From positions 1 through 39,529 of the forward strand of contig NZ_JABIOQ010000049.1 of the NCBI RefSeq assembly GCF_018698455.1: 39,529 nt of DNA, given 5' to 3'. The translations under genes and the position numbers were made by a program. The notes under the pieces are model-generated. The model did no database searches, was not told where the DNA came from, and worked only from the letters and a program-made list of their open reading frames with translations. Below are positions 1 through 39,529 of the stretch, piece after piece. Every line of letters begins with the position of its first letter. The stretch's first letter is position 1. The stretch is from Sulfurimonas sp. GTDB lineage: Bacteria; Campylobacterota; Campylobacteria; Campylobacterales; Sulfurimonadaceae.

Positions 1-311
1 ATAAACATAATTTGTTAAAATTAAGTCTTCTTACTTGCTTAGTTTTCAATGATCTCAAACTCTCGAACTCTCTGTCTTTCGACTAAGTGTCTCTGTTTGT
101 GGATGGGAATTATAGGGGGTTGTAGCTTAATGTTCGCTTAGGCTTTAAGGAAGATTGAAAAGTTATTTAGCGGTGTTTCTTTTATTATAAGTAAGTCTTA
201 TTTAATAAACCCCTTAATCACTTTGTTGCTATACATTTACTCTTTAAATTATATAATTATGAATACTATTTATCTTACTCTATACATGTAAGATAACTAT
301 AAAGGAATGAA
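1..311. other. Gene-free leader at the left edge
   Basis: No convincing coding frame, tRNA or mobile element is visible on either strand. Bases 1-180 are less AT-rich than the rest and contain several short CT-rich stretches, which could be the flank of a gene or stable RNA lying outside the window, but nothing proves that. A weak stem (ATAAG/CTTAT, 187-201) sits in the middle. The last 60 bases hold the promoter and ribosome-binding site of the next gene. Confidence 0.5.
252..257 (+). promoter_or_regulatory. TATAAT -10 element for the Bax inhibitor-1 family gene
   Basis: A perfect TATAAT lies 54 bases before the ATG at 312, in an AT-rich stretch without a clear -35 box, as is usual for the main sigma factor in Campylobacterota. 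An AAAGGA ribosome-binding site follows at 301-306. Confidence 0.5.
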
Positions 312-1010
312 ATGGGACTATATGATCGTGATTATGCAAGAGGTAACTCTTATGCTAATGAAACACAGAGCCGTGATGATTCACAGATAATATCTTTTGT
401 AAAAGAGACTTATAAGCTTTTTGCAGCTTCAATGATGGCTGGTGCAGTTGGTGCATATGTTGGTGTTCCTATGGCTGGGACTATCGCTGCTAACTTTTTT
501 CCACTATTTATACTAGAGATTGGTCTTCTGATTGGTCTTCATTTTGTTAAACATAGAGCAGGTATAAATTTACTTGTAATGTTTTCATTTGTTTTCATGA
601 CAGGTCTTATGTTAGCACCCTTACTTTCACGTACACTTGGTATGAGTGGTGGTGGAGCTATAATAGGGAATGCTTTTGCTATGACTTCTGTTGTGTTTGG
701 TGCTATGAGTTTTTATGCGATTAAAACAACAAAAGACTTTACAGGATACGGTAAACCTTTAATGATTGCTCTTTTTGTGATTATTGGGTTTTCTGTAATT
801 AACATTTTCCTTGCTAATCCAATGATTCATGTGATTATATCTGGAGCAGTTGTTATACTTTTTAGTATTTTAGTTGTCTACGATACGCAAAACATTATGA
901 GAGGTGCTTATGAAACTCCTATTGATGGTGCAATTGCACTTTATTTAGACTTTTTAAATATCTTCACAGCACTATTACAACTCTTTGGTATCTTCGGTAA
1001 CGATGACTAA
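312..1010 (+). CDS. Bax inhibitor-1 / YccA family membrane protein
   Basis: A 232-residue integral membrane protein of the BI-1/YccA/YbhL (TMBIM) family. After a hydrophilic N-terminus of about 40 residues there are roughly seven hydrophobic segments, and the C-terminus ends in the family hallmark (LYLDFLNIFTALLQLFG), with conserved acidic residues thought in this family to line a proton- or calcium-sensitive pore. Bacterial members have been linked to quality control by FtsH and to ion leak; the role here is not known. The start at 312 has a good AAAGGA five bases upstream. The gene stands alone, with its own promoter and a hairpin after the stop, and is convergent with the methyltransferase gene. 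Confidence 0.9.
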   Translation: MGLYDRDYARGNSYANETQSRDDSQIISFVKETYKLFAASMMAGAVGAYVGVPMAGTIAANFFPLFILEIGLLIGLHFVKHRAGINLLVMFSFVFMTGLMLAPLLSRTLGMSGGGAIIGNAFAMTSVVFGAMSFYAIKTTKDFTGYGKPLMIALFVIIGFSVINIFLANPMIHVIISGAVVILFSILVVYDTQNIMRGAYETPIDGAIALYLDFLNIFTALLQLFGIFGNDD

Positions 1011-1017
1011 CTTTCTC

Positions 1018-1039
1018 TCACCCGAATAATATCGGGTGA
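1018..1039. terminator. Hairpin between convergent genes
   Basis: A perfect 8-bp stem, TCACCCGA/TCGGGTGA, with a six-base loop lies seven bases after the stop of the upstream gene and just before the 3' end of the convergent methyltransferase gene. Neither side has a clear T-run, so it is a weak or factor-assisted bidirectional terminator at best. Confidence 0.5.
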
Positions 1040-1045
1040 TGAAAC

Positions 1046-1729
1046 TTATGAATAGAGAAATACTACTTCAAACTCTAAGTAGTTAATAGGGTATTCTCTC
1101 ATAAGCTGCTTCATCTCTTTGATACTAAGCAAATTTCTTGAACCACTAACTCCACTATGTTTTATATATCTAAACATTTCTCTTACACTTGTAAACTCTA
1201 GTTTGTATGTCATAACTTCAAAATTTACATCAAAATACTTCTTTTGCAGTTCATCTATTTCTTCTTTACTTTTAAGCAGTGATTCTATAGAAGCTGTTTT
1301 GTTCAATGTTTTAAATGTTGAAGATGTAAAGATTGCTAATGATATGGGAGCATTCAGAGCTTTTATCTCTTTGAATGATTCATCTAGATTCATTGACCAT
1401 TGCAGAGCAGAAGCAGAAAATATATAATCGTACTTGCTTGTTTTGAGCTTTTCAAAAAGAGTAGTATCATTAAAGTCACCATAAATAGACTCTATAGTTA
1501 GGGACTTTGGATGTAGTTCCAACATCGCTGGTGCAAAGTCAACACCTATAAAGTGTGTGTACTTCCAGTTGATACTTTTGCAAATAGCTCCACTACCACA
1601 ACCCAGATCAAGAATATGTTTAGGTTTTGAGTCTACATGAGAAAGAAGCTTATCTGCTACCCTCTTTTGAATATCATTATAACTCTCATACTCAAAGGCA
1701 TGCTTAGAAAACTCTTGGCTTATCTTCAT
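1046..1729 (-). CDS. bioC: BioC-like SAM-dependent methyltransferase
   Basis: A 227-residue class I SAM methyltransferase. Motif I is DLGCGSG at about residues 41-47, and the acidic end of strand 2 is in GVDFAPAML. The N-terminus (FSKHAFEYESYNDIQKRVAD) matches the start of BioC, the malonyl-ACP O-methyltransferase that primes pimeloyl-ACP synthesis for biotin. The C-terminal half, including a SGSRNLLS segment, also fits BioC. The ATG overlaps the znuB stop by four bases, so it is the last gene of the zinc-uptake operon; the functional link is not obvious. It could instead be another small-molecule methyltransferase. I am fairly sure of the fold and moderately sure of the BioC role. Confidence 0.65.
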   Translation of the reverse strand: MKISQEFSKHAFEYESYNDIQKRVADKLLSHVDSKPKHILDLGCGSGAICKSINWKYTHFIGVDFAPAMLELHPKSLTIESIYGDFNDTTLFEKLKTSKYDYIFSASALQWSMNLDESFKEIKALNAPISLAIFTSSTFKTLNKTASIESLLKSKEEIDELQKKYFDVNFEVMTYKLEFTSVREMFRYIKHSGVSGSRNLLSIKEMKQLMREYPINYLEFEVVFLYS

Positions 1730-2523
1730 CTTCTGTTAATAATAAGTGATAGAATAAATATTGAGATAATACTGAGAACTATTGTTGCACCTGAGGGTAT
1801 AGAAAGATAAAAAGAGAGTGTCATTCCAAAAACAACACTAAAAAGGGCAAAGAATAGAGCGAGCAACATAGTGTTTTTAAAACCTACACTATACTGAAGT
1901 GCAGCAACGGTTGGGATAACCATAAGAGCCCCAATAAGTAAACTCCCTACTATACGAATAGAAAGAGCAATTATAATGGCTACTACACTGACAAGTAAGA
2001 AGTTAAGAAACTTTACTTTTATTCCACTCGTTTGTGCGACTTCTTCATCATAAGCTATAAAGTAGAGTTCCTTAGAAAAGAGTAGTAAAAACGATAGAGC
2101 TATACTTCCTATTATAAGTATAGTCATAACATCTTCTTCGCTTACAGAAAGTATAGAACCAAAAAGATAAGAAAAGAGTGAATTATTAAATTCTCCCCCA
2201 AGAGAAACTATAATTACGGCAATTGCTAAAGACCCTGAAAGAATTATAGAAAGAATAGCATCTGAATAAAGTGCGAATGAACTTCTTAAATACTCGATAA
2301 GCCAAGATGATAGTAGTGCTACAAGCACTGCCATCCATAAAGGGTTATAGCCAGCTACAAGACCAACCGCAACACCAACAAGTGCGGAATGAGCTAAGGT
2401 CTCACTCATTAATGAGTAGCGTTTAAGGACAATAAAAGTTCCACTGATAGAAGCGAGTGTGGCTATAAAAAGACCTGCAATAAAAGCTCTTTGCATAAAT
2501 TCATATTCAAATATTTCTAACAT
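1726..2523 (-). CDS. znuB: Zinc ABC transporter permease ZnuB
   Basis: A 265-residue permease of the ABC-3 (ZnuB/MntB/TroC) family with about eight hydrophobic segments. The family stretch near residues 35-60 (RYSLMSETLAHSALVGVAVG) is intact; it contains the coupling-helix region that contacts the ATPase. It forms the inner-membrane channel for zinc handed over by ZnuA. The gene starts with ATG eight bases after the znuC stop and overlaps the methyltransferase start. Manganese transporters share this fold; the His-rich ZnuA and ZnuC partners argue for zinc. Confidence 0.88.
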   Translation of the reverse strand: MLEIFEYEFMQRAFIAGLFIATLASISGTFIVLKRYSLMSETLAHSALVGVAVGLVAGYNPLWMAVLVALLSSWLIEYLRSSFALYSDAILSIILSGSLAIAVIIVSLGGEFNNSLFSYLFGSILSVSEEDVMTILIIGSIALSFLLLFSKELYFIAYDEEVAQTSGIKVKFLNFLLVSVVAIIIALSIRIVGSLLIGALMVIPTVAALQYSVGFKNTMLLALFFALFSVVFGMTLSFYLSIPSGATIVLSIISIFILSLIINRR

Positions 2524-2531
2524 CTATGCTC

Positions 2532-3302
2532 CTAGTGCTCATGTTTATGGTTGTGAATCAGGTGTGCTTCTATTCCATAAAGAGCACTCATATCTTCACA
2601 TGATAGAGCCTCTTTTGGATCGTTACAAATAGTTGCTTTTTGATTTATAGTAAAAAGTCTTCCTATATCATCTGCAATCACACCTATATCATGAGTAATA
2701 AATATAATAGTTATATTGTCTTCTTTGTTGAGCTTTGCTAGAAGTTTATAAAAACGCTGCTGTGAGACTGTGTCAACTCCTGTATTTGGCTCATCAAGAA
2801 TCAAAATTTCTGGAGAAGAAGCAAGTGCTCTTGCGATCATCACACGCTGACGTTGCCCGCCAGAGAGTGTTCCAACCATCTTATACTTTAGGTTTAGTAT
2901 ATCCATCTTTACCATAGCATCATGAACCATCTGCTCATCTTTTTTTGAAAACCTAGAAAAAAGACCGCGTTTGGCAACTCTTCCCATATTTACTATATCT
3001 TCAACTGTAGCTGGAAAGTTTATATCAACCAATGAGGCTCTTTGTGGCACAAAACCTATTTTGTACCATTCTTTAAAGTTTTTAAGTTTCTTTCCAAAAA
3101 GGCGAATATCTCCAGAACTTTGTTTTTCCAAACCTAAAAGTAGACGAATAAGTGTTGTCTTTCCTCCACCGTTTGGTCCAATAATAGCTATATACTCACC
3201 ATGAAAAATCTCTAAAGAAATATTTGAAAGGATATCTGTACCTCTCACACTAAACCTTAAGTTTTTAACATCAAAAATAGGAACTTTAAATTTTACTGAC
3301 AA
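2532..3302 (-). CDS. znuC: Zinc ABC transporter ATP-binding protein ZnuC
   Basis: A 256-residue ABC ATPase that powers zinc import with ZnuA and ZnuB. Visible motifs are Walker A GPNGGGKTT (42-50), Q-loop Q87, signature LSGGQ (146-150), Walker B ILILDEP (about 166-172) and switch His204. The start codon is TTG at 3302, with AAGG upstream inside the end of znuA; the two genes overlap by ten bases, which suggests translational coupling. The C-terminus ends in a short His-rich tail (HNHKHEH), unusual for a nucleotide-binding subunit and possibly a metal-sensing or metal-buffering element. Confidence 0.9.
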   Translation of the reverse strand: MSVKFKVPIFDVKNLRFSVRGTDILSNISLEIFHGEYIAIIGPNGGGKTTLIRLLLGLEKQSSGDIRLFGKKLKNFKEWYKIGFVPQRASLVDINFPATVEDIVNMGRVAKRGLFSRFSKKDEQMVHDAMVKMDILNLKYKMVGTLSGGQRQRVMIARALASSPEILILDEPNTGVDTVSQQRFYKLLAKLNKEDNITIIFITHDIGVIADDIGRLFTINQKATICNDPKEALSCEDMSALYGIEAHLIHNHKHEH

Positions 3303-4240
3303 GAAAGAGCCTTACTAATCTTTTGTAAGTTTTCTTGCATGATTGACTCATAAGAAGCACCAGATAAAAGTTCATCTTTTGTAATATTTCCCAAAGAGTG
3401 AAGCATATCAACACTCACATTTGTATCTTTAGCCATTGAAAGGATGAGTTTATTACTCACAAAATGTTCAAAAAATATGCTTTCTTGTTTATCATTTAGA
3501 ATCTCCTCAAATACTCTCTTAACATCATCAGCAGTTGGTTCATCTTCAGGAGAGAGACCACTCAATGATTCTGTATGAAAGTTGTACTTCTGGGCTAAAT
3601 AGCCAATAGAGTTATGACTTAAAATAATAGTATCGCGTTTACACCCTCGAAGTGCTGTTATATAACTAGCATCTAAATCATCTAACATTTTTATATATTT
3701 ATTTTTTCTATTCTTATAAAGAGTTACATTCTCTGGGAGTAATACAATTAGTTCTTCTGTTATTTTTGTTGCAGCAAGCTTCATATTTTCAAAGTCTAAC
3801 CAGTAGTGTGGATCGATGCCTGTTTTTAAACAATCATGCCCATGTTCTTCATGATCGTGTTCTTCGTGATTATGCTCTTCTTTTGATACATTACGAAGAT
3901 TAACATATTTACTCATGTCAATTGCTCTATTTTTAAAATTAAAACCTTCTATCCAAGGTTCTAAACCAGCTCCACTATAAAGAACAAGAGTACTGTCTTC
4001 TATCTTTGCCATTAATCTTGGTGTTAACTCAAAACTATGTGGATCTACACCAAAAGGGATTATGCTTGTAATTTCAAGAGAATCCCCTCCTATAAATTTT
4101 GTAATATCATAGAGTGAGTAGGTACTAATAGCTATACTTATTTTTTTTGTTTTAGTCTCAACTTCATTAGTAAATACAAATAGTATTAAAGTAACAAAAA
4201 GAAGTGCTAATATGCTGGTAATTATTTTTATATTTTTCAT
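3293..4240 (-). CDS. znuA: Periplasmic zinc-binding protein ZnuA
   Basis: A 315-residue solute-binding protein of the cluster A-I (ZnuA/TroA) family. Residues 5-24 form a signal peptide or membrane anchor without a lipobox Cys. Likely metal ligands are His68 (DPHSF) and His145 (DPHYW), plus the later LSHNS His. Between the first two lies a His/Glu/Asp-rich loop at about 123-135, the classic zinc-chaperoning loop of ZnuA. It delivers zinc to ZnuB. The ATG at 4240 is only seven bases downstream of a TATAAT element and has no ribosome-binding site, so the mRNA may be leaderless. First gene of znuACB-bioC. Confidence 0.92.
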   Translation of the reverse strand: MKNIKIITSILALLFVTLILFVFTNEVETKTKKISIAISTYSLYDITKFIGGDSLEITSIIPFGVDPHSFELTPRLMAKIEDSTLVLYSGAGLEPWIEGFNFKNRAIDMSKYVNLRNVSKEEHNHEEHDHEEHGHDCLKTGIDPHYWLDFENMKLAATKITEELIVLLPENVTLYKNRKNKYIKMLDDLDASYITALRGCKRDTIILSHNSIGYLAQKYNFHTESLSGLSPEDEPTADDVKRVFEEILNDKQESIFFEHFVSNKLILSMAKDTNVSVDMLHSLGNITKDELLSGASYESIMQENLQKISKALSCQ

Positions 4241-4247
4241 TAGTGGA

Positions 4248-4253
4248 ATTATA
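4248..4253 (-). promoter_or_regulatory. znuA -10 element, leaderless geometry
   Basis: TATAAT reads on the minus strand with seven bases between it and the znuA ATG. Transcription would then begin at or next to the initiation codon. A later in-frame start would destroy the signal peptide, so a leaderless transcript is the simplest reading. Confidence 0.5.
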
Positions 4254-4258
4254 CCTCA

Positions 4259-4277
4259 AATAACATAGTTTGTTATT
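4259..4277. promoter_or_regulatory. Inverted repeat between znuA and secG, candidate zinc-responsive operator
   Basis: Perfect arms AATAACA and TGTTATT are separated by five bases. The dyad covers the -35 position of the znuA promoter (ATAACA, 17 bases from its TATAAT) and also the -35 of secG (TTGTTA at 4270-4275, 17 bases from its TATAAT at 4293). A Fur-family repressor such as Zur is the obvious candidate, but the arm order differs from the enterobacterial Zur box, so the regulator is inferred only. Confidence 0.45.
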
Positions 4278-4292
4278 AGTTGTTTTTTTAGA

Positions 4293-4298
4293 TATAAT
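4293..4298 (+). promoter_or_regulatory. secG -10 element
   Basis: TATAAT stands 26 bases before the secG ATG, with TTGTTA as a -35 at an ideal 17-base spacing. An AGGA ribosome-binding site follows at 4315-4318. Confidence 0.6.
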
Positions 4299-4324
4299 TC
4301 GCCACTTTATTTACAGGAATATAT

Positions 4325-4654
4325 ATGACTACAAGTCTTTTACTAATTATCCAAATTGTCTTAGTTATCATCTTAGTTATCGCGGTTTTACTTCAAAAGA
4401 GCTCAAGCATTGGGCTTGGAGCATACAGTGGATCCAACGAATCTGTTTTTGGTGCAAAAGGACCTGCTAGTTTTTTAGCTAAAGCTACTTTTACTATTGG
4501 ATTTTTATTTGTTGTGAACACTATCACTCTTGGGTACATGTACTCACAAGCGGCACAAGCTTCTGTTGTTGATGATTTACTTGAAGAGACAAATATTGTT
4601 GCACCTGTTGCAGCTAAAACGGCTCCATCAGTTCCTAAAGAGGAAACAAAATAA
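4325..4654 (+). CDS. secG: Protein translocase subunit SecG
   Basis: A 109-residue inner-membrane subunit of the SecYEG translocon. It has two transmembrane segments (about residues 4-22 and 50-70) joined by the conserved loop LLQKSSSIGLGAYSGSNESVFG, rich in Gly and Ser, as in SecG proteins. The C-terminal tail beyond residue 75 is Ala/Val/Thr-rich and ends in charged residues. Its TAA overlaps the frr ATG by one base (TAATG), so frr is translationally coupled. First gene of secG-frr-pyrE, a common Campylobacterota arrangement. Confidence 0.92.
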   Translation: MTTSLLLIIQIVLVIILVIAVLLQKSSSIGLGAYSGSNESVFGAKGPASFLAKATFTIGFLFVVNTITLGYMYSQAAQASVVDDLLEETNIVAPVAAKTAPSVPKEETK

Positions 4655-5211
4655 TGATCAATGAAATTACTGATTCTTGTACCCAAAAGATGCAAGCTAG
4701 TATAGAACACATGCACAGAGACTTTAAAACATTAAGAACTGGTAAAGTTCTTATTTCTGTTTTAGACAATGTGAAAATTGATTACTACGGTACACCAACT
4801 CCCCTTGATCAAATCGGTTCAGTAATAGCAACTGATGCAACTACTATAGTTATAAACCCTTGGGAAAAGAACCTTTTATCTGATCTTGAGAGTGCTATTT
4901 TTGCTGCAAATATAGGAGTTAGTCCTAACAGTGATGGCGATGTTATCAAACTATTTTTTCCACCTATGACAGTTGATCAACGTAAAGAATCTGTAAAACA
5001 GATGAAAGGTATGGGTGAAAATGCAAAAGTTTCTATTAGAAATGATAGACGTGATGCAAATGACAAAGTAAAAAAACTTGAAAAAGATAAAGAAATAACT
5101 CAAGACGAGTCTAAATCTGCTCAAGAAATTATTCAAAAAATAACAGATAAGTTCATCACTCAAATAGATGGCATACTTAGAGAAAAAGAATCTGAAATCT
5201 TAAAAGTTTAA
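4654..5211 (+). CDS. frr: Ribosome recycling factor
   Basis: A 185-residue RRF at the normal family length. With EF-G it splits post-termination ribosomes. The three-helix-bundle domain I is seen in the N-terminal helix with the RTGK segment and in the long C-terminal helices (from about RNDRRDANDKVKKLEKD to the end); domain II is the intervening beta part around NVKIDYYGTPTPLDQIG. The gene overlaps secG by one base and is followed by pyrE after twelve bases that include a GAGGAG site. Confidence 0.96.
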   Translation: MINEITDSCTQKMQASIEHMHRDFKTLRTGKVLISVLDNVKIDYYGTPTPLDQIGSVIATDATTIVINPWEKNLLSDLESAIFAANIGVSPNSDGDVIKLFFPPMTVDQRKESVKQMKGMGENAKVSIRNDRRDANDKVKKLEKDKEITQDESKSAQEIIQKITDKFITQIDGILREKESEILKV

Positions 5212-5223
5212 GAAGAGGAGTTA

Positions 5224-5835
5224 ATGATGGATATTAAAAAAATATATATGGATGCCGATGCACTTTTAGAGGGTCATTTCAAACTTAGTAGTGCAAACCA
5301 CTCACAGTTTTACCTTCAATCTGCCAAAGTATTAGAAGACCCTAAAACTGCTAAACTCCTTGCAGAAGCTCTTGCTTCTCAAATCAAAGAAAGTGGCTTA
5401 AAAATAGATACAGTATGTGCCCCTGCACTTGGTGGTCTCATCGCTGGTTTTGCACTTGCAACTGCTCTTGATGTACGTTTTATATTTGCTGAAAGAGTTG
5501 ATGGTGTTATGAATATCCGTCGTGGTTTTGAAGTAAGTAAAGGCGAAAGAGTTTTAATGTGTGAAGACATTATTACAACTGGTGGTTCTGCTATGGAAGC
5601 TGCCGCAGTTGTAAAAGAACTAGGTGGTGAGATAGTTGGAGCAGCAGCTTTAGCAAATCGTGGTTTTTGTAAACGCGAGGGTAGTAATGTTTCTACAAAA
5701 CCAAACTGTAAACTTCCACAAGACATTCCATTTTTTGCTCTTGCTGATTTTACTTTTGAAATGTATGCACCAGATGTATGTCCACTCTGTAAAGATGGAA
5801 GCCAAGCTATAAAGCCCGGTTCTCGCGGGAACTAA
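5224..5835 (+). CDS. pyrE: Orotate phosphoribosyltransferase
   Basis: A 203-residue enzyme that joins orotate to PRPP to give OMP in pyrimidine synthesis. The PRPP-binding loop is [17 protein letters not shown], and the N-terminal [19 protein letters not shown] segment is typical of PyrE. The C-terminus has a Cys pair (CPLC) seen in many Campylobacterota PyrE proteins. Two ATGs, at 5224 and 5227, are possible; GAGGAG at 5215-5220 supports either. Last gene of secG-frr-pyrE, with a CT/GA hairpin after it. Confidence 0.95.
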
Positions 5836-5839
5836 TCCA

Positions 5840-5860
5840 AAGAGAGATTTACTCTCTCTT
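5840..5860. terminator. Hairpin between convergent pyrE and flagellin genes
   Basis: An 8-bp stem AAGAGAGA/TCTCTCTT with a five-base loop lies between the two stop codons. The plus-strand side is followed by CTTATCT, a weak U-rich tail, so it probably serves pyrE and perhaps both genes. Confidence 0.45.
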
Positions 5861-5865
5861 CTTAT

Positions 5866-6696
5866 CTAAGAAAAAAGTCTTGTTATGTTAGCTCCCGAAG
5901 CATTTGCTTGAGCCTGTGCGAATGATCCTACTTGAGACATAATGTTTTGTCTTGAAAAGTTAGCACTCTCAAGTGCAAAATCCACATCTCTTATTTGTGA
6001 TTCAGCAGATGCTACATTTATCTGAGTGACTGAAGTATTTCTAATGTTTGACATAAGTTGGTTTTGAGAAGCCCCAAGCTCTGAACGAATACCACCAATC
6101 CCTTGCATAGCACTATCTATAGAATCAAGTGCTTCCTCACGACCTGCCTGAGTTGTCACATCTATACTTCCAACCAACGAAGCAACCTGTGCATCACCTA
6201 TGTTCATAGTGCTTGTATCACCTGCGGAAGCTCCAGTTTGTGTGACAAAACTACCATCACTAGAGCTTCCTCCTGTTCCATTAAGTAGATTAATCCCGTT
6301 ATAACTTGTCTGCTTCGCGATATCATCAGAAGAGTCTAAAAGTCCATCTATCTCTTTTTGGATTATTGCTCTATTGTCTGCATTCATTGTGCCATTCGAA
6401 GCTTGAAGAGTAAGAACACGAATGCGTTCCATGTTATCACTTATTCCTTGCATCGCACCATCAGCAATTTGAATCATACCAATACTCTCATTTGAATTTT
6501 GGATTGCTTGTCCTAGTCCTGAAACTTGTGCTGAGAGTTGATTAGATATTCCTAAACCTGATGCGTCATAAGAAGCACTTCCAATCTGTGAACCTGAAGA
6601 TAAGCTCTCTAATGTTTTACTAGTAGCATTTGAGTTTAAATTAGAGTGGAGGTTTGCTTGCATAGCCCCTATGTTTGTGTTTAATGAAAAGCTCAT
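5866..6696 (-). CDS. Flagellin, short form
   Basis: A 276-residue flagellin with complete conserved ends: N-terminal D0/D1 (MSFSLNTNIGAMQAN to about residue 140) and C-terminal D1/D0 (about 185 to ARLF-like end ITRLFS). The variable middle is very short and Gly/Ser/Thr-rich, so surface domains D2/D3 are missing. It polymerises into the filament after type III export. Residues 89-99 (MERIRVLTLQA) resemble the motif of enterobacterial flagellins rather than that of Campylobacter FlaA. AAGGAG precedes the ATG. fliW (28745) and fliI (15290), needed for its assembly, lie in the same window. Confidence 0.92.
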   Translation of the reverse strand: MSFSLNTNIGAMQANLHSNLNSNATSKTLESLSSGSQIGSASYDASGLGISNQLSAQVSGLGQAIQNSNESIGMIQIADGAMQGISDNMERIRVLTLQASNGTMNADNRAIIQKEIDGLLDSSDDIAKQTSYNGINLLNGTGGSSSDGSFVTQTGASAGDTSTMNIGDAQVASLVGSIDVTTQAGREEALDSIDSAMQGIGGIRSELGASQNQLMSNIRNTSVTQINVASAESQIRDVDFALESANFSRQNIMSQVGSFAQAQANASGANITRLFS

Positions 6697-6731
6697 GATT
6701 TCTCCTTATATTATAAAAGTTATATACTAAA

Positions 6732-6777
6732 ATTATACTCTTTTTTGATTATATCCCCTAATTTAGCTATATCTTAA
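6732..6777 (-). promoter_or_regulatory. Flagellin promoter region, sigma-70-like with possible sigma-28 element
   Basis: Reading the minus strand, TTAAG (6773-6777), 14 bases, then GGGGATAT (6751-6758) resembles a sigma-28 flagellar promoter and overlaps the end of the antiporter gene. A perfect TATAAT also occurs at 6732-6737. The sequence does not decide which is used. Confidence 0.35.
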
Positions 6778-8385
6778 CTTACAAGAAAGCATCCTTTGGA
6801 CGAGCACACGGGCAACTTCAAGGTTTCCATCTACAATAATGGTAATGTTTAAATCACTCAGTTTATTTCTCTCTTCATCTGAGACAACTTTAACAATAAC
6901 ATTTGCATCTACAGAATGCTTTAAGATAGCCTCACAAATAAGCCTCTTTTTATCAACATTGTCTAGTGTGACTATGATCGAGGATGCTTTTTCTATATGA
7001 AGAGCACTTAAAATAGAAGCCTTAGAGGTGTCTCCAAGATAAGCTTCTTTCCCATTTTCTAGTGCAGCTTGCACCTCCTTACTCGAGTTATCCACAACGA
7101 TATATGGAGCATCAAATTCATCTAAAAATTCAGTTACAAACTTCCCAACGACACCATAACCACAAATGATAACATGATTCTTCCTTGAACTCAAATGAGA
7201 CATGTCTGCTGCAATCTCTTTTTCATGCATTAGTTGGTCTACAAATTTACTAATTTTAGTAATAAAAAAAGGTGTTACAATCATTGAAAAAATTACGATG
7301 AGTACAAGTAAGGATGCTAATTTTTCATCTAAAACATTCCCCGCTAAAGCTACAGAGAAAATAACAAAGGAAAATTCTCCTACCTGAGAAAGAGAAAGTG
7401 CACTTTTAAGTGATATGGAGCTTGATGATGTAAAACGCATTAGAGAGAAAATGAGAGCTGTTTTAAGAAGAAGTACTAAAACAAATAATCCAATAATGGT
7501 ACCTATATTTTCTACAAAGAGAGAGAGGTCTATCTTCATACCTACAACAATAAAAAAAGTTCCTAAAAGAATATCTTTAAAAGGAGCTATATCTGCTTCA
7601 ACTTTATGATGGTATTTAGTCTCGGCAATTATCATTCCTGCTACAAATGCACCAAGAGAATAGGTAAAACCCATTGAATGCGCAAAAAGAGATGCACCAG
7701 TTACTATAAAAAGTACTGAACCCATAAAAAGTTCATCTACCTCTGAGGAAGCAGAAAACCTTAATAACCAAGTCACAAACCTCTTTCCAACTACAAATAG
7801 CAAAGAAACAACTACTATTGCACTCATAAGGGTATGTCCTAAAATAACATAAATACTTTCATTAGCCTCACTCGTTAAAAATCCTAAAAATATAAGAATA
7901 GGAATGACAGCAATGTCTTGAAAGATTAAAATTCCCGTTGCGTTTTGACCATAGGGAGTATATATCTCTTTAGAACTTTTAAGATAACTAAGCACTACAG
8001 CAGTTGATGAGAGCGAAAAAGCAAGTGCCATAATAATAGAAGAAGTAGAGTTTAGAGAGAAAAGATAGTGTCCTATAAGATATATAATGAGAGTTGTAAG
8101 TCCAACTTGCATTGTTCCATTAGCAAATATCTCTTTTTTCATCGTTCCCATCTTTGATAAAGATATTTCAAGTCCTATGGTGAACATCAAAAAAACAATA
8201 CCAAATTCAGCAATCATTTTTAGAGCATGAGAGTGTCCAGCGTCTCTTAAGTCGAAACCATAAACGATAATAATTCCAGTAAAAATATACCCAATAATTT
8301 GTGAAACCCCTAATCTTTTTAAGATAAGGTTAATTACTGTTGAAATCCCTAATGTAGCGATAATATATGCTAAGACATTTTCCAT
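6763..8385 (-). CDS. KefB/KefC-type monovalent cation:proton antiporter
   Basis: A 540-residue CPA2 family transporter. Residues 1-375 hold about twelve membrane segments of the Na+/H+ exchanger fold, including GAFVAGMIIAETKYHHKVEA and the following FFIVVGMKIDL, which match the KefB/KefC core. From about residue 400 there is a TrkA-N/RCK Rossmann domain (VIICGYGVVGKFVTEFLDEF) that binds nucleotide and gates the channel. No TrkA-C domain follows. The likely job is K+ or Na+ exchange against protons in the inner membrane. It is a single gene divergent from pyrG. Confidence 0.88.
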   Translation of the reverse strand: MENVLAYIIATLGISTVINLILKRLGVSQIIGYIFTGIIIVYGFDLRDAGHSHALKMIAEFGIVFLMFTIGLEISLSKMGTMKKEIFANGTMQVGLTTLIIYLIGHYLFSLNSTSSIIMALAFSLSSTAVVLSYLKSSKEIYTPYGQNATGILIFQDIAVIPILIFLGFLTSEANESIYVILGHTLMSAIVVVSLLFVVGKRFVTWLLRFSASSEVDELFMGSVLFIVTGASLFAHSMGFTYSLGAFVAGMIIAETKYHHKVEADIAPFKDILLGTFFIVVGMKIDLSLFVENIGTIIGLFVLVLLLKTALIFSLMRFTSSSSISLKSALSLSQVGEFSFVIFSVALAGNVLDEKLASLLVLIVIFSMIVTPFFITKISKFVDQLMHEKEIAADMSHLSSRKNHVIICGYGVVGKFVTEFLDEFDAPYIVVDNSSKEVQAALENGKEAYLGDTSKASILSALHIEKASSIIVTLDNVDKKRLICEAILKHSVDANVIVKVVSDEERNKLSDLNITIIVDGNLEVARVLVQRMLSCKLRYS

Positions 8386-8450
8386 TTAATTCTCATTTTT
8401 AATAATTTTATTTCTTATTATAGCATTCTTAGTTTTAAGTAGCTTTACTA

Positions 8451-8456
8451 TATAAT
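8451..8456 (+). promoter_or_regulatory. pyrG -10 element
   Basis: TATAAT followed by CCCATCCATA. The expected start point (8461-8464) falls on a C-rich stretch, which matters for the leader hairpin described next. Confidence 0.6.
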
Positions 8457-8460
8457 CCCA

Positions 8461-8478
8461 TCCATATTTAAGTATGGA
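8461..8478 (+). promoter_or_regulatory. pyrG leader hairpin that covers the ribosome-binding site
   Basis: TCCATA (8461-8466) can pair with TATGGA (8473-8478) across a six-base loop; the 3' arm contains GGA of the GGAG ribosome-binding site at 8476-8479. If transcription starts at the Cs, the hairpin forms; a start a few bases later loses the 5' arm. The layout resembles E. coli pyrC/pyrD control by CTP-dependent start choice. The stem is short and AT-rich, so this is a candidate only. Confidence 0.35.
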
Positions 8479-8487
8479 GATTTTGGC

Positions 8488-10107
8488 ATGACAAAGTACA
8501 TTTTTGTAACCGGTGGCGTTTTAAGTTCTTTAGGAAAAGGTATTACAGCAGCGAGTGTTGGTACTCTTTTAAAACATTCTGGTAAAAAAGTTGGTATGCT
8601 TAAAATTGATCCATATATCAATGTGGATCCAGGGACAATGTCTCCACTAGAACATGGTGAAGTATTTGTAACAAAAGATGGAGCAGAAACTGATCTTGAC
8701 ATAGGAAACTATGAGCGCTTTTTAGATTCTTCTTATTTAAAATCATCTAACTTTACTACGGGTCAAGTCTACTCTTCGGTTATTGAAAGAGAGCGTGCGG
8801 GGGGATACCTTGGTCAGACTATTCAAGTTGTCCCACATATCGTAGGTGAGATTGTAAACCGTATAAAAAACGCTGGAGAGGGTCACGACATTTTAGTTGT
8901 AGAGCTTGGCGGAACAGTTGGCGATATCGAAGGTCTTCCTTTTATGGAAGCTATTCGTCAAATGAAATATGATTCTGAAGTAGAGGGAACATACTTCATA
9001 CATGTAACACTCATTCCTTACATCAAAGCAGCAGGCGAGCTTAAGTCTAAGCCAACACAGCACTCAGTTCAAGAACTTCGCCGTATTGGTATAACTCCTC
9101 AGATGATTATCGCTAGAAGTGAAAATGGTCTTCCAAAAACTTTTAAGAAAAAACTTGCACTAAGTTGTGATGTACATCCTGATTGTGTTATTGAAGCACT
9201 TGATGCAAAATCTATTTATGGTATTCCTGTTACATTTTTAAGCCAAAATATTCTAGGACCAATAGCTCATGAATTAGAACTTGGTGAGCTTAATCCAGAT
9301 ATGACAGTATGGGATACACTTGTAAAACGAATAGTACAACCTCAAAAGAAAACTATTGTTGGTTTTGTTGGTAAATACCTTGAACTCAAAGAGGCTTATA
9401 AATCTCTCACTGAATCTCTTATTCACTGTGGAGCACACCTTGATACAAGAGTAGAAATCAACTGGATAGACTCTGAAGAGATAGAAGAGAAAGGTTCAGA
9501 GACACTTCTTGGTGACTGTGACAGTGTTCTAGTTGCGGGTGGTTTTGGTAATCGTGGGATTGAGGGTAAAATTCAAGCTATTGAGTATGCTCGTGTAAAC
9601 AAAGTTCCTTATCTTGGAATCTGTCTTGGCATGCAGTTAACACTTGTTGAGTATGCAAGAAATGTACTTGGACTAAAAGATGCGAATTCTATCGAATTTG
9701 ATGAAAACACACCACATCCAATGGTTTATCTTATAGATAACTTTCTTGATCAAAACGGTGGTCAACAACTTCGTACTCACAAATCCCCAATGGGAGGAAC
9801 TCTGCGTTTAGGAGAGTATCCTTGTGATACAAAAGATAACTCCCTTCTTCAAAAAGCTTATAATGGTGAAAAAACTATCTTAGAGCGTCACCGTCATCGT
9901 TATGAGGCAAACCCTGTATATAGAGAAGCATTAGAAAAAGCAGGAATGATAGTAACTGGTGAATCAAATGGTCTTATTGAAACTGTAGAAATTGAGGGAC
10001 ACCCTTGGTTCTTAGGTGTTCAGTTTCACCCTGAGTTTACATCGCGTTTACAAACTCCAAATCCTGCAATCCTTGCGTTTGTAGAGGCAAGTTTAGCAGC
10101 AAAGTAG
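8488..10107 (+). CDS. pyrG: CTP synthase
   Basis: A 539-residue enzyme that makes CTP from UTP, ATP and glutamine. The N-terminal synthase domain (to about 265) starts with the invariant [18 protein letters not shown]-loop-like segment and includes GGTVGDIEG. The C-terminal class I glutamine amidotransferase domain has the nucleophile in GICLGMQL (about 379) and the His514/Glu516 pair in FHPEF. Length is normal. ATG with GGAG eight bases upstream. The recJ gene follows after seven bases, probably in the same transcript. Confidence 0.97.
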
Positions 10108-10114
10108 CATTTAA

Positions 10115-11692
10115 ATGCAAACCATCTCAAAAAAAGAGCTCTTTGCTCTTCTCTCCTCACGATTCGATCAAGAAGATAAGAAACTCTCACAAATTCCAAA
10201 TCCAGCTCTTCTTCAAGACGCTCCAAAAGCCGCTAAAAAAATTGCTGATGCAATAAGAGAAAATAAAAAGATAACGTTAGTTGGTGATTATGATGTTGAC
10301 GGTGTCAGTTCTACAGCCATTATGGTTGATTTTTTTAGGCAGATTCCTTATCCACTTGAAGCCATCATACCAAATAGGTTTCGTGATGGTTATGGAGTGA
10401 GTCCTACTGTTTTACAAAGAGTAGAAGCAGACTTAGTCATAACTGTAGACAATGGTATAACAGCCGTTGAAGCGGCTCAGGTTTGTAAAGAGAGAGGTAT
10501 TGACCTCATTATAACTGACCATCATACAGCATCTGATATTTTGCCAGAAGCATTTGCCATAGTAGATCCTAAACTTACAACATGTGAATATCCATTTACT
10601 GAAATATGTGGTGCGCAGGTAGCTTGGCTGCTTCTCGCGTTAGTCAAAAAAGAGTTAGCACTTAACATTAATATGAGACAATTTTTAGATATTTTAGCAA
10701 TTGCTATTATTGCTGATATTATGCCTCTTATTAACATCAACAGAACTCTTGTAAAAGAGGGACTTAAACTACTTCACTCTTCAAAGAGACCATCAAGTAT
10801 AATCATAAGAGATTTTCTAGATAAAACAAAAATTACAAGCGAAGATATAGCTTTTCAAATAGCACCGCGTTTGAACTCTGCGGGAAGACTTGAAGACGCG
10901 AGCATTGCACTTGATTTTTATACAGCCACAGATACAAACAAGGCCTATTCACAGTTTGAACTTTTAGGCGAGCTTAATAATCTCAGAAAAGAAACCGAAG
11001 CTCAGACTACTCTCAAAGCGATAAGCAGTGTTAATAAAAATGACAGGATTATAGTTGTAAGTTCTGAGGGTTGGCATGAAGGTGTAGTCGGAATTGTGGC
11101 CGCAAGACTAGTAGATAAGTTTGGCAAGCCTGCTATTGTTCTAAATATTGAAAAAGGAATAGCTAAAGGAAGTGCTCGAAGTATTGGCGATGTAAATATT
11201 TATGAGCTTATAAAAAAGAACTCTTCTTATCTAACAAAGTTTGGTGGGCACAAGATGGCAGCAGGACTTGGTCTTAAAGAAGAAGACATTCCTCTGTTTA
11301 GAGAGGCTATTAACATCTCTGCACTTGAGATTGACCCAAAAGACTTTATTCCCAAAGAAGCAGTGGCAGGAATACTTTTAACTGATGAGATAGACAATGA
11401 ACTTTTAGATATTTTTGAGCAGTTTGAACCTTTTGGTGAAGCAAATCCTCGCCCTATGTTCTTACTTAAAGATGCAGAAATAGTAAATATAAAACTTATG
11501 GGAGCAGATAAATCTCATTCTAGAATAGAAGCAAGACAGTATCCTCATCAAACAAAGACTATTGAACTCATCGCGTTTAGAACTGTATTTGAGATGACAG
11601 CTAGCAAAAAAATATCTTGTTCTTATAGTGTGGTTAAGAATGAGTTTAATGGGAAAGTAAACCCTCAACTCCTTGTAAATAAAATATATTAA
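10115..11692 (+). CDS. recJ: Single-stranded-DNA exonuclease RecJ
   Basis: A 525-residue 5'-3' ssDNA exonuclease of the DHH family acting in recombination and mismatch repair. Motifs: DYDVDGVSS (Mn binding), DNGITA, the DHH of IITDHHTA, then the DHHA1 part with GGHKMAAGLG. The OB-like C-terminal domain (from about 420) is present. It is somewhat shorter than E. coli RecJ (577), typical of Campylobacterota. No good ribosome-binding site precedes the ATG; the 12-base palindrome GCATTTAAATGC (10107-10118) spans the pyrG stop and the recJ start, so translation probably depends on coupling. Confidence 0.93.
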   Translation: MQTISKKELFALLSSRFDQEDKKLSQIPNPALLQDAPKAAKKIADAIRENKKITLVGDYDVDGVSSTAIMVDFFRQIPYPLEAIIPNRFRDGYGVSPTVLQRVEADLVITVDNGITAVEAAQVCKERGIDLIITDHHTASDILPEAFAIVDPKLTTCEYPFTEICGAQVAWLLLALVKKELALNINMRQFLDILAIAIIADIMPLININRTLVKEGLKLLHSSKRPSSIIIRDFLDKTKITSEDIAFQIAPRLNSAGRLEDASIALDFYTATDTNKAYSQFELLGELNNLRKETEAQTTLKAISSVNKNDRIIVVSSEGWHEGVVGIVAARLVDKFGKPAIVLNIEKGIAKGSARSIGDVNIYELIKKNSSYLTKFGGHKMAAGLGLKEEDIPLFREAINISALEIDPKDFIPKEAVAGILLTDEIDNELLDIFEQFEPFGEANPRPMFLLKDAEIVNIKLMGADKSHSRIEARQYPHQTKTIELIAFRTVFEMTASKKISCSYSVVKNEFNGKVNPQLLVNKIY

Positions 11693-11704
11693 TGGTTTTT
11701 TCTA

Positions 11705-11710
11705 TATAAT
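11705..11710 (+). promoter_or_regulatory. -10 element of the SQR-like gene
   Basis: TATAAT lies 13 bases after the recJ stop; the predicted start point falls at the beginning of the ATT repeat tract. Confidence 0.5.
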
Positions 11711-11715
11711 AGGTA

Positions 11716-11742
11716 ATTATTATTATTATTATTATTATTATT
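11716..11742 (+). repeat. (ATT)9 microsatellite in the leader of the SQR-like gene
   Basis: Nine uninterrupted ATT units lie between the TATAAT (11705-11710) and the AAGGAAA ribosome-binding site (11743-11749). Slippage would change the leader length by three bases at a time without touching the reading frame. Confidence 0.95.
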
Positions 11743-11753
11743 AAGGAAACCAC

Positions 11754-13154
11754 ATGGATAAGAAATTTGATATGAAACACACTCTCTCTCGTCGTGAAGC
11801 GATTAAACTTATGGGTATTTCCCCTATTGCGGCATCAGTACTTGCTTCAACTGCAGGTAGTTCAATAGCAGAGGCAAGTGAAGATGTGACGGGAAAAGTC
11901 ATTATAGTTGGTGGTGGGGCCGGAGCAATTATGGCACTTTCTCGTATTAAAAGTGCTATTAAAAATCCAGATATCACCATTGTCGCTCCAAATGAGGTGC
12001 ATCTTTACCAACCTGGTCAAATATTTATGGGTGCAGGTGAAATGCAGATGGAAGATATAATTCTTGACAACAATAATTATATTGACAAAAATGAAGTAAC
12101 TTGGATAAAAGATGAAGTTTCAGTTTTTGATGCTGACAACAACTCTCTTACAACAAGAGGTGGTGAAACACTGAAGTATGACTATCTCGTAGTTGCTACG
12201 GGTATAGAATATCATTATGAAGTGATAGGTGGGTTAACTAAAGAAGATATCGGGACTAATGGAATAGGTAGTGTCTACCTTAATGACCTTGAAAAAGGAA
12301 CTGCTCGTGGTGCTACAGGTATGTGGACATGGTTTAACGAACTCAAAGAGATGGCAAAAACTAAAAAGCCTAAGGTTATTTACACACAACCAAATACTCC
12401 GATTAAATGCGGTGGTGCACCTCAAAAGATGCTCTATCTAAGTGCTGATTATTTAAAGCAAGATGGGCTAAGTGCTGATTATAATTTTGTATCAAGTAAT
12501 GCAAAACTTTTTTCTCTGCCGAAAATAGATAAAGCTCTATATGATGTACAAAAGCAGTATGATACCATCACAAATAAACTCCAACATCATCTTCAGTCTA
12601 TTGACGTGAAAGCAAAAAAAGCAACTTTTGTACATGCCTATGAAAAAGACGTATATGATGAAGATTTTGACACTACAGAAAAAGTTGGATTTTCAGATAC
12701 TGTTGTAATGGACTATGACTTTATCCATGTTGTTCCTCCGATGAGTCCTGTTAAAGCACTTATGGACTCCAAACTCATTGGTAGTTCTGGATGGCTTGAT
12801 GTAGATAAACACACACTCCAACATAAAAAATATAAAAATGTATTTGGAATTGGAGATACTTGTGGTATTCCTATGGGTAAAACTGGTGGATCTGCTCGTC
12901 ACCATGGACCAATCCTTACACAGAATCTAATCTCTGTTATGAAAAATGAAAAACCTAAGGCTAGCTTTGATGGATATACTGTTTGTCCTATTAAAACACA
13001 GTATGGGAAAATAATGATGGCTGAGTTTAATTATAAGGGAGCTGCTCCTACACTTCCATTAGCTTTTGAGAAACCCAGATACATGTGGTGGGCATTTGAC
13101 CTTTACATGCTAAAAGATATGTATAAACATCTTATGCTTACAGGAAGATTTTAA
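11754..13154 (+). CDS. Tat-exported sulfide:quinone oxidoreductase-like flavoprotein
   Basis: A 466-residue FAD-dependent pyridine nucleotide-disulfide oxidoreductase family protein. A twin-arginine signal (SRREAIKLMG, Arg13-Arg14, then a hydrophobic stretch to about 35) predicts folded export to the periplasm. The FAD site is VIIVGGGAGA (49-58). Family motifs include YLVVATG (144-150), PIKCGGAPQK with Cys219, and NVFGIGDTCG with Cys370; these two Cys fit the redox-active pair of SQR. The third Cys of type I SQR near ATGI is missing. The C-terminal WWAFDLYMLKDMYKHLML segment looks like a membrane-seating amphipathic helix. It likely oxidises sulfide and passes electrons to quinone; the FccB flavin subunit of flavocytochrome c is the alternative, but no cytochrome gene is adjacent. 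Confidence 0.82.
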   Translation: MDKKFDMKHTLSRREAIKLMGISPIAASVLASTAGSSIAEASEDVTGKVIIVGGGAGAIMALSRIKSAIKNPDITIVAPNEVHLYQPGQIFMGAGEMQMEDIILDNNNYIDKNEVTWIKDEVSVFDADNNSLTTRGGETLKYDYLVVATGIEYHYEVIGGLTKEDIGTNGIGSVYLNDLEKGTARGATGMWTWFNELKEMAKTKKPKVIYTQPNTPIKCGGAPQKMLYLSADYLKQDGLSADYNFVSSNAKLFSLPKIDKALYDVQKQYDTITNKLQHHLQSIDVKAKKATFVHAYEKDVYDEDFDTTEKVGFSDTVVMDYDFIHVVPPMSPVKALMDSKLIGSSGWLDVDKHTLQHKKYKNVFGIGDTCGIPMGKTGGSARHHGPILTQNLISVMKNEKPKASFDGYTVCPIKTQYGKIMMAEFNYKGAAPTLPLAFEKPRYMWWAFDLYMLKDMYKHLMLTGRF

Positions 13155-13160
13155 AAAAGA

Positions 13161-15293
13161 ATGTTTGAAAAAAATGAGTGCCTAAAATCCCGTTCGAAGA
13201 TTAGTGCACTCAGTAATATAGGTGAGAATTTAGTCGCGTTTAGTACTAAAACACATGGCATAAAAATATTCTCATCTAAAACTTGTCGTCCCATACAAAA
13301 CCTTTCGCTCCCACAACTTAACTGTAAAACAACAGCTGTTGCATTTAGTGGAAAGTCTCGTCTTTTTGCCTTTGCGCATACAAATATTATCTATATTATG
13401 AATATTGACAGTAAAATTATCATCCAAACTATTCGAACAAATGAAGGTCTTATAGAGATGATGGCATTTGTGCCAAACTCACTTTACTTAATTACTGGAA
13501 CACAAAATGGTCGAGTAATGCAATATAGACATGATGGACGCTTTAGACTCTCTCGACTCTGTTCTTTTGGACATAACACTTCTTCATCTACACAAAAAAT
13601 CAAAAACAACTATGTAAGTGCCTTTGCTTCAAAAGGTGCCCTTCTCGCATTTAGTGGTTACGGTGGAATTATTACTATTTTAAAAATGCATTCCTATGCA
13701 GGTAAGCACTCAATAGATGCCTCAAGAGTTCGTATAAATGTTTTATGTTTCTTAAATGAAGAGCAAATTATCAGTGGAAATGCTGATGGACTTATACAAA
13801 TTCATTCCTTAAAAAAGTACCAAAATACAGTACAAATAAATACTCCTTTTGTGAATGTACAGCAAATCCTTCTTATGCCTAACCCTCGCTATATCATGGT
13901 TAGTGGAAAGTCAAAAAGCCTCATTATCATTGATACACTTCAAGAAAAAATCATCAGTACTAATTACCTTAGCTTCAAAGAAAATGTATCCCACATATCT
14001 CTGACTCAAGATAAAAATTTATTAGTTGTTTTAGAAAATAACAAAGTAATAAAAGTGATACTTCCAACATCTGGGGACATCAAGTCCTTTATTCTCAATA
14101 ATGAAATTGATAAGGCATACCTTATACTTGATGGGGACCCAATGTTTGAAGATAGTAGAGAAAAAAAACGTGTTGATGTTATGTTTGAGATAGCATGTAG
14201 CCATGCAATAGAGGCACTCATGGTTTCTAACACAAAAGAAGCTCATCGTGTGCTACGTAAGTTTAATAATATACAAAGTAAGAAAGATGATGTTGACTCT
14301 ATTTTCAAAGCCTTTGAATTATTTCCTCGGTTTAAGACACTTTATCTTAATCATAAATATCCAGTTATGTATGCTATGGCCCAAAAGTATCCTGCTCTTA
14401 AATATACAACTCATTATAAAAAGATGCAGGAAGGATTTAAAGAGGCCTTTGCTTTTGCCCAAAAACAACTCCTTATGAATAAGAGAGATATTGCTAAAGA
14501 AGTTCTCTCTCTCTATCTAGGTACAGTTTCAAAAAAGAGTATTTTAGACCTTGTAGTCCATGAAAACATCGATTTTGTTCTTTTTTTAAAAGCCATGAAA
14601 GAAGGCAATACAAAAAAAATGGATTTTCTTATAGGGAAAAATAAACTTTTTACAGAAATTCCAACATATGAAAAGAAAAAGGATCTTACAAAAGATTTTC
14701 TCAATTCTATTCGTCTCTCAATAGATGCGGGTAAAACTCTTGATGCCGTAGAAGCAATAAAAAAGCTCATGCATAATGTAGATATTAAAGATGAGTTACT
14801 CGAACTCTATAAAGAAACAAAAATTGTTGCTAAACTTCAAAAAAGTTATGATGAGAATGATTTTAATAAATGTTATGAAATTCTCGATGAAGATATCTAT
14901 ATCTATAACTTAGAACTCAGTAAATTCCTTGAGAAACACTGGACAAAACTGATGGATGAATGTGAAGAATATGCATTAAAAGGGGATTTTAAAAGTATTA
15001 AACAAACTCTTGGAGATCTTATAACAGTAAAAACTAGGTTACAAAAAACAGGGGACTTACTTAGACTTAGTTTCCAGATAAAGATAAAAGCACTCTTAGG
15101 CAAAAATAGCTTTAAAAATGCAGAAAGAATCATCTACTCATATGTAGATATATTTGGATTAGATAGTGAAATACGTCTAGTAATGAGAAGCTTTGAGCGA
15201 GCCTCAAAACATAAGCTAGCAATTACTACAGACAAAGAGAAAGATGTTCCAAGAGATAGCTGGATAAACTCTTCTTTAATTTTTGAGAACTAA
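13161..15293 (+). CDS. Beta-propeller (WD40-like) and helical-repeat protein of unknown function
   Basis: A 710-residue protein without signal peptide or membrane segment, so probably cytoplasmic. Residues 15-320 show repeated short beta blades in the WD40 style (such as VAFSGKSRLFAFAHTNIIYI, ISGNADGLIQIHSL, LLVVLENNKVIKVI). Residues 335-690 are almost purely helical and charged, like a TPR-type scaffold. Six bases separate it from the SQR-like gene and it has no promoter of its own visible, so they form one transcript. Its stop overlaps the fliI stop on the other strand. I do not know a function; a scaffold linked to the sulfide-oxidising protein or to the envelope is a guess from position. 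Confidence 0.8.
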   Translation: MFEKNECLKSRSKISALSNIGENLVAFSTKTHGIKIFSSKTCRPIQNLSLPQLNCKTTAVAFSGKSRLFAFAHTNIIYIMNIDSKIIIQTIRTNEGLIEMMAFVPNSLYLITGTQNGRVMQYRHDGRFRLSRLCSFGHNTSSSTQKIKNNYVSAFASKGALLAFSGYGGIITILKMHSYAGKHSIDASRVRINVLCFLNEEQIISGNADGLIQIHSLKKYQNTVQINTPFVNVQQILLMPNPRYIMVSGKSKSLIIIDTLQEKIISTNYLSFKENVSHISLTQDKNLLVVLENNKVIKVILPTSGDIKSFILNNEIDKAYLILDGDPMFEDSREKKRVDVMFEIACSHAIEALMVSNTKEAHRVLRKFNNIQSKKDDVDSIFKAFELFPRFKTLYLNHKYPVMYAMAQKYPALKYTTHYKKMQEGFKEAFAFAQKQLLMNKRDIAKEVLSLYLGTVSKKSILDLVVHENIDFVLFLKAMKEGNTKKMDFLIGKNKLFTEIPTYEKKKDLTKDFLNSIRLSIDAGKTLDAVEAIKKLMHNVDIKDELLELYKETKIVAKLQKSYDENDFNKCYEILDEDIYIYNLELSKFLEKHWTKLMDECEEYALKGDFKSIKQTLGDLITVKTRLQKTGDLLRLSFQIKIKALLGKNSFKNAERIIYSYVDIFGLDSEIRLVMRSFERASKHKLAITTDKEKDVPRDSWINSSLIFEN

Positions 15294-16594
15294 TTCATCA
15301 ATTCTATGAGTTTTTGAGATGTCTCGTTAAAATCTTCTTGCACAGTTGCATTTTGTGATATAAAATTTTCCATAACTTTTTTTTTGTTAATAGCTTCATC
15401 TAACTCTGCATCTGTTCCTTTTGTATAAGCACCTATACGAATAAGTGTTTCATTCTCTTTAAGAAGAGTGTAGAGTCGTCTAAACTTCATAATACACTGC
15501 AGATGTTCTCCTGATACAATATCGTTCATAACACGAGAGGCAGAGTTTAAAATATGGACAGGAGGATAAATACCAAAGTCTGTCATCTCTCTAGAGAGAA
15601 CTATATGTCCATCAAGAATAGAACGCGACTGATCTGCAATTGGGTCACTCATATCATCACTCTCAATTAGAACAGTAAAAAATGCAGTAATAGACCCTTT
15701 TCCCTCTTCTTTTCCGGCTCTTTCCATCAGTTGAGGCAAGAGAGATAAAGAAGATGGTGGATATCCTTTAGAAGTTGGTGGTTCCCCAAGAGCAAGACCA
15801 ATTTCACGTTGTGCCATTGCAAAACGTGTCACAGAGTCCATCATAAAAAGAACATCTAATCCTTGGTCTTTAAAGTGTTCGGCCACACTCATTGCTGAAA
15901 ATGCACCATACTTTCTCATAAGAGGGGAATCATCTGAAGTTGCAACAATGATAACCGTATTTTCTAAGTTTCCACCGAGATTTTTTTCTATAAACTCTGG
16001 AACTTCACGACCACGTTCTCCAATAAGAGCAACTACTTTTATAGGAGCATTTGAGCCACGTACAATCATACCCATAAGAGTAGACTTTCCTACCCCACTT
16101 CCTGCAAAAATACCAAGCTTCTGGCCTTTGCCACAAGTTAAAAGTCCATCGATACTCTTAACTCCAACACTAAAAACTTCATCAATCATTCCACGTTTCA
16201 TAGCTGAGATAGGAGCTTTTATAATGGGGGAGAGTTTAGAGTTGTTAATACTACCCTTACCATCTATGGGATTCATAAAAGGATCTACAACACGACCTAA
16301 TAGAGAATCACCAATAGGAATATTCATACCAGTAGAGTCTAAGAAAACTCTATCTTCAGAACGAAAACCCTCCACAAAACTAAAAGGAGTAATAAAAAAA
16401 GTTTTTCCATCTATCTCTGTAACCATACCAACTGTCTCTAAATCTATCTCATTTGAGATAATTCTTACCATATCGCCAATACTAACATTTAATCCACGAG
16501 CAGTAATAACTGTCGCGTTTATCTTGACAACTTCACCAAACGCTACGGAATGGTTTATAGCTGATATTTTGGACTTTAGGGAGCTAAGAGGCAT
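15290..16594 (-). CDS. fliI: Flagellum-specific ATPase FliI
   Basis: A 434-residue F1-beta-like ATPase that energises the flagellar type III export apparatus. Walker A is AGSGVGKST (164-172), the catalytic loop ALIGERGREV (189-198) and Walker B FMMD ending at Asp253. The C-terminal domain carries DEAINKKKVMENFISQ. Length matches FliI. It follows folE by three bases on the same strand, an odd partner, so it may be transcribed from the ksgA-rnj-folE side. Its stop codon overlaps that of the convergent propeller gene. Confidence 0.95.
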   Translation of the reverse strand: MPLSSLKSKISAINHSVAFGEVVKINATVITARGLNVSIGDMVRIISNEIDLETVGMVTEIDGKTFFITPFSFVEGFRSEDRVFLDSTGMNIPIGDSLLGRVVDPFMNPIDGKGSINNSKLSPIIKAPISAMKRGMIDEVFSVGVKSIDGLLTCGKGQKLGIFAGSGVGKSTLMGMIVRGSNAPIKVVALIGERGREVPEFIEKNLGGNLENTVIIVATSDDSPLMRKYGAFSAMSVAEHFKDQGLDVLFMMDSVTRFAMAQREIGLALGEPPTSKGYPPSSLSLLPQLMERAGKEEGKGSITAFFTVLIESDDMSDPIADQSRSILDGHIVLSREMTDFGIYPPVHILNSASRVMNDIVSGEHLQCIMKFRRLYTLLKENETLIRIGAYTKGTDAELDEAINKKKVMENFISQNATVQEDFNETSQKLIELMN

Positions 16595-16597
16595 AGT

Positions 16598-17182
16598 TTA
16601 GTATCTAGTACCTGTGGGGGAATTTATAAGTGAGAAAAATTCACTTCGTGTTTTTTCATCTTTTTTAAAAAGTCCTCTTAGTGCTGAAGAAGTTGTCGTA
16701 GAGTTTATTTTTTCTACTCCACGCATTTCCATACACATATGACGTGCCTGAATTACAACTGCTACACCCTTAGGTATAATAGTCTCATTAATTGCATCTG
16801 CTATCTGTTCTGTTAGTTGTTCTTGAATCTGCATACGACGAGCAAAAACATTTACAACACGAGGAATTTTTGAAAGACCTACTACTTTTCCATCAGGTAT
16901 ATAAGCCACATGAACACGACCAATAATAGGAAGAAGGTGATGTTCACATGTAGAGTAGAATTCAATATCTTTTATGAGTACCATCTCTCCGTTTGAACTA
17001 GTAAAAAGTGCTTTTGAGAGTATCTCTTTAGGGTCTTCATTATAACCACCATACATAAACTCATATGCTTTTCTTACACGAGATGGTGTTTGGAGAAGAC
17101 CTTCGCGTTCAGGATCTTCCCCAATATGAATCATCATACTTTTTACTGCGTTCTCAAAATCTATATCTGTTTTATCTAACAC
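16598..17182 (-). CDS. folE: GTP cyclohydrolase I
   Basis: A 194-residue enzyme converting GTP to dihydroneopterin triphosphate for folate and, in some bacteria, queuosine synthesis. Zinc ligands are Cys79 and His82 (STCEHHLLP) and Cys150 ([10 protein letters not shown]); [16 protein letters not shown] is the usual tunnel segment. The start codon is GTG at 17182 with AGGGG seven bases upstream; no ATG gives a better start. It is followed by fliI after three bases. Confidence 0.96.
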
Positions 17183-17254
17183 TATGGTACCCCTAAATTA
17201 TTTCTGACATAATAATATCAGGTATTTGCTGAAAAGATGGTGTGATTATTTTTC

Positions 17255-17282
17255 AAACTTAAGTATTATAATACTTAAGTTT
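17255..17282. terminator. 28-base perfect palindrome downstream of rnj
   Basis: Two 14-base arms, AAACTTAAGTATTA and its exact complement, meet with no spacer, 15 bases after the rnj stop. As RNA it would fold into a long AU-rich hairpin, but no T-run follows on the minus strand. It could end the ksgA-rnj transcript, protect its 3' end, or act as a DNA operator for folE about 75 bases downstream. Confidence 0.5.
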
Positions 17283-17296
17283 AATTTCGAAGAAGT

Positions 17297-19285
17297 CTAG
17301 TGAACTAGAACGTGAGGAACAATAAGTGGATATTTCTTCATTTTTCTAAAGATGTGCTTTCTAACAACTTGACGAAGGTCATTTTCAAGAGCTCTTGAGT
17401 TCTCAATAAGACCTGGCTTGATGTTTGTTAAGAAAACTTCTACTACATCTTCCATCTCTTTTGCAAATGCTTTATCTTGCTTATCAGCAACAATACCAAA
17501 TGTAGTTACTTTTGGCTTATCAAGCATCTTAGAGTTTTGTTCGCTAACTTCAACAATCATCATAACAACACCATCAGATGCAAGTTTTTGACGGTCTAAA
17601 ATAATGTCATCTTCAATTTGATGATTATTTTGGTTATCTATATAAGTTTTACCCGTTTTAACAGTTTTCACTTTTCTCATGTATTTTGGCGCAACTTCTA
17701 TCTGCTCACCATCTGTCATAAGTAAAATATTTCGCTCAGGAACGCCACACATGATTCCCGTTCCTCTATGTTTCATTACGTGATTATACTCACCATGAAT
17801 TGGTAAAAAGAACTTAGGATTAACTAAACGTAACATAAGTTTTTGCTCTTCCATAGAAGCGTGGCCTGAAACGTGAATATCTTTATCATAAGATACTGTT
17901 GCACCAGCGCGTTGTAAATGGTTTAACATTCCAGAAATACTTCCTTCGTTACCAGGAATAGCACGAGATGAAAGAACGATAAGGTCAGTTGGCTTTATCT
18001 TAACATGTCTATGCTCTCCTATACTCATTCTAAATAGAGCTGAATTAGCCTCACCCTGAGAACCAGTTGTAACGATCAGTACTTCTTTATCATTGTATCT
18101 TGAAACTTCATCAGCATCAATAAAAATACTTTTGTTAAATCGTACATAGTCATACTGCATAGCAATTTCTATATTTCTTTCCATTGAACGCCCGATAACA
18201 CATACCTTACGTCCATACTTGATACCATACTGTATAGCTTGTTGTACACGGTGAATATTTGAGCTAAACGTTGAAAGTAAAATTCTTCCCTCAGCCTTAG
18301 AAAAAACTCTATCCAATGCAGGACCAACACTTAACTCTGAACCTGTAGGAACAGTGTTGTATGAGTTAGTTGAGTCACTCATAAGACAAAGTACTCCTTT
18401 ATCTCCATAATAAGCAAGTCTGTGAAGGTCAGCAGTATAACCATCAACAGGAGTGTAATCTATCTTAAAGTCTCCAGTATGAATAACTGTACCAGCAGCT
18501 GTATTAATAGCTATTGAAGATGAATCAATGATAGAGTGAGTCATATGCATCCACTCTACTTCAAAGTCGTTTCCAATTTTAATAAGCTGTCTCTTTTCAA
18601 TAGGATTGAAATATTTTCTGAACTCTTTAATATGGTGCTCATCAAATTTAGTACCTATCATCGCTAATGGAAGTGGCGTACCAAAGATAGGGAATTGCAT
18701 CTCTTTATAAAGATATGGCATTGCACCAATGTGATCTTCGTGAGCGTGAGTAATAACAACACCAACGATCTTGTCTTTAATCTCACGTATATATGAAAAG
18801 TCAGGTATTAATATATCAACACCATGCATTGTCTCATCTGGGAAACTCATACCAACGTCAACAAGAATTGCTTCGTTGTCCGTTTCAAACACACAAATAT
18901 TTCCACCAATTTCGCCTAGTCCACCAAGTGGAGTAATGCGAATCTTTTCTTTTGATGCAAGATCTAGCTTATAGTGAGGGTTCAGTCTTTGCTTATGTGC
19001 TTCTTGATTTTTAGTAACAAAATTTCTAAGGTTTTCATCAATTGGTGTAGGTTGTCTACGGTGACGATTTTTATTTTTATTGTTACTTGGTTTATTTCCA
19101 TTGGGTTTTACTTCGCCATTTTTATTTTGATTATTATTTGGCTTACGATTATTGTTATTTGGTCTGCGATTGTTATTTGACTTATTACCTTGTAGAGGTT
19201 CACTTGTCATTTTAGTCTCTTGTTTAACTTCTTTATTCTCTTGTATAGGAACACTCACTGGTGTACCCTCATTTTCTTCTGCCAT
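17297..19285 (-). CDS. rnj: Ribonuclease J
   Basis: A 662-residue metallo-beta-lactamase/beta-CASP ribonuclease, the main 5'-3' exonuclease and endonuclease in RNA decay of Campylobacterota. The metal site is THAHEDHIG (His180, His182, Asp184, His185), followed by the MTHS His and later beta-CASP motifs (ILLSTFSSNIHR, VSGHAS). Residues 20-80 are an Asn/Lys/Arg/Pro-rich disordered extension with several Asn runs, comparable in kind to the extension of Helicobacter RNase J. The ATG has AGGGAG upstream and lies 11 bases after the ksgA stop. Confidence 0.95.
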   Translation of the reverse strand: MAEENEGTPVSVPIQENKEVKQETKMTSEPLQGNKSNNNRRPNNNNRKPNNNQNKNGEVKPNGNKPSNNKNKNRHRRQPTPIDENLRNFVTKNQEAHKQRLNPHYKLDLASKEKIRITPLGGLGEIGGNICVFETDNEAILVDVGMSFPDETMHGVDILIPDFSYIREIKDKIVGVVITHAHEDHIGAMPYLYKEMQFPIFGTPLPLAMIGTKFDEHHIKEFRKYFNPIEKRQLIKIGNDFEVEWMHMTHSIIDSSSIAINTAAGTVIHTGDFKIDYTPVDGYTADLHRLAYYGDKGVLCLMSDSTNSYNTVPTGSELSVGPALDRVFSKAEGRILLSTFSSNIHRVQQAIQYGIKYGRKVCVIGRSMERNIEIAMQYDYVRFNKSIFIDADEVSRYNDKEVLIVTTGSQGEANSALFRMSIGEHRHVKIKPTDLIVLSSRAIPGNEGSISGMLNHLQRAGATVSYDKDIHVSGHASMEEQKLMLRLVNPKFFLPIHGEYNHVMKHRGTGIMCGVPERNILLMTDGEQIEVAPKYMRKVKTVKTGKTYIDNQNNHQIEDDIILDRQKLASDGVVMMIVEVSEQNSKMLDKPKVTTFGIVADKQDKAFAKEMEDVVEVFLTNIKPGLIENSRALENDLRQVVRKHIFRKMKKYPLIVPHVLVH

Positions 19286-19296
19286 CCAAACTCCCT

Positions 19297-20073
19297 TTAT
19301 GTAATTATTTTATAAAGTTGGTGATAGTCTTGAGTGGAAACTTGATGAGGACGAATCGTCTGTATAAGCTCTAATGTTTGGAAAACATTAATCAGAAGTT
19401 CTTTATCATACTTAGAAGATAGATTTTTCATTAAAGTTTTTCGAGGTTGGCTAAAAGCAACTCTTAGCATATCTTCAAAATCTTTATCACATCTATCACT
19501 ATTCTTTTGTATGAGAAAAACAGCAGAGTCTACTTTTGGCTGAGGGTCAAACGCAGTTGGTGGAACTTTTACAACTATGTTAGCTGTTCCTACACTTTGA
19601 GTTATAATACCCAAAGAACCAAAAACTTTTCCACCTGCATTAGCACAAAATTTCTCTGCTACTTCAAGCTGAACCATTACAAGTATATTTTTACACATTG
19701 GATCTTCGAGCGCTTTTAGGATTATCTTCGTTGCGATATAGTAAGGCAAGTTTGCCACTAAGTCGTACGCTTCATCAACTAAAGTACTCTGCCAAGCTTG
19801 CAGAACATCCCCACAATTTATGTGGAATCGCTTGGTATCGATCTCTTCTTTAAATGTACTTTGTAATAGTTTACACAAATCGGTATCTACCTCAAAAGCT
19901 TCAACACTTTTGACATCAACTAAAAATTTAGTTAAATCACCTAAGCCAGGCCCAATTTCAACGATTTTATTATCGTTTTTGGGCATCGCTTGGATTATCT
20001 TGACTAAAATGGACTGGTCTTTTAGAAAGTTCTGTCCAAACTTCTTCTTTGCAACAATATTTTCTCTATTCAT
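19297..20073 (-). CDS. ksgA: 16S rRNA (A1518/A1519) dimethyltransferase KsgA
   Basis: A 258-residue rRNA dimethyltransferase that modifies two adjacent adenines in helix 45 during 30S maturation. Motifs: KKKFGQNFLKD at the N-terminus, SAM motif VEIGPGLGDLT, and catalytic NLPYYIA. I start it at ATG 20073; an in-frame GTG two codons upstream (20079) is also possible and neither has a clear ribosome-binding site. A TATAAT at 20156-20161 reads toward it. First gene before rnj. Confidence 0.94.
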   Translation of the reverse strand: MNRENIVAKKKFGQNFLKDQSILVKIIQAMPKNDNKIVEIGPGLGDLTKFLVDVKSVEAFEVDTDLCKLLQSTFKEEIDTKRFHINCGDVLQAWQSTLVDEAYDLVANLPYYIATKIILKALEDPMCKNILVMVQLEVAEKFCANAGGKVFGSLGIITQSVGTANIVVKVPPTAFDPQPKVDSAVFLIQKNSDRCDKDFEDMLRVAFSQPRKTLMKNLSSKYDKELLINVFQTLELIQTIRPHQVSTQDYHQLYKIIT

Positions 20074-20155
20074 AACCACAAGTCTATACTAAGTTTACTT
20101 ACAAATAGGTTACAAACTAAAAAAGATTTCTAATTGTTGCCTTTTATCACTTTTA

Positions 20156-20161
20156 ATTATA
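20156..20161 (-). promoter_or_regulatory. -10 element for ksgA-rnj
   Basis: TATAAT on the minus strand, 82 bases before the ksgA ATG, in the divergent ksgA/hisF spacer. Confidence 0.45.
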
Positions 20162-20185
20162 CTTATTTAAAAAATAACTTAAACT

Positions 20186-20201
20186 TGTTTCACGTGAAAC
20201 A
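20186..20201. other. parS centromere site, intergenic copy
   Basis: TGTTTCACGTGAAACA is a perfect 16-base palindrome that fits the widely conserved ParB-binding consensus TGTTNCACGTGAAACA. It lies in the ksgA/hisF spacer about 11.7 kb from the dnaA start, as expected for an origin-proximal segregation centromere. No parA or parB gene is in the window. Confidence 0.92.
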
Positions 20202-20247
20202 TTTTGGACACCCTAATAAGTCAAAACTAATTATAAGTCTATCATAG

Positions 20248-20253
20248 TATAAT
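20248..20253 (+). promoter_or_regulatory. hisF -10 element
   Basis: TATAAT 31 bases before the hisF ATG; AAAGG at 20269-20273 is the ribosome-binding site at a rather long spacing of 11 bases. Confidence 0.5.
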
Positions 20254-20284
20254 TCAAAAATATATATAAAAGGTATATTCTCCT

Positions 20285-21043
20285 ATGAACTATTTTGCCA
20301 AAAGAATTATTCCCTGTTTAGATGTTAAAGATGGACGTGTTGTAAAAGGTGTAAACTTTGTTGGTCTTAAAGATGCAGGCGACCCTGTTGAAGTTGCTCG
20401 CCGTTACAATGAAGAGGGAGCAGATGAACTTACATTTTTAGATATCACTGCTTCTTCAGATAATCGTGACACTATAGTTGACATTGTTGCACAAGTAGCA
20501 CGGGAAATATTTATTCCCCTTACTGTAGGTGGTGGTATTCGAAAACTTGAAGATATCTATGCACTACTCAATGTAGGTTGTGATAAAGTTAGTGTAAACT
20601 CAGCCGCTATTAAACGCCCAGAACTTATAAATGAAGGTGCTAAGCGTTTTGGTTCACAGTGTATAGTAACTGCCATAGATGTTAAACGCACTGGTGATCA
20701 ATACAATGTATTTTTAAATGGTGGCCGAGTTGACACTGGAATAAATGCACTAGAATGGGCGAAGGAAGTTGTTGATAGAGGTGCTGGTGAAATCCTTTTA
20801 ACCTCTATGGATGCAGATGGTACAAAAGCTGGTTTTGAGCTCAACATAACTGAGCAAATATCTCGTGCTGTTAATGTACCTGTAATTGCAAGTGGTGGTG
20901 CTGGAACTATGCAACACATAAAAGAGGTGTTTAATTGTGGAGCAGATGCTGCACTGGCTGCAAGCATCTTTCACTTTAAAGAGATAGATATCATGGATTT
21001 AAAACATTATCTCCATGAACAAAATATACCCGTAAGGTTTTAA
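20285..21043 (+). CDS. hisF: Imidazole glycerol phosphate synthase cyclase subunit HisF
   Basis: A 252-residue (beta-alpha)8 barrel that, with the HisH glutaminase, forms the imidazole ring of histidine and releases AICAR. N-terminal phosphate and catalytic segment [15 protein letters not shown] with Asp in [12 protein letters not shown], and the second catalytic Asp in [26 protein letters not shown] is the C-terminal phosphate site. hisH is not adjacent. It is followed after one base by a nucleoside phosphorylase-like gene, so hisF heads a tight operon. Confidence 0.96.
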
Positions 21044-21044
21044 A

Positions 21045-21581
21045 ATGATTATATGTGCTGGAAATAACGAAAACTTTAACTTTGCTCTCTCAACTGGAGT
21101 AGGGCTTGTAGAAACAAGTATGAACCTAACTAGACTTTGTCTATTTGATAAACCAGAATTTTTACTTTTTGTAGGAACAGCTGGTAGTTATGGCGATAAA
21201 AAAATATTTGATATTGTAGAATCAAAAACAGCTGCAAACATTGAGTTAGCATTTTTATCTAATGATGCCTATACTCCTTTAGACAATGTTGTTACTACTA
21301 ACGAAACTAACGTAAAAGACATTGTTGTCAACTCTTCTAACTATATATCTACTAACGAAGAGTTATCAAAAAACTTTTTAAAGCTAGGGCTAGGTATAGA
21401 AAATATGGAGTTTTTTGCTGTTTTAAAAATAGCACAAGAGTTTAATATTCCAGCTGGTGGTGTTTTTTGTATAACAAACTATACTAACGCGAATGCTCAT
21501 GACGACTTCGTAAAGAACCAAGATAAAGCAAAAGAACTCCTCAGTAATCATGTTCATAAACGCATAAAAGAACTAACATAA
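21045..21581 (+). CDS. Short PNP/MTAN-superfamily nucleoside phosphorylase-like protein
   Basis: A 178-residue protein of the nucleoside phosphorylase/nucleosidase fold. FLLFVGTAGSYG fits the mid-core GSAG strand, and GIENMEFFAVLKIAQEFNIPAGGVFCITNY fits the ribose-binding ENME and the following helix and strand. The family is usually 230-290 residues; here the N-terminal phosphate loop and part of the core are missing or reduced. It could act on a purine nucleoside or futalosine-like compound, or may have lost activity. Gaps of one and two bases tie it to hisF and rlmN. Confidence 0.65.
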   Translation: MIICAGNNENFNFALSTGVGLVETSMNLTRLCLFDKPEFLLFVGTAGSYGDKKIFDIVESKTAANIELAFLSNDAYTPLDNVVTTNETNVKDIVVNSSNYISTNEELSKNFLKLGLGIENMEFFAVLKIAQEFNIPAGGVFCITNYTNANAHDDFVKNQDKAKELLSNHVHKRIKELT

Positions 21582-21583
21582 GT

Positions 21584-22660
21584 ATGAGTACATTAAAACC
21601 ATCTCTTCTTGATTACACACAAAAAGAGTTAACCGAGCTTATTAAACCTGCGTTTAGAGTCAAACAGATATATAATTGGCTGTATCATCAGTATGCGGAA
21701 AGTTACGATGATATGAAAAATATTCCAAAAGCTCTTAAAGAAGAGTTAGCAGAGAAGTACTTAGTTAATCCTCTTAAAATTGCGAATAAAGAAGAATCAA
21801 CAGATGGAACAATCAAGTACCTTCTAGAACTCCAAGATGGTAAAACTATGGAAGCTGTTTGGCTTAAGATGAAAGATGAGCTTAAAGATGAAGACGGTGT
21901 TGTATATCAAGAAGCAAGATATACTATATGTGTCTCAACACAAGTCGGCTGTAAAGTCGGCTGTACATTTTGTTTAACGGCTAAGGGTGGTTTTACACGA
22001 GATTTAAGTGCTGGAGAGATAGTTGCTCAAGTAGTTACTCTTAAACGCGATAACAATCATAAACGCAACCGTAAGATAAACATAGTATATATGGGAATGG
22101 GTGAGCCTTTAGATAATTTAAACAATCTTGCCAAGGCTATAGAGATTTTTAAAGAAGATGAAGGGCTTTGCATTGGTGGTAAACGCCAGACTGTTTCTAC
22201 AAGTGGATTAAGTACGAAGATAGATAAGCTTGGAGAGATGGATTTAGGTGTTCATATAGCCATTTCACTTCATGCAGTTGATGATGAACTTAGAAGTGAG
22301 CTTATCCCAATGAACAAAGCACACAACATAAACTCTATCATAGAAGCTGTAAAACGATTCCCTATAGATACTCGCAAGCGTGTAATGTTTGAGTACCTAG
22401 TTATTAAAGATAAAAACGATGACTTAGGCAGTGCTAAAAAGCTCGTAAAGCTTCTCACAGACATCAAAGCCAAGGTAAACCTTATATACTTCAATCCATA
22501 TCCAGGGACTGAATATAAAAGACCAACTAAAGCAGATATGGTTTCATTTCAAGAGTACCTCATTAATCATGGTCTTCTATGTACTATTCGTGACTCTAAA
22601 GGTATAGATATCAGTGCTGCTTGTGGTCAACTTAAAGAAAAAGTCGCAGGAGAAGAGTAG
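21584..22660 (+). CDS. rlmN: Dual-specificity 23S rRNA/tRNA adenine-C2 methyltransferase RlmN
   Basis: A 358-residue radical SAM enzyme that methylates A2503 of 23S rRNA and A37 of some tRNAs. The cluster-binding CX3CX2C is in GCKVGCTFC; SAM contact GMGEPLDN, and the C-terminal Cys in SAACGQL corresponds to the methyl-carrying cysteine. The start ATG is two bases after the previous stop. Its TAG overlaps the GTG of a microprotein gene. Confidence 0.95.
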   Translation: MSTLKPSLLDYTQKELTELIKPAFRVKQIYNWLYHQYAESYDDMKNIPKALKEELAEKYLVNPLKIANKEESTDGTIKYLLELQDGKTMEAVWLKMKDELKDEDGVVYQEARYTICVSTQVGCKVGCTFCLTAKGGFTRDLSAGEIVAQVVTLKRDNNHKRNRKINIVYMGMGEPLDNLNNLAKAIEIFKEDEGLCIGGKRQTVSTSGLSTKIDKLGEMDLGVHIAISLHAVDDELRSELIPMNKAHNINSIIEAVKRFPIDTRKRVMFEYLVIKDKNDDLGSAKKLVKLLTDIKAKVNLIYFNPYPGTEYKRPTKADMVSFQEYLINHGLLCTIRDSKGIDISAACGQLKEKVAGEE

Positions 22661-22755
22661 TGAACTATGTTGAAATAGGTCAAATGATCTTTTTAGTAGT
22701 TGTGTTTACAATTGGGATAGGCGGTTTTATCTATGCTGCTACAAAAGATGACTAA
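22660..22755 (+). CDS. 31-residue single-span membrane microprotein
   Basis: GTG overlaps the rlmN stop by one base (TAGTG), with AGGAG eight to twelve bases upstream. The product begins with NYVEIGQM, has one hydrophobic span at about residues 8-26 and ends in charged ATKDD. The start, coupling and clean single membrane span favour a real gene. I do not recognise a family; small oxidase or transporter accessory subunits look similar in shape only. Confidence 0.5.
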   Translation: MNYVEIGQMIFLVVVFTIGIGGFIYAATKDD

Positions 22756-22809
22756 AGTCCTTTAAATATAAAATATGGTATTATTTTCTATAACACAAAA
22801 GGAATTAAT

Positions 22810-23049
22810 ATGGCAGATAAAACAGATGCAGACAGAATAAAAGAAGTTTATAAACTATGTAAGGGTCACTTTGGTGATGTAAGATTTGTTGGTCTTAAAT
22901 ATCATAGTAAAATTGGTTGGGTTTCAAAAGCTCAATTTAATAGTGATGAAGTTGGAAATTTAACGGCAGACGGTAAAACAAGTACTGAAGCTTTAAGAAA
23001 TTTAAGAAATCGTATCAAGAAAATTATTAAAAGATATAATGGAGTTTAG
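22810..23049 (+). CDS. Small basic protein of unknown function
   Basis: A 79-residue soluble protein with no signal or membrane segment. The middle (FGDVRFVGLKYHSKIGWVSK) is probably beta, and the C-terminus is a strongly basic helix (RNLRNRIKKIIKRYNGV). A good AAAAGGAATT precedes the ATG, and a TATAAC at 22789-22794 could be its -10. The basic helix would suit nucleic acid or membrane contact, but no family is recognised. The gene stands alone before a long non-coding gap. Confidence 0.7.
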   Translation: MADKTDADRIKEVYKLCKGHFGDVRFVGLKYHSKIGWVSKAQFNSDEVGNLTADGKTSTEALRNLRNRIKKIIKRYNGV

Positions 23050-23243
23050 GCTCTGTTAAATAGAAGATATTTGTAGTAAAACGACCAACACACCAGGGAG
23101 GTCGTCTATGGGTCTAATAATACCTAAGTAATCTTATAAAAAACTAACAAAAATAAATCAAATTAAAATCCTCTTTTTAAATATATCCCTTAAATAAAAT
23201 TTATATACTCTATAACAATAGAAAATTCTTTTCTTTATGTGTA

Positions 23244-23274
23244 TTATTCACACATTGTTATAAACAGTGAATAA
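23244..23274. promoter_or_regulatory. Head-to-head DnaA-box pair, remote from dnaA
   Basis: TTATTCACA (23244-23252) and, inverted, AGTGAATAA (23266-23274) form an 8-base perfect inverted repeat TTATTCAC/GTGAATAA with a 15-base spacer. Both carry the TTCAC core typical of Campylobacterota DnaA boxes. A third perfect TTATTCACA lies at 23451-23459 inside the end of the adjacent gene. Confidence 0.6.
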
Positions 23275-23366
23275 AGTTCGACTTTCAATGAAGAAAATAT
23301 GAAATTCTTCTATGATTTAAGAAAAAATTTATATAAATACTTACTGAAATAGAAACTTTTATATAG

Positions 23367-23388
23367 CTTAAAGCCCTGTTTATAGGGC
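23367..23388 (-). terminator. Terminator of the pseudouridine synthase gene
   Basis: On the minus strand GCCCT/AGGGC forms a 5-bp GC-rich stem with a six-base loop followed directly by TTTAAG. It lies about 55 bases after the stop at 23441. Confidence 0.55.
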
Positions 23389-23440
23389 AATGTCGGAAAA
23401 CATAGTAAAATTATATATTTTAAAATTATAAATATAAAAA

Positions 23441-24364
23441 CTACAAAAAGTTATTCACATCCATACTATGGAAACAAACCTTTTTAAAGTCAATCATACT
23501 TTTTACTTTATACTCTTTACTATATAATTCAAATTCCAACTCACATGCATGAAGAAGAAGTCTACTTGACCCACCATTATTTATTCTATTTACTGGAGTA
23601 AACTCTCTATCAAGAAATTTAATAATGTTTGCTTCATTCTGCCCATAAATTGGATCACCGACTATTGGATGTTTCACGTGAAACAAATGAACACGTATCT
23701 GATGTTGTCTTCCTGTATGAGGTGAACATTCTATGAGAGTCATATCTTTCTCTGGAAAATACTCTAGAGGTCTAAAGCTAGTCTTAGATTCTTTTCCAGT
23801 ACTGTCAACTTTAACAACCATTCTCACTAGAGCAGACTCAGCTTGAAAACGCAGTAAAGGCTCTTCTACAATAAGTTCATTTTTAAACTCACCATGAACC
23901 ATCGCAAAATATTTTTTCTTCATATCTCTTTCTTGAAACATCATCTTAATCTCGCGTTCACTAGTTTTGTTAGTCGAACACAAAACTAATCCACTTGTCT
24001 CTTGGTCAATCCTATGGCCGATGTTAGCATCCATGCCATACTGAGACTTTAATTCATCTATGAGAGAGTAGGGGGTTGCCTTAGTTTGAGGATGAACTAG
24101 TACACCACTTGGTTTATCAAATACTACAAACTCATCTTCAACAAAAGTAGGTTCTAATCCACGAGATATTGGTTCAAAATAAATGAACTCTATTTCCCCT
24201 TCTATCTCTCCAGCAGTCTTTAACATCTTTTCTCCATTAACAAGAACGCGACCCTTAGATATATAACGCTGTGCTTCTCGTTGAGGATATCCAAATTCAT
24301 TCATAAGATAAAAGAGTGCTCTCTGTTTCTCTTTGACAAAATAGTTCTTTTTTACAAATGGCAT
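23441..24364 (-). CDS. RluA-family rRNA pseudouridine synthase with S4 domain
   Basis: A 307-residue RNA pseudouridine synthase. An S4 RNA-binding domain occupies about residues 12-60 (REAQRYISKGRVLVNGEKM). The catalytic domain has the nucleophilic Asp in HRIDQETSGLVL and the family segment HTGRQHQIRVHL. RluD or RluC-type 23S rRNA targets are likely but the exact uridine cannot be assigned. Near residue 230 the sequence FHVKHPIVGD encodes a parS site (23670-23685); most relatives have a small residue and Gly there (such as HIGHP), so this stretch seems to serve the DNA site as well. Confidence 0.88.
   Translation of the reverse strand: MPFVKKNYFVKEKQRALFYLMNEFGYPQREAQRYISKGRVLVNGEKMLKTAGEIEGEIEFIYFEPISRGLEPTFVEDEFVVFDKPSGVLVHPQTKATPYSLIDELKSQYGMDANIGHRIDQETSGLVLCSTNKTSEREIKMMFQERDMKKKYFAMVHGEFKNELIVEEPLLRFQAESALVRMVVKVDSTGKESKTSFRPLEYFPEKDMTLIECSPHTGRQHQIRVHLFHVKHPIVGDPIYGQNEANIIKFLDREFTPVNRINNGGSSRLLLHACELEFELYSKEYKVKSMIDFKKVCFHSMDVNNFL
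23451..23459 (+). promoter_or_regulatory. DnaA box inside the 3' end of the pseudouridine synthase gene
   Basis: A perfect TTATTCACA, 177 bases from the head-to-head pair, formed by the codons for Asp-Val-Asn-Asn near the C-terminus. Confidence 0.4.
23670..23685. other. parS centromere site, coding copy
   Basis: A second identical 16-base palindrome, TGTTTCACGTGAAACA, 3.5 kb from the first and about 8.2 kb from the dnaA start. It is embedded in the pseudouridine synthase gene, read there as Phe-His-Val-Lys-His. Confidence 0.92.
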
Positions 24365-24462
24365 TTTTAATTCCTCTGTTATGATATTTATTGTAAAATA
24401 CCAAACTTTAATTAGACGAATTTTAGCGTAAATTTATAAGAGATAAACTAGAAGGAATAGAA

Positions 24463-25791
24463 ATGGTAGAGAGATATTCAAGACCAGAGATGGCAGAAAA
24501 ATGGACACAACATGCAAGATATGCAGCATGGCTAGAAGTTGAAAAAGCAGCAGTTAAAGCTTGGGCAAAACTTGGGAAAATTCCTCAAGAAGATGCAGAT
24601 AAGATTGTAAAAAATGCTACATTCTCAGTAGAAAGAATCGAAGAGATAGAAGCTGTTACTAAACATGACTTAATTGCGTTTAATACAAGTGTTAGTGAGT
24701 CTCTTGGTGAAGAGTCTAGATGGTTTCACTATGGTATGACTTCTTCAGATGCTGTCGATACTGGTGTTGCTCTTCAAATGAAAGCTTCACTAGAAATAAT
24801 TATAGCTGATGTGAAAATGCTTATGGCATCTATTAAGACAAGAGCAGAAGAACATAAGATGACTCTTATGGTTGGACGTTCACATGGTATTCATGGTGAG
24901 CCAATCACTTTTGGTTTGACATTAGCTGTTTGGTATGATGAGATGGCTCGTCACTTACTAAACCTAGAGCAAACTATGGATGTTATTTGTGTAGGTCAAA
25001 TCTCTGGTGCTATGGGTAACTTTGCTCATGCTCCGCTAGAGCTTGAAGAGTATGCGATGGCTGAACTAGGACTAAAACCTGAACCATGTTCTAATCAAGT
25101 AGTTCACCGTGATAGATATGCGAGACTTGCAACTGCATTAGCAAGTATGGCTTCTTCTATAGAAAAATTTGCAGTACAAGTTAGACATCTTCAGCGTACA
25201 GAAGTATACGAAGCTGAAGAGTTTTTTGCAAAAGGACAAAAAGGTTCGTCTGCAATGCCTCACAAGCGTAATCCAATACTAACGGAAAACATAACTGGTT
25301 TAGCTCGTATGATACGCTCATATGCGATGCCAGCTATGGAAAATGTCGCATTATGGCATGAACGTGATATATCTCACTCTTCTACTGAGCGTTTCTGGTT
25401 ACCAGATGCTTTTATAACAACTGACTTTATGCTGCAGCGTATGAATAGTGTTATATCTAAACTAACTGTTTATCCTGAGAACATGATGAAAAACCTAAAC
25501 CTAACAGGTGGACTTGTTTTTTCTCAACGTGTTTTACTTGAGCTTCCACTTCAAGGAGTATCTCGCGAAGATGCTTATAGAATTGTACAGAAAAATGCAA
25601 TGAAAGTTTGGGAAGAGATACAACAAGGAAAACCAAGTACAGATGCAAATGGTGAATCTTTGTATCTTAACCACTTGCTAGAGGATGAAGAACTTGGCAA
25701 ATCACTAAGTGAAAAGCAAATTCGTGAATGTTTCAACTATGATTACTATACTAAAAATGTGGATAAGATCTTTAAAAGAGTTTTTAAATAA
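24463..25791 (+). CDS. purB: Adenylosuccinate lyase
   Basis: A 442-residue fumarase-superfamily enzyme acting twice in purine synthesis (SAICAR to AICAR, adenylosuccinate to AMP). Motifs: GMTSSDAVDT, GRSHGIHGEP with the catalytic His, and the signature SSAMPHKRNPI containing the catalytic Ser loop. GAAGGAAT precedes the ATG. Monocistronic, followed by a strong terminator. Confidence 0.96.
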   Translation: MVERYSRPEMAEKWTQHARYAAWLEVEKAAVKAWAKLGKIPQEDADKIVKNATFSVERIEEIEAVTKHDLIAFNTSVSESLGEESRWFHYGMTSSDAVDTGVALQMKASLEIIIADVKMLMASIKTRAEEHKMTLMVGRSHGIHGEPITFGLTLAVWYDEMARHLLNLEQTMDVICVGQISGAMGNFAHAPLELEEYAMAELGLKPEPCSNQVVHRDRYARLATALASMASSIEKFAVQVRHLQRTEVYEAEEFFAKGQKGSSAMPHKRNPILTENITGLARMIRSYAMPAMENVALWHERDISHSSTERFWLPDAFITTDFMLQRMNSVISKLTVYPENMMKNLNLTGGLVFSQRVLLELPLQGVSREDAYRIVQKNAMKVWEEIQQGKPSTDANGESLYLNHLLEDEELGKSLSEKQIRECFNYDYYTKNVDKIFKRVFK

Positions 25792-25806
25792 GCTAAACAA
25801 CTAATA

Positions 25807-25833
25807 AGTATAACCTTTCTGGTTATGCTTTTT
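25807..25833 (+). terminator. Intrinsic terminator of purB
   Basis: A 9-bp stem AGTATAACC/GGTTATGCT (one G-T pair), five-base loop, then a run of five T. It starts 16 bases after the purB stop and is the clearest terminator in the window. Confidence 0.88.
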
Positions 25834-26028
25834 ATCACCTTAAATTATGCATATTTACAATGTAACATTTCTTTCAAATTCCACATTAAATTATCCCTAT
25901 TTAAAGTTTTTTATTATTATACTTTCGCTAAAATTCAATATAGTTTTAACGATTTTTTCTGTAATTTTTCATGTGAATGATTATGCAAAAAATCCAAAAT
26001 TACTAAAAATATTTTATAGGGTCCCATA
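25834..26028 (+). promoter_or_regulatory. nrdA leader with a possible DnaA box
   Basis: Very AT-rich spacer between the purB terminator and nrdA. TGTGAATGA (25972-25980, minus-strand TCATTCACA) keeps the TTCAC core and differs from TTATTCACA at one base. A possible -10 (TATACT) lies at about 25918-25923. No clear NrdR box was seen. AGGG just upstream of the ATG is the ribosome-binding site. Confidence 0.35.
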
Positions 26029-28395
26029 ATGATAACAGTAATAAAACGCAATGGAAGAACAGAACCATTAGACATCGCAAAGATACAAAAATACACTTCA
26101 GCAGCCGTAAAAGGTCTTAGTAATGTAAGTCAGAGTGAGCTAGAAGTTGATTCACAGATTCACTTTCGTGATGGTATAACATCTAAAGAGATTCAAGAAA
26201 CTCTCATTAAAACTGCAGTTGATAAAATAGACATTGATGCTCCTAACTGGACTTTTGTAGCATCGCGTTTATTCCTTTTTAATATGTATCACCAAGTAAA
26301 TGGTTTTACAGGCTACTCTTCTTTAAAAAAGTATTTCCAAAAAGGGGAGAAAGAAGGACGTATTCTTCTAGGATTAAAAGAAATGTACGATCTTGATGAA
26401 CTTGAAAAACATCTAGTTCCAGAGCGTGACTTACAGTTTAACTATCTCGGAGTTAAAACTCTTTATGATAGATACCTTATAAAAGATGCTAACTCTTCTC
26501 CTATTGAACTTCCTCAGCATATGTTTATGGGAATTGCAATGTTCTTAGCACAACGTGAAGAAAACCGCCAAGAATGGGCTATCAAGTTTTATAACATGAT
26601 AAGTACTTTTGAAGTTATGCTTGCAACACCAACACTTAGTAATGCAAGGACTCCTAGACACCAACTTTCTTCTTGTTACATTGGTTCAACACCTGACAAT
26701 ATAGAAGGAATTTTTGACTCTTACCAAGAGATGGCTATGCTTTCTAAATTTGGTGGAGGAATCGGCTGGGACTGGACTGGTATACGTTCAATGGGTTCAT
26801 TTATTGATGGACATAAAAATGCAGCAGGTGGAACTGTACCATTTCTTAAAATCACAAATGACATCGCTATAGCAGTTGACCAACTCGGAACAAGAAAAGG
26901 TGCTATCGCTGTTTATATGGAACCATGGCATATAGACATTAACGACTTTTTAGACCTTAAGAAAAACTCTGGTGAAGAGCGTCGCCGTGCCCATGATTTA
27001 TTTCCATCAATGTGGCTCAATGACATATTTATGCAAAGAGTTCAAGAAGATGCAATCTGGACACTTTTTGACCCTTACGATACAAGGGAACTTACAGAAT
27101 TATATGGTGAAGCATTTAACAAACGCTACTGTGAACTTGAAAATGATGACACTATCATAAAAGAAACACTCAAAGCGAAAGATTTATGGAAAAAAATTCT
27201 TACATCTTACTTTGAAACAGGTTCTCCATTTCTTTGTTTTAAAGACAATGCTAACCGCGCTAACCCAAATGATCACTTTGGTATTATACGTAGTTCTAAC
27301 CTTTGTACAGAAATTTTTCAAAACACGCAGCCTAACCACTACAAAATAAAGTTTGTTTTTGAAGATGGAGAAAGTGTTAGTTATGAAGAAGATGAAATAG
27401 TAAAAGTAGATAGTGGCATTGAAAAACCTGCGAAAAAAGTAACTGCATTAGACTCACTTGGAGGACTTCCAATTTTTGTTGTTGAAAAAGAAAAAGTAGA
27501 TGGATCAACTGCAGTTTGTAACCTTGCATCTATAAACCTTTCACGTATAAATACAAAAGATGATATAGATAGAATCGTTCCCACCGCTGTAAGATGTTTA
27601 GATAACGTTATAGACCTAAACTTTTACCCTGTTGAAAAAGTAAAACGTACTAACATGAAAAGTCGTTCAATTGGTCTTGGTGTTATGGGTGAAGCGCAAA
27701 TGTTAGCAGAGTTTGCAATAGAGTGGGGATCACAAGAACACTTTGATAAGATAGATGAAATAATGGAAGCTGTTTGTTATAACACTATCTCAGCTTCTTC
27801 AGACTTAGCAAAAGAAAAAGGTGAGTATCCAGAGTTTAAAGGCAGTAAATGGAGTCGAGGTATTTTTCCTCAAGACCATGCAACTGCAGATGTTATAAAT
27901 TTAGTAGATCGTGGTGGACTTTTTGCCTCGACATACGAATGGGAAAGTTTGCGAACTAAGGTTAAATCTCAAGGGATGAGAAATGGTTACCTGATGGCTG
28001 TTGCACCTACAAGTTCAATTTCTATTTTAACTGGAACAACTCAAGCTATTGAACCTGTATTTAAACGCAAGTGGTTTGAAGAGAACCTTTCAGGACTTAT
28101 TCCTGTTGTTGTGCCTAAACTCTCAGCTGAAAATTGGGCTTATTACACTCCTGCTTATGACCTGAACCAAACACTTCTTATAAAAGTAGCTGCAATCCGT
28201 CAAAAATGGATAGATCAGGGGCAATCTTTAAATATCTTTATCTCTCTTGATAAAGCAAGTGGAAAATACTTAAATGAAATCTATATGCTAGCTTGGAAAC
28301 TTGGACTAAAGTCTACATATTACCTCCGTTCACAATCTCCAGAAGTAGCAAGTGATGTAGAAGATAGAAGTATGGAGTGTGTTGGTTGTCAATAG
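26029..28395 (+). CDS. nrdA: Class I ribonucleoside-diphosphate reductase alpha subunit
   Basis: A 788-residue catalytic subunit reducing ribonucleotides to deoxyribonucleotides. An N-terminal ATP-cone (VIKRNGRTEPLDIAKIQKYT) gives dATP feedback control. Active-site cysteines are in LSSCYIG, SNLCTEI (thiyl radical Cys) and VCNLASINLSR; the C-terminal redox pair is in ECVGCQ at the very end. The radical-providing nrdB is not in the window. Its end overlaps the next small gene. Confidence 0.95.
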   Translation: MITVIKRNGRTEPLDIAKIQKYTSAAVKGLSNVSQSELEVDSQIHFRDGITSKEIQETLIKTAVDKIDIDAPNWTFVASRLFLFNMYHQVNGFTGYSSLKKYFQKGEKEGRILLGLKEMYDLDELEKHLVPERDLQFNYLGVKTLYDRYLIKDANSSPIELPQHMFMGIAMFLAQREENRQEWAIKFYNMISTFEVMLATPTLSNARTPRHQLSSCYIGSTPDNIEGIFDSYQEMAMLSKFGGGIGWDWTGIRSMGSFIDGHKNAAGGTVPFLKITNDIAIAVDQLGTRKGAIAVYMEPWHIDINDFLDLKKNSGEERRRAHDLFPSMWLNDIFMQRVQEDAIWTLFDPYDTRELTELYGEAFNKRYCELENDDTIIKETLKAKDLWKKILTSYFETGSPFLCFKDNANRANPNDHFGIIRSSNLCTEIFQNTQPNHYKIKFVFEDGESVSYEEDEIVKVDSGIEKPAKKVTALDSLGGLPIFVVEKEKVDGSTAVCNLASINLSRINTKDDIDRIVPTAVRCLDNVIDLNFYPVEKVKRTNMKSRSIGLGVMGEAQMLAEFAIEWGSQEHFDKIDEIMEAVCYNTISASSDLAKEKGEYPEFKGSKWSRGIFPQDHATADVINLVDRGGLFASTYEWESLRTKVKSQGMRNGYLMAVAPTSSISILTGTTQAIEPVFKRKWFEENLSGLIPVVVPKLSAENWAYYTPAYDLNQTLLIKVAAIRQKWIDQGQSLNIFISLDKASGKYLNEIYMLAWKLGLKSTYYLRSQSPEVASDVEDRSMECVGCQ

Positions 28396-28733
28396 GCATC
28401 GATTTAGAACGTTTCGAGCACTTTAAAGATTCAGAATTTCGTTCTCTCGAGATTCTCTCCCCTGGACAACTAAAAATAACTTTTACAGTGCAAGATAAAG
28501 CAAGAGAATTTGACTGGATAACACTCTCTCTAGAATTTTCCGGTGTAACCGATGCTAAGCTACATGAAGAATCAAAAATGAAACTTATAAACCTTAGTGA
28601 TGGTATAAATATTATAAAAACAAATACTGGGTTTGCTTTTGGAATTGGAGAGTGCTATAATATATCAAATATACAAAGCTCTGTTTGTTATATACTCTAT
28701 AGGAGTCTAAAATATGAAGAAGGCTTATTTTAA
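28386..28733 (+). CDS. Conserved-looking small protein of unknown function after nrdA
   Basis: About 115 residues, soluble, mixed beta/alpha, beginning MSIGIDLERFEHFKDSEF. I prefer TTG at 28386 as start because GGAG (28374-28377) is eight bases upstream; a GTG at 28377 would have no site. The gene overlaps the nrdA end by ten bases and is eleven bases before fliW. The middle (KITFTVQDKAREFDWITLSLEFSG) is predicted beta sandwich-like. Family not recognised. Confidence 0.65.
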   Translation: MSIGIDLERFEHFKDSEFRSLEILSPGQLKITFTVQDKAREFDWITLSLEFSGVTDAKLHEESKMKLINLSDGINIIKTNTGFAFGIGECYNISNIQSSVCYILYRSLKYEEGLF

Positions 28734-28744
28734 AAGGATAATTT

Positions 28745-29128
28745 ATGAGTTATGATGTACGTGGTGAGATTTTAGGTTTTAGTGATACAGCAAATGTGAA
28801 TATAGTAGAGATAGATGATTTATTTTCAACAATGGTTGACACAAACAATGAAAACATCTCTTTTACAATTGTAAATCCATATATGCTAAGAGAGTATTCG
28901 TTTCATATACCCTTAGATATAAAAGTACTTTTAGAGATAAATGAAACATCTAAATTAATTGTTTATAATATTTTAGTTATACAAAAGCCTTTAGAAAATT
29001 CGACTATAAACTTTTTAGCACCTATCATCATAAATGAAGATAATAAAAAACTAGCACAATTTATACTTGAACCAAGAAAAAACCCTGATTTTGGTATGGC
29101 AGAATCTATAAAGTCATTCAAGCAATAA
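28745..29128 (+). CDS. fliW: Flagellar assembly factor FliW
   Basis: A 127-residue protein that binds free flagellin and antagonises CsrA, so that flagellin mRNA is translated only when flagellin is being exported. Family features: YDVRGEILGF at the N-terminus, NPYMLREYSFHIP, and NSTINFLAPIIIN near residue 90. AAAGGA precedes the ATG. It lies in nrdA-unknown-fliW-trxC; its target flagellin is at 5866-6696. csrA is not in the window. Confidence 0.93.
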   Translation: MSYDVRGEILGFSDTANVNIVEIDDLFSTMVDTNNENISFTIVNPYMLREYSFHIPLDIKVLLEINETSKLIVYNILVIQKPLENSTINFLAPIIINEDNKKLAQFILEPRKNPDFGMAESIKSFKQ

Positions 29129-29129
29129 A

Positions 29130-29552
29130 ATGAGAGTAGTATGTCCACACTGTTTAGGTGTAAATAATATACCCGAAAAAGATAGTTATAAAAAAGCAAA
29201 CTGTGGTAAATGTAAAAAGTCTTTACTTGAAACTAAGCCTATGGATCTAGTAGAAAACAATGTTGATGAAGTGGTAGTAAATAGTGATATACCAGTTATT
29301 GTTGACTTCTGGGCACCTTGGTGTGGACCCTGTAAGATGATGGGACCAGTTTACGAAAAAGTATCCAAAATATATCCACTAAAAGCACTCTTTACAAAAG
29401 TAAATACTGAGAATGAGCAAAACTTAGGTGCTAGGTTTGGAATAAGAAGTATACCAACTCTCATAGTTTTTAAAGATGGTAAGGAAGTTAACAGAGTCTC
29501 TGGTGCTCTTGATGAATCAAACTTAATTAAACTAGTAAACTCATTTATTTAA
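29130..29552 (+). CDS. trxC: Thioredoxin 2 (TrxC) with zinc ribbon
   Basis: A 140-residue thioredoxin with an N-terminal zinc ribbon (CPHC at 4-7 and CGKC at about 25-28), then a thioredoxin domain with active site WAPWCGPCKMM and cis-Pro in IRSIPTL. It reduces protein disulfides in the cytoplasm and could recycle ribonucleotide reductase, whose gene lies upstream in the same cluster. One base separates it from fliW. Confidence 0.93.
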   Translation: MRVVCPHCLGVNNIPEKDSYKKANCGKCKKSLLETKPMDLVENNVDEVVVNSDIPVIVDFWAPWCGPCKMMGPVYEKVSKIYPLKALFTKVNTENEQNLGARFGIRSIPTLIVFKDGKEVNRVSGALDESNLIKLVNSFI

Positions 29553-29561
29553 ATAAGCCTC

Positions 29562-29639
29562 TTGTAACATCTTTTAAAAAAGTTACAATAAATGGCTATA
29601 GTATTTTAATTACTTTGGGACAATAATTTAGTTATTGTC
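29562..29639. terminator. Two dyads between convergent trxC and ppnP
   Basis: TTGTAAC/GTTACAA (29562-29588, 13-base loop) and GACAATAA/TTATTGTC (29619-29639, five-base loop) fill the spacer of the convergent genes. Neither is followed by a strong T-run; a shared terminator role is likely but weakly supported. Confidence 0.4.
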
Positions 29640-29650
29640 TAAGTTAGGCT

Positions 29651-29965
29651 TTAGCCTTTAATATATGAACAGCAGTAATCTGTAACTTTTGTTACCTTCA
29701 CATCAAAAGATAAGTTAGCACCAACATTAAAAGTCTCCGGTGTGTTAAGAGTTTTCCACTCTTCATTTGGTAGTTTAATCTCTAAATCACCACTTAACAT
29801 TTCCATAATCTCTGCTTCATTTGTACCAAAAGTATATTCACCTGGAAGCATAATACCAAGAGACTTTATAGTACCATCACTGAACTCTAAAGTTCTACTT
29901 GTTACCTTTCCATCATAATATATATTTGCCTCTTTTACAGCCGTTACATTTTCAAATTTACTCAT
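29651..29965 (-). CDS. ppnP: Pyrimidine/purine nucleoside phosphorylase PpnP
   Basis: A 104-residue cupin-like protein of the PpnP (YaiE, DUF1255) family, which phosphorolyses several nucleosides. The C-terminal block [24 protein letters not shown] and the central [20 protein letters not shown] are characteristic. It overlaps the ruvC stop by four bases and ends the XRE-unknown-ruvC-ppnP operon. Confidence 0.92.
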
Positions 29966-30447
29966 TTCATTCCTTTATTTAATTTTACCCTTTGAGAGTG
30001 TGTAATAGCAACAGCCATTGCATCACTTATATCAAGTGGTTTAATTTCTTGTTTGATGTTAAGCAATCGTTTAACCATAAAGTTAACCTGTTCTTTACTC
30101 GCCTTACCTTTACCAGTAAGTGCTTTTTTCACTTGTAAAGCAGTATACTCATTAAATTGTCCAAACTCTTGTAATAACTTAAGCATTATAGCACCTCTAA
30201 ACTGTGCTAACTTTATAGTAGTTGCCGGATTATGTGCATAAAATATATCTTCCATGGCAACTTCATCAATAGTATGAGAAGCAAATACTCTAGTTAAGCC
30301 CTCAACCATCTGAGGAATCTGGAACTGCAGTTCCTCTGCTTTCATTTTTATAAGACCCGCTTCTACTAAAGATATTTTTGAGTTTTCTAATCTTATAAGA
30401 GCATAACCCATATTTCTTGTTCCAGGGTCTATCCCTAAAATAATCAT
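29962..30447 (-). CDS. ruvC: Holliday junction resolvase RuvC
   Basis: A 161-residue RNase H-fold endonuclease that cuts Holliday junctions bound by RuvAB. Catalytic acids: Asp7 ([11 protein letters not shown]), Glu in [11 protein letters not shown], and the Asp pair in [26 protein letters not shown] is the junction-contact helix. Length is normal. It overlaps both neighbours by four bases. ruvA and ruvB are elsewhere. Confidence 0.95.
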
Positions 30448-30947
30448 GCTTTACTTTCTATTTGAAATGGTTCTGGAAACTCTTTGAGTTTTTTATAACT
30501 TTGGATACTCTTTGCAATCATTCTATGAAGGCTATTTGGGTCTTGAAAGTTTATCTTAGCTATTAAGTCTCTTCCACCTAAACTCTGCATAACCCATAGT
30601 TGCATCTCACTAGGTTTAAAAGTCTCTCTAACATTAATACGTCGTAAGAGGTCTGAAAAGTCTTGAGCACTTTTTTCACTATCTTTTAAAACAGTTTTAT
30701 AGATACTATGTAATAAATTAGCTATATCCTCAGCATCCGTATCTGTATCAAAAGTTTTTTTAATGCCACTCATCGCTAAAAGTTTAGAAAGTTTTTTTAA
30801 AAACTTATACTCAGGCTTTAGACCTTCTATGAGTATATTTCGTGCACTACCAAATTTGTTAATAAGGTCTAATACTATTTCAATTGTCTCTTCATCAGTA
30901 TTAAGCCCATACTCATCTATAATTATTTTTGCTTCTTTTATACTCAC
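30444..30947 (-). CDS. Unknown helical protein between the XRE gene and ruvC
   Basis: A 167-residue soluble, largely helical, slightly basic protein without signal, membrane span or recognised motif. Features are a helix pair near the N-terminus ([20 protein letters not shown]) and a C-terminal segment with [20 protein letters not shown]. Four-base overlaps with both neighbours show it is translated together with the XRE gene and ruvC. A DNA-related function is suggested by context only. Confidence 0.7.
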
Positions 30948-31687
30948 TTAATAAACCCTCCCTCACGTAATTTATCTAGAATAGCTTCATGCTCTAGACC
31001 TTGCTTTTTATAGATATTATACCAAACCTGGCCCTCTTCATTAAACTTTATTTCCTCTTTAGAATACATAGCTTCATGTTCTAATGTATTAAAGTGCTCT
31101 ATGAGCTTCGCTATATTCATAATATACTGTCTATGAAATTGTGCTTTGGGTGAAGAAGAGAAAAGCCATCTAATCGCATCATAAAACATTTGAGCTGTTC
31201 TGTTCGTTTCATGCATATGCACTCTTAAAAGATACTCTCCATCAGTGTTTTTAAATTCTTTTCTTACATAGTTTGGTTGGAGTTTCTTTCTTTCTTGGTC
31301 AAAAAAACTTACAACACGTTTTATATCTAAATTAGAATTTTCTTTTCTCTCTAAGTTAGGCTCTTTAACTGTCGTATTTACAATTTCTTTTTTAACTTCA
31401 ACTTCTATAATTTTTTCATCTTGAATTTGGAGGGCAAAAAGATTCTTATCTTCTTTTACTTCTTCATCAAGTTCAAAAAGGTTTTTGAAGTCATCTAAGA
31501 TATCAAGACCACTTAAAATATCTACAAATCCCTCAAAAGATATCTGTCCACTTTTCTCAAAACGTGTGTACTTACTATAGTTCATATTTATTTTTTGTGC
31601 AAAAAGTTCTTGTGTTTTAAATCTTTTTTTACGAATACTCTTCACTTGTTTAGCTATATCTTTTAAAGTGTCTAAATTTTCTTCCAT
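30944..31687 (-). CDS. XRE-type helix-turn-helix protein, first gene of the ruvC operon
   Basis: A 247-residue protein. Residues 8-65 look like a Cro/C1-type HTH domain (QELFAQKINMNYSKYTRFEKSG fits the turn and recognition helix, shown over 20 positions of similarity). A charged linker (70-125) leads to a C-terminal domain (130-247) of unknown fold with FDQERKKLQPNYVRKEF and helices near RWLFSSSPKAQFHRQ. It is divergent from dnaA, with a 24-base dyad at its promoter, so it may regulate itself and perhaps dnaA. Target unknown. Confidence 0.7.
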   Translation of the reverse strand: MEENLDTLKDIAKQVKSIRKKRFKTQELFAQKINMNYSKYTRFEKSGQISFEGFVDILSGLDILDDFKNLFELDEEVKEDKNLFALQIQDEKIIEVEVKKEIVNTTVKEPNLERKENSNLDIKRVVSFFDQERKKLQPNYVRKEFKNTDGEYLLRVHMHETNRTAQMFYDAIRWLFSSSPKAQFHRQYIMNIAKLIEHFNTLEHEAMYSKEEIKFNEEGQVWYNIYKKQGLEHEAILDKLREGGFIK

Positions 31688-31716
31688 TTTTCTTCTTTTC
31701 GTGCATATTTTGCCAA

Positions 31717-31722
31717 ATTATA
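31717..31722 (-). promoter_or_regulatory. -10 element of the XRE-ruvC operon
   Basis: TATAAT on the minus strand, 29 bases before the ATG at 31687. Confidence 0.5.
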
Positions 31723-31736
31723 ACAAATTCTTTATT

Positions 31737-31760
31737 AAATCGTTCATATATTAACGATTT
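31737..31760. promoter_or_regulatory. Dyad upstream of the XRE gene, candidate operator
   Basis: AAATCGTT (31737-31744) and AACGATTT (31753-31760) are perfect 8-base arms with an 8-base spacer. They cover the -35 position of the XRE operon promoter, the usual place for an autorepressor. Binding by the adjacent HTH protein is inferred. Confidence 0.45.
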
Positions 31761-31799
31761 TATAAATTAAAAATTTGCAAGATTTTATAGCTATTCCTT

Positions 31800-31907
31800 C
31801 TATTCACGTATGTATAAATTAGTTATTCACGTATATTTAACTTTTTTTTATATAAATAGAGAGTATTATTCACATATACAATTAAATATAGGAAATAATG
31901 TGAATAT
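31800..31907. promoter_or_regulatory. DnaA-box cluster at the dnaA promoter and start
   Basis: Four TTCAC-core boxes: CTATTCACG (31800-31808), TTATTCACG (31823-31831), TTATTCACA (31866-31874) and inverted ATATTCACA (31899-31907), the last covering the GTG start. A TATAAA at 31851-31856 is the probable -10, so boxes lie before and after the transcription start. Autoregulation by DnaA and a role in origin function are likely. Confidence 0.75.
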
Positions 31908-33207
31908 AGGTAAAGAAGTTTTAAATCTTCTCAAAGAAGAGATTACAGAAGTTGAATACAACCGTTATATAAAACACTTAAATTATGATTTAAAAAAATC
32001 TAATGCAAATTTAGCAATATTTTATGCACCGAATGCTTTAGTAGTAAATTGGATTAAAAATAGATATACAGAAAAAATTTCCCATCTTTTTGAAATAAAA
32101 TCTAATGCAAAAGTTACTGTACAAATAACTCTGAAAAACAAAGTTGAAACAAAAAAAACTAAACAGATAGTAGAAGCTAAACAAAGTAGTTCACTTCTTA
32201 ACACTTCTCACTCATTTTCAAACTTTATGGTTGGTGGATCTAACCAGTTTGCCTATGCTGCCGTTAAAAGTGTTAGTGAAAATGCAGGAAATGTTTATAA
32301 TCCCCTTTTTATCTATGGGGGTGTTGGTCTTGGTAAAACTCACCTTATGCAAGCTGCGGGAAATGTTTTTCAAGATGAAGGAAAGGTTGTTATATATACA
32401 TCAGTTGAACAATTTTTAAATGACTTTACACGTAGTATTCGTAATAACACTATGGAACGTTTTCGTGAAAAATATCGGAAGTGTGATGTTTTACTTATAG
32501 ATGATATTCAATTTTTATCTAATAAAGAAGGAATTCAAGAAGAGTTATTTCATACTTTTGAAGCACTAAAAGGTGATGGTAAACAGATAATGTTTACAGC
32601 AGATAAACATCCTAAAAAAATAGCAGGACTTGAAGCAAGACTACAAAGTCGATTTGAGTGGGGTTTAGTAGCAGACATACAACCTCCTGAACTAGAGACA
32701 AAAATAGCTATTATTGAAAAAAAATGTGAGATTAATCGAGTTTCTTTATCTAAAGACATAATAAATTATATAGCAACCGTTATAGAAAGTAATGTACGTG
32801 AAATTGAAGGAATATTATCTAAACTTCATGCCTACTCACAACTTATGCATATAGATTTAAATTTAGAATTTACTAAAAATGTTCTCAAAGATCAAATGAA
32901 TGAAAATCGAGAAAATCTTACTATTGAAAATATAACGCAAACTGTTGCAAAAGATTTAAACATAAAACCAAGTGAAATAAAATCCAAAGGTCGAAGTAAA
33001 AATATAGTTTATGCAAGACGAATTTCTGTATATATATGTCGTGAGCTTACACAAAATACTATGCCACAACTAGCAAAGTATTTTGGTATGAAAGACCATA
33101 CTGCAATATCACACACTATTAAAAAAATTAATGAATTAATTAAAGATGATGAAGATTTTAAACTTAAAATAGATGAGTTAACAAATAAAATAACCTCTGC
33201 ATCTTAA
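31900..33207 (+). CDS. dnaA: Chromosomal replication initiator DnaA
   Basis: A 435-residue initiator AAA+ ATPase. I start it at GTG 31900 (AGGAA six bases upstream), giving an N-terminus NIGKEVLNLLKEEITEVEY that lines up with other Campylobacterota DnaA proteins; an ATG at 31810 would add 30 residues of unrelated sequence that overlap DnaA boxes. Domain I about 1-75, linker to about 100, AAA+ domain with Walker A GGVGLGKTH and Walker B VLLIDDIQF, and the C-terminal DNA-binding helix-turn-helix with MKDHTAISHTIKKI. dnaN follows after the origin spacer. Confidence 0.97.
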   Translation: MNIGKEVLNLLKEEITEVEYNRYIKHLNYDLKKSNANLAIFYAPNALVVNWIKNRYTEKISHLFEIKSNAKVTVQITLKNKVETKKTKQIVEAKQSSSLLNTSHSFSNFMVGGSNQFAYAAVKSVSENAGNVYNPLFIYGGVGLGKTHLMQAAGNVFQDEGKVVIYTSVEQFLNDFTRSIRNNTMERFREKYRKCDVLLIDDIQFLSNKEGIQEELFHTFEALKGDGKQIMFTADKHPKKIAGLEARLQSRFEWGLVADIQPPELETKIAIIEKKCEINRVSLSKDIINYIATVIESNVREIEGILSKLHAYSQLMHIDLNLEFTKNVLKDQMNENRENLTIENITQTVAKDLNIKPSEIKSKGRSKNIVYARRISVYICRELTQNTMPQLAKYFGMKDHTAISHTIKKINELIKDDEDFKLKIDELTNKITSAS

Positions 33208-33388
33208 AATTTAACTCTTTATCTATAAAAAAAGATATAATAATAAAAGTGAATAGATGTGAAAGAACTTTAATATGTTCATCACATAACAAATAACACA
33301 CTAGTAGTGGAAAAGTGTCTTTATCACATATTCACATGACCCTACTACTAACTACTAAAATTATAATAAATATATAGGAAATTAAACT
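33208..33388. other. oriC unwinding region in the dnaA-dnaN spacer
   Basis: TTCAC-core DnaA boxes occur at 33248-33256 (-), 33258-33266 (-) and 33328-33336 (+, ATATTCACA). Directly after the last box come a short GC step (GACCC, to 33342), CTA repeats (CTACTACTA at 33342-33350, then CTACTA at 33352-33357) and an AT-only tract (33357-33377). This order matches the DnaA-box, GC, DnaA-trio, AT-rich layout of the basal unwinding system. The dnaN ribosome-binding site (AGGAAA) closes the region. Confidence 0.8.
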
Positions 33389-34456
33389 ATGATAATAACT
33401 ATTTCTAAATCAATACTAGAAAACATACTCATTCATGCAGGGCCATTTTTAGAAAAGAAAGATACATCACAAATTACTTCACATATATATTTAAATGCTA
33501 ATAACAATTCTCTTACACTAAAAGCAACTGATTATGAAATTGGATTTTGTGTAATAGTTAATAATGTAAATATACAAAATGAAGGGAATATTACTGCTAA
33601 TGGTAAAAAGTTTTTAGATATTGTTAGAATATTAAAAGATGGAGATATAAAATTAGAAGTAAAAAATGATATTTTACATATTTCACAAGGTTTTTCTAAT
33701 TTTAAACTTCCAACATTTTCTTATAATGAATTTCCTGAATTCCCATCTCATGAAGGTAAAGCTCGTATATCAATTGAATCTCATACTCTAATTGAATCTC
33801 TTAAAAAAATAACTCCTGCAATAGATAATAATAATCCTAAATTTGAATTAAATGGTGCTTTAATTGATATTCATAATAATTCAATAAACTTTGCATCAAC
33901 TGATACAAGACGCTTATCTGTAGTAGATGTAATAAATGACAGTGAAAATGAACTAAGTATTATAATTCCTAAAAAAGCTATATTAGAAATTCAAAAACTA
34001 TTTTTCGATAATATAGAATTATATTATGATGACACAAATCTAATAATTATTTCAGATCAATATACATTTTTTACTAAATTAATAAATGGTAAGTTTCCTG
34101 AATATTTAAGAATTATTCCAAAAGAAATAAAAAATAAATTAGTTTTACCAAAAGCAGTTATGATTGATTCAATAAAACAAATTACCACAATTTCAACAGA
34201 TGTAAGAATTACATTTCATGGTGAAGTAATAACTTTTGAATCTCTTAGCGATGATAATATTGAAGCAAAAACAGAAATAGGATTTTCAACAGGTTTTAGT
34301 GAACCTTTTTCAATAGCAATTAACTCAAGATATTTATTAGATTTTTTAAACTCAATAAATAATTCAGAATTTACAATAGGCCTCAATGAAAGTAATCTTC
34401 CTTTTATACTAAGTGATGAGAACTTTAAAACAGTTGTTATGCCCATAGTTATATAA
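33389..34456 (+). CDS. dnaN: DNA polymerase III beta sliding clamp
   Basis: A 355-residue clamp with three similar domains of about 120 residues; it encircles DNA and tethers the polymerase and other proteins. The C-terminus ends in VMPIVI, matching the family's conserved end near the protein-binding pocket. ASTDTRRLSVV in the middle is a typical domain II segment. AGGAAA lies upstream of the ATG. The gene is richer in A+T than its neighbours, common for Campylobacterota dnaN. Confidence 0.96.
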   Translation: MIITISKSILENILIHAGPFLEKKDTSQITSHIYLNANNNSLTLKATDYEIGFCVIVNNVNIQNEGNITANGKKFLDIVRILKDGDIKLEVKNDILHISQGFSNFKLPTFSYNEFPEFPSHEGKARISIESHTLIESLKKITPAIDNNNPKFELNGALIDIHNNSINFASTDTRRLSVVDVINDSENELSIIIPKKAILEIQKLFFDNIELYYDDTNLIIISDQYTFFTKLINGKFPEYLRIIPKEIKNKLVLPKAVMIDSIKQITTISTDVRITFHGEVITFESLSDDNIEAKTEIGFSTGFSEPFSIAINSRYLLDFLNSINNSEFTIGLNESNLPFILSDENFKTVVMPIVI

Positions 34457-34538
34457 TTGGATGATATAAAACTTTTATTTAGTAAAATTTAGATAAAATA
34501 TCTCTAATTATGCCAAATGGCTATTTACGGAGATATAA

Positions 34539-36854
<2,316 letters not shown>

Positions 36855-36863
36855 TACTGCTAT

Positions 36864-38255
36864 ATGTTACTTCCACAGACAAAAGAGAGGGAATACCGTT
36901 TTAAGTTAGCACTTAGAATGGGTCTTCCAATTTTTTCTCTTATTGTTGCTCTTCTTTCTTACTCATTTTTTGAAAATTATGAAACACTTACACCTCTGTT
37001 TATTGCAGAATCTATTTTACTTTTGGTCTTTACAATTTATTTTTTTCTTTTTCTTATTTATAAAGGTTTTGATGTAAAAATAACTGATGATGTTAGTAAA
37101 ACATTTACACGTGAATACCTCTTTTCTTATTTAAAAAAAATCTTAAAAAAAGAAAAAGAGTATGCTTTAGTTCTTGTAAGCATAGACAATTTAAATGATA
37201 TAAATACTCAGTATGGAATAAACAATGGTGACAAGGTTTTAGAAGAAGTTGCTCAATGGATAGAAGCTTATTTAAAGTCACAAGATCTAGAAAACTATCC
37301 AATGGGACATATTAAAGGTGGAGACTTTATTATAGGCTTTAAAGGCACAGCAGAAGAGTACAATACAACTTTAGAGTTGATGTGTTTAAAGTCTAGTGAG
37401 TTTAAAGTCCAAGATATGGAAATTAAAATTTCTGGGGCCATAACAGATACGGAGTACTCCAGAGACTTACATTACATGATAGAAAATCTTTTTAACCTTC
37501 AAGATGAAGTTAAAAACTCTAAAAACAGAGATAAAGATGAAGAAATAAATCCAAGTGAATTAGAATCTTTTGTGATCAATGCCATTGATAAAAGAAGTAT
37601 GATTCTTTTGACACAAGATGTTTTTAAAGGTAATAAGCTTTATTTAAAAGAGTGTTTTGTTAAATTAAAAAGCCCTGAGGGTAAACAGTTATTTCCAAAA
37701 AAATATCTTAAAATTATTAATAAATTAGGACTTGGTGTAGAGTATGATCAAATGGTTTTGGAGCAACTTATATTAGTTGCTGATAAAAATATTACTTATG
37801 CAATTAACATAACACCAACTTCTTTGAGAAATGATAAATTTTTATCATTCGCAAAAGAGTTACTTAGTGGTAGTGATATAAAGTTAGTATTTATTTTGAG
37901 TGAACAAGAGTATTTTTCTCACACAGACAGATTAAACTCAATTATAAAATCACTTAAGAAATTTAATGTGAGTATTGCTATTGACAGAGTTGGTTCTTTA
38001 CATACGAGTTTCTTGTATCTACGTGAACTCAATATTGATTTTATTCGTTTTGACAATTATTATTCTACAGCAATAAAATTAGAAGATAATAAAGCGATAA
38101 TTAATGGTTTTAACCTCATTGCCCATGAAAAACAAGTTTTAAGTTGGATGAAAAATATTGAAGATGAAGAAACACTAGAGTCTATTTTACATAAGAATAT
38201 AGATCTTATCCAGGGAAAACAACTTTCAGACTTAGAAAAAATCAGAGAAAACTAA
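36864..38255 (+). CDS. Membrane protein with degenerate GGDEF and EAL domains
   Basis: A 463-residue protein. Two transmembrane segments at about 17-37 and 47-68 precede a GGDEF-like domain (about 85-205) and an EAL-like domain (about 240-455). The GGDEF signature is reduced to GGDF and the EAL motif reads ECF; the usual DDFG becomes DRVG. It is therefore probably neither a c-di-GMP synthase nor a phosphodiesterase, but a sensor, scaffold or c-di-GMP receptor at the membrane. It lies nine bases after gyrB and overlaps the convergent cca end by 14 bases. Confidence 0.85.
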   Translation: MLLPQTKEREYRFKLALRMGLPIFSLIVALLSYSFFENYETLTPLFIAESILLLVFTIYFFLFLIYKGFDVKITDDVSKTFTREYLFSYLKKILKKEKEYALVLVSIDNLNDINTQYGINNGDKVLEEVAQWIEAYLKSQDLENYPMGHIKGGDFIIGFKGTAEEYNTTLELMCLKSSEFKVQDMEIKISGAITDTEYSRDLHYMIENLFNLQDEVKNSKNRDKDEEINPSELESFVINAIDKRSMILLTQDVFKGNKLYLKECFVKLKSPEGKQLFPKKYLKIINKLGLGVEYDQMVLEQLILVADKNITYAINITPTSLRNDKFLSFAKELLSGSDIKLVFILSEQEYFSHTDRLNSIIKSLKKFNVSIAIDRVGSLHTSFLYLRELNIDFIRFDNYYSTAIKLEDNKAIINGFNLIAHEKQVLSWMKNIEDEETLESILHKNIDLIQGKQLSDLEKIREN

Positions 38256-39462
38256 TTTTTTTAAGCCATATAAGAGCATCTTCATAAGTTGTAAACTCAT
38301 TTCTCATTTGAGCTTCGTAAGCCGTATTTAGTATTGTAGAAAAATCTTTGGATGGTTTTAGACCAATGTTTATAATATCTCTTCCTTGAAGAAAAGGTTT
38401 GAGTTTGTTGTTATAAACATTAAGTTCGATTGCTTTATTTTTAATATTTTCTAGAGTCTGAATGTTGATTCCTAATTCCATCGCATTTTTATAGCATAAG
38501 AACTCTTCAATATTTACCTCAATGGCTAGTTTATAAATCTTATAGTCCGTGATATTGTTTAAATCTATAGATGTATTTAGTAATGAGAGAATATTTTTTA
38601 TAAGAGCTACTTCATTTGTCAGTTTACTTAGAAAACTTGTTCTTTTCATTTGTGAGAAAAATGTACATATAACTGCTAACATTAAAGTTGTGTCAGGTTT
38701 TATAGTATCAAGAGCTACTAACATAGTTTGAAACTCTACTTCACTAAGAGAAGAAAATTCCTCAAAATACAAAAATCCCTGTATATCTTTTAAAAGTAAA
38801 ATACCTAAGGATGGCTTTTTAGATTTGAGTAAAAGTTTTTTTATTTCATCAAAAACTCTTTCTTTTGGAAGTTCATTTAGTACACTTTTTTGCATCATCT
38901 TTTCACATTTTTGATGAAGATTTCTCTCAAGTGAAAGATTAAAACGCGAGGAAAATTGAATAGCTCTGAGTACTCGCAAAGGGTCTTCATCAAATTTTTC
39001 TAAGTCTACTGCTCTTAAAAGAGAGTTGTTTAAATCAACTTGTCCATTAAAAGGGTCAAGTATTTTTTTACTCTTTACATCATAACCAATTGCATTTATT
39101 GTGAAGTCGCGTCTACTAGTTGCTGTTTTGAAGTCTAGGTTAACATCAGTTTGAACTTCAAAACCTTTATGACCGACTTTTACTTTTGAATCTCGACGAG
39201 GAAGAGAGAAATCAATCTCCCAATTTTTCAAAGTGAGCTTACATACACCAAAGCTTTTTCCTACATTATTTACATTTCCAAATTCTTCTAAGATATTTTG
39301 GAGTAAATTTAGTGAAGAAATACCATAAAGTTCAATATCTATGTCTTTTGAGGTTTTGTTAAGTAAATAATCTCTTACAAATCCACCAATAATAATAGGT
39401 TTAATTGCATATTTATCTAGTTTATCAAATATTTTATTAAGTTCATTTGGGTATTCAATCAT
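38242..39462 (-). CDS. cca: tRNA nucleotidyltransferase / poly(A) polymerase family protein
   Basis: A 406-residue class II nucleotidyltransferase. The head domain has GGFVRDYLL and the metal-binding DIDIELYG, then RRDFTINAIGYD and the neck RVLRAIQFSSRFNL, typical of CCA-adding enzymes. It would add or repair the 3' CCA of tRNAs; in some lineages the work is split between CC- and A-adding enzymes, and the sequence alone does not tell which this is. Its start faces the right edge of the window. Confidence 0.88.
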   Translation of the reverse strand: MIEYPNELNKIFDKLDKYAIKPIIIGGFVRDYLLNKTSKDIDIELYGISSLNLLQNILEEFGNVNNVGKSFGVCKLTLKNWEIDFSLPRRDSKVKVGHKGFEVQTDVNLDFKTATSRRDFTINAIGYDVKSKKILDPFNGQVDLNNSLLRAVDLEKFDEDPLRVLRAIQFSSRFNLSLERNLHQKCEKMMQKSVLNELPKERVFDEIKKLLLKSKKPSLGILLLKDIQGFLYFEEFSSLSEVEFQTMLVALDTIKPDTTLMLAVICTFFSQMKRTSFLSKLTNEVALIKNILSLLNTSIDLNNITDYKIYKLAIEVNIEEFLCYKNAMELGINIQTLENIKNKAIELNVYNNKLKPFLQGRDIINIGLKPSKDFSTILNTAYEAQMRNEFTTYEDALIWLKKISFL

Positions 39463-39529
39463 TTAAAAGTGTCCTTTTTATAGGATTATTATTTTTATTC
39501 TCTTTGGCTTATACTGCACGTATAAGGAT
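39463..39529. other. Right-edge sequence divergent from cca
   Basis: A plus-strand open frame running off the edge would read SVLFIGLLFLFSLAYTAR, which looks like a signal or anchor peptide; a possible TTG start lies at 39447. The start and the family cannot be decided from so little sequence. Confidence 0.25.

Follow-up and report, generated by a model that had tools for sequence, protein, structure and literature searches.

Genes and boxes at the dnaA-dnaN locus

The window, by which we mean the whole 39,529-nt stretch of Sulfurimonas sp. DNA that was analysed, carries dnaA and dnaN separated by a spacer of 181 nt (Table 1). It makes up one contig of a 2.23 Mb assembly, and the closest named relatives belong mostly to Sulfurimonas. 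The DnaA proteins of relatives align from residue 1 of the GTG-started dnaA product. Two further ORFs (29962-30447 and 34539-36854) resemble ruvC and gyrB and were recognised by sequence, without a database search; the bipartite-origin gene order ruvC-dnaA-dnaN-gyrB is backed by Pfam for its dnaA-dnaN part and by appearance for ruvC and gyrB. Between the ruvC-like ORF and dnaA lie two minus-strand ORFs (30444-30947 and 30944-31687), neither of which has a Pfam match at 0.001.

Table 1. Features at the dnaA-dnaN locus, in window positions
Feature	Position	Strand	Basis
dnaA (GTG start)	31900-33207	+	Pfam Bac_DnaA, Bac_DnaA_C and DnaA_N above cut-offs
dnaN	33389-34456	+	Three Pfam beta-clamp domains; ATG at 33389
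oriC1 candidate, four HHATTCAC boxes	31800, 31823, 31866 (+), 31900-31907 (-)	+ and -	HHATTCAC scan and analogy to oriC1 of PMC5043019
Promoter-like AAAAAAAGATATAAT	33227-33241	+	A-run and GATATAAT in 86/86 distinct group spacers
Inverted box pair CTATTCACT / TCTTTCACA	33248-33266	-	GTGA[AG]N5GTGA in 84/86 distinct spacers
Putative weak box TTCATCACA	33278-33286	+	TCATCACA or TCATCACG in 56/86 distinct spacers
DUE-side DnaA box 1, TTTATCACA	33320-33328	+	Direct sequence reading
DUE-side DnaA box 2, ATATTCACA, R1-type	33328-33336	+	Sequence; fits S. denitrificans consensus HHATTCACA given in PMC5043019
GC step TGACC	33337-33341	+	Sequence
DnaA-trios 1-3, CTACTACTA	33342-33350	+	5'-CTA-3' here is 3'-GAT-5' on the minus strand
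Extra base A (register joint)	33351	+	2 nt, not 1, separate CTACTACTA from TACTA in 61/86 distinct spacers
DnaA-trios 4-5, CTACTA, +1 shift	33352-33357	+	Sequence and group comparison
AT-only tract, 19 nt, rest of unwinding element	33358-33376	+	Sequence
AGGA, ribosome-binding site of dnaN	33376-33379	+	Sequence

Clusters of TTCAC-core boxes are found by the HHATTCAC scan on both sides of dnaA, as in a bipartite epsilonproteobacterial oriC, with those of the oriC1 candidate lying upstream of the gene and at its start. Over the whole window the HHATTCAC matches are not enriched (24 against 18.2 expected, a count reached by 18 of 100 shuffles), and six of the 24 fall in 31800-33335, at 31800, 31823, 31866, 31900, 33249 and 33328.

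The promoter-like AAAAAAAGATATAAT is probably a promoter, presumably that of dnaN. Its A-run and GATATAAT stand about 7 nt ahead of the inverted box pair (window 33227-33266), whose cores are 10 nt apart. DnaA bound to this pair could repress dnaN, and oriC2 would then lie inside the dnaN leader.

Further downstream, the original prediction had described one DnaA box, a GC step, three CTA repeats, an extra A, two more CTA repeats and an AT-only tract, and direct reading bears this out to the base. It was correct as to the box at 33328-33336 and overlooked a second one, TTTATCACA, which overlaps the first by 1 bp. The order that it likened to the basal unwinding system (box, short GC step, 5'-CTA-3' repeats and AT tract between dnaA and dnaN) agrees in polarity and place as well. 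In the published rule, a DnaA-box/DnaA-trio unwinding element (BUS) consists of boxes, a short spacer and at least three 3'-NAN-5' motifs (PMC8287927). Here 5 nt separate the end of the box at 33328-33336 from the CTA at 33342, within the limit of 16 bp, and three consecutive 3'-GAT-5' motifs are in register; a single triplet register does not run through the array, which shifts by +1 after trio 3. Since the rule asks for no more than three motifs, the broken register is a variant of the BUS and not a failure to belong to it.

In G062, the one-contig relative in which skew was sampled (40 stretches of 20 kb), the cumulative GC skew reaches its lowest value at 1.24 Mb, next to dnaA (1.265 Mb); the minimum is broad, and a second low at 1.575 Mb, some 0.3 Mb from the first, is almost as deep. 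Ranked by stability, the segment 33359-33398 comes third from the bottom among non-overlapping 40-mers of the window, with several others close to it and about equally weak stretches at 11704, 23402, 33209 and 31832, so that melting energy is non-discriminating within the window and was rejected as an origin locator. Skew and stability are both compatible with an origin at this site but do not prove one. Taken as a whole, the findings support the interpretation of the site as a BUS that belongs to oriC2 in a bipartite origin of the campylobacterotal type, mostly of a known kind, and the spacer is very probably the start site of chromosome copying in this Sulfurimonas-like bacterium.

The one-base joint among relatives

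The comparison is based on a Sulfurimonas group of 92 loci with 86 distinct spacers, whose membership was set by DnaA identity to the window's DnaA (at least 74.9%) and by record titles, which are mostly Sulfurimonas with some other names. Seven loci without a spacer were dropped, four in which dnaN was not found (L027, L035, L077 and L085) and three in which a contig end cuts dnaA (L076, L078 and L084). L035, on a cut contig, and L088, which lacks a dnaN match, are uncounted; the slip is visible by eye in the former and in the printed spacer of the latter. A more distant group (L079-L083) was set apart as the outgroup, and a +1 after the third trio is not seen in it by eye. L145 has no dnaN beside dnaA, G273 and G285 were left out, and L108-L110, which duplicate the genomes of L153, L161 and L175, were counted once. 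Registers were scored with one or two inserted bases allowed at any of four places; the trio weights were hand-set from the published YTD consensus, and the scores are descriptive. A pattern search in four genomes of sister genus g2 was unspecific (the reversed control had more matches) and served only to place two spacers.

The repeat core is strongly conserved in this sample. All 86 distinct spacers contain CTACTACTA (or TTACTACTA) followed after 1-2 nt by TACTA (or TACTG), and the second block reads TACTA in 85 of them and TACTG in one, making trios 4-5 as conserved as trios 1-3. Lack of such conservation had been named in advance as a possible refutation of the original prediction, and the relatives do not show it. 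The DUE-side box cores are 8 nt apart in 69 of 70 rows. Of the 83 distinct spacers that could be parsed, 79 have 6 nt and 4 have 5 nt between the box core and the first trio, the other 3 of the 86 being unparsed.

The single-base slip after the third repeat, singled out by the original prediction as a detail worth testing, is real and widespread in one family. Two bases stand between CTACTACTA and TACTA (+1 shift) in 61 of the 86 distinct group spacers, and one base (in register) in the other 25. The slip form is very uniform: removing a single inserted base leaves (CTA)5 in 60 of the 61, and the remaining one departs at its last letter. The linkers vary (CA 26, CT 20, AC 7, CC 4, CG 2, GC 2), and the second block is TACTA in 60 of 61 whatever base is inserted. 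Register scoring agrees for all 61, with a one-base break directly behind trio 3. The in-frame spacers comprise 4 perfect (CTA)5 arrays, 20 with one mismatch and one with two. L091, which may be S. denitrificans DSM 1251, is of the in-frame form (CTA CTA CTA ATA CTA); if it is, the one Sulfurimonas origin whose melting has been published is without the slip.

The +1 after trio 3 recurs in sister genera of the same family; over four of them, 23 of 32 spacers have it (g2, 3/3; g4, 8/8; g5, 12/20; g3, 0/1, with an unclear array). In other families of the phylum it is the best-scoring arrangement in none of 35 spacers, 30 of which are best read, within 1 bit, as five unbroken trios, three of these (L130, L134 and L146) poorly. 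The five exceptions are ambiguous (L119 and L121) or break at other places (L122, L123 and L143). In three loci of other families (L112, L113 and L116) dnaN lies further off, and all three are in frame. By eye, several CTA-A-CTA joints occur within one trio array in L159, L163 and L169 (g5) and in L123.

The spacers and neighbouring genes have other features that we record separately. A TAGG element precedes the first trio by about 37 nt in 65 of the 86 group spacers (shuffled mean 14.2, largest 25); at times it is extended to TAGTAGG, the mirrored CCTACTA of the other strand, and in the window it takes the form TAGTAGTGG at 33302-33310. TAGGG stretches had suggested, by eye, that a hairpin of RNA or DNA is conserved ahead of the tandem boxes; this idea was rejected, as the RNAalifold consensus of the 86 segments contains no pairs. 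In L039 the dnaA stop and the oriC2 boxes stand about 1.3 kb apart, with a permease-like reading frame in between. L027 and L077 have no recognisable dnaN after dnaA, which reflects either rearrangement or assembly error. Contig C4 of G298 (genus g5) carries two dnaA-like genes (886, plus strand, and 1737524, minus strand), which are 68% and 60% identical to the C-terminal part of the window's DnaA.

Inheritance of the joint and readings of the split array

The joint was traced on a quick DnaA tree, which has 73 scored rows and 5 outgroup rows, 78 in all, and leaves 29 of its 71 inner branches unresolved. On this tree the slip and in-frame states require 4 changes, against a shuffled mean of 16.4 for the in-frame label, with none of 500 shuffles as low; only 2 of the changes are forced by well-supported branches, and the extra base is absent from 18 of the 73 scored rows. 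Because the changes are few and clustered by clade, the joint state is old and heritable, the tree giving no order of the two states. Other parts of the element change on the same tree as follows: box-to-trio distance 4 times, AT-tract length 16 times, box core spacing once and, among the slip rows, linker sequence 12 times. The 4 changes in joint length are no rarer per base than the 16 of the AT tract, spread over about 17 nt, and selection for the extra base is therefore without support. CTACTACTA and TACTA themselves show next to no length change and the joint between them does change, so that the array behaves like two blocks with a hinge.

Three possible correlates of the slip were examined. 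An offset by the box-to-trio distance is absent (6 nt/slip, 57; 6 nt/in-frame, 22; 5 nt/slip, 2; 5 nt/in-frame, 2; 3 of 86 unparsed). The AT tract is on average 0.5 nt longer in the in-frame form, a difference (p 0.0019, without kinship correction) that we do not accept as evidence of an offset, and the distance to the ATG is equal in the two states (28.6 and 28.7). No column of the DnaA alignment separates slip from in-frame; six columns differ in majority residue between the two, and these resemble clade markers.

The reading that we prefer, at a probability of roughly 0.8, is a DNA unwinding element of oriC2 with a split trio array, in which the second block is still used past the one-base joint. 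DnaA on the two overlapping boxes would be delivered to the minus strand of the CTA block and would capture 3'-GAT-5' triplets while the duplex opens; the AT tract would then melt, with helicase loading to follow. The array would be split 3+1+2 (three trios in register, a one-base joint and two trios in a new register), and the DnaA filament would cross the joint with one base unread, the second block remaining in use. On the sequences compared, DnaA here would either skip one base or read trios 1-3 alone in one go. Continued past trio 3 without a break, the reading reaches ACT as its fifth unit in every one of the 61 slip spacers, which puts G at the centre on the bound strand; B. subtilis DnaA accepts a central A and, in tests, also C (PMC10721633), and skipping of the joint is favoured because the straight-on unit fits neither. 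A broader proposal is put forward tentatively, namely that most origins of this Sulfurimonadaceae-like family might carry a two-part DnaA strip of three trios, one obligatory unread base and two trios, at whose joint the filament resets its register. With such a built-in joint, trio reading would not be a rigid ruler laid out from the boxes.

Three other readings bear on the same observations. It is quite possible that the unwinding element is as described and the slip neutral, in that three in-register trios suffice, an ancestral base gain has simply persisted, and block 2 survives for some other reason or only as weak support. Three trios in register may indeed be enough alone, as three motifs are the stated minimum for B. 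subtilis (PMC8287927), and neutrality also suits the rarity and clade-wise clustering of the joint-length changes and the 18 rows that do without the extra base; it sits poorly with a second block as well conserved as the first. That block 2, TACTAAAATTATA, is a different element, such as a second protein's site on the exposed strand or a part of the dnaN leader, would suit a register to block 1 that floats by one base and a block that runs on into a conserved AT tract. We regard this as unlikely, given that the in-frame forms continue the trio array exactly and that most spacers of the other families read best as five unbroken trios. The last reading, that an AT-rich spacer has produced the repeats by chance, draws on the commonness of the CTACTACTA 9-mer, which by itself is expected 0.42 times per window, is found once, and appears at least once in 36 of 100 shuffles. 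Its probability is nevertheless negligible and it is refuted in practice: CTACTACTA-N{1,2}-TACTA occurs once in the assembly (2,229,305 bases), with no match on the other strand or in the reversed control, the 16-nt core is a single occurrence in these 2.23 Mb, and the repeats are fixed in place in every distinct group spacer. Under the preferred split-array reading the joint may have a function or may simply be tolerated, and melting at a slip-form origin is predicted.

Comparison with known unwinding elements

There are precedents for the site, the polarity and the mechanism, which would extend to this genome by homology. DnaA-dependent melting was mapped with P1 to the dnaA-dnaN spacers of S. 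denitrificans, W. succinogenes and A. butzleri by Jaworski and co-workers, and the trio motif was stated in 2016 to be present in all three (PMC5043019). The window shares with these oriC2 regions its place, the box consensus, the inverted distal boxes, a DUE beside an R1-type box and the trios; the text of that paper considered here differs in describing no split array. The oriC2 of H. pylori, in which altered trios abolish melting, likewise has two DUE-side boxes, a GC-rich step, about five trios and an AT tract, but its trios are five consecutive ones, with no +1 joint mentioned in the text at hand (PMC8235120). The 1-bp overlap of the box 9-mers is the same as in the twin boxes of C. jejuni (PMC6052347). 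The slip is the new part of an element that is itself already known in kind; the passages on DnaA-trios that we examined describe no trio array whose register is naturally broken. Judged from the published pattern, a scan for unbroken trio arrays would find no more than three or four of the five trios at this site.

The triplet reading of DnaA and its register strictness are known mainly from B. subtilis. The incC BUS of that species and the window share tandem boxes, a short GC step, 3'-GAT-5' triplets on the model's strand, an AT tract and the dnaA-dnaN place (PMC6669920, PMC8287927, PMC10721633), but here the boxes overlap by 1 bp, the core is TTCAC/ATCAC and one base behind trio 3 puts the later trios out of register. 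In B. subtilis a one-base deletion in the trios slows opening in vitro, and completing the unit to three bases restores the rate (PMC6669920). The 3+1+2 split thus occurs naturally here, despite the slower in vitro melting that a 1-bp register change causes with B. subtilis DnaA, and a large clade with a natural one-base shift, together with close relatives that do without it, constitutes a natural experiment on the rigid ruler versus base skipping.
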